Shown piece after piece: positions 1 through 64,000 of a DNA stretch of 64,000 nt (positions are counted from its first letter, which is position 1; the number at the start of each line of letters is the position of its first letter). The notes below the pieces were generated by a model, which saw only the letters and a list, made by a program, of their open reading frames with translations, ran no database searches and was not told the origin of the DNA. Source of the stretch: Tepidicaulis marinus (GTDB lineage Bacteria > Pseudomonadota > Alphaproteobacteria > Parvibaculales > Parvibaculaceae); NCBI RefSeq assembly GCF_000739695.1, contig NZ_BBIO01000008.1, forward strand, positions 1-64,000, read 5' to 3'. A program made the position numbers and the translations under genes.

Positions 1-2312
1 TCATGCTGCCATGCGATGGTCGGGTTCAGCGTGATCGGCGTGCCGAACGCGTTGTTGTACTGCAGCTGGCCGAGGAGCACGTAGCCCCAGGACAGGCTGG
101 TGGGACGGCAGCCCTGACGGTTGTCGAGCGCAAGGAAGGCGCCGAGCGGCAGGTCCGTACCGGCAGTACACACATTGGCAAGCTGCTTGCGGGAGAAGTC
201 GGCTTCATCCGGAACATCCGGCACCCACATCGCCCCGGCTTCCGTCACCAGGATACCGAGGTCGGCACCAAGCGCGCCGATCAGCGGGTTGGACTGGGTG
301 TAGGTCGCCGTCGTGCCGATCTGAGCCGTCAGGACCTCTTCACGGACAAAGCCGGAATATTCCGCGCTTTGGCCCACACCGACGCTGCCGCAGGTGGAGT
401 TCGGACGGAAGGTCTGACCAGCATCAACCTGTGCGGACACGGTGTCTGCACCCAGGATGAAGTCGAACAAACACGAGGCGCCGAGAGCAGCAAGCGTCAG
501 CTGGTCCGTATCGAGCTGCAGCGGCTGGTTCGGGCGGAACGAGGTTTCGCCCTGCACGCCCCAATCACCAATCGTGGTGTTGAAGGAGAAGCCGAAGAGC
601 TTGATGTCTTCCGGGTATTCCAAGAAGAGACCAATGTTGCTTGCGGCACCCGCCGTCGTGGTTGCGGCCAGAATTTCGGCACCGTCCACAGCCAAATCCG
701 GAACGGTATCAGCGTTCAAATCCACAGACTGGTCGGCAATCAACGCACAGTTGAGGATCATTGCTTCCAGCAAGCTGCCACCATTAATGCCGCCGGTCGC
801 AATTTGTGCTACAGGTGCGATAACACTTGCAACAGTCGGGCTACCGTTCAGCGCCAAACCGTTCTTCGCCGCCTGGATCAGCCCGTCCGGGTCATTCACC
901 TGCGTGCTGTTCAAATAAGCCAACTTGGCCGGATTGAAAGTAGCCAGTGCCGCGCCAGGACCAGCACCGCCGCCTAGGCATCCGCTCTGCAATGCGCCGC
1001 AGGTTGTCTGCCCTGCGTTCAGGCCCGTTGCGTTATAAACTTGGAGCGACGTGTTTCCAGGACGGTTGATATAGCGCTCGCTCGCGATCGGCACACGGCT
1101 ATGGTAGTTCATGAAATAGAAACCGAACTCAGTGGAGTTCAGCTCTTCCGAATACCAGCGCAGTGCGAGACCGTACTGGCCGCTGTCGCTTGCTTCCCGG
1201 TCCTGATCACGGGCTATATCACCCGTGCCGTCTTTCAGAGCAAGACGAAGGGCTTCATTGTTCCCTGTCGGATAAGCAACCGAGTAGTCGAGATAAGGGT
1301 TCACCCCTCCGCCGCAATTGAAACGCGGATCCGATACTTCTTTGTCAAACTCGCCGCTGATGTTACCTGCAGTGGAACAGTTACGGTTGAAGAAACCGGA
1401 AATGAACTCACCGCCCGTCACGAAGGACTGGCCGTTCGCCACGCCGCCTTGCGCGGTTACGTCAGAGCCGGAGAAGGGCGTGCCCGGACGGTCGAGCTGG
1501 GTTTCTTCCCATTCGAGCTGATAGAAACCTTCCAGCGCGAGATTGTAGGGAAGACCGATGGAGCCATAAGCCGCCTAAACGGGAAGCAGGCCTTCTTTGA
1601 TTTCGGCGCCCGGACGGCGGAAGGCGTTCACATCGAGCGGGGAAACGGAGTTCACACCATTCAGAATGAACGTGCCTTCGCCCCAGTTGATCACCTGGCG
1701 GCCGATACGCAGGTTGAGCGGCAAATCGCCCACGTTGTAATCCGCCGACACATAAAGGTCGAGCAGGTCGATGTCGCGGGCGGCATCCACCTTGCCGCCT
1801 TCGTTCAGGGCAAAGCGCTCGTAAGAGCTGTCATTGTCCAGAACCGCGTCGTAGAACGAGTTCACACGGGCAAAGAGCGTGTAGTTCTGCCAGTTCGCCT
1901 GAATGTCGTTCGTCATTTTGACGACGCCCGATGTCAGGTCCCATTTGTCGAAGTTCAAACGGCCGTCATCGGTGTTGATCGACCCGGCAAAAGCGTTCGG
2001 GCCCGTTTCGCGGTCGAGCGTCACAACCTGATTACCGAAGTTACCGGCAGCAGCAGAAGCCGTAGTGGTCAAACCAGCGGTCGTTTCTACGTCCACTCGA
2101 CTTTCGATTGGGCCGCCGTTACCGCCCGGTAAAAACAGGTCATTACGTTCGGAGACGCGCGCCGACACACCGGCCGAAACCGTCGTGTCGAAGTAAATCT
2201 GCACACCGCCGAATTGATATTCCAATGCGCTGGCCGGCATGCCCGATAGACATGTCATCGCCAGCAGCGACGCCGCGCCTAGCGCGCCGCGTCCGCTGAT
2301 CTTTCCGATCAT
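1..2312 (-). pseudogene. DUF1302 family outer-membrane protein, interrupted by in-frame TAG; 3' end outside window
   Basis: The gene reads leftward from ATG at 2312 with a signal peptide ending near SALA/LEYQFG. The first 245 codons show DUF1302 features: repeated beta-barrel-like stretches, the text IGRQVINWGEGTFILNG, and AFRRPGAEIKEGLLPV. A TAG stop lies at 1577-1575. Reading continues in the same frame with AAYGSIGLPYNLALEGFYQ and stays open to the window edge (about 525 more codons, ending ...TIAWQH), so there is no net frameshift. In relatives I recall a Trp near this point, so a TGG to TAG change is plausible. DUF1302 proteins are predicted outer-membrane proteins, often next to DUF1329 genes and linked to hydrophobic substrates. 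It could be a recent pseudogene, a sequencing error, or a read-through gene. Confidence 0.8.
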
Positions 2313-2762
2313 CTATTCCCTCCTCACGCGAAGCGATTCGCGCCCCGCATACCTCGATTACTTCGATTGGTGCTTTGCGAGCCCCTCGGCACTCAAGCAC
2401 ACCCTAGAAGATTAATAGACACGCTTCTTGTCAATAACTTCGGGCTTTAATGACTCAGTTTAAATATAACTGTAACAAATCGGCATATATGAAAACCGGA
2501 TAATTTATCAGTCAAATCAATGAACTAGCTGATTCTTAAAGACTTTCTTCATACGAAATATCACCGTGCCACACCTGCCGGCACTTCGCCACCCTCCGGG
2601 CGGAATCATGACAAAATATCATGGACAGATCTTTCTCATAAAAATCGACACCCTCAATGCCTAAACATGAGAAGACCAAACCCGGCGGCTAAATGCTCGC
2701 AGCCCGGCGCGCAAGGCCTTACGTTTATTCCATGAGATCCGGCGCAGGGGAGAGCCAAGAGG
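2313..2762. promoter_or_regulatory. Divergent intergenic region between DUF1302 gene and TetR gene
   Basis: This is 450 bp without a gene, markedly AT-rich from about 2405 to 2560 in a GC-rich window. It must hold the divergent promoters of the DUF1302 gene (leftward) and the tetR gene (rightward). A small palindrome CATATATG lies near 2484, and GTGCC/GGCAC arms lie at 2566-2584. I cannot assign a specific operator or -10/-35 pair with confidence. Confidence 0.4.
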
Positions 2763-3368
2763 GTGTCGAAGACCCACAAAGTCAGTTTCGTCAAAAAAAC
2801 CGATGGCCGCGCCGCGCGGGGCGCGCAGACGAAACAAAAAATCATCGACGCGCTGTTCGAGCTGATCGAAAGCGGCCAGTCCGCGCCAACCGGCGAGCAG
2901 GTGGCCGAAAAGGCACAAGTCGGGCTTCGCTCCGTCTATCGGCATTTCGATGATATTGACACGCTTTATGCCGCTATTCAGGAACGGCTCGATGCCTCCC
3001 TGCGCCCGCTCATCCAATCGGCGCAAGAAAAGATCACGGGCGATCTGGAAGCGCGCACCCGCGCCATGACGGATATCAGGGGCGAATTCTACGAACGGGC
3101 AGGCCCTTTTATCCGCTCCGACCGCATGCGCCATTGGAACTCGCCCGAAATCGAACGGCGGCGGGCCTCGGGCAATTTGGAGATGCGCCTCTGGCTTTGG
3201 ACCTGTCTGCCCGAATGCGCCAGTGCCCCTGCGGCGGCGCGCGCGGGGGTAGAAATGGCCGCTTCTTTCGCCGCTTGGGACCATTTGCGCAATGAGCAAA
3301 AGCTCAGCGTGGAAGAAGCGAAAGCCTGCACAGTCGAGGTAATCTTGAAATTGCTCGAGCCGGCGTGA
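2763..3368 (+). CDS. TetR/AcrR family transcriptional regulator
   Basis: The protein has 201 residues and starts at GTG (2763) right after an AGAGG Shine-Dalgarno match. The N-terminal helix-turn-helix is clear: TKQKIIDALFELIESG, then PTGEQVAEKAQVGLRSVYRHF, the usual TetR recognition-helix pattern ending in a YxHF-type motif. The C-terminal ligand domain is not recognisable to a subfamily. It is divergent from the DUF1302 gene across a 450-bp AT-rich region, so it may control that gene and itself. This is inference from arrangement only. The ligand is unknown. Confidence 0.88.
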   Translation: MSKTHKVSFVKKTDGRAARGAQTKQKIIDALFELIESGQSAPTGEQVAEKAQVGLRSVYRHFDDIDTLYAAIQERLDASLRPLIQSAQEKITGDLEARTRAMTDIRGEFYERAGPFIRSDRMRHWNSPEIERRRASGNLEMRLWLWTCLPECASAPAAARAGVEMAASFAAWDHLRNEQKLSVEEAKACTVEVILKLLEPA

Positions 3369-3554
3369 CGCGCCTTCAACCGCGCCTTTCTCTTTCCAAT
3401 GTTCCCCTACGTCACGCGGATGAAGTGATCAAATCTGCGGCGAGAGTGCTAGAGCGCGCGTTTCAAAGGGTGTAAAGGAAGGGCAGCTTTTATCCGCATA
3501 AAGGGCAAAAGCCCTGACCCATAACGGATTGCGTTAACAGGAAGGAACTCACTC

Positions 3555-4724
<1,170 letters not shown>

Positions 4725-4751
4725 GCGCCGCACCTTAGCGTGAAACGGACG

Positions 4752-4779
4752 AACCGGCGGGGCCTCCCCGCCGGTTTTT
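4752..4779 (+). terminator. Rho-independent terminator of thiolase gene
   Basis: An 11-bp GC-rich stem (arms 4752-4762 and 4766-4776) with a CCT loop runs into a T5 tract, 27 nt after the thiolase stop codon. Confidence 0.9.
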
Positions 4780-4874
4780 CTTTGCCTGTTTCTCCGCATC
4801 TCAAGCGGGAACCAATGCCCCTGCCCGCGCGTTTAAACTGAACTAGCTAAAGTGCGGCAGCTGTGCCGCCTTGA

Positions 4875-4913
4875 GATGCCGACATGGGATGCAGACATGG
4901 GATGCAGACATGG
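4875..4913 (+). repeat. Three tandem copies of a 13-bp unit
   Basis: The unit GATGCAGACATGG occurs three times head to tail (4875, 4888, 4901; the first copy has C for A at the sixth base). It lies just 5' of the EF-hand gene and ends in its GGGAGGGA Shine-Dalgarno site. Each unit supplies an ATG, so annotation programs may start the gene too early. Confidence 0.85.
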
Positions 4914-4922
4914 GAGGGAGCC

Positions 4923-5240
4923 ATGGACCGCAAGCCGATCTTTGCCTTTATCGTCAACAACGAATGGCTGGCCGCTCTTCTGGCCGCAATGACCTATATT
5001 CTGGCCACTTCCGCCTGGGCGGCAGGCCCCGCCGGGATCGATGCCGGTGCTTTCGAGCAGCAATTCGCCGCCCAGGGCATTTACCAGAAATGGGACCTCG
5101 ACAAGGACGGAATCGTGGACGAGCGTGAGTTCTCCAAGGGGTTTCACGGCTATTATGACGAAGACCGCGACGAGGTCTTGAGCGAGAAAGAGCTGGAACG
5201 CTTCGAGAAAGATGCCGGCGAAGAAGGCCGCCTGCGCTAG
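4923..5240 (+). CDS. Small secreted or membrane-anchored EF-hand protein
   Basis: The start is set at ATG 4923 because GGGAGGGA lies directly upstream and the in-frame ATGs before it belong to a 13-bp tandem repeat. The product is about 105 residues. A hydrophobic N-terminal segment (WLAALLAAMTYILATSAWAAG) looks like a signal peptide or anchor. A canonical EF-hand loop follows, DLDKDGIVDEREF, and then a degenerate one, DEDRDEVLSEKEL, in which the invariant Gly is Glu. Calcium binding by the first loop is likely and by the second doubtful. Its role is not known and its neighbours do not help. Confidence 0.72.
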   Translation: MDRKPIFAFIVNNEWLAALLAAMTYILATSAWAAGPAGIDAGAFEQQFAAQGIYQKWDLDKDGIVDEREFSKGFHGYYDEDRDEVLSEKELERFEKDAGEEGRLR

Positions 5241-5316
5241 GCCGCGCCCCAAAAGCTCCTTTTAGGGTCAAGAAAGCCTCTTGTCAGGTACAGGCCGGGC
5301 CATTAAGCCCAAGGCC

Positions 5317-7146
5317 ATGGCGCCGCCGCTTTTACATCTGAAAAATATCCACCTGACCTTTGGAGGCACACCGCTTCTGAACGGGGCGGAGCTTGCCGTC
5401 TCGCCGGGCGAGCGGCTTTGCCTTGTGGGGCGGAACGGGTCCGGCAAATCGACCCTTTTGAAAGTCGCCGCCGGGCTTGCCACGCCCGATAGCGGCGAGA
5501 TTTTCCTGCAGCCCGGCGCCACCATACGCTATTTGCCGCAGGAGCCGGATTTCAGCGGCTTCGACACCGCCCTTGCCTTTGCCGAGGCCGGACTCGGGCC
5601 GGGAGACGATCCTTACCGGGCGCGCTATCTTCTGGAGCGGCTGGGGCTGACGGGAGAAGAAAACCCCGCGCATCTTTCCGGCGGTCAGGCGCGCCGCGCG
5701 GCCCTCGCCCGCACGCTTGCCCCCTCACCCGATATTCTGCTTCTCGATGAACCGACGAACCATCTCGACCTGCCCGCCATCGAATGGCTGGAAAGCGAAT
5801 TGCGCGGGCTGAAATCCGCCCTCGTCCTCATCAGCCACGACCGGCGCTTTTTATCCAATCTTTCGCGCAATACCGTCTGGCTCGACCGCGGACGCACGCG
5901 CGCCTTCAATGTCGGTTTTGCCGCCTTCGAGGAAACGCGCGACCGGCTGATCGAGGAAGAAGCGCAGGCCCAACACAAGCTCGAACGCAAAATCGAGCAG
6001 GAAGAAGACTGGCTGCGCTACGGCGTCACCGCCCGGCGCAAGCGCAATCAGAAGCGGCTGCGCGATCTCCACTCACTGCGCGCGGCACGTGTCAGCCAAG
6101 GCGAAGCGCTGCGCCGTGCCACCGCAACGGTGAACATGGCGGCAACCGAAGGGGAAACCTCCGGCAAGCTCGTCGCCGACCTTGAAGAGGTGAGCAAATC
6201 CTATGACGGCACGCCCATCGTCAAATCCTTGAGCGTGAAAATCCTGCGCGGCGACAGGGTGGGCATTGTCGGGCCCAACGGCGCGGGCAAGACCACACTC
6301 CTGAAACTCATCACGGGCGATCTTGCCCCCGATGAAGGCCGCATCAAGCTCGGCACGAACCGGCAGATGGTGACGCTGGAACAGAACCGGGAAAGCCTTG
6401 ATCCAAACGAGACCTTGCGCGACGTTTTGACCGGCGGGCGCGGCGATATGGTGGAAGTCGGCGGCAGCAGCAAGCATGTCATCGGCTATATGAAGGATTT
6501 CCTCTTTGCCCCGGAACAGGCGCGCACGCCCGTCCATGCGCTCTCCGGCGGGGAGCGCGGGCGGTTGATGCTGGCCCGCGCGCTGGCCCGCCCTTCCAAC
6601 CTTCTGATCCTCGACGAGCCTACCAACGATCTCGATATCGAAACGCTGGATCTCCTTCAGGAAATGCTCGCCGATTATGACGGCACGCTTTTGCTCGTCA
6701 GTCACGACCGCGATTTCCTCGACCGGATCGTGACCTATACGATCGCCTCGGAGGGAGATGGCGTCTGGCAGGTCTATCCCGGCGGCTATAGCGATATGGA
6801 GCGCCAGCGCGGCGCGCGCAAAAAGGAAGAAAAACCCGCTGCGCCCGCCAAACAAAAATCCGGCAGCGACAAGGCGCCCTCTACGCCCGCCAAAAAACAA
6901 GAAAAGCGCAAGCTCTCCTTCAAAGAAAAACATGCGCTTGAAACACTGCCCGGCGAGATGGAAACGCTTGCTGAGAAAATTGCGCTGCTTAAAGAGAAAC
7001 TCGCCGCGCCCGATTTTTATTCCAAGGACCCGGAGGGTTTTGCCAAATCAGCCAAGGCGCTGGAAGCGGCAGAGGCCGAGCTTGCCCGGAAGGAAGAAGA
7101 CTGGCTTGCTCTTGAAATGCTGCGCGAGGAGCTGGAGGGCACATGA
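5317..7146 (+). CDS. uup: ABC-F family ATPase (Uup-like)
   Basis: The protein has two fused ABC domains and no membrane segments. Domain 1 has Walker A GRNGSGKST, signature LSGGQARRAAL and Walker B LLLDEPTNHLD. Domain 2 has GPNGAGKTT, LSGGERGRLML and LLILDEPTNDLD. A Lys/Glu-rich linker and a C-terminal coiled coil of about 80 residues follow, as in Uup. ABC-F proteins act on ribosomes; Uup is linked to transposon precise excision and ribosome function. ATG 5317 is preferred because homology starts just after it; an in-frame TTG at 5281 would add 12 residues. The stop overlaps the next gene by 4 bp, indicating translational coupling. Confidence 0.92.
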   Translation: MAPPLLHLKNIHLTFGGTPLLNGAELAVSPGERLCLVGRNGSGKSTLLKVAAGLATPDSGEIFLQPGATIRYLPQEPDFSGFDTALAFAEAGLGPGDDPYRARYLLERLGLTGEENPAHLSGGQARRAALARTLAPSPDILLLDEPTNHLDLPAIEWLESELRGLKSALVLISHDRRFLSNLSRNTVWLDRGRTRAFNVGFAAFEETRDRLIEEEAQAQHKLERKIEQEEDWLRYGVTARRKRNQKRLRDLHSLRAARVSQGEALRRATATVNMAATEGETSGKLVADLEEVSKSYDGTPIVKSLSVKILRGDRVGIVGPNGAGKTTLLKLITGDLAPDEGRIKLGTNRQMVTLEQNRESLDPNETLRDVLTGGRGDMVEVGGSSKHVIGYMKDFLFAPEQARTPVHALSGGERGRLMLARALARPSNLLILDEPTNDLDIETLDLLQEMLADYDGTLLLVSHDRDFLDRIVTYTIASEGDGVWQVYPGGYSDMERQRGARKKEEKPAAPAKQKSGSDKAPSTPAKKQEKRKLSFKEKHALETLPGEMETLAEKIALLKEKLAAPDFYSKDPEGFAKSAKALEAAEAELARKEEDWLALEMLREELEGT

Positions 7147-7595
7147 CCACGATCTATGTCGATGCCGATGCCTGCCCGGTGAAAGACGAAACGCTGCGCG
7201 TTGCCGAGCGGCACGGGCTTTTGACCTATATCGTTTCCAATAGCGGTATGCGCGTGCCGCGCAGCCCGCTTGTGCGGCAAATGATCGTACCGGAAGGCCC
7301 GGACGCCGCCGATAATTGGATTGCGGATCATATCGGCGAGAACGACATTGTGATCACCGCCGATATTCCCCTTGCCGCGCGCTGCCTTGAAAAGCAGGCG
7401 CTGGCACTCGGGCCAAGCGGCAAACCATTTTCGCAGGAAAATATCGGCATGTCGCTCGCGATGCGCGATCTGACCAGCACGTTGCGGGAGACGAGCGATT
7501 TTAAAAGTTACAATCCGGCCTTCACGCCGAAAGACCGCTCCCGTTTTCTCAGCGCACTGGAAGAGACGGTGCGCAAGGCAAAGCAGGACTCATAA
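7143..7595 (+). CDS. YaiI/YqxD family (DUF188) protein
   Basis: This 150-residue protein has the family hallmark near its start, IYVDADACPVKDE, and a further conserved part, IVITADIPLAARCLEK. The family is related to PIN-like nuclease folds by its acidic motifs, but a reaction has not been established to my knowledge. ATG 7143 lies inside the stop of the ABC-F gene (ATGA overlap), so the two form one transcription unit. The 3' end overlaps the convergent monooxygenase gene by 6 bp. Confidence 0.92.
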   Translation: MTTIYVDADACPVKDETLRVAERHGLLTYIVSNSGMRVPRSPLVRQMIVPEGPDAADNWIADHIGENDIVITADIPLAARCLEKQALALGPSGKPFSQENIGMSLAMRDLTSTLRETSDFKSYNPAFTPKDRSRFLSALEETVRKAKQDS

Positions 7596-8774
7596 CGCTT
7601 CTGTCGCGTCATATTTCATCAGCCAGTCATAGCGGGACGCCGTAAAGCCCGGCAGCAATTTCGAGCCGGCCGCCATGGCAAAATGCACCCCGCGGCGCAT
7701 CACCGGATGGGCAAGATGAAAGAGCCCCGCATTCGCTTCGGATTGCGCCTGCACCTTGGAGGCGCGCGGTTTGCGCACCGCTTCATAGCGGGCAAGCGCG
7801 TCCGGCACGGGTGCCGTTTCAAGGGAGGCAGTCAGGATGCAGGCATCCTCGATCGCCATGGCCGCGCCTTGCGCAAGAAACGGGAGCATCGGATGGCAGG
7901 CATCGCCCAGCAGCGTGACGCGGCCTGAACTCCAGGAGGCAAGCGGCGCGCGCGCATGAAGCGCCCAGCGGAAGGGTTTTTCCACTGCTTCAGCCACAGT
8001 ACTTAATGTGGGGTGCCAGGAACCGAAATCCCGGCGCAATTCCTCCCGGCTACCAGGTTCCATCCAGGCTTCGGAGACCCAGGTGTCCCGCTCGACCACG
8101 CCGACGAAATTCACCAGCTCGCCGCCGCGCACATAATAGGTGATGGCATGGGCATGGGGCGCAAGCCAGCTCGTAACAACAGGGCGCAGGCCCGCATCTT
8201 TGAGCCGCTCGGCGGGCACAAGGCCGCGCCAGGCCATCATCTTTTTGAAGATGGGTTTTTGCGCGCCGAAAAGCGCCGTACGCACCGCCGAATGAATGCC
8301 GTCGGCGCCGACAATCAGATCGCCGCTTTCCACCGCGCCGTCTTCAAGGATGAGCGTCGCCGATCCGGCATTCTGATAAAGGCCGTTTACTTTCGCCTCG
8401 GTGCGGATCGTGCCGGGGCTGCGCGCTGCGACCGCCTCGCGCAAAAGCCGGTGAAGGTCCGCCCGGTGAATATGAAAATAGGGAAGCCCGTAGCGTGCCC
8501 GCGCCCGCTCGCCCAGCGGGATCTGCGTGAGAAGCCGGCCCGAGGCGTGATCGCGCAGCTCGATGCCTTGCGGCTCGAAGGAGACCTGCGTCAACGCTTC
8601 CTCAAGACCGAGGGAAAAAAGAACCCGCAGCGCATTCGGCCCGAGCTGAAGCCCGGCGCCCACCTCGCCCATATCGGCGTTTTGCTCGAAGAGCAGGACC
8701 TCATGCCCCTTTGCGAGAAGCGCGAGTGCCGCGGTAAGACCGCCAATGCCGCCGCCTGCAATCAATATTTTCAT
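7590..8774 (-). CDS. FAD-dependent monooxygenase (salicylate hydroxylase/UbiH-like)
   Basis: This 394-residue class A flavoprotein monooxygenase has the ADP-binding motif GGGIGGLTAALALLAKGHEVLLFEQ (split here as GGGIGG near residue 7 and the Glu at the end of beta-2), the DG motif GADGIHSAVR near the middle, and the GD motif TLLGDACHPMLPFLAQG. The family uses NAD(P)H and O2 to hydroxylate aromatic rings. The sequence is closest in feel to 3-hydroxybenzoate or salicylate hydroxylases; the substrate is not determinable. No catabolic neighbours are present. It lies 124 bp downstream of the MBL-fold gene in the same orientation. Confidence 0.9.
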   Translation of the reverse strand: MKILIAGGGIGGLTAALALLAKGHEVLLFEQNADMGEVGAGLQLGPNALRVLFSLGLEEALTQVSFEPQGIELRDHASGRLLTQIPLGERARARYGLPYFHIHRADLHRLLREAVAARSPGTIRTEAKVNGLYQNAGSATLILEDGAVESGDLIVGADGIHSAVRTALFGAQKPIFKKMMAWRGLVPAERLKDAGLRPVVTSWLAPHAHAITYYVRGGELVNFVGVVERDTWVSEAWMEPGSREELRRDFGSWHPTLSTVAEAVEKPFRWALHARAPLASWSSGRVTLLGDACHPMLPFLAQGAAMAIEDACILTASLETAPVPDALARYEAVRKPRASKVQAQSEANAGLFHLAHPVMRRGVHFAMAAGSKLLPGFTASRYDWLMKYDATEAL

Positions 8775-8898
8775 CGCCGTCCCTTTGCCCGCGAATGCGC
8801 TGCCGCATTAACCCGCCGAGCCACCCGCGCTCACCATAAAGGCTCGGGTGAGAGCGGCAAAGGCGGCATGTTGCCCGCGCCTGCGGTATTGCGGCAGA

Positions 8899-9909
8899 TC
8901 AAGGCGCGGCAGCAGCAAGGCGGGGCAGTGCCGCAAAGGCCGCCTCATCATGAGAAGGCACGATGGCGAGCCCCGGATTGGCCTTCGCGATTTCGTGAAG
9001 CAGCGCCACGGTGCGCGCGGTCTCTTCCCTATTCCGGTCGACAAGCGAGCGGGCGAAGGGTGTTTTTTCGGCCGGAATAGAAACCGCTTCCGCTGACCAG
9101 GAAACATCGCCGATGAAAAAATAGCGCTCTTTGGGGCTGCGGGTCAGCACAAGGCCCAATGAGCCTGCCGTGTGACCGCCAAGCTCCACCAGCACGGCGG
9201 TTCCGTCCCCGAAAATGTCCTTGGAACGTTCAAAAGGACCGAAGGGAACAGGATCTAGCTTGACGAAATCCCAATTGATGGCCGGGTCCATATATTGTTC
9301 GGGAAAGAAGCCGGGATTGCCGATCTTACCCGCTGTGACCGCGCCTTCATATTCAGCCTCGAGAAGGCGAATTGGCGTTTGCGGGAAGTCCTTGATGATG
9401 CCTGCATGGTCCCAGTGCAAATGCGTGAGCAGGACGAAGTTGAAATCGGATGGCGCAAGCCCCGCCGCACGCAATTGCTCCAGCGCCGGGGTCCTTCCTT
9501 CATAGGCAAAGAGCTTGGCATTGAGACCGGAAAAATTCCGCTCGAACTCTCCGGCAATGCGCGAGCCGATCCCGCCTTCGAACAGGAAAGTCGCTTCGGG
9601 ATGGCGTACGACGACGCCGGAGAAAATCGAGGTGTGTTCTTTCAGGAGGCTGCCGCCGCTGAAAATAAACGCCTGGGGCGAGACGTTCTGTCCGGTTACG
9701 AAATAGCCGAGTTCCACTTGCGGCGCACCCGGCTCCGGCACGGGTAGGCGGTATTCCCCTTCCCCGGCAAGTGCGGACGTGTCGATCACGCGGGGCCAAA
9801 GCTGATAGGCGGCGAACCCCCCGATCACCAAGAGAAGGGCGCCAAGCAAGGCCAGGCCCGTCAAAAGCAGGGTACGCGGGGTAAAGGGAAGGCTGCGGGA
9901 CTGACTCAT
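8899..9909 (-). CDS. MBL-fold metallo-hydrolase with N-terminal membrane anchor
   Basis: The protein has 336 residues. One hydrophobic helix (about residues 12-34, LLLTGLALLGALLLVIGGFAAY) is followed by a metallo-beta-lactamase domain with THLHWDHAGI (the HxHxDH metal motif) and GGHTAGSLGL plus FFIGDVSW as later metal ligands. It looks like the lactonase/AttM-like branch, but the substrate is unknown. The Shine-Dalgarno site AGGAGAG precedes ATG 9909. It is transcribed in the same direction as the tetR gene upstream, and both carry the same CCGGTCTATT motif before them, so TetR control is likely. Confidence 0.87.
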   Translation of the reverse strand: MSQSRSLPFTPRTLLLTGLALLGALLLVIGGFAAYQLWPRVIDTSALAGEGEYRLPVPEPGAPQVELGYFVTGQNVSPQAFIFSGGSLLKEHTSIFSGVVVRHPEATFLFEGGIGSRIAGEFERNFSGLNAKLFAYEGRTPALEQLRAAGLAPSDFNFVLLTHLHWDHAGIIKDFPQTPIRLLEAEYEGAVTAGKIGNPGFFPEQYMDPAINWDFVKLDPVPFGPFERSKDIFGDGTAVLVELGGHTAGSLGLVLTRSPKERYFFIGDVSWSAEAVSIPAEKTPFARSLVDRNREETARTVALLHEIAKANPGLAIVPSHDEAAFAALPRLAAAAP

Positions 9910-9942
9910 GATATCTCTCCTGTGTTCTGGATATTTTTTATG

Positions 9943-9956
9943 TTGTCCGGTCTATT
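9943..9956 (-). promoter_or_regulatory. Candidate TetR (LmrA/YxaF-type) operator before MBL-fold gene
   Basis: The + strand reads TTGTCCGGTCTATT here, 34 bp or more upstream of the MBL-fold start. The ten bases CCGGTCTATT recur before the adjacent tetR gene. As I recall, Bacillus LmrA/QdoR boxes contain a YGGTCTA arm. A separate perfect inverted repeat, TTTGTC-AA-GACAAA, follows at 9957-9970. Confidence 0.55.
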
Positions 9957-10053
9957 TTTGTCAAGACAAATGCCGCCGGGCACGAAAATGGCGCGAATTT
10001 CCGCCACTTCACAGGAGGCAGAGCGGTCTTACCTGTACAGGGTGTGCGGGCTC

Positions 10054-10689
10054 TTAAGCCAGGGAGAGGGTGAGCTGACGGGCGAGGCGCCTCAGCGGCG
10101 CCGGAGAGCGCTGGACCTGCGAGAGGATGAGCGCGCCTTCGATGGCGGCAATGGCAAGCTCTGCCTGAGCGGCGGCTTTTTTCTTTTCCATGCCAAAGCG
10201 GCAGAGATGTTTCTCGATGATCGCCTGCCAGCGCGCATAAGCCTCAAGCGCGCTTAACCGGATGGGCTCGGCCTTGCCCGCGACTTCCAGCGCCACCAGA
10301 CAGACGGGACAGCCCCCCTGGAAATCGCTCTCGACAAGCACATCCCCCAAAAGGGCTGCGGCTTTGGTCATGAGGTCCGCCGGGTCTTTCGCCTTGCCGG
10401 CGAGCTCTTCCAGCGCCTCGGCGATCTGTCCGCCGGCAAAGGCGACGGCAGCCGCGCCGATCTCTTCCTTACCGCCCGGAAAGTGATAATAGATCGACCC
10501 CTTGGGCAGATTCCCGGCCTCGGCAATGTCGAAAATGCCGGTCGCGTGAAACCCCTGCTTCTGGAAAAGAGAAGCAGCGACCTCAATCAATTGCTGGCGG
10601 GTTTTCTGCCCTTTGCTGATCTTCTTGTTCGCGGGTTTTGCAGAGGCCTGCCCCTGCCCGTCCGGCTTTGTATTTTGCGGCTTTTTCAT
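10054..10689 (-). CDS. TetR family regulator, LmrA/YxaF-type
   Basis: The product is about 211 residues starting at ATG 10689 (an adjacent GTG at 10692 is possible). A Lys-rich N-terminal extension precedes the TetR helix-turn-helix: TRQQLIEVAASLFQKQGFHATG, then IAEAGNLPKGSIYYHFPGGKEE. The C-terminal half has GGCPVCLVALEVAGK, a pattern of the LmrA/YxaF C-terminal domain. Such repressors often control efflux or flavonoid-type stress genes. The same ten-base motif occurs before this gene and before the downstream MBL-fold gene, which fits autorepression plus control of that hydrolase. Confidence 0.9.
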   Translation of the reverse strand: MKKPQNTKPDGQGQASAKPANKKISKGQKTRQQLIEVAASLFQKQGFHATGIFDIAEAGNLPKGSIYYHFPGGKEEIGAAAVAFAGGQIAEALEELAGKAKDPADLMTKAAALLGDVLVESDFQGGCPVCLVALEVAGKAEPIRLSALEAYARWQAIIEKHLCRFGMEKKKAAAQAELAIAAIEGALILSQVQRSPAPLRRLARQLTLSLA

Positions 10690-10700
10690 CACTCACCTTT

Positions 10701-10718
10701 TAGAACAGCCGGTCTATT
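10701..10718 (-). promoter_or_regulatory. Candidate autoregulatory operator of the LmrA-like tetR gene
   Basis: The + strand reads TAGAACAGCCGGTCTATT, with TAGA and TCTA arms as an imperfect inverted repeat, ending about 12 bp from the tetR start region. It shares CCGGTCTATT exactly with the site before the MBL-fold gene. Confidence 0.55.
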
Positions 10719-10811
10719 ATGGGCGAGGAACCTTGCGGAAGAAAGCAAAACCGAAATCCGGTTTTAAAGCCGCGCGGCGAAACTCTTCTTCTCATTGAAA
10801 ATGGAAGAGCC

Positions 10812-11336
10812 ATGCCCCGCTTCACCGGCATTGCCGCATTCACCGCTTGCCTCGCCCTTTCCGGCCTTGGCGCACCCTCCGCCCATGCGGTAAAGGCGGC
10901 GGCCAGCACGCCGGAGCTTAAAACCTGCATTAGCAAGGCTGCCGCGCATTACGAGGTGCCCGAGCCGCTGATCTGGCTCATCCTCGATGTGGAAGGGGGC
11001 GAGGCCGGCACCGTCTCGGGCAACAGCAACGGCACGGATGATCTTGGCCCCATGCAGATCAACACGTTCTGGCTGCCCTTGATCGAGGAACATTATGAGC
11101 GCCCGCGCGCGCTCCTGCGCCGCCAGCTGCAGAACGACGCCTGCTTTAACATCGCCGTCGGCACCTGGATCCTGCGGGTCAATATCGACGAGGCGGGCGG
11201 CAATGTCTGGCAGGGCATGGGCTGGTATCACTCGCGCACCCCCTCCCATGCACGCAACTATCTCGACCGCGTGCTTGCTGCCGCCGAGCGATGGTATGGC
11301 GTGCGGCCGGAGGTATCCGTTTCCTTCCAGAAATAA
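10812..11336 (+). CDS. Secreted lytic transglycosylase-like (SLT domain) protein
   Basis: The 174-residue product is predicted from ATG 10812, chosen because it begins a clean signal peptide (RFTGIAAFTACLALSGLG, cleavage near SAHA/VKAA). The domain shows ILDVEGGEAG with the catalytic Glu, NGTDDLGPMQINTFW and a closing GMGWYHSRTPSHARNYLDRV, the pattern of VirB1-type SLT enzymes. It would cleave peptidoglycan glycan strands in the periplasm. It sits next to the flagellar island, and the FlgJ in this window has no muramidase domain, so it may open the wall for the rod; this is inference. Specialised secretion systems use the same family. Confidence 0.82.
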   Translation: MPRFTGIAAFTACLALSGLGAPSAHAVKAAASTPELKTCISKAAAHYEVPEPLIWLILDVEGGEAGTVSGNSNGTDDLGPMQINTFWLPLIEEHYERPRALLRRQLQNDACFNIAVGTWILRVNIDEAGGNVWQGMGWYHSRTPSHARNYLDRVLAAAERWYGVRPEVSVSFQK

Positions 11337-11344
11337 CGCACCTA

Positions 11345-11376
11345 ACGGAAAAGGGCCCGCCCCGGAGGGCAGGCCC
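11345..11376 (-). terminator. Flagellin terminator
   Basis: Read on the minus strand, a 10-bp stem with one mismatch (arms 11353-11362 and 11367-11376) is followed by CCCTTTTCC. It lies 30 nt after the flagellin stop codon. Confidence 0.75.
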
Positions 11377-11406
11377 CATCTTGAGTGCTTCTGTTAACCG
11401 CGTCCG

Positions 11407-12336
11407 TTAGCCACGGAAGAGCGCCAGAATGTTCTGCGGCGCGCCATTGGCGATCGTCAGCGCCTGAATACCCAGCTGCTGCTGGACCTGCAGGGCTTTC
11501 AGACGAGCGCTTTCGCGGTTCATGTCGGCATCGACCAGCACACCGATACCGCGTTCTGCGGCGTCGGCGAGCTTCTGCACGAAGTCGTGCTGAATGCCCA
11601 GACGCTTTTCGATCGACCCCAGCGTGGAGCCGACTTCGGTCGCCTTGGCAACAGCTGCTTCGACTTCACCCAGTGCGTCGGCAAGATCGGCAGCCGTGGT
11701 GGTGTTGTCGATCGCGAAAGCGGCATCGAGGATACCGTTGGCGATCAAGCCGGCCGCACCACCGCTAAGCTGCGTGGTGAAGTGGCCATCACCCACCGCT
11801 GCACCGACATAGGCCGTCTGGCCCGGATCGAACACGATATTCTGCGGCGTAACCGTGGCACCCGTACGCACAAGCGAGGCAAGGATGTTCACGGGGTTAC
11901 CGTTGTTGTTCGTATCGTTGATCGAACCGTCCAGCCAGTTGTTGCCGTTAAAGTTGGCGGAGTTCACCACTGAGAGGATCTGCCCCTTCAACTGCTGGAT
12001 ATCGTCGTTGATCTTCTCCTTGTCCACACCGGCATCCTGGGCCGCCACGAGACGCTGCTTCATATCCTTGAGCAGGTTCACGATGGATTCGTTGGCGGTG
12101 GACGCCACGTCCGCGGTCGCCTGACCGAGGCCGATAGCATCCGAAATCGCCTGATAGCCCACGAGGTCGGTCCGCATCGTCGTGGCAATCGCCCAATAAG
12201 CCGCGTTGTCCTTGGCTTTTGCGACGCGCATGCCCGTCGAAATACGGTCCTGGGTCATTTCCAGCTGCTGGTTCGTGCTGGTAAGGGTCTGCAGCGCGGT
12301 CATTGCGCCGACATTAGTGAGAATAGAAGCCGTCAT
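11407..12336 (-). CDS. fliC: Flagellin
   Basis: This 309-residue flagellin has conserved D0/D1 ends: N-terminal ALQTLTSTNQQLEMTQDRIS and VAKAKDNAAYWAIA, C-terminal ARLKALQVQQQLGIQALTIA and PQNILALFRG. The central variable region is short (about residues 135-215), giving a small flagellin as is common in alphaproteobacteria. It is the only flagellin gene in the window. The gene has its own 35-bp flagellar element and a leader of about 100 nt, and ends at a terminator. FlaF and FlbT, encoded at 48083-48883, are known regulators of flagellin synthesis; the long leader could be the target. Confidence 0.96.
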   Translation of the reverse strand: MTASILTNVGAMTALQTLTSTNQQLEMTQDRISTGMRVAKAKDNAAYWAIATTMRTDLVGYQAISDAIGLGQATADVASTANESIVNLLKDMKQRLVAAQDAGVDKEKINDDIQQLKGQILSVVNSANFNGNNWLDGSINDTNNNGNPVNILASLVRTGATVTPQNIVFDPGQTAYVGAAVGDGHFTTQLSGGAAGLIANGILDAAFAIDNTTTAADLADALGEVEAAVAKATEVGSTLGSIEKRLGIQHDFVQKLADAAERGIGVLVDADMNRESARLKALQVQQQLGIQALTIANGAPQNILALFRG

Positions 12337-12439
12337 AGCTCTGTTTCCTTCTTTCTAGGTTCAAAGAGGTGTCCCGCCTTCTGACGACCTGCAAAGATCC
12401 GCCGTGCTTCTGACTGGCCGGACCTGAGATGACATCTTG
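12337..12439 (-). other. Flagellin mRNA 5' leader with repeated GTCAGAAG
   Basis: If box 3 of the upstream element is a -10, the flagellin transcript has a leader of about 95 nt. On the minus strand it contains GTCAGAAG twice, 29 bp apart (12414-12407 and 12385-12378), each followed by a GGCGG/GCGGG run. The Shine-Dalgarno site AAGAAGGAAA follows. In Caulobacter FlbT acts through the flagellin leader; such a role here is only suggested. Confidence 0.35.
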
Positions 12440-12474
12440 AGCTTTCCCGCCTCCGGTTAAACGCGGGTTTAAGT
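12440..12474 (-). promoter_or_regulatory. 35-bp flagellar regulon element, site K (flagellin)
   Basis: Minus strand: box 1 CTTAAA, box 2 GTTTAACC at the standard offset, box 3 AAAGCT (the weakest box 3 of the set). It lies about 100 bp before the flagellin start. Confidence 0.65.
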
Positions 12475-12509
12475 TTGCGCGGGCGAGCGTCCGGCGCGCG
12501 GAGCGCTTT

Positions 12510-12544
12510 TCTTAAAACCTGATTTAACCGCCCCTTCCTAGCGT
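12510..12544 (+). promoter_or_regulatory. 35-bp flagellar regulon element, site F (motA operon)
   Basis: Plus strand: box 1 CTTAAA, box 2 ATTTAACC, box 3 TAGCGT, all at the standard offsets. It lies 94 bp before the motA ATG. It is back to back with the flagellin site, 36 bp away. Confidence 0.75.
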
Positions 12545-12638
12545 GTCCCGATGCTGCACGAGGTGCGTTGCACTCGTTGCATTGCGTGTGAAATGCGCGG
12601 GCGCTCAATGCCGCCCGCCAAAGACAGGGAACAGCGCC

Positions 12639-13529
12639 ATGGGTCCTCTTATCGGTATCCCGCTTCTGATCATCGCCGTGATCGGCGGCTATATGGGTAT
12701 GGGAGGAGAAATTTCCGTTCTCTGGCAACCCTTCGAAATGCTGATCGTGGTGGGCGCTGCTATCTCCACGCTGATCATCGGCAATCCGCTGGCGGTCGTG
12801 AAAGACACGGTGCGCTCGGTCGGCGATCTTTTCAACGGCAAGAAGGTGAAGGAAGAAGATTACCTCGAACTTCTCAGCCTGCTTTATGCAATTTTGCGCT
12901 CCGTGAAGGGCCAGGGCATGCTGCAGCTTGAAAACATGATCGAGCGCCCGCATGAGAGCGAGCTTTTCCAGCAATATCCGCGCGTGCTTGCCAATCCGCG
13001 CGCCGTCAATTTCCTCTGCGATTATCTGCGCCTTCTTTCGCTCGGCACCGCCAAGCCGCATGAGATCGAATCCCTTATGGATGAGGAAATCCGCATCCTT
13101 TCCAAAGATCTGCACCGGCCGACCCATGCGCTGCAAGTCATAGCCGATGCCCTGCCCGCGCTCGGTATCGTGGCGGCGGTGCTCGGTGTGATTAGAGCGA
13201 TGGGCGCGATCAATCAGCCGCCGGAAGTACTCGGCCATCTGATCGGCGGGGCGCTCTTCGGCACGTTTATCGGTGTCTTCCTTTCTTACGGGGTCGTCAG
13301 CCCGCTGGCCGGGCTCGTGCGCACCAACAAGGACGCGCAGATCAGCTATTTCCTGGCGATCAAATCCACCCTGCTTGCGCATCTGAACGGGGCGGCCGCG
13401 CAGGTTGCCATCGAATATGGCCGCAAGGTGCTGCATATCGATGCGCAGCCGAGCTTCGATGCGGTGGAAAAATCCACCGTGCTTGAAAACGACGTCATCC
13501 GGCACGCTAAAGCCCGCGACGCAGCCTAA
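12639..13529 (+). CDS. motA: Flagellar stator protein MotA
   Basis: This 296-residue inner-membrane protein has four hydrophobic segments: two near the N terminus (IPLLIIAVIGGYMGMGG and MLIVVGAAISTLIIG) and two after residue 170 (ALPALGIVAAVLGVIRAMG and LIGGALFGTFIGVFLSYG), separated by the large cytoplasmic loop that contacts FliG. The conserved Pro of PALGIVAAVLG is present. It forms the proton channel with MotB, encoded about 29 kb away. ATG 12639 is chosen because MotA proteins start directly with the first helix. It heads an operon with a FliL-like gene and an unrecognised gene. Confidence 0.95.
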   Translation: MGPLIGIPLLIIAVIGGYMGMGGEISVLWQPFEMLIVVGAAISTLIIGNPLAVVKDTVRSVGDLFNGKKVKEEDYLELLSLLYAILRSVKGQGMLQLENMIERPHESELFQQYPRVLANPRAVNFLCDYLRLLSLGTAKPHEIESLMDEEIRILSKDLHRPTHALQVIADALPALGIVAAVLGVIRAMGAINQPPEVLGHLIGGALFGTFIGVFLSYGVVSPLAGLVRTNKDAQISYFLAIKSTLLAHLNGAAAQVAIEYGRKVLHIDAQPSFDAVEKSTVLENDVIRHAKARDAA

Positions 13530-13538
13530 GGAGCGGAT

Positions 13539-14009
13539 ATGCCGGATTTGAAAGTCTTTCGCTTCGTTTTCGTATGCCTTTTGATCGGCGGCGCCATCGG
13601 CACGGCCATGGCCTTCGATGCGGCGGCAAGGCTGCGCGCCGCCGAGGCCCCGCCCGCAGCCGAAACGGACCCGGACAAACCCTCCTCCTTGCATGTGGAA
13701 ACGGGTCAGTTCGTCGTACCGCTCCTGGAAGAAGGACGCACCGAGGCATTTTTGCTGGCCGAGGTCGCCCTTGAAATGACCGATGCGGGCACCGCCGCCC
13801 GCCACCGCGCCGATACCTCCATCTTGCGGGATATCATGCTGCGGCATTTTTTCGAGGCAGCGGAAGAAGGCCGCGTTCTGCCGAGCAAAGCAGACCCTGC
13901 AACGCTCAGAGACAGTCTTAAGCATGCGCTCAACCGGGAGCTTGGCACCGCAGCGGTTGCTCAGGTTCTCTTCGACCGGCTGCTCCTTCAGGAAAATGTG
14001 CGGAGGTAG
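13539..14009 (+). CDS. FliL-like membrane protein (first of two)
   Basis: The 156-residue protein has one N-terminal transmembrane helix (VFVCLLIGGAIGTAMAFDAA) and a periplasmic domain with the FliL plan: GQFVVPLLEEGRTEAFLLAEVALEM, then ILRDIMLRHFF and a C-terminal VLFDRLLLQ where FliL proteins carry a V..v.f..lv.Q strand. FliL surrounds the stator and modulates torque. It lies 9 bp after motA, which fits a stator-associated role. A second FliL-like protein is encoded at 26730. This one is the more divergent, so the family call is moderate. Confidence 0.65.
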   Translation: MPDLKVFRFVFVCLLIGGAIGTAMAFDAAARLRAAEAPPAAETDPDKPSSLHVETGQFVVPLLEEGRTEAFLLAEVALEMTDAGTAARHRADTSILRDIMLRHFFEAAEEGRVLPSKADPATLRDSLKHALNRELGTAAVAQVLFDRLLLQENVRR

Positions 14010-14014
14010 GGCCC

Positions 14015-15373
14015 ATGGCAGAAGCGATTGCGCCTGCAACGGCAGAGGCTGACGGGCCGTCGCTTACCCCGGGCATTTACCGCGAGGCCACGCAAATCCG
14101 GGCGAATGCCGTGGTGCTGAGCCGCCCGCCGCTTTTCGTGCCGGGGTCCGAGGCGCTCTCGCTTGAAGGCACGGTGACGCGCCAGCTGCAGAATAATCTC
14201 ATTCAGGTGCAGACCGATCTCGGCGCCTTCACCATCCGCTATTCCGGCGGCACGCAGGCGATCCCCGCAAATGGCGTGCGCGTGCCGGGCGCAGGCGAGG
14301 CGCTGCTGTTGACGATTTCTCCCTCCGGCACCAGCGTGCGCGCGGAGCTTGCCGCGCCCAAAACCGGCACGGCGCCTATCGGCACGGAAGTGCAAACGCT
14401 CAAAGGCCAGGCGGTGCTAACGAGCGAAGCCGTGCGCCCGGCCATCGCGCTTGCTCAGACGGCGGCGGCGCGCATCGTACAGAACAGCATGGCGCCGGCG
14501 CTTTCCATGCAGAACCCGGCGCCCGCCCGCGCGCCAAGCGATCCGCCGCCGGTGGGCGCGCGGCCCATCTCCCAGTTCGAAGGCTCCGTGGTCGGCTCGA
14601 TCAAAAGCAGCGAGCTTTGGTATCAAAGCAGCCTTGCGGCAGGGCGCGATGAGACGGGGTTTCGCGATCCTTCCATGCTGAAAGCCTTTCAGGATGCAAG
14701 CCAGCTGCGCCATATCGACCCCGCTCAGCAGATCGTGAGCGGTTTCCGCAACCTCTCCCAGCCTTATCACACGATGATGGAAGCGCTGCTATTGCTCAAT
14801 CCGGCCATCGTCTCGGCGCTGACCGCGAAAATCCCGAAAGCCAATTCCAGTTTCGGGATCGGGCTCATGTTTTTCTTTCTGTGCCTGCGCCATGGCGGCA
14901 TTCGGCGCTGGCTCGGGCAGAACGCGGAACGCGAGTTCGAGCTGCATGAAATGGAAGAAATGCTGGATTATCTCGACCAGCAGGTTTTTCCGCGCATCCG
15001 CGACATTCCAGGCTACGGCAAATGGGCGGTCGCCGTTGCGCCCTTCATGCTGAAGGAGCTGTCGCAATTCGTCTGGGCGGTGCAGGAATCCATTACCGGA
15101 CACAGAAGCCGCCTGCCCGTTCACCGCTTTGCGCTGCAATTGCCTTTCGAACGTTTGGGGCCCGTCCAGTTTTCAGGGCATGTGATCGGCCAGACGATCG
15201 ACATTCTCTGCCTGACGCCGCGCCCGCTGCCCTCCGGCCTTGAAGAAACATTGCGGCGCAATGTGCCCGCCATCATCGCCCATCATCACATGAACGGCGG
15301 GATCGGCTTTTCCTATGACAGCGGGCTTTGGATTCCATTTGTCAAAAATTTGAGTCTCGATCGAGCCGTTTAA
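14015..15373 (+). CDS. Unrecognised flagellar-operon protein with possible FliK-like C-terminal domain
   Basis: The 452-residue product starts at ATG 14015 after CGGAGG, 5 bp downstream of the FliL-like gene, so it belongs to the motA operon. No signal peptide is visible. The N-terminal 130 residues are beta-rich (repeated LEGTVTRQLQNNLIQVQT-like strands), followed by an Ala/Pro-rich linker at about 160-185 and a mainly helical middle. The end, FALQLPFERLGPVQFSGHVIG plus a later LRRNVPAI, has the layout of FliK C-terminal domains (a PxxLGxV core, then a helix). I do not recognise the family. It could be a FliK paralogue or a stator-linked assembly factor. Confidence 0.6.
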   Translation: MAEAIAPATAEADGPSLTPGIYREATQIRANAVVLSRPPLFVPGSEALSLEGTVTRQLQNNLIQVQTDLGAFTIRYSGGTQAIPANGVRVPGAGEALLLTISPSGTSVRAELAAPKTGTAPIGTEVQTLKGQAVLTSEAVRPAIALAQTAAARIVQNSMAPALSMQNPAPARAPSDPPPVGARPISQFEGSVVGSIKSSELWYQSSLAAGRDETGFRDPSMLKAFQDASQLRHIDPAQQIVSGFRNLSQPYHTMMEALLLLNPAIVSALTAKIPKANSSFGIGLMFFFLCLRHGGIRRWLGQNAEREFELHEMEEMLDYLDQQVFPRIRDIPGYGKWAVAVAPFMLKELSQFVWAVQESITGHRSRLPVHRFALQLPFERLGPVQFSGHVIGQTIDILCLTPRPLPSGLEETLRRNVPAIIAHHHMNGGIGFSYDSGLWIPFVKNLSLDRAV

Positions 15374-15423
15374 GGCACTGGCAGGTGACACGCGGGCACA
15401 TGACAGGCAGGCAGGGCGGCAAA

Positions 15424-15458
15424 ACCGAAACCCCAGTTTAGAGATTGGCTTCTAGCCT
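15424..15458 (+). promoter_or_regulatory. 35-bp flagellar regulon element, site G (fliK-flgD)
   Basis: Plus strand: box 1 CCGAAA, box 2 GTTTAGAG, box 3 TAGCCT, at the standard offsets. It lies 26 bp before the fliK ATG. The preceding bases AAAACCGAAACCC are shared with the sites before flgB and flgF. Confidence 0.7.
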
Positions 15459-15484
15459 TAGCCCATCAAGGAAAGGCTTTGACC

Positions 15485-16870
15485 ATGTCCGCAGACAGCC
15501 GGCTTACATTTCCCGCTTCCCCCTCTTACGCGCCTGAGACGCGTGCGCCGCGCAGTGCGCCTGCGGCCAAGGAGAAAAGCGAGGAAGATACGGGTGAAAG
15601 TTTTTCGGCCTATCTCGACCGGCGTGCGGCGGAAACGCAGGAGCGTGCCGCGCCGAAACCCGAACAGGTAAACGAAGCCCCGGCGCGCGCTAAAGAAACA
15701 CCACCTGCAGGGCAAGCGGAAAAGCGCACCGCCGATGAGCGCAAACCACGATCGGAAGCAGCCCAAGGGAAGGCAGCAGGCGAAACCGTCGGCGAGACAG
15801 CAAAACCTGAAAAAGCCGTCACGCAAACCGCAAACGCGGCCAATAACGCACAAGCAGTGCTGGGCGAGAGCGCCAAAAAGAACACGTCCCCCACGCCTTC
15901 AGGGAAAGGGAAAGCCGCCTCCGAGACGGCGCCCCTTCCCGCCGCCCCCGGCGCGGGAGCTGCGCAGGCAAAAAATCCGGGCCCTGCCCCGGCAGGCAGC
16001 CTGCAAAGCTCCGCCAACACCGCCCGGGCGGCGGATGCCTGGACATCCTCCTTCGCCAGTGCTGAAGGCAAAGCGGAGAACGCGCAGGCGCCTGCCCGTG
16101 AGGCGAAACTCCCCGCCGCGCCGCTTCACGGCGCCAAGGAAGCCGGCGCCCGCGCAAATGACAAGAAAGAAGGCACCGGCAATGCGCAAACCGCAAAAGG
16201 CGGAAATGCTCTTGCGGCAGGCGAGGCCAGCGCCAAGGAAGATGCGCAGAATGCGGCAAAAGAATTATCGAGCCCAGGCAAGACGCCGGCAGGGCCTGCG
16301 CCCGCCAGCGCGCCGCAGAACCAGCCTGCCGCCGTTTCCCTTTTCGCCGAGCCCCGTGCAGGCAGCGCGGGCGAGAGCGTGCAAAGCCCCTCCCCCAGCG
16401 CAAGCACGGCAGGTGAGGCGGCGCAGCGCCTGGCCCAGCTTTCTCCCGCTCAGGCGGGCACGGCCCATACGCCCCGCCCCGCCCAGCAGCTTGCCGACGG
16501 GCTTATTCAGGCGGTGCGCCATGGGCAGGACAAGCTGACATTGCAGCTCTTCCCTGAAGAGCTTGGCTCCATCGATGTGACGCTTGAAATGCAGAACGGG
16601 CGCCTCAAAATCGTCGTCGCCGCCGAGCGGCCGGAAACCTTGCAGCAATTGCAGCAGAACCAGCGCGATCTGGAACGGGCGCTTGCCGATGCGGGCTTCG
16701 AGCGCGGCAGCGCCGATCTTTCCTTTTCCGAGCGCGGCGCGCAGGGCGATGAAAGAGAGCCCGGCGCGTCCCGTCAGGCCTTTTCCCTTCATAGCGCATT
16801 CGGCGATGCCGCAAGCGAGGAGAGCCCTCAATTGCTTTCCTTAAACGGCGGGATCGATTTGCGCCTTTAA
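15485..16870 (+). CDS. fliK: Flagellar hook-length control protein FliK
   Basis: The 461-residue protein is strongly biased to Ala, Pro, Glu and Lys over residues 15-320, typical of the unstructured FliK ruler region. A conserved C-terminal domain follows: LTLQLFPEELGSIDVTLEMQ, then RLKIVVAAERPETLQQLQQN and RALADAGFERGSADLSFSE. FliK is exported, measures the hook and switches FlhB specificity. ATG 15485 has AAGGAAAGG 8 bp upstream; an in-frame TTG at 15479 is less likely. flgD follows 31 bp later in the same operon. In rhizobia this gene was first called motD. Confidence 0.9.
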   Translation: MSADSRLTFPASPSYAPETRAPRSAPAAKEKSEEDTGESFSAYLDRRAAETQERAAPKPEQVNEAPARAKETPPAGQAEKRTADERKPRSEAAQGKAAGETVGETAKPEKAVTQTANAANNAQAVLGESAKKNTSPTPSGKGKAASETAPLPAAPGAGAAQAKNPGPAPAGSLQSSANTARAADAWTSSFASAEGKAENAQAPAREAKLPAAPLHGAKEAGARANDKKEGTGNAQTAKGGNALAAGEASAKEDAQNAAKELSSPGKTPAGPAPASAPQNQPAAVSLFAEPRAGSAGESVQSPSPSASTAGEAAQRLAQLSPAQAGTAHTPRPAQQLADGLIQAVRHGQDKLTLQLFPEELGSIDVTLEMQNGRLKIVVAAERPETLQQLQQNQRDLERALADAGFERGSADLSFSERGAQGDEREPGASRQAFSLHSAFGDAASEESPQLLSLNGGIDLRL

Positions 16871-16901
16871 TCCACCCAAGGATCAACCGGCAGGACAGGA
16901 C

Positions 16902-17510
16902 ATGACCCAGGTACCCCAGACGACGACCGATTATCAGTCTTTCTTGAAGCTGATGACGGCGCAGATGAAAAACCAGGACCCGCTCGCCCCCTTGGATGCG
17001 ACGCAGTTCGTCACCCAGCTTGCGCAATTCTCGCAAGTGGAACAGTCCGTGCAGATGAACGAGCGGCTGGACAATCTTTCCACCATGCTTTCTTCCCTTT
17101 CTTCCCAGGCAGGGGCCAGCATGATCGGCCGGTCGGTGGAAACCGAAAACTACCGCATGAAGCTGGAAGACGGCAGCGCGGAGTTCCGCCTGCGCCTCGA
17201 TGAAACGCCGAGCGAGGCGGTTTACCGGGTGAAGAATGCGGGCGGCGATGTCATCCGCGAGCAAAGCTTCGTTTATGAAGGCGAAGGCCAGAGCATTGCC
17301 TGGGACGGTAAGGACGATAACGGCATCGATCAGGAAGACGGGCTTTATACGGTCGAGATCGAGGCGCGCAATGGGGACGGCGATCTTATCCCCGGCCAAA
17401 CCTTCATGAACCACGCGATCACCGAAGTGGTGCAGGAAGGCGGCGCAACGCGGCTGGTGCTGGAAACGGGCCAGGAACTCGATGTGACGGCGGATATGCG
17501 TATCTTCTGA
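16902..17510 (+). CDS. flgD: Flagellar hook capping protein FlgD
   Basis: This 202-residue protein has the FlgD N-terminal signature YQSFLKLMTAQMKNQDPLAP, then ATQFVTQLAQFSQVEQ, and a C-terminal FlgD Ig-like region (IAWDGKDDNGIDQEDGLYTV, EIEARNGDGD). FlgD forms the scaffold that caps the growing hook and directs FlgE polymerisation outside the cell. It is coupled with fliK in one operon, and the transcript ends at a strong bidirectional terminator 20 bp later. Confidence 0.95.
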   Translation: MTQVPQTTTDYQSFLKLMTAQMKNQDPLAPLDATQFVTQLAQFSQVEQSVQMNERLDNLSTMLSSLSSQAGASMIGRSVETENYRMKLEDGSAEFRLRLDETPSEAVYRVKNAGGDVIREQSFVYEGEGQSIAWDGKDDNGIDQEDGLYTVEIEARNGDGDLIPGQTFMNHAITEVVQEGGATRLVLETGQELDVTADMRIF

Positions 17511-17529
17511 ACCTTCTATATCCCCCATT

Positions 17530-17561
17530 AAAAAGGCGCCCTGGAAACCGGGCGCCTTTTT
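17530..17561. terminator. Bidirectional terminator between flgD and flgN-like gene
   Basis: The stem GGCGCCC/GGGCGCC (17535-17541 and 17550-17556) is flanked by A5 on the left and T5 on the right. It can stop both the flgD transcript and the convergent flgI-flgJ-flgN-like transcript. Confidence 0.9.
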
Positions 17562-17590
17562 CGTTGTCTGAGATTGAATAAAGGGGGCGT

Positions 17591-18127
17591 TTAAAGCTCG
17601 AGCTTCATACCGGCGGGAGAAAGCTCGGCGGCGCGCAAGTTGCGGCCGGCGGCGCTATAGAGCCCTTCGCTATTCACGTTTTCCACGGCCCGGACATGGA
17701 GCGCGGCAACCTTCTGCACCGCCGAGCCCAGATCCTTGAGCAGGCGGAGATTTTCTTCGGCGCTTTTTTGCACATCCGCGGTCAGCGCTCTGATTTCTTC
17801 TTCAAGAGCGCCCCCGCCGCCCATCAACACCACGTTCTGCGCGCCTGCCGCCTCTTCCAGCGCGGAAAGCCGGATGAAGAGGCTTTCCTTGATATCTGCA
17901 AAACGTTCGAGGGCAGGCGTATCGAGTTTCAGCACCGCCTCGTTCTCGGCTTTCAAGACATCGCCAAGCTCGCGCAGATGCGCATGAGCGCGCGCCATAA
18001 GCTCCTGACGGTAGGCGGCGTTCGGGTCTTCTTCTTCCGGCTTTTCTCCTTCCGGCCGCATGGCCGCCTCAACCGGCGGCGCCTCGAAGTCCTGGATATG
18101 ATGTTTCAAACCGCTCTCGCCCGTCAT
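17591..18127 (-). CDS. FlgN-like export chaperone (putative)
   Basis: The 178-residue protein is predicted to be almost entirely helical and Glu/Ala/Leu-rich with heptad-like spacing, for example YRQELMARAHAHLRELGDVL and LRLLKDLGSAVQKVAALHVR. That size and pattern, with its place after flgI and flgJ, fit FlgN, the chaperone of hook-associated proteins FlgK and FlgL. Direct sequence identity with FlgN cannot be shown by eye, so the name is withheld. Its start overlaps the flgJ stop by 4 bp (ATGA). Confidence 0.55.
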   Translation of the reverse strand: MTGESGLKHHIQDFEAPPVEAAMRPEGEKPEEEDPNAAYRQELMARAHAHLRELGDVLKAENEAVLKLDTPALERFADIKESLFIRLSALEEAAGAQNVVLMGGGGALEEEIRALTADVQKSAEENLRLLKDLGSAVQKVAALHVRAVENVNSEGLYSAAGRNLRAAELSPAGMKLEL

Positions 18128-18606
18128 GATGTTTGATCCTCTCCTGTGCCAGCCATGCCATAGGTGCGGGCAATATCCCTGTAAACGGCTTCGGCAAGCC
18201 CGATGCCGCCGTTTTCCGCCACGCTTTCCCCGTAAGACTGCATGAGGAAGGTGCGGTAGGTTTCTTCCGCATGTCCGCCGCCGAAAAGCCCGTCGCTTTT
18301 GATGCCGGAAAACATGTGGGTGAACATTTCAGAGAGCATGAGCGCTTCGAATTCCTTCGCCGCTTTCCAGGCCGGGTCGGCCGGATCGTGCCCCGTACCC
18401 CCCAGCACCCGCGCGCGGGGTGCCTCGCTTGTAAAAGAGGCCGTCAGCGAAGGCGAAGGCGCGCTTTTTCTGTAGCGCTGCAATCCGGCGAACGTCTCCA
18501 GCGGCGGGGGCACAGCTTTTTCCGCGCGCCGCTCCAGAAAGGGGCGCTCCAGAAGCTCGGCAAAACCGCCGGGCGGGACCGGCCCTGTGGGAGGCAGGAC
18601 ACTCAT
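18124..18606 (-). CDS. flgJ: Rod-binding protein FlgJ (rod domain only)
   Basis: The protein has 160 residues. The C-terminal half is the FlgJ rod-binding domain: KAAKEFEALMLSEMFTHMFSG, then YRTFLMQSYGESVAENGGIGLAEAVYRDI (quoted in parts). There is no C-terminal glucosaminidase domain, as is usual in alphaproteobacteria. It is needed for rod assembly in the periplasm. The first 80 residues are Pro-rich and poorly conserved. It overlaps the flgI stop by one base (TGATG). The missing peptidoglycan hydrolase could be supplied by the SLT protein at 10812. Confidence 0.88.
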   Translation of the reverse strand: MSVLPPTGPVPPGGFAELLERPFLERRAEKAVPPPLETFAGLQRYRKSAPSPSLTASFTSEAPRARVLGGTGHDPADPAWKAAKEFEALMLSEMFTHMFSGIKSDGLFGGGHAEETYRTFLMQSYGESVAENGGIGLAEAVYRDIARTYGMAGTGEDQTS

Positions 18607-19733
18607 CAGATCACCTCGATTTCCGCCTGCAGCGCGCCGCTCGCCTTGATCGCCTGAAGGATCGAGATGACATCGCCCGGCGACATGCCGAGCCGGTTGA
18701 GGCCGGAGACAAGCGATTCCAGCGTCGTCGTGCCGCCGACAACTTCAAAACCTTTCTTGCCTTCCTCGATCTCGATATCGGTGCGAGGCACGACCGCCGT
18801 CTCTCCCACTTCGGCGAAAGGCGAGGGTTGGGAGACCTGGGGCGTCTCGGTGACACGCACGGTCAAATTTCCATGGGTGATCGCGACTTTGCTGATATGC
18901 ACATCGGCGCCGATCACGATCGTGCCGGATTTTTCGTCGATCACGACCTTGGCGACCGCATCAGGGCGCACATCCAGTCCTTCAATGTCATGGATGAACC
19001 GGGCGACCTGGCCGCGATATTTCGCCGGCACGCGGATTTCCACATTATTGAGGTCGAGCGGATCGGCAAGCGGCGCGCCGAAGCGGCGGTTCACCGTGTC
19101 GGCAATGCGGATCGCCGTCGTGAAATCGGGATTGCGCAGGTTCAGCCGGACGATCTCCAGCTGATCGAGCTGCTCGGGCAATTCCCGCTCCACAATCGCG
19201 CCATTCGTAATGCGCGCGCGTGTGGGAATGCCTTTCGTCACGGACTGCGCATCACCGTCCGCGCTATAGCCGGAAATGGCGACGGGACCCTGAGCCACCG
19301 CATAGACATTGCCATCCACGCCCATGAGCGGGGTGACAAGCAGCGCGCCGCCCGCAAGGCTCGTCGCATCGCCCAATGTGGACACCGACACGTCGATCAA
19401 GGCGCCTTGACGGGAAAATGGAGGCAGCTCGGCCGTCACCATGACGGCGGCGACGTTCTTCGTCTTCAGTTCCTCATCGCGCACATTGACGCCCATGCGC
19501 TTGAGCATGCTTGTCAGGCTCTGTTCGGTGAAAGGAATGTTGCGCAACCTGTCCCCCGAACCGTTGAGCCCGACGACGAGCCCGTAGCCGACCAGCATGT
19601 TCTTGCGCACGCCTTCCACGCGCACGATGTCCTTGATCCGGCTGGCCGCCGCTTCGCCCATGGCCGCCCCGGTCAGCGCCGCACCCAAAAAGGCCAGAAG
19701 CGCAAGGCGCACGGGAAGGGATTTCTTTTTCAT
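18606..19733 (-). CDS. flgI: Flagellar P-ring protein FlgI
   Basis: This 375-residue protein of normal family length has an N-terminal signal peptide (VRLALLAFLGAALTGAAMGEA, cut near AAA/SRIKD). Conserved text includes RIKDIVRVEGVRKNMLVGYG, LVVGLNGSGD, and a closing LVSGLNRLGMSPGDVISILQ. FlgI polymerises in the periplasm to make the P-ring around the rod. It is the first gene of a flgI-flgJ-flgN-like operon that starts from flagellar element C. Confidence 0.97.
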   Translation of the reverse strand: MKKKSLPVRLALLAFLGAALTGAAMGEAAASRIKDIVRVEGVRKNMLVGYGLVVGLNGSGDRLRNIPFTEQSLTSMLKRMGVNVRDEELKTKNVAAVMVTAELPPFSRQGALIDVSVSTLGDATSLAGGALLVTPLMGVDGNVYAVAQGPVAISGYSADGDAQSVTKGIPTRARITNGAIVERELPEQLDQLEIVRLNLRNPDFTTAIRIADTVNRRFGAPLADPLDLNNVEIRVPAKYRGQVARFIHDIEGLDVRPDAVAKVVIDEKSGTIVIGADVHISKVAITHGNLTVRVTETPQVSQPSPFAEVGETAVVPRTDIEIEEGKKGFEVVGGTTTLESLVSGLNRLGMSPGDVISILQAIKASGALQAEIEVI

Positions 19734-19765
19734 TGCTCACAACCGCCAAAGTGTCGTTGAGCCTC

Positions 19766-19800
19766 ACGCTAGGCGGCGCTGTTTAAACTGGCTTAAAAGG
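19766..19800 (-). promoter_or_regulatory. 35-bp flagellar regulon element, site C (flgI operon)
   Basis: Minus strand: box 1 CTTTTA, box 2 GTTTAAAC, box 3 TAGCGT, standard offsets, 33 bp before the flgI ATG. The rest of this 316-bp interval up to the ftcR-like gene holds no gene, and I see no clear element for the rightward gene. Confidence 0.78.
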
Positions 19801-20079
19801 ATGGCGCTCTTTTGCCGTTCCCGAAGATTTCAAATCGGAATTTTCATAAGAGTTGAAAAAAGTTTTCAGACAAAGCCCGTCGAAATCATGCGGAAGATGA
19901 AAAACACATGAAGTTTTGAAATCTAAGACGAAATGCAACGAATGAATTAAGCAGCCCTTTACAGGCGGTGCCTCTTATTGGTCACGAAACAGTGAGTCAA
20001 CACTGCGGAGTTTTCTAAGGCCGGTCTCTCAAGGACGGAGAGAGAGCCAGTGAACTTTGCATCACTTATCGAGGGCACA

Positions 20080-20841
20080 ATGGGCAACAAGCGCAAGAAA
20101 ACGAACCTGGCACTTCTAGAAAAGAATGCCGGCGTGGCAGCCGCCTTGGAGCGCGTCTTTGCAAAAGAGCGGGCGGACATTTCCACGATCGAAGAGTACG
20201 GGCTTGACGATATTACCGATGCATTCGCCGCGGATCTGAACAATTATCAGGGTGCGCTGATCGGCGAGACCCAGGACATGGAAGAAACGATCCGGCTGCT
20301 GCGCAAGCTGGGCTGCGAGGTGCCCGTCGTGGCGCTGATCGATCACAAGAACAGCGCGCTTTCCATTGCGCTTTTGAACGCCGGGGCGGACGATGTGATG
20401 GTCAAACCGGTTAATGCCGGTGAAGTGATCGAGCGTATCCACGCGGTTATCCGCCGGGCCCATGGCCATCCCACCACCTCCATCGAGATCGGCGAAATCA
20501 CCGCCTATCTGGATGGCCGCGATCCGGAAATCCGGGGAGAGCGGGTCAAACTCAGCCACCGCGAACATACGATTTTCACCCAGCTGGCGCTGCGCGTCGG
20601 ACGTGTGGTGGCCAAGGAAACGATTTACGACGCTGTATACGGCATGCGCGATACGCAGCCTTTCGACAAAGTTGTCGATGTCTATATCTGCAAGCTGCGC
20701 AAGAAGCTCGCCAGTTATACGGATGGGGCCTCTTATATCGAGACGGTTTACGGGCGCGGCTACAAACTCGAAGCGCCGGAGGAAATCACCCTGGTGCGCC
20801 CCGCGCCTCTTCAGAGCGAGGCGGTCGCCGCGAATTTCTGA
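20080..20841 (+). CDS. ftcR: FtcR/Rem-like OmpR-family flagellar regulator
   Basis: The N-terminal 125 residues form a degenerate receiver domain and the C-terminal 100 an OmpR-type winged helix: VKLSHREHTIFTQLALRVG, DKVVDVYICKLRKKLASY and YIETVYGRGYKLEAP. In the receiver, GALIGETQDME aligns with the usual beta-3 strand, placing Glu where the phosphoacceptor Asp belongs, and the acidic pair near the start is also absent; the Lys of VMVKP remains. FtcR (Brucella) and Rem (Sinorhizobium) are orphan activators of flagellar genes. ATG 20080 has GAGGG upstream; GTG 20050 would add ten residues. No kinase gene is adjacent. Confidence 0.82.
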   Translation: MGNKRKKTNLALLEKNAGVAAALERVFAKERADISTIEEYGLDDITDAFAADLNNYQGALIGETQDMEETIRLLRKLGCEVPVVALIDHKNSALSIALLNAGADDVMVKPVNAGEVIERIHAVIRRAHGHPTTSIEIGEITAYLDGRDPEIRGERVKLSHREHTIFTQLALRVGRVVAKETIYDAVYGMRDTQPFDKVVDVYICKLRKKLASYTDGASYIETVYGRGYKLEAPEEITLVRPAPLQSEAVAANF

Positions 20842-20871
20842 TTTCCGCCGGACACGGCTTTCCCTCAAACG

Positions 20872-20902
20872 AAAAGCGCTGCCTTTAGGGCAGCGCTTTT
20901 TT
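20872..20902. terminator. Bidirectional terminator
   Basis: Twelve-base arms (20872-20883 and 20889-20900) with a TTTAG loop, A4 on the left and T6 on the right. It separates the ftcR-like gene from the convergent end of the fliF operon. Confidence 0.92.
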
Positions 20903-20926
20903 GTGCCGGTTTACCGGCCTCGCCGC

Positions 20927-21430
20927 TTAGATAATATTTTTCTGGAGGCCCGTCTGGAGCTCTTCGATGAAATGCTTCGTTGCCTTGACCGCCGACTGGC
21001 CGCCTTGCGGGCGCACCTCGCCGAAATAGCACTGCATCTCGTTGCCGCGCCGCTCCACCTCGAAGATAACCTCGTAGAAGGGACCGGCCCAGACGAATTC
21101 AAGGCGCACGGCGGGCACCGTGTTCCAATCCAGTTCGAAGGTGCCTTTGCCCGAGAAATTGACATAGGCGCCATAAGGCGAGGAACTGAGGCAATCCTTG
21201 ACGATGTCCATGAGGATATCTTTATACCCGTTGCGCAGCTCGCCGACGAAATGCGCCAGATCCACGGAAAAGATATCCTTCATCGCCTCTTCCATAACGG
21301 CGCTGAGCAGGCGTGACATCAAAACATCATTAGCCGAATGCTGCGCCTCGTCAGGATAGACGCGCCGCTCCCCATCCGTAATCAGCGTCAAGGTGGGTCT
21401 GTTCCGGCCAAATCGCATGAAATCCCTCAT
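20927..21430 (-). CDS. Unrecognised protein, last gene of the fliF operon
   Basis: The 167-residue product starts at ATG 21430, with GAGGGG 10 bp upstream; a TTG at 21448 overlapping the previous stop is the alternative. There is no signal peptide or membrane segment. The N-terminal part is helical (LMSRLLSAVMEEAMKDIFSV), and the C-terminal part alternates strands with many aromatics (GAYVNFSGKGTFELDWN, RLEFVWAGPFYEVIFEVERR). I do not recognise the family. Its position after fliF-fliH-fliN-fliM-DUF6468-motE-like genes argues for a motor or C-ring accessory role. Codon use looks like its neighbours. Confidence 0.6.
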   Translation of the reverse strand: MRDFMRFGRNRPTLTLITDGERRVYPDEAQHSANDVLMSRLLSAVMEEAMKDIFSVDLAHFVGELRNGYKDILMDIVKDCLSSSPYGAYVNFSGKGTFELDWNTVPAVRLEFVWAGPFYEVIFEVERRGNEMQCYFGEVRPQGGQSAVKATKHFIEELQTGLQKNII

Positions 21431-21444
21431 TATTCTGCGGCCCC

Positions 21445-22101
21445 TCAAAGCTGGCTGACATCGAGCCGCTCAAGGCTTCGGCGCCGCGCAATTTCTCGCG
21501 TCACATCCTGAGCCGCCGCTTTGGGCATCTGCGCCAGGATGGGAGCGGCCTCACGCTCCTTCATGGCCAGCACAACGGAAACCACGATAGGCAATTCCAT
21601 ATCGCCCAGGATACCGGCAGCCTCTATAGGTTTCATATTCCGGTACAGATTAACAAGCTGTTGAAGGTCCTGCTTCTCCGCCTCCGTTTGCTGCACAAGC
21701 AGCGCTTCAATTGCCCCTTGCAACGCGGTGAGACCGGCAAGCTGTTTCTGCAACCTGCGCTCCGCCGCCTTGAGCCGCGCCAGGCGCGCCGTGAGCGCGG
21801 CATCGCTCAATTGGCAGTTTTCCTGCTCCATAGAAGGCAAGATGGCATTTTCATGAGCGCCCGGCCCTGCCGCCGCTTCTTCTAACTGTTCAGGTTTTAC
21901 GGTTTCTTCAGCATGCCGGGCGGCTGGGGGCGATTTTTCGCGCGCGCCGTTCAACAGATCGTCAGCCCAGGGGCGCGGATGATCCCCGAAGCCGGCCGCG
22001 CCAACTCCTTTGGCCATCGCCGCGCTTTCCTGCACCACGATTTCCATTTGCATGGGCAAGGCAAGAAAGGCCGCGGCCAGTGCGATGGGCAGGATACGCA
22101 T
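21445..22101 (-). CDS. motE: MotE-like periplasmic motility protein
   Basis: The protein has 218 residues with an N-terminal signal peptide (ILPIALAAAFLALPM). A long coiled coil at about 100-150 (ARLARLKAAERRLQKQLAGL) is followed by an MgtE_N-like helical domain: YRNMKPIEAAGILGDMELPI and APILAQMPKAAAQDVTREIA. That coiled coil plus MgtE_N-like plan is the MotE family, which in Sinorhizobium acts as a chaperone for periplasmic MotC. The start overlaps the end of the DUF6468 gene by one base. Confidence 0.75.
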   Translation of the reverse strand: MRILPIALAAAFLALPMQMEIVVQESAAMAKGVGAAGFGDHPRPWADDLLNGAREKSPPAARHAEETVKPEQLEEAAAGPGAHENAILPSMEQENCQLSDAALTARLARLKAAERRLQKQLAGLTALQGAIEALLVQQTEAEKQDLQQLVNLYRNMKPIEAAGILGDMELPIVVSVVLAMKEREAAPILAQMPKAAAQDVTREIARRRSLERLDVSQL

Positions 22102-22745
22102 CAGGTTTCTCCCGGCGCTTTGTAAAAGAGGTCGATCGCCTCATTCATCAAATTCTTTTTGCTGGCGAAAGCCGGTTTCCAGCGTTTGATGTCTTTCCCG
22201 GTTTCTTTTTTCCCGCTTTCCGGCGCGTGCGCCTCCGGACCGTCCATATCCATATGGAGGGCACGCACGCTACGCGGGCGCATAGGCGCTTCCTTCACAT
22301 TTTCGGCCCTTATGGGCGGGCCCTGCGGCGCGCCTGCCGGACGGCGCGACACTTCATCCTCGAAGGCCTTGAGAAGCTCGGTCAATCCTTCGATGCTTTT
22401 CTCATCGTCCGGTTTTCTGCCGGCTGCCGGATGCAGCGCGTTGGCGGCGGCAAGACGCAGCTCGATCGTCTTGGCCTCTTTCAACGTCTCTTCGATCTTG
22501 CCGTTGAGGGCATGGGCGTGGGAGACGATTTCCTCCAACTGCCGGGCGGTCGCTACGGCATCGGATTTAAGCGTGCTCAGACTTTCCGTCATGTCTCCCG
22601 TGATCTTGGCGAATTTCTCGATCATCGGGCCGATATTGTCCTGGCCGCTGCGCAAAAGGCGCAGACGCTGGTTGACGAAATACATATAGGTCGTACACGC
22701 CAGGAGCGCGCAAAGCAGCGCGATATTAATCAGATAAGAGAGCAT
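22101..22745 (-). CDS. DUF6468-like membrane protein with coiled coil
   Basis: The 214-residue product begins at ATG 22745, chosen because AGGAG precedes it and a transmembrane helix starts at once (SYLINIALLCALLACTTYMY). A coiled-coil stretch follows (about 40-100, with IEKFAKITGDMTESLSTLKS), then a low-complexity basic tail. Position after fliM and topology match the DUF6468 family found in alphaproteobacterial flagellar operons, whose function is unknown to me. It overlaps fliM by 20 bp, so translation is coupled. Confidence 0.65.
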   Translation of the reverse strand: MLSYLINIALLCALLACTTYMYFVNQRLRLLRSGQDNIGPMIEKFAKITGDMTESLSTLKSDAVATARQLEEIVSHAHALNGKIEETLKEAKTIELRLAAANALHPAAGRKPDDEKSIEGLTELLKAFEDEVSRRPAGAPQGPPIRAENVKEAPMRPRSVRALHMDMDGPEAHAPESGKKETGKDIKRWKPAFASKKNLMNEAIDLFYKAPGET

Positions 22746-23763
22746 CGAGAAACTCCTGCTCCAGATTGGTTGCTTCGTCCACTTTGATGGCGAGCGAGCC
22801 GCCGGATTGGCCCATCTCCCCTTCGTAAAGAGGCACACCGTTGCACACGAGACGGGCGGCGGGCTTGCGCACGGAAATCGGCAAGGAAATCGTCATGCCG
22901 GGTTTCCAGCCGGCCACTTCGCCCAGCGTGACGGTGCGCTCGTGCAGCACGCCGGTGATCGCAAGCTCCGTGCGCTGCACCTCGCTATGGAAGTGGCGCT
23001 CCCAGGCGGGGTCCCGGCCGAATTTCTCACTGGTAAACATCTGCACCAGTTTTTTGCGCACCGGCTCGAGGGTCACGTAAGGCAGCGCGATGCGCACCTT
23101 GCCGCCGCCGCATTCGAAATCCACCTGCAGATCGATCAAGACCGTGGGATTGCTTTCCCGGCAAATCACCACGAATTCCTGGTTGACCTCCAGCCGCTCG
23201 CTTTTGAAGCTGACTTTGGAAATGGGTTCGAATGCGCTGGCCAGATTGTCCGCCACAAGATCGAGAACCCGGCCCGCCAGGCGGCGCTCGATGGAGGTAT
23301 AAGAACGGCTGGGGTCGAACATCCGCGCGGATTTGGGGCTGCCCAGCAACACATCGACAAAAGCGTAAACCATGTCGGAATCGGCTGTGATAAGCAGCTT
23401 ATTGTCCCATGGCTCGGCAATGGCCACATTGATCAGCGACCTGTCGGGCAGAGACTGCAAGACATCGCCGAACCGGTGAATGGAATAATCGGCGACATTG
23501 ATGCGCGCGCTATGAGAGGTGAACTGGCGCAGGCCCGTCGTCAGCAGCCGCACCAGCCGGTCCACGATGACGTCCATCATCGGCAAGCGCTCGTGCAGCC
23601 CGGCGGAATCGGTGAGCTTGCTCAGCGCTTCGGAGGCTTGCAGCCGCTTCGCTCCCATCACGGCACCGGCCAGACTGCTTTCCTCCGCCTGCCCTTCCGC
23701 CCAGGCAGCGCCTGCCGGGTCCGGCCTTTGCGTGGTCTCATCCATCTCAAAGCCCTCGCTCAT
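22726..23763 (-). CDS. fliM: Flagellar motor switch protein FliM
   Basis: The protein has 345 residues. The middle CheC-like domain is seen around VADYSIHRFGDVLQSLPDRS and SYTSIERRLAGRVLDLVADN, and the C-terminal SpoA domain around VTLGEVAGWKPGMTISLPIS. FliM forms the wall of the C-ring with FliG and FliN and sets rotation direction. The usual N-terminal CheY-binding peptide (LSQxEIDALL) is not seen; the first 40 residues are divergent, as in other alphaproteobacteria. The start overlaps the fliN stop by one base. Confidence 0.92.
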   Translation of the reverse strand: MSEGFEMDETTQRPDPAGAAWAEGQAEESSLAGAVMGAKRLQASEALSKLTDSAGLHERLPMMDVIVDRLVRLLTTGLRQFTSHSARINVADYSIHRFGDVLQSLPDRSLINVAIAEPWDNKLLITADSDMVYAFVDVLLGSPKSARMFDPSRSYTSIERRLAGRVLDLVADNLASAFEPISKVSFKSERLEVNQEFVVICRESNPTVLIDLQVDFECGGGKVRIALPYVTLEPVRKKLVQMFTSEKFGRDPAWERHFHSEVQRTELAITGVLHERTVTLGEVAGWKPGMTISLPISVRKPAARLVCNGVPLYEGEMGQSGGSLAIKVDEATNLEQEFLDALLSD

Positions 23764-24224
23764 CAGTGCTTGGCCGCGCCGCCGGTGAAAGGGTCCGCCA
23801 CGATATCGGTGAGCGTCACCCCGAAACGGTCCTCATCGACCACCACCACTTCGCCGCGCGCAATCACCCGGTCGTTGATCATGATGGCGACGGGCTCGCC
23901 GACTTTGTGATCGAGCTCGACAATGGCGCCGCGCCCCAGTTTCAAAAGGCTGGCCACCGGCATGGTTGCGGCCCCCAGGACAACCTGCATTTTCACCGGC
24001 ACACCCATGACAACGGCAAGGTTCTGTTCGACCGTGCGCCGGGAATCGGCTTCCGGCTCATCAAGCTCGCCGCGCGGGAAAACGGCGGCGCTGACATCGA
24101 ACTCCGCCTCGCTTGCCTGGCGCGCCGGCTGTTTTTGAGCGGGCGCTTGGCTGCGGGCTGCTTCAACCCTTTCTTCCATTTCCGTCTCGGTGCCGGGGAT
24201 GAGAGGGGTTTCCTTATCGCTCAT
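23763..24224 (-). CDS. fliN: Flagellar motor switch protein FliN
   Basis: The 153-residue protein has a disordered acidic N-terminal half and a C-terminal SpoA domain: VMGVPVKMQVVLGAATMPVA, LLKLGRGAIVELDHKVGEPV and NDRVIARGEVVVVDEDRFGV, the standard FliN order. FliN forms the base of the C-ring and binds FliH. The gene lies between fliH and fliM with 4-bp and 1-bp overlaps, typical of a tightly coupled operon. Confidence 0.95.
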   Translation of the reverse strand: MSDKETPLIPGTETEMEERVEAARSQAPAQKQPARQASEAEFDVSAAVFPRGELDEPEADSRRTVEQNLAVVMGVPVKMQVVLGAATMPVASLLKLGRGAIVELDHKVGEPVAIMINDRVIARGEVVVVDEDRFGVTLTDIVADPFTGGAAKH

Positions 24225-24898
24225 CGCGCTTCTCCTTCTTCACGCGTTTCCATGTCGTTTTGCGCGGCGCCATCCGCCGGCGCCAGCAGCGCCAGAATGG
24301 CGGCCGGATCGAAACTCACTCCGCCATGAGCCCAGCGGATATCGATACCGCCGGCAGGCAGCGCTTCTTGCGCGCGCACCAGAACCTCGACGCCCGCCGG
24401 CACCTCAACCGACGCCAGCAGCGCCTCGACCGAGGCCGCCGCACCAGGATGGACACCGATGAGCAATTGCCGGCTGTCGGCAAGTTGCAAAAAAGCATCT
24501 TGAAGCAGCGTTTCGCAGCGCGCGGCGAGCGTTTCTTCCATCAAGCGGGGGGCGAGCTGGCTGAAAAAGGTTTTGACCGCGCCCAAGGCTTCTTTTTCCA
24601 GACGGCAGGTTTCCTCATCCAGCAGGCCGACGCCGCGGGTGATTTCACTAAGAAGATCGAGCGTTACCTGGCGGGCCTGCATCGAACTGTCCCGTTCGGC
24701 CAAAAGCCGCCCTTCCCGTACGCCCTCGCTTTTGCCCTGCGCAAAGGCTTCGGCCCGGGCCTCGTCCAGTTGCGCGGCAAATTCTTCTTTCAGCCGGGTT
24801 TCCAGCTTCTCCGGCGTTTCCGCCTCTTCCACCACGGCAAGCCGGGCGGGCTTGTCCAGGGGCTCGAAAGCGTAAGGGCGCGTTGCAGCCATTCCCAT
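24221..24898 (-). CDS. fliH: FliH-like export ATPase regulator
   Basis: The product is about 225 residues, all helical in the middle with Glu/Ala/Arg-rich heptads (EFAAQLDEARAEAFAQGKSE), as in FliH stators of the export ATPase. The C-terminal part (LPAGGIDIRWAHGGVSFDPA) matches the FliH/YscL closing beta region. FliH links FliI to FliN at the C-ring. The identification rests on size, composition and position between fliF and fliN. The start is either ATG 24898 or GTG 24901, overlapping the fliF stop. Confidence 0.78.
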   Translation of the reverse strand: MGMAATRPYAFEPLDKPARLAVVEEAETPEKLETRLKEEFAAQLDEARAEAFAQGKSEGVREGRLLAERDSSMQARQVTLDLLSEITRGVGLLDEETCRLEKEALGAVKTFFSQLAPRLMEETLAARCETLLQDAFLQLADSRQLLIGVHPGAAASVEALLASVEVPAGVEVLVRAQEALPAGGIDIRWAHGGVSFDPAAILALLAPADGAAQNDMETREEGEAR

Positions 24899-26607
24899 CA
24901 CGCGCTCCTTTCTTCATAGACCCAGGCGCGCAGAATATTGACCGCCTCTTCGGGATATTCGTCGACGATCTCGCCGAGCTTGGCGATGGAACTCTCGCGC
25001 ACCTTGCCTTCGACCGAGCGCAGCTGGATCATGTTTTCCATGAACTTGTCGGTGCCGGTGCCGCCGGAAAGGTGGGCTTCGGCCTGGGCCCTGCGGTCTT
25101 CAAGCGCGCCGGCAACGGCTTCGCCGCCAGGTTCGAAACCGAGCGCAGCTGCCGCTGCGCCCTCCTCGCCCGCGGCCTCGCCTTCCAGCGTCTCAAGTGC
25201 CGTCTTGCGGCGCTCGCGGTTCGTTTCCATGAGACGGGAGACAACGGGTTTGAGACCGAACACGGTAAGCAGCCCGACAATCAGCAAGAGAACGAGCGAC
25301 TGAATGACGGTACCCAGATTATGCATGACGACTTCCGTCAAAGTGGGCGTGCCCACCGGCTCAAGATCCTGTACCCGCTCGATGAATTTCACATTCTCTA
25401 CCGTCACGACATCGCCGCGCGCGGCATCGAAACCGGCGGCCGTGCGCACGATGGTGGCGATTTTCTGCAGCTCTTCGGCGCTGCGTGGCTCATAAGTCTC
25501 CGCGCCCGAGTCATCCACGCCGCGCACGCCGTCGACGAGAATGGCAACGTTGAGACGTTCCACTTTACCCGCTTCGCTTACCCGCTCACGGCGCACGGAA
25601 GAGATTTCATAATTGATCGTCTCTTCCAAACGCTCGGTGGTGGAGGACGAGGAGGAGCCTGCCCCATTGCTGATTTCCTCTTCGGGCAGATTTTGCGCGA
25701 CGGAGACGGGCGGCTCGGTGCTGGTATCGGTGGCGTTCTCGCTTTCGGAGAAATTGCGGCGCGAGCGCTCCACCCGGCTATCCGGATCGAAAGTTTCCTC
25801 AGCAATGACTTCCCGGTCGAGATCGATATCCGCCGTCACCGCGACGCGGAAATTACCCTGACCGAGATAAGGCGTGAGCAGACGGCGGATGGACTCGCTC
25901 ATTCCCGTTTCCAGCTCCGAGCGGTATTCGGTGCCGCGCGCGGCATTGGCGCTGCCCTCCCCTTCGGCAACCAGCACTTCACCGGAACTGTCCAGAACGG
26001 TCACGTTTTTCAGAACGAGGCCCGGTACCGCGGCACTGACGAGGCGCTGAATGGCGAGGGCTTTTTCCCGCGCCATATGGGCGGCATCGCCCATACGCAC
26101 GAAGACCGAGGCGCTGGGAACCGATGCCGCGCGGCTGAACGCATCGCGCTCCGGCAAAACCAGATGGACCCGCGCCGCAAGCACACCGTCCATCGTCTGA
26201 ATGGTGCGGGCAAGCTCCCCTTCCAGCGCCCGCGTTTTCGTAACCTGCTGCATGAAAGAGGTGAGGCCGAGCGCGCCGGCATCGTCGAAAAGCTCCCATC
26301 CCGCCGAACTGTTGGTGGGCAGGCCCCGCTCCGCCAGCGCCATGCGGGCCTTGCGCGCATCCTTGGGCGATACAAGCACCGCCCCGCCATCGTCCTGCAC
26401 GTCGAAATCGATGCCGATCTCTTTCAAGGCCTGACCGACACGCGACGTCTCGGCGGGCGAGAGCTTGGAATAAAGAACGGTCATGGAGGACTGCGACATC
26501 ATGATGGATGCCGCCACAATGCCAATGACGATCAAAGCGCCGACGCTGCCCAGCACGATCAAGCGGCGCGTCCCCAGAGCCTGAAGGTTTTCCAGAAGCG
26601 ACTTCAC
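24898..26607 (-). CDS. fliF: Flagellar MS-ring protein FliF
   Basis: The protein has 569 residues. Two transmembrane helices frame the periplasmic domain, one at about 13-35 (LIVLGSVGALIVIGIVAAS) and one near 445-470 (VIQSLVLLLIVGLLTVFGLK). Ring-building motifs RALEGELARTIQTMDGVLAA and ARVHLVLPERDAF are clear. The C-terminal tail would bind FliG. The start is GTG 26607. It is the first gene of a seven-gene leftward operon (fliF to 20927) under flagellar element J. Confidence 0.97.
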   Translation of the reverse strand: MKSLLENLQALGTRRLIVLGSVGALIVIGIVAASIMMSQSSMTVLYSKLSPAETSRVGQALKEIGIDFDVQDDGGAVLVSPKDARKARMALAERGLPTNSSAGWELFDDAGALGLTSFMQQVTKTRALEGELARTIQTMDGVLAARVHLVLPERDAFSRAASVPSASVFVRMGDAAHMAREKALAIQRLVSAAVPGLVLKNVTVLDSSGEVLVAEGEGSANAARGTEYRSELETGMSESIRRLLTPYLGQGNFRVAVTADIDLDREVIAEETFDPDSRVERSRRNFSESENATDTSTEPPVSVAQNLPEEEISNGAGSSSSSTTERLEETINYEISSVRRERVSEAGKVERLNVAILVDGVRGVDDSGAETYEPRSAEELQKIATIVRTAAGFDAARGDVVTVENVKFIERVQDLEPVGTPTLTEVVMHNLGTVIQSLVLLLIVGLLTVFGLKPVVSRLMETNRERRKTALETLEGEAAGEEGAAAAALGFEPGGEAVAGALEDRRAQAEAHLSGGTGTDKFMENMIQLRSVEGKVRESSIAKLGEIVDEYPEEAVNILRAWVYEERSA

Positions 26608-26669
26608 TGCATCCCCATTCTTTAAAGATTCCGAATACGGCGAGAGGTACCGTCATTGCGTTGATGACC

Positions 26670-26704
26670 AAGCTATCGGGCAATGTTTTCAGCGTGATTT
26701 AAGT
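26670..26704 (-). promoter_or_regulatory. 35-bp flagellar regulon element, site J (fliF operon)
   Basis: Minus strand: box 1 CTTAAA, box 2 CTGAAAAC (GAAAAC in place of TTAAAC), box 3 TAGCTT, standard offsets, 63 bp before the fliF start. In Brucella the fliF promoter region is, as I recall, a direct FtcR target. No matching element faces the divergent fliL operon. Confidence 0.7.
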
Positions 26705-26729
26705 TTGCAGGCAGCGGGAAGCGGAAGTG

Positions 26730-27254
26730 ATGAACGTAGAAGCCGAAAGCGGAACGCAAAAGGCGGGAAAGAAAATCCTCGACCTTGTCCTCAAATATTC
26801 AGTGCCGCCGCTTTTCATTCTCTTCGGAGCGGTTCTGGCTTTCGCGGTCATGGCCTCATCGGCCGTGGAAACCGATAAAAATGTCGGCGAATTTGCCGTT
26901 TCCTATTGGGAAATTCTTGCGCATGGAAAGCCCGCGACACTTGAAGAAACCGATCCGACGCAGATTTTCGAGATCGGCCCCATCACCACCAATTTGCGCG
27001 ATACCGCAAAAGCCCGCTTCATTCAGATCGGCATTAGCCTCGAAACCCGCAAAAGCACCCTTGCCGACGTCCAGCAAATGAAAGGCGATATCGAAGAAGC
27101 GCTCATCCTCTTTCTCAGGGGGCTCGACGGGCGCGATTTGCAGGGCAGCCATGCGGCGGCCCGGTTCAAAAGCCAAGTGGAGCGGCGCGTCGCGCTGGTC
27201 GATGAACAGGGAAAAATTTCACGTCTCGCTATTCATCATCTGGTGCTGCAATGA
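26730..27254 (+). CDS. fliL: FliL-like flagellar basal-body protein (second of two)
   Basis: The product has 174 residues from ATG 26730 (GTG at 26727 also possible). There is a cytoplasmic N-terminal stretch, one transmembrane helix (YSVPPLFILFGAVLAFAVMA) and a periplasmic domain with IGPITTNLRDTAKARFIQIG, ISLETR, DIEEALILFLRGLDGRDLQG and a closing VLQ, which follows FliL from end to end. It opens the fliL-fliP-fliR-flhB operon, the usual place for fliL. With the FliL-like gene after motA, the island encodes two. Confidence 0.85.
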   Translation: MNVEAESGTQKAGKKILDLVLKYSVPPLFILFGAVLAFAVMASSAVETDKNVGEFAVSYWEILAHGKPATLEETDPTQIFEIGPITTNLRDTAKARFIQIGISLETRKSTLADVQQMKGDIEEALILFLRGLDGRDLQGSHAAARFKSQVERRVALVDEQGKISRLAIHHLVLQ

Positions 27255-28078
27255 CCCGGCGGTCGCTTTTTCTTTCCGTCTGCGCTCTTGGCGTTTTTTT
27301 TCTGACCCTTTCAGGGCCTGCCAGCGCGGCCGACTTCGACATCGCCTCGCTGGCGGATGGGGAGCGCAGCGGGCCGCTCACGGCGCGGATCATTCAATTT
27401 TTAGGCATTCTCACGGTTCTGTCGATCGCGCCCGGCCTCCTTATCATGGTGACCTGCTTCACGCGCATCGTGATCGTGCTTTCTTTCCTGCGCAGCGGGC
27501 TCGGGCTGCAGCAATCCCCGCCCAATATGGTGATCGTAAGCCTCGCGCTCTTTATCACCGCCTATGTGATGGCGCCGACATTCGACCAGGCTTGGCGCGA
27601 CGGGCTCAATCCGCTTCTCAACGACCAGGTGACCGAAGAGCAAGCCTTCGGGCGCATCGTCGAACCCTTCCGCCAATTCATGCTGCGAAATGTGCGCGAG
27701 AAGGATCTGGCGCTTTTCGATGGGCTCTCGGCGGTAATTTATGAAAAATCCCGCCCCGCAGACTCGCGAGAAGATCAGGCGAGCGTGCTTCCCGCTCCCG
27801 CCGCCGATGAAGAGGCAGAGGAAACAGAAGCCCAGGTCGATCTACGTGTTCTCGTTCCCGCCTTTCTCGTCTCGGAACTACGCCGGGCCTTTGAGATCGG
27901 CTTTCTGATCTTCCTTCCCTTCCTTGTCATCGACCTTGTGGTCGCCACGGTTCTGATGGCCATGGGGATGATGATGCTGCCGCCCGTGGTGATTTCCCTG
28001 CCCTTCAAGGTGCTCTTCTTCGTTCTGATCGATGGCTGGTATTTGCTCACCTCCAGCCTCGTCCGATCCTTTTTGTAG
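27251..28078 (+). CDS. fliP: Flagellar export gate protein FliP
   Basis: The protein has 275 residues. A signal peptide (FLSVCALGVFFLTLSGPASA) precedes the conserved core: LIMVTCFTRIVIVLSFLRSG, LGLQQSPPNMVIVSLALFIT, then PAFLVSELRRAFEIGFLIFL and the end VATVLMAMGMMMLPPVVISL. FliP forms the export gate with FliQ and FliR in the membrane. An acidic insertion of about 25 residues (near 175-200, rich in Glu, Ala and Asp) splits the periplasmic loop, compared with enterobacterial FliP. It overlaps fliL by 4 bp (ATGA). fliQ is not next to it but in the flgB operon. Confidence 0.97.
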   Translation: MTRRSLFLSVCALGVFFLTLSGPASAADFDIASLADGERSGPLTARIIQFLGILTVLSIAPGLLIMVTCFTRIVIVLSFLRSGLGLQQSPPNMVIVSLALFITAYVMAPTFDQAWRDGLNPLLNDQVTEEQAFGRIVEPFRQFMLRNVREKDLALFDGLSAVIYEKSRPADSREDQASVLPAPAADEEAEETEAQVDLRVLVPAFLVSELRRAFEIGFLIFLPFLVIDLVVATVLMAMGMMMLPPVVISLPFKVLFFVLIDGWYLLTSSLVRSFL

Positions 28079-28086
28079 AGGGCGCG

Positions 28087-28851
28087 ATGGAAGGATTGCA
28101 GCTCTTTGCCCAGCAACAAGTGTTTCTTTTCATGCTGGTTTTTGCCCGCACGGGCACGGCCGTCCTTCTCATGCCAGGTTTCGGAGAGCGCATTATTCCT
28201 CGGCAAATAAGGCTCGTTCTGGCGCTTGCCATCAGTTTCGTCGCCTTGCCGCTCGCCCCCGTCACCCATCTCGCCTTGCCCGCCAATCTCGGTCTTTTGT
28301 TTTCCGCGATCGGCGGGGAGTTTTTGATCGGGGCCTTTATCGGGGCCGCGACACGGGTGATCTTCTCCGCTCTTCACATGGGCGGGCAATTGATCGGCCA
28401 ATCGATGGGCCTCTCCGCGCTGGTGCCGGAAGCGGCGGCCGGGTTCGGCGGCTCCACGGCCACGACCAACCTGCTTGTCATGTGCGGGATGACGATGATC
28501 TTCGTGGCCGATCTGCATATTCTCATGATCGAGGCGATGGTCAGTTCTTACAGGCTCTTCCGGCCTGCCGAAATTCCGGACATGGCCGGGCTCGCGGAAG
28601 ACTTCATTCATGTTATGAGCCGGGCTTTCCTGCTTGCCGTCAAATTCGCCAGTCCTTTTTTGATTGTCGCTTTCCTCTTCAATCTGGGCCTTGGGCTTAC
28701 CAACCGGCTCATGCAATCCCTGCCCGTCTTTTTCGTCGGCATGCCGTTTTTGCTGGCGACGGGTTTTCTCGTTCTCTTCGCAACCACCGCCGCGATCATG
28801 CTTTCCTTCGCAGACAGCATGAGCACCTGGCTCAACAGCTTTGCCACCTGA
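28087..28851 (+). CDS. fliR: Flagellar export gate protein FliR
   Basis: This 254-residue integral membrane protein has about six hydrophobic segments. Conserved points are FARTGTAVLLMPGFGERIIP, then LIGAFIGAATRVIFSALHMGG (quoted partly) and LGLTNRLMQSLPVFFVGMPF, which is the FliR closing block. It completes the FliP5-Q4-R1 export gate. It starts 8 bp after fliP, and the flhB ATG follows one base after its stop, so the set is one operon. Confidence 0.95.
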   Translation: MEGLQLFAQQQVFLFMLVFARTGTAVLLMPGFGERIIPRQIRLVLALAISFVALPLAPVTHLALPANLGLLFSAIGGEFLIGAFIGAATRVIFSALHMGGQLIGQSMGLSALVPEAAAGFGGSTATTNLLVMCGMTMIFVADLHILMIEAMVSSYRLFRPAEIPDMAGLAEDFIHVMSRAFLLAVKFASPFLIVAFLFNLGLGLTNRLMQSLPVFFVGMPFLLATGFLVLFATTAAIMLSFADSMSTWLNSFAT

Positions 28852-28852
28852 C

Positions 28853-29941
28853 ATGTCCGATCAAACACAAGACAAGTCCTCGCAAACCGAGGAACCGACA
28901 GAGAAAAAGCAGTCCGACGCCAAACAAAAGGGCAATACGCCCAATTCGCGCGAGGTAGGCACGCTGCTCACCTTTCTGGCGGCCTTCACGCTGGTGGCAG
29001 GCGCCGGGTCCTGGGCCATGGCCGAACTCGGCCACGCCATGGTGCCGCTGATCGACCGGCCACATGAACTGATCGCGGGCCCGAGCGTGGGAGATCTCGC
29101 ACAAATGATCGGCAATTTTATCGGCGAAACGGCGCTGACGCTGCTGCCCGTCTTTCTGCTTTTCATGATGGCCGGCATTCTGGCCATGCTCGTTCAAGGC
29201 AATGCCCGCCTTGCCCCCGACCGCATTCAGCCGAAGCTGGAGCGCATTTCTCCCAAGAAGGGCGCCGAGCGTATTTTCGGCCGGGCCGCTTTCGTTGAAT
29301 TTTCCTTCGGGCTCATCAAATTGACGCTGATCGGCGCCATCACCAGTTTCGTGCTCTGGCCGGCCATTGCACAAGCGGAGTCTTTCGTCTTCAAGGATGT
29401 GGCCTCCATTCCTTCCATCTTGCGGGAATTCACGATGCGCCTGCTTGTCGCCGTCGCCTCTTCCATGACCTTGATTGCCGCGGTCGACATTTTGTGGCGC
29501 CGCTTCGACTGGAAGCGCAACCTGCGCATGTCGCACAAAGAAATCAAAGACGAGATGAAGCAGGTCGAAGGCGACCCGATGGTCAAACGCCGCTTGCGCG
29601 AAATCCGCCAAAGCCGGGCGCGCCGGCGCATGCTGGAATCGGTGCCGAACGCGTCTGTGGTGGTGATGAACCCCACCCACTATGCCGTGGCGCTGCGCTA
29701 TGAGCGCGGGGTCGATGCGGTGCCGGTCTGCGTTGCCAAGGGGCTCGATCTCGTAGCGCTGAAAATCCGCGAAACGGCGGAAAAGCACGGCGTGCCCGTG
29801 GTGGAAGAACCGCCGCTTGCCCGCGCGCTCCATGCTTCCATGGAAGTCGGTCATCCGATCTCAAGCGAGTTTTACAAGGCGGTTGCCGAAATCATCTCCT
29901 ACGTCCTCGGTCAGAAAACGCCTGCCCGCCAGAAGAACTGA
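28853..29941 (+). CDS. flhB: Flagellar export switch protein FlhB
   Basis: The product is 362 residues from ATG 28853. A hydrophilic start (EEPTEKKQSDAKQKGNTPNS) precedes four membrane helices, then the cytoplasmic domain with the autocleavage site NPTH in VVVMNPTHYAVALRYERG. The end carries KIRETAEKHGVPVVEEPPLA and HPISSEFYKAVAEIISYVL, the FlhB-C fold. FlhB sits beside the export gate and switches substrate class when FliK signals hook completion. A terminator follows 25 bp later. A stand-alone FhlB-like fragment is encoded at 31097. Confidence 0.96.
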   Translation: MSDQTQDKSSQTEEPTEKKQSDAKQKGNTPNSREVGTLLTFLAAFTLVAGAGSWAMAELGHAMVPLIDRPHELIAGPSVGDLAQMIGNFIGETALTLLPVFLLFMMAGILAMLVQGNARLAPDRIQPKLERISPKKGAERIFGRAAFVEFSFGLIKLTLIGAITSFVLWPAIAQAESFVFKDVASIPSILREFTMRLLVAVASSMTLIAAVDILWRRFDWKRNLRMSHKEIKDEMKQVEGDPMVKRRLREIRQSRARRRMLESVPNASVVVMNPTHYAVALRYERGVDAVPVCVAKGLDLVALKIRETAEKHGVPVVEEPPLARALHASMEVGHPISSEFYKAVAEIISYVLGQKTPARQKN

Positions 29942-29965
29942 GCCCATCCCGCCTATCCCGAAAAA

Positions 29966-29993
29966 AAAGGCGGCGCCCGCACGCGCCGCCTTT
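29966..29993. terminator. Bidirectional terminator between flhB and fliG
   Basis: Eleven-base arms (29966-29976 and 29983-29993, GGCGGCGC core), with an A8 tract on the left and TTTGTTTT on the right, between two convergent operons. Confidence 0.9.
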
Positions 29994-30016
29994 GTTTTGA
30001 GAAATGTTTGAGCCGC

Positions 30017-31051
30017 TTAGGCGATCATGCGGCGGGGAGAGGATTTGCCCTGCTGATTGAGAATGATCTCGCCGCGCGCCTCCAGCTCCTTGGCAAGACG
30101 CAGCACCCGGCTCTGAGCCTCATCCACATCGCTCGCGCGGATCGCGCCCATCAGCTCCAGCTCGCCCTTGACGATGGCCCGCGCGCGTTCCGACATGTTC
30201 TGGAAAACAATCTCGCGCGCCTCGTCCTTCAGGCCCTTCAGTGCCAGAATGAGCGTGTCGATTTCCACCGCCTGGACGATTACCTGGATCGAACGGCCAT
30301 CGAGTTTCAGAAGATCGTCGAAAGTGAACATCAACGCCTTGATGGCATCGGCGGAGTCCGGCACTTCCTGCTCGATCTCGCCCATGATTTCCGGCAAGCG
30401 CGCCCGGTCCACCTGGTTGAGAATGTCGGCAATGCGCATATGGCTATCATTGCCGAGCATACGGGCGTAATTGACCATGAATTCCGAATGCAGCGTCTCT
30501 TCTATGTCTTTCAGCACATCTTTTTGCACATAATCCATCTCGATCATCCGGCGCATGACATCTGCGCGGAATTCGCTGGGCAGCGCCGCCACCACGCGGG
30601 CGGCATGCGCGGACCGGATTTTGGAGAGGATGACGGCCGCGGTTTGCGGATGCTCGCTCTGCAGATAACTTGCAAGAATCTGCTCGTTCACCGTGGAAAG
30701 CTTTTCCCACATGCTGCGGCCCGCCGCGCCGCGAATGTCGCCCATGATTTCCATCACCCGCTCTTCGGGCAGGAATTGGGAAAGCATACGCTCCGTACTG
30801 TCATAAGTGCCGACGACGCTGGCACTATTGACGAAATAATCCGTGAAATCCCGCAGCAAATGCTCGCAAACCGAAGAGGTAATGCTGCCGAGCTGCGCCA
30901 TGGAGCGCGAGACCATGCGGATCTCGTCCTCATCGAGCTGTTCCATCAGCTTCGCGCCGCGGTCTTTGCCCAGCGCGAAGAGAATGACGGCGGCCCGTTC
31001 CGGCCCCGTCAGGCTGGTAACGTCTTCTCTCAAGCGAATCTGTTTTTCCAT
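30017..31051 (-). CDS. fliG: Flagellar motor switch protein FliG
   Basis: This 344-residue protein has the FliG plan: an N-terminal domain (LTGPERAAVILFALGKDRGA), a middle domain with EHPQTAAVILSKI, and a C-terminal domain with FTFDDLLKLDGRSIQVIVQA and ELELMGAIRASDVDEAQSRV, the charged region that meets MotA. It connects the MS-ring to FliM. It lies at the end of the fliI-flhA-fhlB-like-fliG operon, 45 bp after the small fhlB-like gene; the separation of fliG from fliF is usual in this group. Confidence 0.97.
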   Translation of the reverse strand: MEKQIRLREDVTSLTGPERAAVILFALGKDRGAKLMEQLDEDEIRMVSRSMAQLGSITSSVCEHLLRDFTDYFVNSASVVGTYDSTERMLSQFLPEERVMEIMGDIRGAAGRSMWEKLSTVNEQILASYLQSEHPQTAAVILSKIRSAHAARVVAALPSEFRADVMRRMIEMDYVQKDVLKDIEETLHSEFMVNYARMLGNDSHMRIADILNQVDRARLPEIMGEIEQEVPDSADAIKALMFTFDDLLKLDGRSIQVIVQAVEIDTLILALKGLKDEAREIVFQNMSERARAIVKGELELMGAIRASDVDEAQSRVLRLAKELEARGEIILNQQGKSSPRRMIA

Positions 31052-31096
31052 GACTTCTCTCGGCTGCTTGTGTTGATCTTGAATGCCGGTCCCGCT

Positions 31097-31354
31097 TCAC
31101 TCCGGCTCCGGCGTGCGGCGCTCCTGCGCCATCTCATATTTGAAAAGCGGCGTCGCGATCTGGGAAAGAGCGAGGAGAACCGGCACATTAATCTGCATGC
31201 CCTCGGCCATCTCGCTCAAAAGCTGAGCAAGATCGGTTTCCGCCGTCACATCCTTTCCGCATTCACGCGCCAGCTGAACGATTTCATCGGCTAGGCTCGG
31301 GGCGCCGCCGGGCAGACTTCCGGTGTCCGGCTCGTGCGGGGAAGATTGTCTCAT
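31097..31354 (-). CDS. Small FhlB-like protein (FlhB C-terminal domain homologue)
   Basis: The protein has 85 residues. After a disordered start, LADEIVQLARECGKDVTAET, DLAQLLSEMAEGMQINVPVL and LALSQIATPLFKYE match the order of the FlhB cytoplasmic C-terminal subdomain (KI-AREHGIP--ED--LA--L-----G--I----Y-AVA-VL---). The NPTH cleavage motif is absent. Stand-alone FhlB proteins can partly replace the FlhB C-terminal part during export. The sequence is divergent, so this is a moderate call. It lies between flhA (9 bp) and fliG. Confidence 0.55.
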   Translation of the reverse strand: MRQSSPHEPDTGSLPGGAPSLADEIVQLARECGKDVTAETDLAQLLSEMAEGMQINVPVLLALSQIATPLFKYEMAQERRTPEPE

Positions 31355-31363
31355 GATCCCTCC

Positions 31364-33460
31364 TTATACCTGCGCCACGACTTTGACCGGCGTCTTGCGG
31401 TGCAGTTCGGCATGACTGATGACCGGCGTCGCCGCGCTCACCCGTTCAAGAAGCGAGCGCACGAAGGTGCGGATTTCCTGGCCGACAAGAATGGCGAAAG
31501 GCTCCCCCGCGCCGATCTGCTGCTGGATTGCGGGCCGCGCGGCAAGCACGAAATCATGCACCATAGAGGGCGGCATGGTGAAGACGCGGTCCTCGCCTTG
31601 CTGTTCGATATGGTCCATGAAAGCCTGCTCCCATTTGGGTTGCAGTGTCACGGCCCGCACAAAACCGTCGCTCCCGGCAAGCGCCTGGCAAATCTGCTGA
31701 GCAAGGCGCGCGCGCACATGCTCGACGATAAGCCCGACATTGCGCGAATGAGGCGCAGCTTCCGCCACAGCTTCGAGAATAAGCGGCAGGTTGCGGATCG
31801 AGACCTGTTCGGCAAGCAGGCTTTGCAGTACGTTTTGCAGCGCGGCCATGGTGATCTGCGCGGGCACGAGATCGGCAATGAGTTTTTGATAATCGCCGTC
31901 GAGCCCGTCGAGAAGTTTCTGCAAGGCGGCATAAGTCAGAAGCGAGCTTAGATTGTCTTTTATGACTTCGGTCAGATGCGTGATGACGACGCTTTCCTCA
32001 TCCACCACCGTATAACCCTTGCTTTCCGCCCGCTCGGCCATGGAACGGGAAATCCAGCGCGCAGGCAGCCCGAATGTAGGTTCACGCGTTTCTTGGCCTT
32101 CAATAGGCTCGGCGGTCCCGCTCGGGTCGATGGCCAGCATATATTTCGGCCAGACCTCGCCTTTGCCGACAACCACCCCTTGAACGGAAATCTCATAAGC
32201 TTTCGGCTCCAGAAAGCCGCTATCCTTCACGCGGATTTTGGGCAGATAAAACCCATATTGCTTGGCGAAACGGCGGCGCAGAAGCGAGACCTTGGCGGTG
32301 AGCCCCGTATTCTCGCCGACGATCAGCGGCACGAGCTGGCTGCCCACTTCAAGCTGAATGTCCTCGATGCGCAAAAGCTCTTCGATGGGCGTTTCCTCGG
32401 AGACTTTGGGCTGGGCCGCGGCAAGCTCTTCGCGCTGGCGCTCGCGCTCCTGTTCCTCGAAAAGGCGGGGCAGCCACCAGGCAATGCCGCCGAAGAACCC
32501 GCCGAGCAGCAGGAAGGGGAAGAACGGCATGCCCGGCGTGATGGCGAGAAGCCCCATCAAGACCGCAGCGAGCAGCAGCGCTTTCGGGTAAGCGCCGAGC
32601 TGGCGCAGCAAAGCCTGATCGGCCGAACCCTGATTGCCGCCTTTGGTAACAAGAAGACCGGCGGCAAGCGAAACGATGAGCGCCGGGATCTGCGAGACAA
32701 GCCCGTCGCCGACCGAGAGGATCGAATAGACATGAGCGGCTTCTGAAAAGCTGAGGTCCTTTTGCGCGACGCCTATCAGGATGCCGCCGACGAGATTGAT
32801 GAAGGTGATGATGAGACCGGCAATCGCATCGCCGCGCACGAATTTCGAGGCCCCGTCCATGGAACCGAAGAACGAGCTTTCCTGTTCCAGTTCCGAGCGG
32901 CGCTGCTGGGCCTGTTTGTCGTCAATGAGCCCGGCGGAAAGATCGGCGTCGATGGCCATTTGCTTTCCAGGAATGGCATCGAGGGTAAAACGCGCCGCAA
33001 CCTCGGCAACGCGGGTCGCCCCTTTCGTGATCACCAGGAAGTTCACCGTCACGAGAATGGCGAAGACGATCATCCCGATGACGAAATTCCCGCCGATGAC
33101 GAAATGCGAGAAGCCGGAAATTACATGGCCTGCCGCCGTCGGCCCTTCATGCCCTTCGGAAAGAATGAGCCGCGTCGAGGCGATGTTGAGGGAAAGGCGC
33201 AACATGGTCGCCACAAGCAGGATCGTCGGGAAGGAGGAAAAATCGAGCGGCTTGTGGATCCAGAGCGCCACCATCAAGACCAGCACGGAAAAGGCAACAG
33301 AAATGGCCAGACCGATATCGAGCCCCCATGAGGGAACCGGCAAAAAGAGAATGGTGAGCATGAAGATGATGCCCACCGCAAACCAGATGTCCCGGTGCTG
33401 CAGCCCGCCGCGCGTGAACTGATCGAGGGCTGGAAATTTCTGGACGAATGTTTCGCTCAC
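31364..33460 (-). CDS. flhA: Flagellar export protein FlhA
   Basis: This 698-residue protein, a normal length, has about eight N-terminal membrane helices to residue 330 (for example LPVPSWGLDIGLAISVAFSV) with the cytoplasmic FHIPEP-type loop (ATRVAEVAARFTLDAIPGKQ, then MAIDADLSAGLID). The large cytoplasmic domain, which docks chaperone-substrate complexes, follows. The start appears to be GTG 33460, overlapping the fliI stop by 4 bp. FlhA is the main export-gate component and proton-driven exporter. Confidence 0.97.
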   Translation of the reverse strand: MSETFVQKFPALDQFTRGGLQHRDIWFAVGIIFMLTILFLPVPSWGLDIGLAISVAFSVLVLMVALWIHKPLDFSSFPTILLVATMLRLSLNIASTRLILSEGHEGPTAAGHVISGFSHFVIGGNFVIGMIVFAILVTVNFLVITKGATRVAEVAARFTLDAIPGKQMAIDADLSAGLIDDKQAQQRRSELEQESSFFGSMDGASKFVRGDAIAGLIITFINLVGGILIGVAQKDLSFSEAAHVYSILSVGDGLVSQIPALIVSLAAGLLVTKGGNQGSADQALLRQLGAYPKALLLAAVLMGLLAITPGMPFFPFLLLGGFFGGIAWWLPRLFEEQERERQREELAAAQPKVSEETPIEELLRIEDIQLEVGSQLVPLIVGENTGLTAKVSLLRRRFAKQYGFYLPKIRVKDSGFLEPKAYEISVQGVVVGKGEVWPKYMLAIDPSGTAEPIEGQETREPTFGLPARWISRSMAERAESKGYTVVDEESVVITHLTEVIKDNLSSLLTYAALQKLLDGLDGDYQKLIADLVPAQITMAALQNVLQSLLAEQVSIRNLPLILEAVAEAAPHSRNVGLIVEHVRARLAQQICQALAGSDGFVRAVTLQPKWEQAFMDHIEQQGEDRVFTMPPSMVHDFVLAARPAIQQQIGAGEPFAILVGQEIRTFVRSLLERVSAATPVISHAELHRKTPVKVVAQV

Positions 33461-34959
33461 GGGCGCGCCTCTTTCATGATCGGTTCTTCGATGACGATGC
33501 CGCCGTCTTCTTCCATGGCTCTCAGATCGGCGAGAAGTTCGGGCGGCAGCTCATGCGTGAGTGCGGGCTCGTGCGGGGGAACAAGCTCTGCCGCCGCCTC
33601 TTCTTCCGGCAGACCGGCCGCCCCGGCATGGCCGAGCAATTTGCCGAGCTCAGCAAAACTTTCTTCCAGCGAGGCGCGGCAATCGGCTTTTTGTGCCAGA
33701 AAAGCTTCGAGCGCCGGCTCCAGCTCGATCGCCCGGTCCACAAACGGGTCGGCGCCTGCCTTGTAGGCACCGAGCTGAATGAGCTCGCGCATTTCTTCAA
33801 AAGCGGCGAGATAGCGGCGCGCTTCGCGGCAGATCGCTTCTTCTTCGGGCGTATGGCAGGCAGGCAGCGCACGCGAAACGCTTTTAAGAATGTCGATGGC
33901 GGGAAAGCGGCCGCGCTCGGCGATCGCCCGTTCCAGCACGATATGCCCATCGAGGATCGAGCGGGCGGCATCGGCGATGGGATCGTTGTGATCGTCCCCT
34001 TCCGCCAGCACCGTGAAAATGCCGGTAATGTCGCCTTGCCTTTCCGTGCCCGGCCCCGCCCGTTCCAAAAGCCGCGCCATTTCGCTGAAGACGCTGGGCG
34101 GATAGCCTTTCGATGCCGGGGGCTCGCCCGCCGTCAGGCCGATCTCGCGCTGGGCCATGGCAAAGCGGGTAATGGAATCGACCAGGCAGACGACCTGCAG
34201 GCCCAGGTCGCGGAAGGCTTCTGCGACGGTCAGCGTCAAATAAGTCGCCTGGCGGCGCATGTGCGGGCTTTCATCGGAGGTGGAGACCACCATGACCGCG
34301 CGCTTCAGCCCCTCGGCGCCCAAGGTTTCCTGCAAGAATTCCTGTACCTCTCGCCCGCGCTCGCCAATGAGGCCAATGACGGCCACATCCGCGCCGCCGC
34401 CCCGCGCCAGCATGGAAAGCAGCGTGGATTTACCGACACCGGAACCGGAAAAAACCCCGATGCGCTGCCCCCGGCACAGCGGCGCGAAGACATTGAGCGC
34501 GCGCACGCCCGTTTCAAGCTTCTGCCCGAGCCGCCGGCGGCTATAAGGAGAGGGCGGCACCCCGCGCAGACGCCGGGCAATCTCGCCCTGCGGCAGCGGG
34601 CCCTTGCCGTCCACCGGCTCGCCAAGCCCGTTCACCACCCGGCCGATCCAGCCTGGATGCGGTTTGACGCTTGCGCCCGTGCCTTGCGTTTCCACCCGGG
34701 CGCCAAGGGCAATGCCTTCTGCCGCCTCGAAAGGCATGAGAAGGCTGCTTGCCCCGTCAAAGCCGATGACTTCAGAGGCAATACGCCGCCCGTCCTGCGC
34801 CAGGATATCGCAGCGGTCGCCCGCAGAGAGTTTACGCTCCAGCCCGCGCACCCGCAGCGTCTGGCCGCTGCAGGCCGTCACCGTGCCGCGGTAAACGGGC
34901 CCAGGAAGCTGCTCCAGCACTGTCTGAAATTTTTCGAGACGCCGCATGATGCCTGCCAT
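33457..34959 (-). CDS. fliI: Flagellum-specific ATPase FliI with C-terminal extension
   Basis: The product is about 500 residues. Walker A is GSGVGKSTLLSML (near 170), and the F1-like motifs IGLIGERGREVQEFLQ and VCLVDSITRFAMAQREIGLT follow. FliI forms a hexamer that unloads export substrates at FlhA. The family is usually 430-460 residues; here an acidic tail of roughly 60 residues follows (LPEEEAAAELVPPHEPALTH and more), with no homology I recognise. Start candidates are TTG 34965, ATG 34959 and ATG 34947; none has a strong Shine-Dalgarno site. First gene of the fliI-flhA-fhlB-like-fliG operon under element D. No fliJ follows. Confidence 0.94.
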   Translation of the reverse strand: MAGIMRRLEKFQTVLEQLPGPVYRGTVTACSGQTLRVRGLERKLSAGDRCDILAQDGRRIASEVIGFDGASSLLMPFEAAEGIALGARVETQGTGASVKPHPGWIGRVVNGLGEPVDGKGPLPQGEIARRLRGVPPSPYSRRRLGQKLETGVRALNVFAPLCRGQRIGVFSGSGVGKSTLLSMLARGGGADVAVIGLIGERGREVQEFLQETLGAEGLKRAVMVVSTSDESPHMRRQATYLTLTVAEAFRDLGLQVVCLVDSITRFAMAQREIGLTAGEPPASKGYPPSVFSEMARLLERAGPGTERQGDITGIFTVLAEGDDHNDPIADAARSILDGHIVLERAIAERGRFPAIDILKSVSRALPACHTPEEEAICREARRYLAAFEEMRELIQLGAYKAGADPFVDRAIELEPALEAFLAQKADCRASLEESFAELGKLLGHAGAAGLPEEEAAAELVPPHEPALTHELPPELLADLRAMEEDGGIVIEEPIMKEARP

Positions 34960-34992
34960 TGCCAAAAAGAGAGCCGTTTCCGGCCTTAGGCA

Positions 34993-35027
34993 ACGCTAAA
35001 GAGCGGCGTTTAAACGGGAGTATAAGT
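34993..35027 (-). promoter_or_regulatory. 35-bp flagellar regulon element, site D (fliI operon)
   Basis: Minus strand: box 1 CTTATA, box 2 GTTTAAAC, box 3 TAGCGT, standard offsets. It lies 34 bp before ATG 34959, so the leader would be short. Confidence 0.78.
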
Positions 35028-35049
35028 TCTGCGGCCTGAAAAGGGACGC

Positions 35050-35721
35050 TTAGAACCGCGTATCCATGCCGGGCCGCTCATAATGAGCGTCCTGATATTG
35101 CTGCTGATGCATGCGGTAAAGCGCTTCCATCAGCTCGCGGGGAATTTGCGTGCCTTCATAGGCGCTGCTCTCGGTGACGGAGGCAAGTTGAAGCGGCGCA
35201 ACCTTGCCGGGCGCCGGCATAGCTTCCGGCCCTTTCAGGCTCGCGGCAGGGGCCGGCGGCGGGGGCGCGGCGGCAAGATCGAGCCGCGCTTCCTGGGCGC
35301 CGGGGGCCGGCTCAGCGCTTGCAATATCGATGGTGACGCGCGCCTTTTCTTCCGGCGCCTGCGCCCCGGCAACGGTCACCGGGGATTGCGGGCCTTCTTC
35401 TTCGCCCGTCAGGAAGGCCATGACATGGGCGCCCATATCCTTGCCCGTCACTTCCTCGATCACACTGTCGATCACCGCGCCGATCACGCCGAGCGGGCCG
35501 CCCATAATAGCCGAGCCCAGAATCTTCATCGGCGCCTTGATCGTGTCCCCCGTCACTTCCCGGTAAAGCGTGGAAATGCCCGGCAAATGTTGCAGCGGAT
35601 TAATGGCATCGAGAAAATCGCCGAAATCGAGATCGCCGCCGCCCTTTTGCACGGCGCCCGCCCGGTCCGCCTTCATCGGGCCGGGGCTCGCTAGCGTTGC
35701 GTGATACATGGGCGCGGGCAT
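35050..35721 (-). CDS. Unrecognised protein, last gene of the flgB operon
   Basis: The product is 223 residues from ATG 35721, set by AGGAGAG upstream. There is no signal peptide. A conserved-looking N-terminal part (DFGDFLDAINPLQHLPGIST, LYREVTGDTIKAPMKILGSA, IMGGPLGVIGAVIDSVIEEV) is followed by a Pro/Ala-rich linker and a short C-terminal helix (PRELMEALYRMHQQQYQDAH). The Gly-rich amphipathic segment IMGGPLGVIGAVIDSV might be membrane-associated. I do not recognise the family. It follows fliQ by 8 bp in flgB-flgC-fliE-fliQ, which suggests a role in rod or export-gate assembly. Confidence 0.6.
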   Translation of the reverse strand: MPAPMYHATLASPGPMKADRAGAVQKGGGDLDFGDFLDAINPLQHLPGISTLYREVTGDTIKAPMKILGSAIMGGPLGVIGAVIDSVIEEVTGKDMGAHVMAFLTGEEEGPQSPVTVAGAQAPEEKARVTIDIASAEPAPGAQEARLDLAAAPPPPAPAASLKGPEAMPAPGKVAPLQLASVTESSAYEGTQIPRELMEALYRMHQQQYQDAHYERPGMDTRF

Positions 35722-35729
35722 GGGCTCTC

Positions 35730-35996
35730 CTAAAATCCGGTGGCGACACGCTCGAAAAGATCGAACGCAAAACGGGAAAGCCCTTGATAGATGAAGGGCG
35801 CGGAAATCACGCCGACGGCCAGAATGGCGCCGATCTTCGGCACGAAGGTGAGGGTCATTTCCTGCACTTGGGTGAGCGCCTGCAACAGCGCGATAACGAT
35901 GCCAACCAGCATGCCCACCACCAGCATGGGCGAGGTGACGAGGAAAGCCGTCCACACCGCATCACGGATCAGGTCAATGGCATCTGCTTCGTTCAT
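35730..35996 (-). CDS. fliQ: Flagellar export gate protein FliQ
   Basis: The 88-residue protein starts at ATG 35996 (MNEADAIDLIRDAV), the position and length usual for FliQ. Two hydrophobic hairpin helices are seen: AFLVTSPMLVVGMLVGIVIA and VPKIGAILAVGVISAPFIYQ, separated by LLQALTQVQEMTLTF, the family signature. It belongs to the FliP-FliQ-FliR gate, yet is encoded after fliE in the flgB operon rather than with fliP and fliR. Confidence 0.96.
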   Translation of the reverse strand: MNEADAIDLIRDAVWTAFLVTSPMLVVGMLVGIVIALLQALTQVQEMTLTFVPKIGAILAVGVISAPFIYQGLSRFAFDLFERVATGF

Positions 35997-36019
35997 GACT
36001 GCCCCACACTTATCCGCCG

Positions 36020-36352
36020 TCAAACCGGCATGCGCATGATTTCCTGATAAGCGGAGACAAGCTTGTCTCGGATGGCGACGGCCGATTGCAGCGTCAGTTC
36101 CGCCGCCATCACGCCTTCGGCCACCTGCTGGGCGCTTGCCTTGCCGCTGATGCCGGCTGCCGAAACGCTTTCCGCCTGGCGCAGCGTGCCGACGGACTGA
36201 GACACCATGTTTTCCACGAAATTGGAAAACTCGGCCGCATCCGCCTTGCTCGGCTCCATTACCTTGGCCGGGCCGTTGGTCACGCCCGTGCCGAAGGTTT
36301 TTGCCTCTTCGTAGAGTTTTGCCGCCTGACCGACGAAACCGACAGCCGCCAT
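36020..36352 (-). CDS. fliE: Flagellar hook-basal body complex protein FliE
   Basis: The protein has 110 residues. FSNFVENMVSQSVGTLRQAE and EGVMAAELTLQSAVAIRDKL, YQEIMRMPV match the conserved C-terminal FliE region. FliE joins the MS-ring and the rod. Encoded between flgC and fliQ, 11 bp after flgC. Confidence 0.95.
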   Translation of the reverse strand: MAAVGFVGQAAKLYEEAKTFGTGVTNGPAKVMEPSKADAAEFSNFVENMVSQSVGTLRQAESVSAAGISGKASAQQVAEGVMAAELTLQSAVAIRDKLVSAYQEIMRMPV

Positions 36353-36363
36353 GATCGTTCTCC

Positions 36364-36783
36364 TTAACCCCGGCGCATCAGATCGGTGGTCCGCATCACC
36401 ATTTTGCGGGCCTGATCGATGATGTTGAGATTGGCTTCATATGACCGCGTCGCCTCGCGCATATCGGCCATTTCGACCAGTGCGGAGACATTGGGCAGTT
36501 TCACATATCCGTCCTCGGCCGCCGCCGGGTGGCTCGGATCGTGGATAAGTTTGAAATCGGATTTATCGACGCCGATGGATTTTACCTGCACTTTGGATGC
36601 GCCGAGCGCCCGGTCGAGCTCGGCATCGAAGGTAATGGTCTTGCGCCGGTAGGGATCGCCGCCCGGCACCTGCGCCGTGGAATTGGCATTGGCGACGTTT
36701 TCCGACACGACGCGCAGGCGCTGGCTTTGAGCTTTCAAGCCCGAGCTTGCGATCGACATGGCAGCGCTTAAAGGATCGAACAT
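36364..36783 (-). CDS. flgC: Proximal rod protein FlgC
   Basis: This 139-residue protein has the rod/hook N-terminal signature SGLKAQSQRLRVVSENVANA (ANxxST follows) and the C-terminal motif MADMREATRSYEANLNIIDQ, KMVMRTTDLMRRG. FlgC polymerises with FlgB and FlgF into the proximal rod after export. Second gene of the flgB operon, 16 bp after flgB. Confidence 0.97.
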   Translation of the reverse strand: MFDPLSAAMSIASSGLKAQSQRLRVVSENVANANSTAQVPGGDPYRRKTITFDAELDRALGASKVQVKSIGVDKSDFKLIHDPSHPAAAEDGYVKLPNVSALVEMADMREATRSYEANLNIIDQARKMVMRTTDLMRRG

Positions 36784-36799
36784 GGGACCACTCCTTCCC

Positions 36800-37195
36800 T
36801 TAACGCGGCCCGGCCAGCGCCGTGCTCAGCATGTTGAAACTGCTTTTATAGACGTTGGAAACCAGCGCATGAGAAGTCACGACCTGCGAGGCCTTCAGCA
36901 TCTCCTGTTCCAGCGACACGCTGTTGCCGGAGGGCACGATTTCCCAGGTCTTTGTTTTCGCATCGACTTTCAGATTGCCGCTCGCGGTGCTCGCAAGCTC
37001 CAAATGTCCCTTCCGGGTCTGCGCAAGGCGCACTTCCGCCGCGCTCAATTCCTGATCGAAAGGCTTGAGATCGCGCGCCGCATAGCCTGGCGTGTTCGCA
37101 TTGGCGACATTTTCCGCCACCAGCTGATGGCGCATCGCCAGATACGACATGCGGTCGCTGGCAAGACCGAAAAGCGAGATACCGAAAGGTTCCAT
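36800..37195 (-). CDS. flgB: Proximal rod protein FlgB
   Basis: This 131-residue protein has the rod signature LAMRHQLVAENVANANTPGY, then AARDLKPFDQ, and the C-terminal SLEQEMLKASQVVTSHALVS, as in FlgB. It is the first gene of flgB-flgC-fliE-fliQ-35050 under element E. Exported by the flagellar apparatus; no signal peptide. Confidence 0.96.
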   Translation of the reverse strand: MEPFGISLFGLASDRMSYLAMRHQLVAENVANANTPGYAARDLKPFDQELSAAEVRLAQTRKGHLELASTASGNLKVDAKTKTWEIVPSGNSVSLEQEMLKASQVVTSHALVSNVYKSSFNMLSTALAGPR

Positions 37196-37221
37196 CCGTC
37201 CGTCTCCTTTTGACTAAGCTC

Positions 37222-37256
37222 AGCCTAGAGGCGCGGCTTTAAACCCGGGTTTCGGT
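37222..37256 (-). promoter_or_regulatory. 35-bp flagellar regulon element, site E (flgB operon)
   Basis: Minus strand: box 1 CCGAAA, box 2 GTTTAAAG, box 3 TAGGCT, standard offsets, 27 bp before the flgB ATG. It is preceded by AAAACC as at fliK and flgF. Confidence 0.72.
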
Positions 37257-37265
37257 TTTACGCCC

Positions 37266-38321
37266 TTAAAGATAATTCATCAGCGACAGGCGGCTGAGAC
37301 GCGCGGTAATGGAGAAGGCCGCCTCGATCTGCGTCGTTGCGTTGGAAAGACGCACCGCCGTTTCGTAAGGATCGGCGCCTTCCAGCTCGTTGATCTGGCG
37401 CGTGGCGACATTCAAGGTGAGATCGTGGCGCGTCTGCGCCCGCTCGATGGCCTGTTCGGAAAGGCCCAAAATAGCTTGGGTCTGCTCCAGAAGGCCGATA
37501 CCGCGCTGCACCTTGTCGAGCGCGCTTTCCAGCACCGTGCGGTATTCCACACTCGGCATGGAGGCAGGATCGATAGCGGCCAGCGTATAGGCGGCTTCCA
37601 TGATCAGCCGGGCGCCCGGATCGTCTGCCCGCGCGCCGGCATTCACCGCCGTTTCCGCATCGATCCGCGCGGTCACGCCTTGCGTGTTGCCATTATAAAA
37701 AGTCGTGTTGAAGCGGTAGGCGGCATTGGTATGCGTGCTGTCGAAAACGGTGGAAATACCATCGGGCCCCGTCAGAAGGTCGTTCAGCGTGGCCGCATCC
37801 GTTACCGGAGGCTTTGCGGCAATCACATCCTGAATGACCTGCATGGGCGAAAAGCCCGTGCCGCCATTCACCTGATCGTTGAGCTGCAATGCCTGCTGAT
37901 CGACCGCGGTGCCTGCGAAAATCGAACGTCCGCCGAAAGACGTGTTGAGCGCGCCTTCCAGATTGCCGATGAGATCGAGCGCGGCGTCGGGAATAAGCTC
38001 GATGGCGAACTCGCCATGCAATGCTGCGACAATATTGGAAATGAAAGAATTGGCATTATCCCGCGCGCCCGTCAGGCTCGCCTGGGTAATTTCAAGGCGC
38101 GAGGCCAGTGTCTTGTTGGAGGTGATGAACCCTTCGGCCTCGCTGAACGCCTCGCGCAGCAGAATGTCGCGGGAGGTCAGAGCGCCGAGATCGCCTGCCA
38201 CATCGCGTTTCTTGCCGGTCGCCTGCTCACCTTGCAGATGCAAAAGCTCGCGCTGCGTGTCGGCAACGCTTTTGCGGGCCTGCAGGGACATGGCGAGCGT
38301 GGATACGGAGCCGATATTCAT
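37266..38321 (-). CDS. flgL: Hook-filament junction protein FlgL
   Basis: The product has 351 residues from ATG 38321 (NIGSVSTLAMSLQARKSVAD). The N-terminal flagellin-like helix region and the C-terminal AVRLSNATTQIEAAFSITAR, LSRLSLMNYL support FlgL, the flagellin-like junction protein. It lies 13 bp after flgK, the usual order. An upstream in-frame start at 38402 lies inside flgK and is not used. Confidence 0.9.
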   Translation of the reverse strand: MNIGSVSTLAMSLQARKSVADTQRELLHLQGEQATGKKRDVAGDLGALTSRDILLREAFSEAEGFITSNKTLASRLEITQASLTGARDNANSFISNIVAALHGEFAIELIPDAALDLIGNLEGALNTSFGGRSIFAGTAVDQQALQLNDQVNGGTGFSPMQVIQDVIAAKPPVTDAATLNDLLTGPDGISTVFDSTHTNAAYRFNTTFYNGNTQGVTARIDAETAVNAGARADDPGARLIMEAAYTLAAIDPASMPSVEYRTVLESALDKVQRGIGLLEQTQAILGLSEQAIERAQTRHDLTLNVATRQINELEGADPYETAVRLSNATTQIEAAFSITARLSRLSLMNYL

Positions 38322-38334
38322 CTTTCTCTCCCGC

Positions 38335-39813
38335 TTAGAACGAGGCCAGCAGCTGATCGAGCATGCGGTTGGCGGCAGAGATGACCTGCGCGCTGGCGGC
38401 ATAGCTGCGTTCGATGCTCAGCATTTTTTGCATTTCATCGTCGATATTGACCCCGTCCTTGCTGAGGCGCGAATTGGACAGGCTGTCAAAGGCAATGGTT
38501 TCCGACTTCGCATTGTTCTGCGCCGTGCTGCGCAGCGTGTGCGCGTCCGAGGAGGCATTGGAGGCGTAATTGAGCAATGTCGCGGAGGTTTGAATGCCCG
38601 CCGCCGGATCGAAGCCGAAGGTTTGCGTGAACACCGCGCTGAAGGCCTGGATCTGCGCCGGATCCCCCGCCGGGCCGGGCACGGCCGCATGTACCCCGTC
38701 ACGGATGCGCGAAGGATCGCCGCCCGCCAGCGGGTCGATCAACGTGTTCACCGCGATGCGCCCGGCAAGACCCGGCGCATAGGCAAGTGGATCGTGCGCT
38801 GCGCCCGCATCGGTAAAGAATCCGGTATCGCTCGGCGCCACACCCGTCACCGTCGCATCCGCGTTCTGAAAGGCGGCGGTGAGCTGGCTTGCCAGTTCAT
38901 CCACTTGGCGCTGAAAGCGCGGCATCAACCGATCGCGAATCTCAAAATGCGCGGCAAGTTTGCCGCCGGAAAGCGCGCCCGGATAATTGCTGCCCGGCGC
39001 GATATCCACCCCGTCCACGGTCAGCCCGCTCAAGGCGGAGGGGCCGGGGGGCGGCGTATAGGCGGCATTCGGCGGGATGACCGGCGAGGCAGCGAAGGAA
39101 AGCGGATGCACCTCGCTGTCGAGCAGCGTCACCCCGCCATTTGTCAGGATCGTTACGCCGTTATTTGAGGGAAGGACGTTGATCGGAATTTCCTGGGACA
39201 GCCGGTCGATCAATCTGTCGCGCTGATCGAGCAGATCGCCGATATCGCCGTCGCGTCCCCGGCCCTGAATTTCAAGGTTCAGCCGGTGGATCTCGCTGAG
39301 ATCCCGGTTGATATTGAGGACCGTGCCGGAAATCTGCGCATCGGCATCTTCGCGCAATTGGCGGATGGCGCTGTCGGTATGTTTGAAAACGCCCGTCAAA
39401 TCCCGCGCCTTGGCAGCGACCGCCTGCTGCAGCGCCACGTCTTCCGGGTTCTCACCCAGAAGCGCCAGCTCGCGCTGAAACTCGCCGAGCGCCGAGGCGA
39501 GCGAGCGCTCGTCCTGCGGCTGGCCGACAAGATCGGTATAAAGGGAAAGCGCGGCGCTCAAGGTTTCCTGATAGCCGACACGGGAGGCGGCGGTGCGCAC
39601 ATCACGGATGAGGAATTCATCCACCGTCCGCGAGATGGAGAGCACCGAAACGCCCGCCCCGGAGCCGCCGACGACGAGACTGCCCAGTTCCACATCCTTG
39701 CGCACATAGCCTTCGGTCTGCGCGTTCGAAATGTTGCGGCTGACGATCGCCGCCTGGGTCTGGGTTGCGTTCAGCCCGCTCAAGGCGGATTGAATGGCCT
39801 GTGAAATACTCAT
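38335..39813 (-). CDS. flgK: Hook-associated protein 1 FlgK
   Basis: The 492-residue protein has the N-terminal IQSALSGLNATQTQAAIVSR, NISNAQTEGYVRK rod/hook motif, LNLEIQGRGRDGDIGDLLDQ, and the C-terminal EMQKMLSIERSYAASAQVIS, AANRMLDQLL, all typical of FlgK. It forms the first junction ring between hook and filament. Encoded between flgE (56-bp gap) and flgL in one operon under element A. Confidence 0.97.
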   Translation of the reverse strand: MSISQAIQSALSGLNATQTQAAIVSRNISNAQTEGYVRKDVELGSLVVGGSGAGVSVLSISRTVDEFLIRDVRTAASRVGYQETLSAALSLYTDLVGQPQDERSLASALGEFQRELALLGENPEDVALQQAVAAKARDLTGVFKHTDSAIRQLREDADAQISGTVLNINRDLSEIHRLNLEIQGRGRDGDIGDLLDQRDRLIDRLSQEIPINVLPSNNGVTILTNGGVTLLDSEVHPLSFAASPVIPPNAAYTPPPGPSALSGLTVDGVDIAPGSNYPGALSGGKLAAHFEIRDRLMPRFQRQVDELASQLTAAFQNADATVTGVAPSDTGFFTDAGAAHDPLAYAPGLAGRIAVNTLIDPLAGGDPSRIRDGVHAAVPGPAGDPAQIQAFSAVFTQTFGFDPAAGIQTSATLLNYASNASSDAHTLRSTAQNNAKSETIAFDSLSNSRLSKDGVNIDDEMQKMLSIERSYAASAQVISAANRMLDQLLASF

Positions 39814-39869
39814 CGTCTTTCCGTTTCCCTGCCTGGGCCTTTGCTCAAGCAGCTACCTCAAAATTACGC

Positions 39870-41144
39870 CTAGCGTTTGAGCCTGCTCAGCTCCGTCAGC
39901 ATTTCATCGCCCGCCTGGAAGATTTTGGCGTTCGAGGAATAGGCACGCTGGGTTTGAATAAGTTCGGTCAGCTCTTCGGCGATATCGACGTTGGAAGCTT
40001 CCAGCGCATTGGCGATCACCTCCCCCGTCGGCCCGCTCAAAGCATCCCAGAGGCGCACGGCGCCCGAGGCCTGAGAAAGCTGGAAGACGTTGCCGTCTTC
40101 GGAGACGAGCCCATCGGTATTGGGCACATCGGCAAGCGGGATCTGATAGACCGGCGTGCGCTGACCGTTATTGAAGATCGCGAACATGGTGCCGTCCTTG
40201 TCGATCTCCACTTTCTGGAGCTGGCCGATCTGCGAGCCGTCCGCATTGATGCGGTTCGGCGAATAATCGCCGACGAACTGCACCACGCCGTTGAAACTGT
40301 CCACCGCGCCAAGCTTGAGGTCGATATTCTGCCCGTCCACGGTCGTCAGCGTCGCCGTGCCATTTGCGAAAGGCAGCGCCGTCGTGATGGTTTGCGGCGC
40401 CCCGGCCAGCGCGCCGGCATTGTGGAACGTGTAGTCGACGGTGCCGATATTCGTGCCGTCATAATCGATGACGTTCAGCGTCCACTGGTTGGGCGTTGCA
40501 ATATCCGGCTGCCATTCGAGGGTCAGGCGGCGGGAAGCGCCGAGCGGATCGAAATAGGTCATGGAGGTTTCGACCGGCGCCGTGGGCGTGCCCGTGCCCG
40601 TCAATTGCTGGGGCAGGTTCGCGGCAAAGTCGATATTCGCCGTTGCCTGGCCGGCAAAGCCCAGATTGGCGATATTCACCGTCTCCATATCGCCGAACGT
40701 ATCGCGCGAGGGAGAGGGAATGACCGGCGTGCCGTCCGGGTTCAGCGCAAAACCTTCCAGATAATAGCCCGCCCGGTTGACGAGATTGCCGTTCTTGTCG
40801 GGAATGAACGAGCCTGCACGGGTCAGCGAGAAAGTGCGGTTCGGGTCGCCCGGATTTTTGGAGACCGTAAAAAAGCCGCGCCCGCCGATCGCCATATCCG
40901 TGGCGCTCGTCGAGGTGATGAGGCTGCCGGATTTACCGATTTCGGTGCGCACGGAAGGCAGCACGCCGCCAGCGGTATAATTCGTGCGGCTCGGCGACTG
41001 CGTAACCATGGTCGTAAACTCGACGCTGGCGCGCTTGTACCCTTCGGTACTGGAATTGGAAATATTGTCGGCAATCGCGCCGAATTTGATCGACTGCGCT
41101 TTCAACCCGGCAACGCCGGCGCGCATGGCACCCAAAAGGCTCAT
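39870..41144 (-). CDS. flgE: Flagellar hook protein FlgE
   Basis: The 424-residue protein has AGVAGLKAQSIKFGAIADNI, SNSSTEGYKRASVEF at the start, the flg_bbr mid-region FTLTRAGSFIPDKNG-like text (FSLTRAGSFIPDKNGNLVNR) and the C-terminal ALEASNVDIAEELTELIQTQ, RAYSSNAKIFQ. FlgE polymerises into the hook under the FlgD cap. The Shine-Dalgarno site AGGAG precedes ATG 41144. Confidence 0.97.
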   Translation of the reverse strand: MSLLGAMRAGVAGLKAQSIKFGAIADNISNSSTEGYKRASVEFTTMVTQSPSRTNYTAGGVLPSVRTEIGKSGSLITSTSATDMAIGGRGFFTVSKNPGDPNRTFSLTRAGSFIPDKNGNLVNRAGYYLEGFALNPDGTPVIPSPSRDTFGDMETVNIANLGFAGQATANIDFAANLPQQLTGTGTPTAPVETSMTYFDPLGASRRLTLEWQPDIATPNQWTLNVIDYDGTNIGTVDYTFHNAGALAGAPQTITTALPFANGTATLTTVDGQNIDLKLGAVDSFNGVVQFVGDYSPNRINADGSQIGQLQKVEIDKDGTMFAIFNNGQRTPVYQIPLADVPNTDGLVSEDGNVFQLSQASGAVRLWDALSGPTGEVIANALEASNVDIAEELTELIQTQRAYSSNAKIFQAGDEMLTELSRLKR

Positions 41145-41239
41145 TGCAAGCTCCTGTTACTCTCGCAAGCATGCCCCGCCTTTTCTTGGGGACGCAGAGC
41201 CCTTCTTGGGATGCCGCGCCGTCTAACCGGCGCAGATTG

Positions 41240-41274
41240 ACGCTAGAGCGCGATGTTTAAGCTGGGAATAAAGA
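41240..41274 (-). promoter_or_regulatory. 35-bp flagellar regulon element, site A (flgE-flgK-flgL)
   Basis: Minus strand: box 1 CTTTAT, box 2 GCTTAAAC, box 3 TAGCGT, standard offsets, 96 bp before the flgE ATG. Box 2 to box 3 is nearly identical to the flaF site. Confidence 0.78.
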
Positions 41275-41290
41275 ATCGCGTCCTTCGCAT

Positions 41291-42466
41291 TCATTTCGCC
41301 AGAACCAGGATGGAAATCCGGCGGTTGCGCGGATCGAGCGCATCATCCTCGATCAACGGGCGCCGGTCGCCATGCCCTTCGACACGCAGGACACGCTCCG
41401 GCGCCAGCCCATTGAGAAGAAGCTGGCGGCGGGCGGCATTCGCCCGATCCGCGGAAAGCTCCCAGTTGGAATAGTTCCGCGTGCCCTTGTAAGGCAATGC
41501 GTCCGTGTGACCGGTGATCATCAGCCCGTTCGGCACGTCTTCCAGCACTTCAGCCACGGCCTGCATGATCGCAGCCGTTTCCGCCGTCACATCCGAGGAG
41601 CCGACCGCGAACATGGAGAATTTATTGTCATCCATGATCTGGATGCGCAGGCCTTCCTCCTCGATATTGAGGCGGATATTTTCATTCAGGCCCTTCTTCT
41701 CCATCAGCTCGCGCAGGTTCTCCAGCAGCTTCTGCTTCAGCCCTTCAAGCTGCTCGCCCTGCTCAAGGCGCGCCAAAAGCTCGCTTTCGCTGAGCTTGGC
41801 CTTGCCGGAGGCGCCCGCATCCATCCCGCCGAAAGGTTCGATTTTCTGAGCTGACTTTTCGCCTTCATGCTCTTCGAAGGCTGCGGCATCAAGTTCGGCG
41901 GGCGCGCGCGCATCCTGATAAAGCTGCGCCATTTTTTCGCTCGGCTGGGCAAAAGGATCGTTAAAGGCGGCAACGGCAACGGGCGCCGTCTCGCCGATTT
42001 TCATGGGCTCGGAGGGCAGCTGCGCGGTCAGCGGCGGCTCATGCTGGGCGGCTGAGTCTTTAAACGCGCTCACCCCGCGTCCTTCCTCCGCTCCCTGGGG
42101 CCGGCGCTTTTCCGTGCCGATGGTGGAAACGGAGGGCGGTGCGGAAACCGGATGCGGGCGCTCGCCCTCCCCATCGGGCGCGGTCATCGAGCCTTCGGTG
42201 TCGGCGGTGCGCCCCGCCATCAGCCCGTCCGTGCCCGATGCCCCGGTCGCCACGGCCATGGGATTGAAATAAGCGGAAATGCCGTCGCGCTGTTCTTCCG
42301 TTGTCGCGTTGACGAGCCACATCAGCAAAAAGAACGCCATCATCGCGGTGACGAAATCGGCATAAGCCAGTTTCCAGACGCCGCCATGGGCGCCTTCCAG
42401 CTCATGGTCGTGCCGCTTCACGCGGACGATCACGACTTCCTGCGGAGTTTCTGCCATACGCGCCAT
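41291..42466 (-). CDS. motB: Flagellar stator protein MotB
   Basis: This 391-residue protein has one N-terminal transmembrane helix with the proton-carrying Asp at about residue 37 (WKLAYADFVTAMMAFFLLMW), a long low-complexity linker, and a C-terminal OmpA-like peptidoglycan-binding domain (MITGHTDALPYKGTRNYSNW, ELSADRANAARRQLL). It anchors MotA to the wall. It is the last gene of flgF-flgG-flgA-flgH-motB, far from motA. The linker between helix and plug is unusually long (about 150 residues), as in rhizobial MotB. Confidence 0.96.
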   Translation of the reverse strand: MARMAETPQEVVIVRVKRHDHELEGAHGGVWKLAYADFVTAMMAFFLLMWLVNATTEEQRDGISAYFNPMAVATGASGTDGLMAGRTADTEGSMTAPDGEGERPHPVSAPPSVSTIGTEKRRPQGAEEGRGVSAFKDSAAQHEPPLTAQLPSEPMKIGETAPVAVAAFNDPFAQPSEKMAQLYQDARAPAELDAAAFEEHEGEKSAQKIEPFGGMDAGASGKAKLSESELLARLEQGEQLEGLKQKLLENLRELMEKKGLNENIRLNIEEEGLRIQIMDDNKFSMFAVGSSDVTAETAAIMQAVAEVLEDVPNGLMITGHTDALPYKGTRNYSNWELSADRANAARRQLLLNGLAPERVLRVEGHGDRRPLIEDDALDPRNRRISILVLAK

Positions 42467-42495
42467 TGCGGCCTCTTTTTCTTTCGTGTGGGACC

Positions 42496-43224
42496 TTACC
42501 AGGGCATCAGAATGTCATAGACCTGCTGGCCGTAGCGCGGCTGCTGTACATCCGAGAGCATGCCCCGCCCGCCATAAGCAACGCGCGCTTCGGCTACGTC
42601 TTTATATTCGATCTGGTTTTCCGCATCGATATCGATGGGCCGGATGACGCCGGTGATGCGCAGATCGCGCATTTCGTAATTCACCAGCACTTCCTGCCGC
42701 CCGGCAATCGCCAGATTGCCGTTGGGCAGCACATCCGTCACCACGGCGGCAATGCGCAGATTGATCTGTTCGTTGCGGTTGATGTCACCGCGCCCGCGCG
42801 ACAGGCTGGAACTGCCCAGATCGACGCCCTGGTCGAAATCGAGCTCGCGGATCTTGTCTTCCACCACCTGCTGCAATCCCAAAGCAGCGTCGAGCGAGGC
42901 GTTTTCGGAATTTTCCCGCGAACGCTCGGAGGAATTGCGCAGCTGCGCCTTGTCATCGATATCGATGAGCACGGTCACGATATCGCCGATTTTCTTGGCG
43001 CGCACATCGGCAAAAAACTCCCGCTCGCCCGTCTGCCAGAGCGAGGCGTAATTGCGCTTTTTCGTCATATCGCCGGGCATGGGAAAGGAAATCTGGCGCG
43101 GCGCGCCCTCCCCATGCTCGCCCACCGCCATGGGAGAAAAGTCCGGCGCCTTGCCCACGCGCTCCAGCCGCGAACAGCCGGCAGCAAGAAGAAGAGTGCA
43201 GCAGATGATGAAGAGGCGGCGCAT
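42496..43224 (-). CDS. flgH: Flagellar L-ring lipoprotein FlgH
   Basis: The 242-residue protein has a lipoprotein signal (LFIICCTLLLAAGC, lipobox LAAGC). FFADVRAKKIGDIVTVLIDI, NLAIAGRQEVLVNYEMRDLR and GVIRPIDIDAENQI are the FlgH hallmarks. It forms the L-ring in the outer membrane. It follows flgA by 12 bp and precedes motB by 29 bp. Confidence 0.97.
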   Translation of the reverse strand: MRRLFIICCTLLLAAGCSRLERVGKAPDFSPMAVGEHGEGAPRQISFPMPGDMTKKRNYASLWQTGEREFFADVRAKKIGDIVTVLIDIDDKAQLRNSSERSRENSENASLDAALGLQQVVEDKIRELDFDQGVDLGSSSLSRGRGDINRNEQINLRIAAVVTDVLPNGNLAIAGRQEVLVNYEMRDLRITGVIRPIDIDAENQIEYKDVAEARVAYGGRGMLSDVQQPRYGQQVYDILMPW

Positions 43225-43236
43225 GGGCAGGCTCCC

Positions 43237-43692
43237 TTAATGGGTGATCCGGGCCCGGGACGGGCCGGTGACAACGGCATAGACCGTGTTGCCGGTGGAA
43301 GGATTGGTGAGGCGCACCGTGTCGCCTTTCATGCCGTCATCCTGGGCGAGCGCCAGAAGGTTGAGCTCCAGCGTGCCGTCCCGGTAAAGGGCGGAGACCT
43401 GCGCGTTCTTTTCCACCATGAGCGGGGCGCGCAAGGCGAGCGAGGAAATGACGCGGCCGGGCAGCAAGGTGCGCCGCGCTTCCATGCCGACAATCGCGCC
43501 TTCATCCAAAAGACTGTCGGGACGCAGCTGGCGCGTTTCCACCGCGGCAAGGCGCAAATCCGCCTCGCGAATGACCTCGCCGCGCTCGATCCGCCGCGCG
43601 GGCACGGGCGTTTCCGCCGCCTCTTCTTCGGCAAGCAGTGGCGAGGCCGGTACTGCAAGCATAAGACCTAAGGCGATGATCAGCGCGCGCAT
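43237..43692 (-). CDS. flgA: P-ring assembly chaperone FlgA
   Basis: The 151-residue protein has a signal peptide (ALIIALGLMLAVPASPLLAE) and an SAF domain: PARRIERGEVIREADLRLAA, then RTLLPGRVISSLALRAPLMV and VRLTNPSTGNTVYAVVTGP. FlgA helps FlgI form the P-ring in the periplasm. It is shorter than enterobacterial FlgA because only the SAF part is present, as is common in alphaproteobacteria. Confidence 0.94.
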   Translation of the reverse strand: MRALIIALGLMLAVPASPLLAEEEAAETPVPARRIERGEVIREADLRLAAVETRQLRPDSLLDEGAIVGMEARRTLLPGRVISSLALRAPLMVEKNAQVSALYRDGTLELNLLALAQDDGMKGDTVRLTNPSTGNTVYAVVTGPSRARITH

Positions 43693-43696
43693 CAGC

Positions 43697-44482
43697 TTAC
43701 CTCATCCGCGTGACGGTGCTGAACATCTGATCCGCCGTCTCGATCACCTTGGAATTCATTTCATAGGCCCGCTGGGCGGAAATGAGATCGGTAATTTCCT
43801 GCACCGGATTGACGTTGGAACTTTCCAGAAACTTCTGGCGGATGGAGCCGAAGCCCACTTCCCCCGGCACACCGACGATGGCCGGGCCAGAGGCCAGCGT
43901 TTCTTTGAGCATATTGTCACCGGCGCTGCTCAGGCCGGCTTCATTCGGAAAGACCGCAAGCTCGATCTGGCCGAGATTGAGCGGCTCGGCTTCCCCGTCC
44001 ACATAGGCAAGCACTTCGCCGCTCTGATTGACCGTCACATCCACCGCATTGTCGGGAATGGCAAGGCCGGGCTGCAGCACATAACCGTCTGCGGTCACAA
44101 GCTGGCCGTCCGGGGATTTCTGGAAGGCGCCGTCGCGCGTATACCCCGTTTCCCCGCCCGGCAGATCGACCATGAAATAACCGCGCCCTTGAAGCGCCAG
44201 GTCATAAGTATTGCCGGTATTGGCAAGATTGCCCTGCAGCGATACGCGGCGCACGGCTGCGGTTTTCACACCGAGACCGACCTGAATACCGGCGGGCACG
44301 ATATTGCCCTCATCGGTCGACTGCACGCCCTGGCGGCGCTGGTTCATATAGAAAAGATCGGTGAACTCGGCCCGCGCGCGCTGAAAGGCGGTCGTGTTCA
44401 TGTTCGCGATATTGTTCGAGATGACCTCGACATTCGTCTGCTGGGCCATCATGCCGGTGGCGGCGATACCGAGCGCTCTCAT
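43697..44482 (-). CDS. flgG: Distal rod protein FlgG
   Basis: The product has 261 residues from ATG 44482 (RALGIAATGMMAQQTNVEVI), the canonical FlgG start. It carries NMNTTAFQRARAEFTDLFYM, QGRGYFMVDLPGGETGYTRD and the C-terminal SSNVNPVQEITDLISAQRAY. It forms the distal rod. It follows flgF by 58 bp in the same operon. Confidence 0.97.
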   Translation of the reverse strand: MRALGIAATGMMAQQTNVEVISNNIANMNTTAFQRARAEFTDLFYMNQRRQGVQSTDEGNIVPAGIQVGLGVKTAAVRRVSLQGNLANTGNTYDLALQGRGYFMVDLPGGETGYTRDGAFQKSPDGQLVTADGYVLQPGLAIPDNAVDVTVNQSGEVLAYVDGEAEPLNLGQIELAVFPNEAGLSSAGDNMLKETLASGPAIVGVPGEVGFGSIRQKFLESSNVNPVQEITDLISAQRAYEMNSKVIETADQMFSTVTRMR

Positions 44483-44540
44483 GCTGCTCTCCTTACATCG
44501 GACACTCTCATGTCTTTCGCCCGTTTCAGCGGGCCGGGGT

Positions 44541-45260
44541 TTAATCGATCCTGCCAAGGGTGCGGATGGCGCCGCGCAATGTTTCATCGCCGCCCTCCAC
44601 CATGGTTTTCGTCTGCTCATAAGCGCGCGAGATGGACACGAGCTCGGTCATGGCAAGCACGGGCTGCACATTCGAACCTTCGATCATGCCTTGCTGAAAC
44701 TCGGCCTCTTCTGCCGCTTCGGGCTGGCCCGGCGCGCTGTAAAGACCGCTTGCCTCACGCGTCATGGTCTGATTGTCGGCAGGGCGCACGCGGCCGATCT
44801 GGCCGAAAACCCGCTCGCCATCGCCGATCGTGCCGTCTTTGAGAATTTCAACGCGCGCAGCATCCTGAGGAATGGTGATCTCGCCGCCGCCATTATCCAG
44901 CACCGGATTGCCGTCCATCGTCACAAGGCGGCCATCTGCATCGAGATTGAGACGCCCGTCGCGCGTATAGCGCAGGCCTTCGGGCGTTCCCACCTGCAGC
45001 CATGCATCGCCATTGATCGCCACATCGAGCGGATTGCCCGTGCGCTCCATCTTGCCCGCGCGCATATCGGTATAGCTGTTGCGGTCCACCACGAAAGACA
45101 CCGAGCGGCCTTCCTGCGCCTTTTCCATATGCGCATCGAAAAGCACTTTTTCGGCGCGGAAACCGGCGGTGTTCATATTGGCGATATTGTTCGCCACCAC
45201 ATCGAGCTGGCGGCGCAGCGCCAATTGCCCGGAAAGACCTACATAAATCTGCGTCTGCAT
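44541..45260 (-). CDS. flgF: Proximal rod protein FlgF
   Basis: The 239-residue protein has IYVGLSGQLALRRQLDVVAN, NIANMNTAGFRAEK at the start, the central RYTRDGRLNLDADGRLVTMD, and MIEGSNVQPVLAMTELVSIS, RAYEQT at the end. The shorter length and position before flgG mark FlgF. First gene of flgF-flgG-flgA-flgH-motB under element H. Confidence 0.95.
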   Translation of the reverse strand: MQTQIYVGLSGQLALRRQLDVVANNIANMNTAGFRAEKVLFDAHMEKAQEGRSVSFVVDRNSYTDMRAGKMERTGNPLDVAINGDAWLQVGTPEGLRYTRDGRLNLDADGRLVTMDGNPVLDNGGGEITIPQDAARVEILKDGTIGDGERVFGQIGRVRPADNQTMTREASGLYSAPGQPEAAEEAEFQQGMIEGSNVQPVLAMTELVSISRAYEQTKTMVEGGDETLRGAIRTLGRID

Positions 45261-45294
45261 CGTTTCATTTCCTGACGAAGTGCAAAGCGCGCCA

Positions 45295-45329
45295 TTTTGA
45301 ACGCAGGTTTAACCTGGAACGGGGAGGTT
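45295..45329 (+). promoter_or_regulatory. 35-bp flagellar regulon element, site I (gene at 45393)
   Basis: Plus strand: box 1 TTTGAA (weak), box 2 GTTTAACC, box 3 GAGGTT (weak), at the standard offsets. It overlaps site H on the other strand by 19 bp, so the two divergent promoters would share one control region. Less certain than the other sites. Confidence 0.5.
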
Positions 45330-45345
45330 AAACGCGAGTTTCGGT
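45311..45345 (-). promoter_or_regulatory. 35-bp flagellar regulon element, site H (flgF operon)
   Basis: Minus strand: box 1 CCGAAA, box 2 GTTTAACC, box 3 CAGGTT, standard offsets, 51 bp before the flgF ATG. It is preceded by CAAAACC, as at fliK and flgB. Confidence 0.7.
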
Positions 45346-45392
45346 TTTGCTCCGCTTCAGGAGCGGTAGATGAGCAGGGGATCTGGCGCGAT

Positions 45393-47186
45393 ATGGCAAT
45401 GCGGAAGAGGCGTAAGTTCAGCGGGTTTGCGGCAAAAACACTGGCTTTTTGCATGAGCACGAGCGCGCTCGTGACGGCAGGTTCCGTTCCGGCATTCGCG
45501 GAAAACGAAGGTGAAAAGGCCAGCGCGGCAGAAACCGTATTGCCGCTGCGCGCCGCCTCTTACCTGACCCAGCGCGCGGCGCTGCACGGGATGCTCGATG
45601 CCGCCAAAGGAAAGGCGCGCATCGAAGCCGCGCATATGACAGCGGATTTTTACATCGAGCGCGGGCTTTACCCCGAAGCAGCCCTCGAGCTTGGCCGCAC
45701 CTTAAAGCCGGGCGACAGCGCGCTTGCGGACAAAGCCTTGCAAGAAAAACTGATCCTCATCTCCCTGATCGCCAGCCATGGGCGCAGCCGGGGCACATGG
45801 GCGCTTGAGGACACAGCCGCCGCCCCCTCTCCGCTTGAGCGGCTCGTCACCGCCGCGCTTAAAGGAGAAGCCGTGCCGCCCGAAGGACTTTCCTCCCGAA
45901 AAGCGCTGGCGAGCCTTGAAGGATTTTTCGCCTTTCCCGCCACAGCGCAGGAAGAGCTCGCCCCGCTTCTGGCCGAAGCGGCGGCATCGGGCAGCGACGG
46001 GGATTTTCTCCGGCATTTCGCAACGCTTTTTGCCCAAAGAGCGCCTGCGCTTTTGCCCGCCACCTGCCAGCAATGGATTTCCGCGCGCCTTGCCGAATAT
46101 GAAGGTTTCCCGCAAGCCGCCCGCGCCCGTTATGCGCGCCTCTCCTTAACCGCCGACCGCTGCGCCGCCCATGGCAGGCTCCGCCTTGCCCTGCTCGATC
46201 TGATGGCGGGCGGAAACGCGCGCGAAACGGTCCGCGCCGATATGGTGGCGCTGCAGGAGGCCTGGAGGGGCGATACGATCGAGGAAGGCGCGCTCAGGGC
46301 GCTTGCCCTGATCGACCGGGAAGAGGACGACCCGCGCATAGCACTCCACTGGCTGCGCCTCCTGGCCGACCGGTTTCCGGCGAGCCTTGAGGATCCCGGT
46401 CTTTCCCAATCGGCCGCAAGCCTTGCCGCCAGGCTCTTCGGAAGCCTTGCAGACGGACAGGAAACGAACCTTCATGACTGGCGGCGCGACCGCCTCGCCT
46501 ATCTTGAATTTCTGAAAGCGGATGATATCCGGCGTCAGGAAGCCGAGTCTTACGCCGGGGCGCTGCTGGCGGCCGGCGCGCATGGCAAGGCGGGCGCCAT
46601 TCTGGCCGGCCTTATCCGTGAGACGGAAAAAGAAGCGCCCGGCACCCCGCGCCATCAGGCACTGATCGTCAAAAAAGCGCGGAGCGATCTTGCCGCGGGC
46701 GATGCCGAAGCCGCGCTTACCACCCTTGCCGCGCTGCCGGAAACAGTCGATAGCGGCCTTGCCCGCGAGGCAACCGGCGCAAAGCTTGCCGCGCTTATCG
46801 ACCTTGGCCGCCTCGATGAAGCAAATGTGGAACTTGGCGCAGAACTGACCCCCGCACAGGCGCTAGAGCTTGCCCAAGCCTATGGGACGCACGCCGATTG
46901 GGAGCAGGCATTCCATCTCCTCAAAGCCCCGTTCGAGGAGGCTGGCGAAACGGTGCTCCCCGGCGGCTATTACGATCTCTTCGCCGCCGCCGCGCTCCTC
47001 TCCGGCCATGAGGCGGAGGCCGCCCGGCTTCTTGGCGAGGATACGAAAAAAGACGCCCGCCCGCCGCTTGCCGCCATGGCCGCGATGCCGGGCACGCCTT
47101 TGCCGGACGAGCTGACCGCGCCCGAAAAAGTGCGCCGCCTTCTCGATGAGACGGGCAAGCTCATTCATCTTGCCGATACGCTCTAA
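45393..47186 (+). CDS. Unrecognised secreted alpha-helical repeat protein of the flagellar island
   Basis: The product is about 597 residues from ATG 45393 (or 45399), where a basic start and signal peptide begin (FAAKTLAFCMSTSALVTAGS, cut near PAFA/ENEGE). The mature protein is Ala/Leu/Glu-rich with repeated two-helix units resembling TPRs, for example FYIERGLYPEAALELGRTL and ALTTLAALPETVDSGLAREA. It is divergently transcribed from flgF, and a weak flagellar element precedes it. Rhizobial MotC is a periplasmic stator-associated protein of similar style, and a MotE-like protein is encoded nearby, so a MotC-like role is possible but unproven. It ends at a terminator. Confidence 0.65.
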   Translation: MAMRKRRKFSGFAAKTLAFCMSTSALVTAGSVPAFAENEGEKASAAETVLPLRAASYLTQRAALHGMLDAAKGKARIEAAHMTADFYIERGLYPEAALELGRTLKPGDSALADKALQEKLILISLIASHGRSRGTWALEDTAAAPSPLERLVTAALKGEAVPPEGLSSRKALASLEGFFAFPATAQEELAPLLAEAAASGSDGDFLRHFATLFAQRAPALLPATCQQWISARLAEYEGFPQAARARYARLSLTADRCAAHGRLRLALLDLMAGGNARETVRADMVALQEAWRGDTIEEGALRALALIDREEDDPRIALHWLRLLADRFPASLEDPGLSQSAASLAARLFGSLADGQETNLHDWRRDRLAYLEFLKADDIRRQEAESYAGALLAAGAHGKAGAILAGLIRETEKEAPGTPRHQALIVKKARSDLAAGDAEAALTTLAALPETVDSGLAREATGAKLAALIDLGRLDEANVELGAELTPAQALELAQAYGTHADWEQAFHLLKAPFEEAGETVLPGGYYDLFAAAALLSGHEAEAARLLGEDTKKDARPPLAAMAAMPGTPLPDELTAPEKVRRLLDETGKLIHLADTL

Positions 47187-47189
47187 AAG

Positions 47190-47224
47190 AAAACGCCCGC
47201 TCCTTTCGGGGCGGGCGCCTTTAT
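47190..47224. terminator. Bidirectional terminator
   Basis: Ten-base arms (47194-47203 and 47208-47217, one G-T pair) with a TTTC loop. AAAAGAAAA lies on the left and a CCTTTATC tail on the right, between convergent genes. Confidence 0.8.
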
Positions 47225-47242
47225 CTTCTCGAAAGCCGTGTT

Positions 47243-48037
47243 TTAAAGCCGGTATTTGCTGAGATCCGCCAGCAAGGAAGGATCGATGGAGACGATCGCG
47301 GGGGCGCTGCCCAAGGGCTGGATCGGCGCAATGCCGTTTGCCGCCAGATCGATGCCCGATTGTGGGCCCTGCACCACATCCCACATGGCGGTGAAACGCT
47401 GCATCCATTTGTCGAGCTTCTTGGGGTCTTTCAGGTCTTCAAGCGGAATGCGGTTTTCGAAATATTCCACCTGCCGGTCGATATTGGTGCTCACGAATTC
47501 CTGCGGCAGCCCCATCATCGTGCGCACGGTTTCATAAAGCGCGGCATCGCCGATGATCTCATACCAATTATCGACTTCCGCGATCTTGCGCTCGAAATAG
47601 ATGGCAAGGCGCACACCCTGATTGCTCTCGCCGATCCGCTCTTCCAGCTCGAGTTTGAGATATTTTTCGACCACCGCATCCACATTCTTGTGGATCAGCA
47701 TGTTGAGATTGCCCGTCTCGGCAAAGCCGAAGGCCTCAGCGATTTCCTTAAAAGCACTGTCCTGCAGGCGGTTGGCGATCGATCTGTCGTTCACCACGCC
47801 TTCATCGAAAACCTTGCGCATCAGCCCTTTCGCATAGGTCTGGCTTTCAAGGCCGAAGGCTTTCATAGCGAAGGTGTAGAGCCGGTAATCGTCGATGAGC
47901 TCATCGCCGGTCGAAATTTTGGAAATATTGGCACGGAAATAATCCACTTCCCGCTGCACAAAACCTTCCTTGGCAATCGCGCCGAGCTGCTGGCTATAGG
48001 TGCGCCCGATCTGGGCATATTCGGTAAGCGTGGACAT
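47243..48037 (-). CDS. DUF1217 family flagellar protein
   Basis: The 264-residue protein is mainly helical with no signal peptide. VDYFRANISKISTGDELIDD, YTFAMKAFGLESQTYAKGLM and RQVEYFENRIPLEDLKDPKK fit DUF1217, a family found in alphaproteobacterial flagellar clusters. Its function is unknown to me. It is the third gene of flaF-flbT-DUF1217, 45 bp after flbT, so it may take part in flagellin control or be a secreted structural protein. Confidence 0.82.
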   Translation of the reverse strand: MSTLTEYAQIGRTYSQQLGAIAKEGFVQREVDYFRANISKISTGDELIDDYRLYTFAMKAFGLESQTYAKGLMRKVFDEGVVNDRSIANRLQDSAFKEIAEAFGFAETGNLNMLIHKNVDAVVEKYLKLELEERIGESNQGVRLAIYFERKIAEVDNWYEIIGDAALYETVRTMMGLPQEFVSTNIDRQVEYFENRIPLEDLKDPKKLDKWMQRFTAMWDVVQGPQSGIDLAANGIAPIQPLGSAPAIVSIDPSLLADLSKYRL

Positions 48038-48082
48038 GGCGTCCTTCCTTTCAGCCTTGCACCGGGCAGCGGAGGGCGAGAA

Positions 48083-48496
48083 TCAGCCCGCCACCTCCAG
48101 CGCCGGCATTTGGCCCAACAGGTCTTTTTCATAATCGAGAACGCGTTTCAGCCGTTTCAGCGCCTGGTAGAAATCTTCTTCTTCCACAAAAGAAATGGCC
48201 TCGTGCAGAAGTTCCAAAATCTCACCGTTTTCAAAGGCATAAAGAAGCTGCGCCATCACCGTGTTGAAGAAGATGCGGTGATGGTCGTGCCGCGCCGGCT
48301 CCAAAAGCATCAGCTGGACGGCAAAATAGACCCGCTCTGTCGGCGTGCTGACATCTTTTTCATCGAGAATTTCCGGAGCGCGGATCACCTGCGCGAAATT
48401 TTCCACGCTCAAGGTCGTGCGCTGGGATTTACAGGTAATCACCGCGCCGTTGATCACGCATTTATCGCCATGCAAAAGGCGGATGTTCAAACCCAT
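48083..48496 (-). CDS. flbT: Flagellin synthesis repressor FlbT
   Basis: The 137-residue protein has the FlbT start GLNIRLLHGDKCVINGAVIT and a later QLMLLEPARHDHHRIFFNTV. In Caulobacter FlbT destabilises or blocks translation of flagellin mRNA via its leader until the hook is complete. The flagellin gene is 36 kb away in this window and has a leader of about 100 nt. Encoded 33 bp after flaF. Confidence 0.95.
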   Translation of the reverse strand: MGLNIRLLHGDKCVINGAVITCKSQRTTLSVENFAQVIRAPEILDEKDVSTPTERVYFAVQLMLLEPARHDHHRIFFNTVMAQLLYAFENGEILELLHEAISFVEEEDFYQALKRLKRVLDYEKDLLGQMPALEVAG

Positions 48497-48529
48497 TGTC
48501 TGCTCCTTCTCGAGCGAGGCCGCGGCGCT

Positions 48530-48883
48530 TTATTGGCGCGCATTCAGCCCGGCGATAATCGCCTCGTTGATTTCGATCATGGAGCGGATATCCGCCCCGC
48601 CGGAATGGGCCGCGCCCGATTCCCGCTCCACCCAGATGGCAAGCGAGAGAAGATTGGATTTCAGCTCGTCGGGCAGCATGTTGCTGGGATCGGATACGTC
48701 GGCGGCCAGCGCCGTCCAGAGCCGGCGGTTGTCCAGCACCGCGCGGTGATACATCTCATCGCGCCGCTCCGCTTCCACCACATCTTTGAGCTGATCGGTC
48801 ACGCGCCTGAAAATCAGGCTTTCGGATTGGCGCGGGTCGACAATCTGCTGTTTCGTTTCAAGATACGCGCTCACTTGCTGCAT
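48530..48883 (-). CDS. flaF: Flagellin synthesis regulator FlaF
   Basis: The 117-residue product is read from ATG 48883 because AAGGAGG precedes it and homology starts there (QQVSAYLETKQQIVDPRQSE); an in-frame ATG at 48946 is close to the promoter element and lacks a ribosome site. TALAADVSDPSNMLPDELKS and IWVERESGAAHSGGADIRSM support FlaF. FlaF favours flagellin production and opposes FlbT. First gene of its operon under element B. Confidence 0.93.
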   Translation of the reverse strand: MQQVSAYLETKQQIVDPRQSESLIFRRVTDQLKDVVEAERRDEMYHRAVLDNRRLWTALAADVSDPSNMLPDELKSNLLSLAIWVERESGAAHSGGADIRSMIEINEAIIAGLNARQ

Positions 48884-48953
48884 CTTTTCAAGCCTCCTTG
48901 GGCCCGCAGGCCGCCCAGCGGGATGCGGGCGGCGGGCCATTTCCATGTACTAA

Positions 48954-48988
48954 ACGCTAGGCGGGGATGTTTAAGCTGGGTTTTAAGC
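48954..48988 (-). promoter_or_regulatory. 35-bp flagellar regulon element, site B (flaF-flbT operon)
   Basis: Minus strand: box 1 CTTAAA, box 2 GCTTAAAC, box 3 TAGCGT, standard offsets; best match to the consensus. Its 3' edge lies 71 bp before the flaF ATG. It marks the right-hand end of the flagellar island. Confidence 0.82.
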
Positions 48989-49044
48989 TTTGCCCGCTTT
49001 AGCCTCACACGGGGGGAGAGGAATGCGGCGGCCCGAGGGATGAG

Positions 49045-49695
49045 ATGAGCCTGAATTACACGAGCCTTTTGTTTTTCATCGATAGTGCCGGCGTTCTCGT
49101 CTTTGCGATCTCCGGCGCGCTGGTCGCCGCGCGCAAGCAGCTCGATATTGTCGGCTTCTGCCTCATCGGCATCGTAACGGGGCTCGGCGGCGGCACGATC
49201 CGCGATTTGCTGCTCGGCACGGTCAAGGCCGGTGCCATCGAGGTCTTCTGGCTCGATAAGTCTTTCTATCTATATCTGTGCATCGCAGGCGCGGTTTTCG
49301 TGTTCTTTTTCCATCATATGGTGAATTCGCGCTACCGGGCGGTGCTCTGGGCGGATGCCATCGGCCTGTCGCTCTTTGCCGTGGAAGGAACGAAACGCGC
49401 GCTCGGAGCCGGGATCGATCCGAGCGCCGCCGTACTTCTCGGTGTCATCACGGCCACATTCGGCGGCATCATCCGCGACGTCATTTGCCGGGAGGATTCG
49501 CCCATCCTGCGCAAGGAGATCTACATCACCGCCGCCTTTACCGGCGCCGCGCTTTATGCCGCGCTCGGCCCGCTGGAGTTTTTAAGCGAAACGGCGCGCA
49601 CCTTCATCGCCATTGCCGCAGCTTTCGGCTTGCGGGCCGCAGCCCTCCGGTTCGATCTGACATTGCCCGGCTTCCGCCAGCGCCCGCCTTCCTGA
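49045..49695 (+). CDS. TRIC/UPF0126 family membrane protein
   Basis: The 216-residue protein has about seven hydrophobic helices in two repeated halves. Each half carries a Gly-rich motif: TGLGGGTIRDLLLG in the first and ATFGGIIRDVICRE in the second, the family signature. Bacterial TRIC-type proteins are potassium-permeable channels; the exact role here is unknown. ATG 49045 is near ATGAGATGAGC with GGGATGAG upstream. The stop lies 4 bp from the convergent efflux gene. Confidence 0.93.
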   Translation: MSLNYTSLLFFIDSAGVLVFAISGALVAARKQLDIVGFCLIGIVTGLGGGTIRDLLLGTVKAGAIEVFWLDKSFYLYLCIAGAVFVFFFHHMVNSRYRAVLWADAIGLSLFAVEGTKRALGAGIDPSAAVLLGVITATFGGIIRDVICREDSPILRKEIYITAAFTGAALYAALGPLEFLSETARTFIAIAAAFGLRAAALRFDLTLPGFRQRPPS

Positions 49696-49699
49696 AGGC

Positions 49700-52600
49700 T
49701 CACTCCCCGTCGCGGCGGCGCGCAAGCGCCCGCGTTGCCACATAAAAGACCGGCGTAAAAAGCAGCCCGAAAAGCGTCACCCCGATCATGCCGGAAAAAA
49801 CCGCCGTGCCGAGCGCCTGGCGCTGTTCGGCGCCCGCACCCGCCGCAATGACGAGCGGCACGACCCCCAGAATGAAGGCAAAGGAGGTCATGAGAATGGG
49901 GCGCAAACGCGTGCGCGCTGCCTGCGCCGCCGCATCGAAACGGCTGAGCCCTTCGGCTTCCCCCTGGCGGGCAAATTCCACGATCAGGATCGCGTTCTTC
50001 GCCGCAAGGCCGATCAGAACGACAAGGCCGATCTGCACGAGAATGTTGTTGTCGAGCCCGCGCAGGAGCACCCCGCTCATCGCTGCCAGCAGGCACATGG
50101 GCACGATGAGAATGATGGCGAGCGGCAGGAGCCAGCTTTCATATTGCGCAGCAAGCACCAGAAAGACGAAGACGACGGCGGCCATGAAAATATAGATCGC
50201 CGTGTTGCCGACCTGTTTTTCCTGGAAGGACAGCTCCGTCCATTCATAAGCAAAGCCGTCGGGCAGGACCTGATCGGCAAGCCCTTCCATAGCGCTCAAG
50301 GTCTGGCCTGTGGAAAAGCCGGGATTGGTGTTCCCCTGCACGGCGGCTGCCGGGTAAAGATTATAGCGGGCAACGCGGTAAGGCCCGGTAATGTCCCGGA
50401 ACGTGGCAATGGAGCCGAGCGGCACCATGGCGCCCGATTGCGAGCGGGTGCGCAGAGCGGCCACATCGTCCACGTCGCGCCGGTGCGGGCCGTCGGCCTG
50501 CGCGCGCACCTGGAAGGTCCGGCCCAGGAAATTGAAATCATTGACGTAGGACGAGCCTATATAAACGCCGAGCGTTTCAAAGACACGCGAGACGGGCACG
50601 CCCAGCTTTTCCGCCTTCACCCGGTCGATATCGGCATAGATTTGCGGCGTCTTCGTATTGAAAAGCGTGAAGACCCGCGTTGCCTCGGGCAGCCCGTTCG
50701 CGGCCATGGCAAGATTCTGCGCGGCCGCTTCGAGCGCCGGCAGTCCGCGGCCCTGGCGGTCCTCCACCATCATCTTGAAACCGCCGCCCGTGCCCACGCC
50801 GCGCACCGGCGGCGGCACGACGACGAAGATCGTCGCCTCGCGGATGGAGGCAAAACGGCGCTGCAAATCCTGCAAGACATCCTGCCAGCCGACGCCAATG
50901 TCGGCGCGCTCGTCGAAAGAACGCAGCGAAATGAACATCGCCCCGGTATTGGGCGCATTCGTGAATGTCGCCCCGTCGAAACCGGCATAGCCCGTCACGC
51001 GGTTGACGCCCGGCGTTTCCACCGCCATGCGCGAGGCGCGGCGCACCACATCGTCGGTGCGCGACAGCGCCGAGCCCGGCGGCAATTGCACGACGCCGAT
51101 GAAATAGCCCTGGTCCTGTTCGGGAATAAAGCCGGTCGGCGTCTTGGCAAATTCGAGAACCGTCAGGCCGATAAGGCCGCCATAGATAAGAAGCATCATG
51201 GCGCTGACGCGCACGGCGCGAGCGACGACATCGCTATACCAGCCCGAAAGCGCTTCGAAGGACGTGTTAAAGCGCGTGAAAAACCGGTTTGCCGCGCGGC
51301 GCAGCGGCCCGCCGCCTTCTTCCGCTTCTTCCCGGCGCAGAAGAAGCCGGGCAAGCGCCGGGCTCAAGGTCAGCGAGATAAGACCTGAAATCGCCACCGC
51401 CGTTGCGATCGTCACCGCGAATTGCTGGTAAAAAGCACCGGAAATGCCGGGAATGAAAGCAGTAGGAATAAAAACCGCGCTGAGCACGAGCACGATGGAG
51501 ACAAGCGCCGAGCCCACCTCGTCCATCGTCTTATGCGCGGCATCGTAAGGCGAGAGCCCTTCGCGCAAATGCCGCTCGACATTTTCCACCACGACAATCG
51601 CATCATCCACCACGATGCCGATGGCAAGCACAAGCCCGAAAAGCGAGAGCGTGTTGAGCGAAAAGCCGAGCGCGGCCATGACGCCGAACGTGCCGATGAG
51701 GGAGACCGGAATAGCAACAATGGGAATGATCGCCGCGCGCCAGCTTTGCAGGAAGAGGACGATCACGATAATGACGAGCGCCACCGCCTCGAAGATCGTG
51801 CGGGTGAGCTCGGAGACCGATTCCTCGACGAATTGCGTCGGATTATAAGGAATGGCATAGGCGATACCGGGCGGGAAATCTTTCGAGAGCCGCTCCAGCG
51901 TTGCTTTGACTTCTTCCGCCGTTGCCAGCGCATTCGAGCCTGGGCGCTGGAAAATGCCGAGCGCCACGCCCTTCTTGCCGTCGAGATAGGAATTGGAGAC
52001 GTAGTTCTGCGCGCCAAGCTCGATGCGCGCCACATCGGCAAGGCGCGTGACGCGCCCTTGCGCGTCCGTCTTCACCACGACATCGCCGAATTGTTCCGGT
52101 TCGATCAGCCGGCCAAGCGTTTGCACCGCCACTTCAAAAGCGCCCTGGTCCGGCATGGGCGAGGTGTTGAGCACCCCGGAAGAGACCTGAACGTTTTGCG
52201 CGCGCAGCGCCTCCAGAACATCCGAGACGGTCATGCGCCGCGCCTCGAGACGCGGCGGGTCGAGCCAGATGCGCATGGAATAATCGGCGCTGCCGAACAC
52301 GATCACATTGCCCACACCGCCAAGGCGCGAGAGCACGTCGGTGATGTTGAGCTTCGTGTAGTTCGAGAGATAAAGCTGATCGACGGATTCATCCGGCGAG
52401 TTCATGTTGACGACCATCAGCATGTCGGGCGAGCGCTTGACCGTCGTCACGCCGAGGCGGCGCACTTCTTCGGGCAGGCGGCTTTCGGCCACCGCCACGC
52501 GGTTTTGCACCAGCACCTGCGCGGCATCGAGATCGGTGCCGAGCGCGAAGGTAACGGTGATGGACACGCGCCCGTCCCCGGTCGATTGCGAGGACATATA

Positions 52601-52834
52601 AAGCATGTTCTCGACGCCGTTGATTTCCTGCTCAAGCGGCGTTGCCACCGTATCGGCCACGACTTCCGCAGACGCGCCGGGATAGGAGGCGGAAACCTGA
52701 ATGGTGGGCGGAGCAACCTCCGGATATTGCTGAATGGGCAGACCGACATAAGACATGCCGCCGATCAGCGTGATGAGGATCGCGATAACGGCGGCGAAGA
52801 TCGGTCGGTCGACGAAGAAATGGGAAAACTTCAT
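49700..52834 (-). CDS. RND efflux permease (HAE1/AcrB type)
   Basis: This 1044-residue protein matches AcrB-type length. Twelve membrane helices and two large periplasmic loops are apparent. The proton-relay Asp pair is in AIGIVVDDAIVVVENVER, the N-terminal QYPEVAPPTIQVSASYPGAS is typical, and the C-terminal GLAAKNAILIVEFA contains the relay Lys. It exports hydrophobic compounds with a periplasmic adaptor and an outer-membrane TolC-type channel. The adaptor gene lies upstream with a 4-bp overlap. No outer-membrane channel or local regulator gene is present. Confidence 0.96.
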   Translation of the reverse strand: MKFSHFFVDRPIFAAVIAILITLIGGMSYVGLPIQQYPEVAPPTIQVSASYPGASAEVVADTVATPLEQEINGVENMLYMSSQSTGDGRVSITVTFALGTDLDAAQVLVQNRVAVAESRLPEEVRRLGVTTVKRSPDMLMVVNMNSPDESVDQLYLSNYTKLNITDVLSRLGGVGNVIVFGSADYSMRIWLDPPRLEARRMTVSDVLEALRAQNVQVSSGVLNTSPMPDQGAFEVAVQTLGRLIEPEQFGDVVVKTDAQGRVTRLADVARIELGAQNYVSNSYLDGKKGVALGIFQRPGSNALATAEEVKATLERLSKDFPPGIAYAIPYNPTQFVEESVSELTRTIFEAVALVIIVIVLFLQSWRAAIIPIVAIPVSLIGTFGVMAALGFSLNTLSLFGLVLAIGIVVDDAIVVVENVERHLREGLSPYDAAHKTMDEVGSALVSIVLVLSAVFIPTAFIPGISGAFYQQFAVTIATAVAISGLISLTLSPALARLLLRREEAEEGGGPLRRAANRFFTRFNTSFEALSGWYSDVVARAVRVSAMMLLIYGGLIGLTVLEFAKTPTGFIPEQDQGYFIGVVQLPPGSALSRTDDVVRRASRMAVETPGVNRVTGYAGFDGATFTNAPNTGAMFISLRSFDERADIGVGWQDVLQDLQRRFASIREATIFVVVPPPVRGVGTGGGFKMMVEDRQGRGLPALEAAAQNLAMAANGLPEATRVFTLFNTKTPQIYADIDRVKAEKLGVPVSRVFETLGVYIGSSYVNDFNFLGRTFQVRAQADGPHRRDVDDVAALRTRSQSGAMVPLGSIATFRDITGPYRVARYNLYPAAAVQGNTNPGFSTGQTLSAMEGLADQVLPDGFAYEWTELSFQEKQVGNTAIYIFMAAVVFVFLVLAAQYESWLLPLAIILIVPMCLLAAMSGVLLRGLDNNILVQIGLVVLIGLAAKNAILIVEFARQGEAEGLSRFDAAAQAARTRLRPILMTSFAFILGVVPLVIAAGAGAEQRQALGTAVFSGMIGVTLFGLLFTPVFYVATRALARRRDGE

Positions 52835-54072
52835 TCCGCTTCCCCTCCGGCTTCACCTGTCTTTGGCGCTTTTCCTTCCGGCGCTTTCTCCGGGGCGCCG
52901 TCCCCCTGTTTGTCCGCATTGACCGGCGCGCCGTTGCGGATTTTCGTCAGCCCGTCGATGATCACCCAATCATCCGGCGTGAGCCCGGCGCGCACCACGC
53001 GCATATCCTCGATGACGGGGCCGAGCTCCAGATAGCGCGCGGCGGCTTTACCCTCTTCGCCCAGCACATAGACGAATTTGCGCGACTGGTCGGAATTGAT
53101 GGCGACTTCCGGCACCAGAATGGCTTCATATTCTTCCGAACCCGGCACCCGCACCTGGCCGAAAAGACCGGGTGTCAAAAACCCGTCCGCATTGCCGAAT
53201 TGCGCCTGGCCGCGGATCGTCCCCGAGGCGGTGTCTAGCGCATTGTCGACAAAAACCATGCTGCCGCCATGGCTGAATTCTTTTTCATCCAGCAGCTTTA
53301 CGGAAACGGCAACGGAGCTGGAGCGGGCGTTGAGCCGGCCTTCATCGTTGAGGCGCTGATATTTCAGATAATCGGCTTCCGACACATCGAACTCGAAGAG
53401 CACCGGATCGAGCGAGACGATGCGGGTGAGCACATCGCTGCCTTGGGTGACGAGATTGCCGACATCCACCTTGCTGTCGGAAATGCGCCCGCGAATGGGG
53501 GCACGGATTTCGGTAAAGTCGAACTCAAGCTGCGCCTGATCGCGCTCGGCCTTGGCGGCGGCAAGCGATGCATCGGCCACTTTGCGCTCCAAAAGCCGCT
53601 GATCGTATGTCGAGCGGGAGACATTGGAGCTTTTGAGCAATTTGGACGCGCGGGCAAGCTCACGCTCGGCAAGATTCAGGCTCGCCTCGGCGCTCGCAAC
53701 GCGCGCTTCGGCTTCTTCCAGCGCGACTTTGAAGGAACGCTGATCGATGACGAAAAGCAGATCGCCTTTCTCGACGATCTGGCCGTCTTCAAAGAGCACC
53801 GAATCAAGATAGCCCGACACCCGCGCGCGGATATCCACCTGGGAAACGGGCACAAAGCGGCCCGTATAGATTTCCCATTCCACGATTTCCTTCACTGTCG
53901 GATGCACCGCCGTCACGGTGGGCGGCGGCGGGCCCTGATTGCCCCCCTCGTCGCAAGCGGCAAGCCCAAGCGCCATGAACCCGGCAAAGGCAAGACCGGC
54001 AACGCGTTTCATCGATATTTGCTTGGCGGTTTTTCCGGTCACATGCGGGCGGCGGTTTATTCTTCTGCGCAT
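52831..54072 (-). CDS. RND efflux periplasmic adaptor (membrane fusion protein)
   Basis: The product is about 413 residues from ATG 54072, which has AAGGAG upstream; a later ATG at 54012 begins a lipoprotein signal with lipobox LAAC (VAGLAFAGFMALGLAAC). The long basic stretch before it is unusual, so 54012 remains possible. Barrel-lipoyl-hairpin order is seen: VDIRARVSGYLDSVLFEDGQ, VEKGDLLFVIDQRSFKVALE, a coiled-coil hairpin, then AEIRAPIRGRISDS-type text (FTEIRAPIRGRISDSKVDVG). It links the permease to an outer-membrane channel. Confidence 0.93.
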   Translation of the reverse strand: MRRRINRRPHVTGKTAKQISMKRVAGLAFAGFMALGLAACDEGGNQGPPPPTVTAVHPTVKEIVEWEIYTGRFVPVSQVDIRARVSGYLDSVLFEDGQIVEKGDLLFVIDQRSFKVALEEAEARVASAEASLNLAERELARASKLLKSSNVSRSTYDQRLLERKVADASLAAAKAERDQAQLEFDFTEIRAPIRGRISDSKVDVGNLVTQGSDVLTRIVSLDPVLFEFDVSEADYLKYQRLNDEGRLNARSSSVAVSVKLLDEKEFSHGGSMVFVDNALDTASGTIRGQAQFGNADGFLTPGLFGQVRVPGSEEYEAILVPEVAINSDQSRKFVYVLGEEGKAAARYLELGPVIEDMRVVRAGLTPDDWVIIDGLTKIRNGAPVNADKQGDGAPEKAPEGKAPKTGEAGGEAE

Positions 54073-54296
54073 CTCATGCTCCTTATGACCTGCCTCTTGC
54101 AACCGGCAACGCCCGCGAGGAGGGCCAGGCGGGGCACTTTACCTTATCCCATTTTCACCGGAATGATGAGCCCCCGCGCAGCGAAATGACGGGGCCGGTG
54201 TTTAATTTGTGCAGCGATTGCCTGAGCTTAGCGGCTCTCGCCCTTTGCGCTTTCATCTTTTTCCGCAAAGGTCTAAAAGACCGGGCCTGAAATATA

Positions 54297-55781
54297 ATGC
54301 TGAGCAGCTTGCCTCAGAAGGCTGTAAGAACAGGTTTCATGCGCGCACCCCCCGTTCTTTATATTCTCGGTCTTCTGCTCTGCAGCCTCGCAGTGACCAT
54401 GCTCCTTCCGGCTGGCATCGATCTTTTATGGGCACACCCGGACTGGAAGAGCTTCGTGATTTCGGCGGGCATCACCGGCGGCATCGGCGCCCTGCTTGCC
54501 ATCATCACTTACAGTCCGGCCCCTATCGAACTGGATCTGCGCCAGTCTTTCCTGCTCACCGCAAGCAGCTGGGTCGTGCTGCCCGCCTTCGCCGCACTGC
54601 CGCTGATCGGCGTCGGTGTTTCTTATACGGATGCTTTTTTCGAAGCCGTCTCGGGCCTGACGACGACCGGCTCCACGGTGATGAGCGGGCTCGACACGCT
54701 GCCCTATGGCATCTTGTTCTGGCGCGCGCTTTTACAATGGATCGGCGGCATCGGTATCATCGTCATGGCGATCGTACTGCTGCCCTTCCTGCGCGTCGGC
54801 GGTATGCAGCTCTTCCGCACGGAAAGTTCGGAGCAGTCGGAAAAAATCATTCCGAAAGCCTTTCACTTCGTCGCCTATATTGCCGCTGCCTATAGCTCGC
54901 TCACCGCGCTTTGCGCCGTCAGTTATGCAGCGGCGGGCATGAGCGGGTTCGATGCCATATGCCACGCCATGACGACGCTCTCAACCGGGGGCTATTCGAC
55001 CCATGATGCCTCTTTCGGCCATTTCGATAGCCGCACCATGCAATGGATCGCCACGTTTTTCATGATTTCCGGTGCCGTGCCTTTCGTTGCCTATATCCGC
55101 ATGATCCGGGGTGACGAACGCAAGATCTGGGACGATGTGCAAATCCGCGGGCTGATACGGTTTTTAACGAGCGTCATTCTGGTCCTCACGGTCTGGCGCG
55201 TGTCGTCGGCCAATGCCGATCCTTTCACCGCACTCACGGAGGCCGCCTTCAACGTCACCTCGGTCGTTACCACCACGGGCTTTGCCAGCACCGATTATTC
55301 GCTCTGGGGGCCGGCGGCACTTGGCGGCTTTTTGTTTTTGACCTTTGTCGGCGGCTGCGCGGGCTCGACCTCCGGCGGCATCAAAATTTACCGCTTCCAG
55401 GTGCTCTGGATCGTCTTGCGCGCCAAATTGCGCCAGCTGATGAGCCCGAACCGGGTCGTCTCCATGCGATACGGCTCGCGGCGCATTCCCAGCGACGTGC
55501 CCGAAGCCGTGCTGGCCTTTCTGACGGCGTTTCTGGGAACGGTCGCGGTCTTCACCTTCGCTCTTTCCCTGATGGGGCTCGACCTCATCACCGCGCTCAC
55601 CGCCAGCGCCACGGCCATCACCAATGTCGGCCCCGGGCTCGGCGAGATCATCGGCCCGGCCGGTAATTTCGCGCCCCTGCCAGATGGTGCCAAATGGCTC
55701 CTCTCGCTCGCCATGCTTTTCGGCCGGCTGGAGATTTTCACGCTTCTCCTCCTCCTCGACCCCGAATTCTGGCGCCCGTAA
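54297..55781 (+). CDS. trkH: TrkH family potassium uptake protein
   Basis: The protein has 494 residues (480 if ATG 54339 is used). Four pore-loop repeats with selectivity Gly are visible: SGLTTTGSTVMSG, TTLSTGGYSTHDAS, SVVTTTGFASTDYS and ATAITNVGPGLGEI. The membrane-spanning pattern and the GGCAGSTSGGIKIYRFQVLW block fit TrkH/KtrB. It moves K+ inward with a TrkA-type regulatory partner, which is not encoded in this window. Transcribed alone, with a likely terminator after it. Confidence 0.95.
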   Translation: MLSSLPQKAVRTGFMRAPPVLYILGLLLCSLAVTMLLPAGIDLLWAHPDWKSFVISAGITGGIGALLAIITYSPAPIELDLRQSFLLTASSWVVLPAFAALPLIGVGVSYTDAFFEAVSGLTTTGSTVMSGLDTLPYGILFWRALLQWIGGIGIIVMAIVLLPFLRVGGMQLFRTESSEQSEKIIPKAFHFVAYIAAAYSSLTALCAVSYAAAGMSGFDAICHAMTTLSTGGYSTHDASFGHFDSRTMQWIATFFMISGAVPFVAYIRMIRGDERKIWDDVQIRGLIRFLTSVILVLTVWRVSSANADPFTALTEAAFNVTSVVTTTGFASTDYSLWGPAALGGFLFLTFVGGCAGSTSGGIKIYRFQVLWIVLRAKLRQLMSPNRVVSMRYGSRRIPSDVPEAVLAFLTAFLGTVAVFTFALSLMGLDLITALTASATAITNVGPGLGEIIGPAGNFAPLPDGAKWLLSLAMLFGRLEIFTLLLLLDPEFWRP

Positions 55782-55812
55782 CCTCCGCACGCCCGAGACG
55801 CGCCAAAGCGCC

Positions 55813-55836
55813 CGCCGCCAAAGCGGCGTTATTTAT
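55813..55836 (+). terminator. Probable terminator of trkH
   Basis: A six-base CGCCGC/GCGGCG stem (55813-55818 and 55823-55828) with a short loop, followed by TTATTTATT. Modest stem, T-rich tail with two A. Confidence 0.55.
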
Positions 55837-55856
55837 TGCAATGTTTCGGAGGGAAG

Positions 55857-55933
55857 TGGCGCGCCGGGGAAGATTCGAACTCCCGACCCCCAGATTCGTA
55901 GTCTGGTGCTCTATCCAGCTGAGCTACCGGCGC
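55857..55933 (-). tRNA. tRNA-Arg (anticodon ACG)
   Basis: A 77-nt cloverleaf on the minus strand: acceptor GCGCCGG/CCGGCGC, D-loop AGCTGGATAG, anticodon stem CCAGA/TCTGG with loop CTACGAA (anticodon ACG), T-arm with GTTCGAATC, discriminator G and an encoded CCA end. The ACG anticodon is read as ICG and decodes CGN arginine codons. Confidence 0.97.
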
Positions 55934-56090
55934 AAGGTGAGGCGGCGGGCGGCTTGACAAGCGGCCCCGCCTCAAGAGGTGCGTACTCATAATGCCTAGA
56001 AAAGCTTATGGCAAGAGGCCTGCAGGCTTTATCCCAGCCTTTTTTCACAGGCTTTTTCGTTCAAGAAAGATCCGCGCAAGGCCCGGCCCC

Positions 56091-56621
56091 TCAACTGTCT
56101 TCCGGCAGCACCGCCATGCATTCCACTTCCAGCTTGCCGCCGAGCGCCAGGCCCGAGGCACCGAAGGCGGAGCGGGCCGGGAACGGGCCATCGCCAAAAT
56201 AGGTCACATAGACTTTGTTGAAATCGGCCCATTCGCTCATATCGGCCAGCATCACCGTGCATTTGGCGATATGGGAAAAATCGGCGCCGTAATGGGCGAG
56301 CACCTCACCGATATTTTCCATCGTCTGGCGCGCCTCGGCTTCCATGCCGCCGGGCACAAGCTCCAGCGTGCCGGGTTTCACGCCGATCTGACCGGAAAGA
56401 TAAAGAATGTTGCCCGCGCGCACCGCCTCGGAAAAAGGCAGGCCCAGCGCTTTCGTCTCCTCACGTGTATATGTCTCGAAAAGCGCGCCGGAGCTGGCTT
56501 CGCCTGCCTCATCGGCATGGGCGCCCGGCACCCAGAGGGCGCCCAACAATCCCCCGCTTAAGCCGCCAATACCCAGCACTGCCAGGGCCAAGATGTTCTT
56601 TTTCCGTCCGATTTTCCGCAT
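56091..56621 (-). CDS. RidA family protein with N-terminal export signal
   Basis: The 176-residue protein has a hydrophobic N-terminal segment (ILALAVLGIGGLSGGLLGAL, likely cut near AHA/DEAGE) followed by a YjgF/RidA domain: LPFSEAVRAGNILYLSGQIG, RQTMENIGEVLAHYGADFSH and FNKVYVTYFGDGPFPARSAF. The family Arg of the PARSAF motif is present, so deaminase activity is possible, but cytoplasmic RidA acts on 2-aminoacrylate and a secreted form must have another substrate. The Shine-Dalgarno site GGAAGG precedes ATG 56621. Confidence 0.9.
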   Translation of the reverse strand: MRKIGRKKNILALAVLGIGGLSGGLLGALWVPGAHADEAGEASSGALFETYTREETKALGLPFSEAVRAGNILYLSGQIGVKPGTLELVPGGMEAEARQTMENIGEVLAHYGADFSHIAKCTVMLADMSEWADFNKVYVTYFGDGPFPARSAFGASGLALGGKLEVECMAVLPEDS

Positions 56622-57128
56622 CTGCCTTCCTTTCGGCTTTATCTCTTGCCTGTCCGTCCGCCCCTGCCCCGCGCTTTCCGGAACATGCGCTCATGGCCGC
56701 GGAGCCCTTATGTGGGCTTCATTAAGAGATCGGAAAGGGCCTGCAACCTAGCTTTAATGACACTTTTTCTTTGTCTTATAAGAGCTTGTGGCGCAAAACC
56801 CCTTTAGGTAAAGTCACTTGGCATGCGCGGGGGCCACGATTCGAAGGTGAAATCGGGTGAGGGGCATTTATCCGGTTTTTCTTGGAAACGTTTTCCCCGT
56901 AAAGGCTAAAACAGATGCGCCGAACCGATGCGCCACCGATGCGCCCATGCGCGCGTTCCAGGCCGGTTTAAAGGCAGCGCTCCTTCCGGGGGGTGCCGCT
57001 TTGAAGACAGCCCGGACCGCTTGTGGAGCTAGGCAGTCACTCAAGATGCGGGTTTAAAAAATATGTCGAGGCAGACTTCCCCCCACGGCCCCTCCTCTTA
57101 CGGCCTCCTTTCCTGCGGCCAAAGAGTC
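56622..57128. other. Intergenic region with no recognised gene
   Basis: About 507 bp lies between divergent genes. The stretch 56751-56830 is AT-richer and probably holds promoters for both. A 22-codon in-frame extension of the lipoprotein gene (from 57063) lies at its right end but has no ribosome site. I see no RNA gene or repeat. Confidence 0.4.
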
Positions 57129-58223
57129 ATGACAAGCCTGAAGGTCCTGGCGGCGAGTTCTTTCCTCGCTCTCGGCGGCTGTTCCTTTGCCGATGAAGTG
57201 CTCTGGCCGGCCGTTTCCGGCGATGACGTGGAAACCAGCCAGACCCAGGCCCAGAACCCGCCGCCGCTTGGCGATACCCAGATTTCCGGCCTGTCCGTCG
57301 ACACCGGCGCGACGAGCGATACCGCCGTCGGCCGGAAAGTGAGCCAGATCCGTTCCGAACTTGCCGCTCTGCAAGCGCAGATCGAAGCCCATAGCGCCCG
57401 CCTCGAGCAGGTACGTGCCGAAACCCGCGCCCATGCCGAGGCCTATCACACCACCAAAGCGGGCATCGAAGCCAAGCTGCAGGTCGGCACCACGCCCGGC
57501 AACCCTCAGCTCGTGCAAGCATGGAACCAGTCCCAGTCGCAGCTCGACCAGATCGCCCGCGACGTCAACAACATGACCTCGCTCTCCAACGAGATTGCCG
57601 GCGATGCGGCGACCTCCAATTACCTGCTCGACACGACGCAGGCGACCTTCGGTCTTTCCGGCGCCGTCGATCAGGACCACCGCCAGCTCGAGCGGCTGCA
57701 GGTGGACACGAACCAGACCGTCGTGCTGATCAACAAACTGCTGAGCGAGCTGCGCCAGGATATCGCCCGCCAGACGACGTATCTGGCCAATGAGCGCTCG
57801 AACCTGACGACGCTCTCCAACGCCATCAAGCGCGGCCAGCTCTTCGGCCGCCCTCTCGCCTCCGGCGTCAGCAATGTCACCGCCGAACCCGTCTCTGCCG
57901 GGCGCAGCGCCATCCCGACCGGCACGCCGCCGCTTGTGGTGATCCGTTTCGACCGTCCGGATGTCGAGTATGAGCGCGCGCTATACACCGCCCTTTCTCA
58001 AGCGCTCGAACGGCGCCCGGCTTCCGAGTTCACGGTGCTTGCCGTGGCTGCCGCCGGCGGCTCGGCGGGCAATGCCCAGCTTGCCCAGTCGCAAAGCCGC
58101 AAGAACGCGGAAAAGGTTTTCCAGTCCATGAGCGATATGGGCCTGCCCGCCGACCGGGTGCAGATTTCCTCCACCACCAGCGCCGATGTCAGCACGAACG
58201 AAGTACGCATCTTCGTGCGCTAA
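57129..58223 (+). CDS. Lipoprotein with coiled coil and OmpA-like C-terminal region
   Basis: The product is about 364 residues from ATG 57129, chosen because a lipoprotein signal starts there (KVLAASSFLALGGCSF, lipobox ALGGC). Two long helical, coiled-coil-like stretches lie at about 60-130 and 180-240. The last 100 residues read like an OmpA-type fold: LVVIRFDRPDVEYERALYTA, QSRKNAEKVFQSMSDMGLPA and DRVQISSTTSADVSTNEVRI. This suggests an envelope-spanning lipoprotein touching peptidoglycan. I do not recognise a named family. A terminator follows. Confidence 0.75.
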   Translation: MTSLKVLAASSFLALGGCSFADEVLWPAVSGDDVETSQTQAQNPPPLGDTQISGLSVDTGATSDTAVGRKVSQIRSELAALQAQIEAHSARLEQVRAETRAHAEAYHTTKAGIEAKLQVGTTPGNPQLVQAWNQSQSQLDQIARDVNNMTSLSNEIAGDAATSNYLLDTTQATFGLSGAVDQDHRQLERLQVDTNQTVVLINKLLSELRQDIARQTTYLANERSNLTTLSNAIKRGQLFGRPLASGVSNVTAEPVSAGRSAIPTGTPPLVVIRFDRPDVEYERALYTALSQALERRPASEFTVLAVAAAGGSAGNAQLAQSQSRKNAEKVFQSMSDMGLPADRVQISSTTSADVSTNEVRIFVR

Positions 58224-58244
58224 GGTAAGAGACATGAATTGAAG

Positions 58245-58274
58245 AAAGGCCGGTGCCCCGCACCGGCCTTTTTT
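58245..58274 (+). terminator. Terminator of lipoprotein gene
   Basis: A GC-rich stem AAAGGCCGGTGC/GCACCGGCCTTT with a CCC loop and T6 tail, 22 bp after the stop. It can also serve the convergent peptidase gene. Confidence 0.92.
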
Positions 58275-58281
58275 GTTGCGC

Positions 58282-59337
58282 CTATTTGCCTGCTTCATAG
58301 ACCCCGCGGGCGATGGCGCGGGCCACGCAGTCGGCAGCAATGGAGCCGAGCGCGGCAAGCGCCAGCGGGCGCATTCCCGCAGGCAGCTCGTGCTCGCCCG
58401 TCGCCAAGACGAAAAGCGTGTCGCCATCGACCGGTGTATGAATGGGGCGCAGCGCACGGGCCATGCCGTCCTGCCCCATCAAAGCAACCCGCTTGCATTC
58501 AGCCTGGGTCAGGCGCGCATTCGTGGCGATCACGCCGATGGTGGTGTTGCTGCCGGGCGCAGGCGGCACGGCGCCCGCCGCCTTGGTGCCTGCAAACGGA
58601 TGCAGCGCTGAAAGAGAGGCCATGTCGCCGGGCCAGCCCCGCCCGCCGAACTCGCCCTCAAGCTCGAAAGGGGCCGCCCAGAACTGCTGCGTGCCGGGGA
58701 TGAAGGCGGAGCCGAAGGCGTTGACCGCGATCAGCGCGCCGACCTGCAGCCCATCGGGCGTGACCGCGGAAACGGAGCCGATACCGCCGCGCGCCGTGCC
58801 GACGAGCGCGCCGAGCCCAGCGCCCGCCGCACCCAGTGCGAATGCCTGGCCCCGCCCTTTCGCCGCGTTCTCTTCAGCGTTTTGGCAGGCCGCCCGCCCC
58901 AGCGCATGATAGGGCGGCTCCTCGCCCCAGTCCTTGTCGCCGCCATTTGCCAGATCGAACAGGATCGCGGCAGGCACGACCGGCGAGACTTTCGGCGAGG
59001 CGCCCATCTGAAAGCCGCGCCCGCGCGCGCCCAGCCAATTGGCCGCGCCGCCCGCCGCATCGAGCCCGTAAGACGAGCCGCCGGAAAGGACAATGGCATC
59101 CACCTCCTCCACCAGCCGGTCGGCATCGAGCGCATCCGTCTCCCGCGTGCCGGGTCCCCCGCCCATCACGCTGACGCCGGCCGTTACGCGCCCTTCCGGC
59201 AGGATCACGGTAACGCCGGTGCGCACCCGCGCATCTTCCGCCTGGCCGACCGCAAGGCCCTTGATATCGGTAATCAGATTGCGCGGGCCCGGTTTGACGA
59301 ACCGCCGGCCCTCATCCGCCTTATTCAAATCCGGCAT
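58282..59337 (-). CDS. P1 family peptidase (DmpA/NylC type)
   Basis: The product is 351 residues from ATG 59337 (AAGGAG upstream). Family motifs are NLITDIKGLAVGQAEDARVR, IVLSGGSSYGLDAAGGAANW, and the self-cleavage block PGSNTTIGVIATNARLTQAE, where the Asn-Thr bond is cut so that Thr becomes the N-terminal nucleophile. Members include beta-aminopeptidases and the nylon oligomer hydrolase NylC. No signal peptide is visible, so it is probably cytoplasmic. The natural substrate is unknown. Confidence 0.93.
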   Translation of the reverse strand: MPDLNKADEGRRFVKPGPRNLITDIKGLAVGQAEDARVRTGVTVILPEGRVTAGVSVMGGGPGTRETDALDADRLVEEVDAIVLSGGSSYGLDAAGGAANWLGARGRGFQMGASPKVSPVVPAAILFDLANGGDKDWGEEPPYHALGRAACQNAEENAAKGRGQAFALGAAGAGLGALVGTARGGIGSVSAVTPDGLQVGALIAVNAFGSAFIPGTQQFWAAPFELEGEFGGRGWPGDMASLSALHPFAGTKAAGAVPPAPGSNTTIGVIATNARLTQAECKRVALMGQDGMARALRPIHTPVDGDTLFVLATGEHELPAGMRPLALAALGSIAADCVARAIARGVYEAGK

Positions 59338-59547
59338 ATCCGGCTCCTTCCGGTGAAAGGGCACGCTAAAGAGCGCCTCCTTGGAGGTCAATTACAAGAA
59401 GAAGCGCCCCGTAACTGAGCTTTCAGCCAAGTTTGCAGAATTGATCGGTTAACGAGACTGGTGGTTTCGACGGTACTTCTTATATGGCGTATAGTTTTCC
59501 GCACGGCGCGCCCGACAAGGGTAACCAGGGGCAAGCAGGGGCAAATC

Positions 59548-61268
59548 ATGCAGCAACAAAAGATCATTCCCGCCGCGGCCATCCTTGCCGCCCTCGTTCT
59601 GGCCGTGGCCGGCTGGTTCTTGCTGCGGGCCGAAGAACAGCCCTTCATGGCCAGCACTGCCAATCCTTACGCGACCGAGGCCGCGCTTGAGATTCTGGAA
59701 GAAGGCGGCAGCGCCGTCGATGCGGCAATCGCCGTTGAAGCCGTGCTCACCCTTGTCGAGCCGCAATCGTCCGGGCTCGGCGGCGGCGCCTATCTTCTTC
59801 ACTGGGACGCGCGGGCCGAAAGGCTCGAAACCTATGATGGGCGCGAGACCGCGCCTGCCGGTATCACGCCGGATGTCTTTGTCGATGCGGGCGGTAATCC
59901 GCGCCCCTTCATCGAAGCGGTGGTGAGCGGGGAATCGGTCGGCGTGCCGGGCGTCGTTGCCATGCTGCACATGGCGCATAAGGATCACGGGCGCCTTCCC
60001 TGGGCGCGGCTTTTCGAACCGGCGCTCAAACTTGCCGAGGAAGGCTTCATCGTCTCCCCGCGCCTTGCCGCGCTGATCGAGTGGTCGCCCGCCCTGCCGA
60101 ACATTCCCGCCGCACGCGATTACTTCTTCACTCAAAACGCAGAAGGCGAGCTTGTGCCGCATCCTGCCGGCACGCTGCTTAAAAACCCCGCTTATGCGCA
60201 AACCCTGCGCCTGGTGCAGCAGGATCCAGCGGTCTTTTACACCGGCGACATCGCGCAGAAGATCGTGCTCGCCGTGCGCGGCGCGCCCACCCGCGCGGGC
60301 ACGCTATCGATGAGCGATTTGCGCGCTTATAAACCGATCAAGCGCGATCCCCTGTGTGCCTTGCCTACCGCGTTTATAAAGTCTGCGGCATGGGCCCCAG
60401 CACATCGGGCGGGCTCACCAGCCTTCAGATTCTGGGCATTCTTGAAAATTTCGATGTCGCAGCGCTAGAGCCCGGCAGCGCGGAAGCGGTGCATCTCATC
60501 TCCGAAGCCTCGCGCCTGGCCTATGCCGACCGCGACACCTATATCGCCGATCCGGCTTTCGTCGATGTGCCCATCACCAGCATGCTCGATAAAACCTATC
60601 TGGCCGAGCGGGCAAAACTTATCGACATGTCCGCTTCCATGGGCAAGGCGGAGGCGGGCACGCCGCCTCAGGCGGCGGCCGCTCTTGCGCCCAACCGTTC
60701 CATCTCGCGTCCCTCCACCACCCATTTCAGCCTGACGGACCGTTGGGGCAATGCCGTCTCCATGACCGCCTCCATCGAAGGGCCCTTCGGCAGCCATCTG
60801 ATGGCAGGCGGGTTTTTCCTCAACAACGAGCTGACCGATTTTTCCTTCCTGCCGGAGATCGACGGCGTGCCGGTTGCCAATGCCGTGGCGCCCGGCAAGC
60901 GTCCGCGCTCGTCCATGTCGCCCTCCATGGTCTTCGACCGGACGGGGAAATTTTATGCCGCCATCGGCTCGCCCGGCGGCAGCCGCATCATCACTTATGT
61001 GACGCAGTCGCTGATCGCGCTGCTCGACTGGGAGATGGACATGCAGGCGGCCATCGCATTGCCCCGCCATGTGAACCGCAACGGCGCGACGGAGCTGGAA
61101 GCGGGAACGCCGCTTGAAACGCTGGAGCCTGCCTTGCAGGCGCTCGGGCACCGGGTGCTGGTGCGCGAGCTGACAAGCGGGCTGCACGGCATCCACAAAA
61201 CGCCGCAAGGTCTTGAAGGCGGCGCCGATCCCCGGCGCGAGGGCATTGTGCTTGAAGGCCGGCCTTAA
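59548..61268 (+). pseudogene. ggt: Gamma-glutamyltransferase, frameshifted by a TG duplication
   Basis: Two overlapping frames together give one full-length enzyme. From ATG 59548 (a membrane-anchor or signal helix, AAILAALVLAVAGWFLL) the frame carries ETAPAGITPDVFVDAGGNPR and similar family text to PIKRDPLC near 60356; it then runs out as 37 unrelated residues. The second frame resumes with AYRVYKVCGMGPSTSGGLT and has the Thr nucleophile region SRPSTTHFSLTDRWGNAVSM and GGFFLNNELTDFS. CTGTGTGCC at 60352-60360 has one TG more than needed; removing it restores the frame. Without it no catalytic Thr is made. It overlaps glk by 4 bp. Confidence 0.85.
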
Positions 61269-62284
61269 ACCGCGCGCCCGGCAAGCGCCATGCGCGCGGC
61301 GCGGGCGAGCCCGGAGAATGCCGGGTTCTGCCCTTTGATGAGATAGACCGGCATGCGTGCAAGATGCGGCGTGAAGACACCTTTCGCCTCGAAGCGGGCA
61401 CGAAAGAGCGCCCGGTCGAAATGGCGGCCGAGCTTCGGCAGAACCCCGCCTGCCAGATAAAAGCCGCCCGCCGCCCAGTAGGTGAGCGCCAGATCGCCCG
61501 CCATGGCGCCGAGCCAGCCTGAAAAACAGGAAAGCGTATGCGCGGCCAGCGCATCGCCCTCACCTGCCGCCGCCGCAATGTCAGCCGCACTTGCCAAAGG
61601 CGCCGCCGCCCCGGCAAGCGCGGCAAGCGCTCTGTAAAGCCGCACGATGCCGGGGCCTGAGAGAATATGCTCGGCAGCGACATGGCCGCCCGGCCCCGTG
61701 CCCTCGCGCGAGAGATGATCGAGAAGGGCGCGCTCTTCCTCGCTGACCGCGCAAAGGCTCGTCTGCCCGCCTTCGCCCGGCATTGCAATCCACCCACCGC
61801 CTTGCGGCAACAGCGCCGCCGTGCCGAGCCCGGTGCCGGGGCCCATGGCGGCGAGCGGGCGGCCTTTTTCCGCCGCCCCCTCGCCGATGGGTTCAAGATC
61901 GGCGGGCCTCAAGTCCGGCAGGCCAAGCACGCAGGCGGTAAAATCATTGAGCAGAAGAACCGGCACGCCAAAGCGCGTGCCCATCGCCTCGGCGCAAAGC
62001 GACCAGGGCGTGTTCGTCATGTGGATGGCCGCCGCCCAGCCTTTCCCTTCCAGCGGGCCTGCCGCGCAAAGGGCAATGGCTGCCGGCGGTTTTGTCCCGG
62101 CATGGCTTTCCAGAAAAGCGGCGAGCAGCGCATCGGCATCTTTGAAATGCGAAAGTTCGAAAAGATCGGGCGCGGGCAGCTCCCCCGCGTTTCCCTGAAA
62201 ACCGGCGGGCACGCGCATGAGCCGCGCATAGGTGCCGCCAATATCGCCAAGAATAAGATCGCCGGATATGTCCTTGCCGTTCAC
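61265..62284 (-). CDS. glk: Glucokinase
   Basis: This 339-residue ROK-independent bacterial glucokinase has the phosphate-binding motif LGDIGGTYARL near residue 12, the catalytic-loop text LLLNDFTACVLGLPDL, AAMGPGTGLGTAALLPQGGG and PGEGGQTSLCAVSEEE. It phosphorylates glucose with ATP in the cytoplasm. The start is GTG 62284. It is 16 bp downstream of the sensor kinase gene in the same direction, so the two may be co-transcribed. Confidence 0.93.
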   Translation of the reverse strand: MNGKDISGDLILGDIGGTYARLMRVPAGFQGNAGELPAPDLFELSHFKDADALLAAFLESHAGTKPPAAIALCAAGPLEGKGWAAAIHMTNTPWSLCAEAMGTRFGVPVLLLNDFTACVLGLPDLRPADLEPIGEGAAEKGRPLAAMGPGTGLGTAALLPQGGGWIAMPGEGGQTSLCAVSEEERALLDHLSREGTGPGGHVAAEHILSGPGIVRLYRALAALAGAAAPLASAADIAAAAGEGDALAAHTLSCFSGWLGAMAGDLALTYWAAGGFYLAGGVLPKLGRHFDRALFRARFEAKGVFTPHLARMPVYLIKGQNPAFSGLARAARMALAGRAV

Positions 62285-62300
62285 GCTCTTCCTTCCCCGC

Positions 62301-63776
62301 CTATTGCGCGGCCAATGCGGCAGCCGCCCTGTCCTGGGGAATGCAGATGCGGAAGACCGTCTTGCCCGGTACGCTCTCGATCAAGGTCAACTTACCGCCA
62401 TGGGCTTCGGCCAATTCCGCGGAAATGGCAAGCCCCAGCCCCGTGCCCCCGGCGCGGGCGGAGCCTGCAAAGGCCTGGAAGAGATGTTTGCGCGCCCGCT
62501 CCGGCAGGCCGGGGCCATTGTCCCAAACCTCGATCTCGACTTTGTCGTCCTCTTCGAGCCAGGCCCGCACTATGATTTCGCCGTCGCTGCCCTGGAGCGC
62601 CTCGGCGGCATTGCGTATGAGATTGAGGAGGATGCGGAAAAGCTGATCGGGATCGGCATGAATGCGCAGATCCGGCGGAATATCGCAGACAAAAGCGACG
62701 CGGCCTTCATCCTCGAGGCCGGAAGCGCTTCTGAGTTCTTCCATGAAATTGGCAAGGAGAAAGAAGCGCCGCTGCGGCGGGTCTTCCTCGGCTCTGCCGA
62801 ATTTCAGCGTCTTTTCGCAAAGATCAATGGCCCGGTCGATGGAGCCGAAAAGCCGGGGCCCGAGTTTTTGCACCGTGGGATCGCTCACCCCGGCAATGCG
62901 GTCGGAAATGAGCTGCGCATTGGCCAAAATGTTGCGCAGATCGTGATTGATCTTGCTCACCGCGCCGCCAAGCGCGGCAAGGCGCGCCTGCTGGTTCAGC
63001 GTCGAGCGGATCTGCCGCTGCATCGCTTCAAGCTCGCTTTCGGCAACACCGATCTCATCGCGCCGCCCGGATGCCGTGATGACGCGGCGAATGTCTTCGG
63101 GCTTTTCGCGGAAGGCCACCATGTTTTCCGAAATCCGCCGGAGCGGGCGCACCAGAAAGCGGTTGAGCGCAAAGAACAAAAGTCCGGCCGTGATGACGGA
63201 GATCACCAGCGAGAGCGTGAAGATATTGATGCCGTAGCCGATCATCGCCCGGCGCAGCGGCGTTTCGTCGATCACCAGATCAATCACATCCCCGCCCATG
63301 AAACGCGGCTCGCCGATAACGCGGATCGTGCGCCCGTCCCCGGCAAAGAGCGTTTCAAGCGCATGCCAGATCAATGTCGGGGGAAATTGCTCGCGGGTAT
63401 CATACCCCTTGTCGATTTCCGGCAGGTTTTCTTTTGTCAGGATCAGACGGCGCGTTGCATCGCGGTGCAGGACGATGGCATAGGCCTCGGCATTCTTCAG
63501 AAGCTCGAGCTGCAAGGCGCTCGAAACCATGTTGTCAGGCGTCGCCTCCAGCGCGAGCGTCGCGATCTGCGCGTTGGCAAGACGCTGCTCGAGCCAGTTC
63601 AAACGGAAATTGGCGATGGAGGGAAAGAAGATCAGCACTTCCGCCGCCATCACGAAGATGACGGTCAAAAGCAGAAGCTGGGAGGACAATGAGCGCGAAT
63701 AGCGCGCGGCAAAGCTTTGATGCCCGGCAGAATTCCGGCCCGCGCCTGTCGTTGCATCCAGCTGCTTGGTCCTCAT
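62301..63776 (-). CDS. Membrane sensor histidine kinase
   Basis: The product is about 491 residues from ATG 63776 (AGGTGA upstream). Two transmembrane helices (SQLLLLTVIFVMAAEVLIFF and FTLSLVISVITAGLLFFALN) enclose a periplasmic sensor region of about 150 residues. A HAMP-like linker follows, then the phosphoacceptor His in AVSKINHDLRNILANAQLIS, the N box LLNLIRNAAEALQGSDGEI-type text and DNGPGLPERARKHLFQAFAG, GGTGLGLAIS. No response regulator is adjacent. The signal is unknown. Confidence 0.93.
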   Translation of the reverse strand: MRTKQLDATTGAGRNSAGHQSFAARYSRSLSSQLLLLTVIFVMAAEVLIFFPSIANFRLNWLEQRLANAQIATLALEATPDNMVSSALQLELLKNAEAYAIVLHRDATRRLILTKENLPEIDKGYDTREQFPPTLIWHALETLFAGDGRTIRVIGEPRFMGGDVIDLVIDETPLRRAMIGYGINIFTLSLVISVITAGLLFFALNRFLVRPLRRISENMVAFREKPEDIRRVITASGRRDEIGVAESELEAMQRQIRSTLNQQARLAALGGAVSKINHDLRNILANAQLISDRIAGVSDPTVQKLGPRLFGSIDRAIDLCEKTLKFGRAEEDPPQRRFFLLANFMEELRSASGLEDEGRVAFVCDIPPDLRIHADPDQLFRILLNLIRNAAEALQGSDGEIIVRAWLEEDDKVEIEVWDNGPGLPERARKHLFQAFAGSARAGGTGLGLAISAELAEAHGGKLTLIESVPGKTVFRICIPQDRAAAALAAQ

Positions 63777-63878
63777 GCCGCGCTCACCTGCCCGCCGGCG
63801 CCCGATGCCCGGCCCCCCTTTATACCGCGAATGCCCGTTTTTTGCCAAAAAGACTACGAGGTCATTTGACCGGACATT

Positions 63879-64000
63879 TTAGCCGAAGAGCTTGAGGAAA
63901 CGCACAAGAAGCCGCGTCTTGGCGCTATAAAGCGTCGGGGTGTAAAAGCTGCCCGCCGCCCGCTTGCTCACTTCGGTCATGGTCGGATAAGGCGCGATGA
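63879..64000 (-). CDS. Pyridine nucleotide-disulfide oxidoreductase (mercuric reductase-like), C-terminal end only
   Basis: Only the last 40 codons are in the window: IAPYPTMTEVSKRAAGSFYT, PTLYSAKTRLLVRFLKLFG, then TAA at 63881. This is the tail of the FAD-dependent disulfide oxidoreductase group annotated as mercuric reductase-like, often beside TVP38/TMEM64 membrane proteins. Active-site Cys residues lie outside the window, so mercury activity cannot be judged. Confidence 0.75.
   Translation of the reverse strand, partial: IAPYPTMTEVSKRAAGSFYTPTLYSAKTRLLVRFLKLFG

Follow-up and report, generated by a model that had tools for sequence, protein, structure and literature searches.

A probable kinase-independent, CtrA-like regulator with an aspartate-less receiver in a fla2-type flagellar cluster of Tepidicaulis marinus

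In the window, by which we mean the whole stretch of 64,000 nucleotides that was analysed, flagellar genes span about 11 to 49 kb (10700-49000), and among them lies the gene of an OmpR-type response regulator. The gene and its flanking features are as follows:

19898..20016, plus strand: conserved upstream block, likely the promoter region of the regulator gene (from conservation in the sister genome)
20080..20841, plus strand: fla2-type Rem/FtcR-like response regulator (253 aa; aspartate-less receiver plus OmpR-type winged helix)
20869..20904, plus strand: probable intrinsic terminator, a hairpin (fold -22.8 kcal/mol; z -4.87) with a T run behind it

The open reading frame at 20080-20841 on the plus strand is a real gene. 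Its orthologue in the sister genome encodes a 94% identical protein (dN 0.032, dS 0.77), and the resulting dN/dS of ~0.04 indicates strong purifying selection; in the same comparison the ratio is ~0.07 for the receiver part (residues 1-127), and the DNA-binding domain is more conserved than the receiver. The ATG at 20080 is favoured as the start codon, since in the sister genome a 1-nt difference just upstream disrupts the frame from the GTG at 20050. Given the terminator, whose hairpin is absent from the terminator list of a pattern scan, the gene probably forms a single transcription unit. The upstream block is well kept in the sister genome, with diverged flanks on both sides, and contains a one-mismatch CtrA-like box, TTAAGCAGCCCTTTAC, at 19947-19962; taken alone, the count of such boxes across the window lacks significance. 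The block lacks the 35-bp element described below, so that the regulator gene is probably under different control. No kinase or other receiver is encoded near the regulator, and the nearest HATPase_c domain (62331-62654) is ~41 kb away, in agreement with the first-pass annotation, which had stated that no histidine kinase gene is adjacent.

The protein scores 23.0 bits against the receiver family PF00072, under the Pfam cut-off of 30.2, and 69.0 bits against the winged-helix family PF00486 (cut-off 26.2; residues 153-230). The active-site positions were read from alignments, made by MAFFT and by profile, with canonical regulators including CtrA:

20122..20127, plus strand: Lys15-Asn16 in place of the Mg-binding acidic pair (alignments)
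20263..20265, plus strand: Gly62 codon, aligned with the phosphoacceptor Asp (profile alignments; beta3 ends at 62)
20266..20268, plus strand: Glu63 codon, one past the acceptor position (alignments, AF2 model, column composition)
20338..20340, plus strand: Ile87 in place of the conserved Thr/Ser (alignments)
20404..20406, plus strand: Lys109 of VKP, kept in this regulator and gone from most fla2 orthologues (alignments)
20536..20769, plus strand: OmpR-type winged-helix domain (PF00486 at residues 153-230)

The E-D-D of CtrA stands opposite E14-K15-N16, and of the canonical residues (the DD pair, the acceptor Asp, the Thr/Ser and the Lys) the lysine alone is left, so that the protein is no canonical phosphorylatable receiver of the PF00072 type. 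These data bear out the earlier description of a beta-3 strand reading GALIGETQ (present in the translation), a missing acidic pair for magnesium, an intact VKP lysine and an intact winged helix. That description did not mention Ile87 at the Thr/Ser site or a short beta3-alpha3 loop that has neither the Pro at D+4 nor the Gly at D+8; from Gly62 to the Pro opening beta4 there are 20 residues compared with 23 in CtrA, so that ~3 residues are missing from the loop. A receiver fold is nevertheless kept, with PDB receiver domains matching the AF2 model at Z up to 16.6. Judged by its residues, the phosphotransfer site is gone and the receiver cannot be phosphorylated. At the DD2 position, the site of the second metal-binding acid, 30/31 Rem rows and 47/61 fla2-type rows carry an Arg, which could pair with an acidic residue of the Glu63 column.

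The first-pass annotation had also placed a Glu at the phosphoacceptor position, which is one residue off. Glu63 lies outside the Asp column in all six profile-profile alignments. In the two CtrA alignments that draw on the four sequences of highest similarity the acceptor Asp is opposite Gly62; in the remaining ones it meets a gap, Ile61 or Gln57, the last two registers coming from a three-sequence profile and being plainly poor alignments. In the AF2 model (mean pLDDT 83.4, ~90 or more around beta3), beta3 comprises residues 58-62 and thus ends on Gly62, and alpha3 begins at 67. A canonical control, modelled from a single sequence, has the Asp as the last residue of beta3, which at a pLDDT of 55.5 is a hint only. 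The closest profile alignments and the predicted structure hence both favour Gly62 over Glu63 at the acceptor site, and by these predictions the protein does not belong with the pseudo-receivers that have a Glu there.

To place the regulator, 60 loci from a genome scan were combined with plasmid loci from Indioceanicola, Azospirillum and Sulfitobacter, and with a Rem sample consisting of Sinorhizobium meliloti Rem and of Rem homologues from the order that includes G396, presumably Rhizobiales. Class-wide searches, in which genomes were thinly sampled and few candidates were scored per genome, found few members. In the tree, 37 fla2-type and 24 Rem rows share a branch with a support of 100/99 that excludes CtrA and the remaining OmpR-type regulators; one distant row, L094, falls outside this branch. 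The fla2-type rows as a single clade have a weaker support of 89/54, which, together with the meeting of some long branches, leaves the finer placement unsure. The regulator shares with the Rem/FtcR/LafR family an aspartate-less receiver, an OmpR-type winged helix and a gene location inside a flagellar cluster, and by sequence it is a new branch of this known family, sister to it; most simply, the Asp would have been lost in a single event before the fla2-type/Rem split. An identity as CtrA was rejected, as the protein falls outside the CtrA clade and reaches 140.9 bits with the NCBIfam CtrA model (cut-off 350). Among the 25 NCBIfam matches listed, no named equivalog is above its cut-off.

Rem of S. 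meliloti and Agrobacterium likewise has the OmpR-type winged helix, a receiver without acceptor Asp, a LIG motif closing beta3, the DGRDPEI motif and a gene in a flagellar cluster. It is reported to be active without phosphorylation (PMC9812332, PMC12632262). However, Rem proteins form their own well-supported clade, separate from the fla2 branch within the joint clade, mostly keep the Lys and have Ser/Asn at the T position; VisNR drives Rem (PMC8429497). FtcR of Brucella and ActR of Azorhizobium are likened here by description, as homologous flagellar regulators, and the fla2 branch falls outside the sampled Rem clade; FtcR-like proteins have been reported from Rhizobiales and Rhodobacterales (PMC8639532). 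Also by description, LafR of Bradyrhizobium diazoefficiens is a Rem homologue for a second flagellar system that works without phosphorylation (PMC8429497), and the genome studied here also has two flbT genes. As Rem and LafR have already been reported as phosphorylation-free orphan regulators, the kind of protein is known, whereas the literature searched yielded no experiment on a fla2-type member. The closest canonical relative is CtrA, with a recognition-helix core of DVFICKLRKKL compared with DVYICKLRKKL in the regulator; CtrA differs by its full phosphorylation site and its separate clade. On an Azospirillum brasilense plasmid (L102), a Rem-group homologue is found beside flagellar genes at 11989-12768, in contrast to the statement that A. 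brasilense encodes no rem (PMC8429497).

The best matches of the regulator are in Rhodobacterales and Azospirillaceae, and other members of the taxonomic family, outside the genus, give weak, CtrA-like matches only. A second flbT is present on another contig (G000:C42:64308-64673), which points to probably two flagellar systems in the genome. Both observations fit horizontal acquisition, and the cluster in the window probably encodes a horizontally acquired fla2-type second flagellum, with the label fla2 taken from the relatives of the regulator. Clusters of this type in Rhodobacterales are often plasmid-borne and spread horizontally (PMC12363192).

Four copies of a 35-bp element, ACGCTAG...GTTTAA...CTGG, occur genome-wide, three of them exact and one with three mismatches, and all precede flagellar operons on the minus strand:

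19766..19800, minus strand: element copy 1, upstream of flgI
34993..35027, minus strand: diverged element copy with 3 mismatches, upstream of fliI (flagellar ATPase)
41240..41274, minus strand: element copy, upstream of flgE
48954..48988, minus strand: element copy, upstream of flaF-flbT

The same four copies are found in the sister genome, and none would be expected by chance. No match was found outside the genus in the loci compared. Read on the minus strand, the element consists of CCAGYTTAAACA followed by CTAGCGT (CTTTAGCGT in the fliI copy), and these parts could represent a candidate activator site and a core promoter. The spacing of TTAA differs between the copies, and with its upstream half thus degenerate the element may be mainly a core promoter. 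A sigma factor encoded in the cluster was considered as its reader and rejected, as 0/9 sigma-70 region-2 matches lie on the window's contig; the Sulfitobacter and Azospirillum clusters do carry a sigma factor. An unbiased tally of the gapped 4-mers that lie upstream of genes in the fla2 loci of Rhodobacterales ranks CAAG-N1-ATAG first and TTAA-N7-TTAA second, the latter seen 20 times compared with ~1.4 expected, although the counts are not independent because the loci are related. A spacing of 7 also stands out among TTAA pairs in intergenic DNA (46, next spacing 18). TTAA-N7-TTAA boxes lie before flagellar-cluster genes in L040-L095, often several before the regulator gene (L046, L049, L050). 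As the recognition helix is nearly that of CtrA, either protein could reasonably be expected to use a TTAA-type site, and it is plausible from this helix and the TTAA core that the regulator reads the 35-bp element.

We consider it likely that the protein is a cluster-specific, kinase-independent activator of the fla2-type flagellum and belongs to a sister branch of Rem/FtcR/LafR. The receiver, its phosphotransfer site gone, would now probably serve as a fixed dimerisation or partner-binding domain, so that the regulator would be active once made, with its output set by its amount and possibly also by a protein partner. Through its winged helix, the regulator would bind the TTAA-containing promoter sites of the flgI, fliI, flgE and flaF operons; dimerisation, element binding and activation are all inferred steps. 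The explanation is favoured by the loss of the D, DD and T positions and the sub-cut-off receiver next to a well-scoring DNA-binding domain, by the joint clade and DGRDPEI motif shared with Rem, the purifying selection, the flagellar setting and the lack of a nearby kinase, and by the confinement of the element to four flagellar-operon sites, the CtrA-like recognition helix and the TTAA-N7-TTAA enrichment. It is weakened by the presence in the same genome of CtrA, which could also read TTAA sites, by the degenerate element half and by the finding that, among the loci compared, no match to the element lies beyond the genus. The earlier suggestion of activity without a kinase is well supported by the lost active site and by the reports on Rem and LafR, its nearest studied relatives, from which kinase independence is extrapolated as probable.

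The cause proposed in the first-pass annotation, a Glu that fills the acceptor pocket, mimics phospho-Asp and locks the receiver in the active state, we regard as very unlikely. Lys109 is retained in this regulator, aspartate-less receivers most often have a Glu at the D position (PMC12632262), and the Glu63 column is acidic in 44/61 fla2-type rows (E 31, D 13, A 7, S 5, G 4, T 1) and 26/31 Rem rows (D 21, E 5, Q 3, T 1, A 1). A phosphomimetic Glu is, however, thought to contact Thr and Lys (PMC12632262), and the pattern contradicts such a mimic, as most of the fla2 group has an Arg at the T position and Lys109 is kept in 4/60 and lost in 56/60 of the fla2-type rows counted. Given these losses and the Ala, Ser, Gly, Thr or Gln found in the rest of the column, a conserved Glu-Thr-Lys latch is unlikely, and with Glu63 one residue past the phosphorylation site the protein probably has no built-in phosphate mimic. 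Moreover, PMC12632262 describes the D-residue explanation as disproved for some pseudo-receivers, citing the same Agrobacterium paper as for Rem. Mimicry by Glu63 was rejected on the alignment register and the conservation of the column.

A receiver that still takes a signal, with binding of a partner or ligand switching the regulator, is a possibility to be taken seriously, if less than even. The purifying selection on residues 1-127 and the retained fold speak for it, as does the inhibition of Rem by binding of MirA (PMC12632262); yet the cluster has no known partner gene, and conservation is lower in the receiver than in the DNA-binding domain. That CtrA reads the flagellar promoters, leaving the regulator a minor or modulating factor, seems unlikely. 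CtrA is encoded in the same genome (on C28), controls flagella in several alphaproteobacteria (PMC6180460, PMC12363192), and perfect TTAA-N7-TTAA boxes precede genes of the Rhodobacterales fla2 loci. But the element is confined to four sites of this one cluster, only one of its copies fits the CtrA box within one mismatch, and Rem and LafR are required for their own flagella (PMC8429497, PMC5996035).

The analysis corrects the Glu claim, ties the regulator to a specific, testable DNA element and, with the kinase-independent activator proposed here, extends the phosphorylation-independent Rem/FtcR group to fla2-type flagellar clusters. With considerable reserve, we speculate that mobile fla2-type clusters carry their own kinase-free, CtrA-like reader of CtrA-type TTAA repeats, freeing the incoming flagellum from CckA-ChpT-CtrA control by the host. 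A regulator without need for a matching kinase would help such a cluster to function in a new host.
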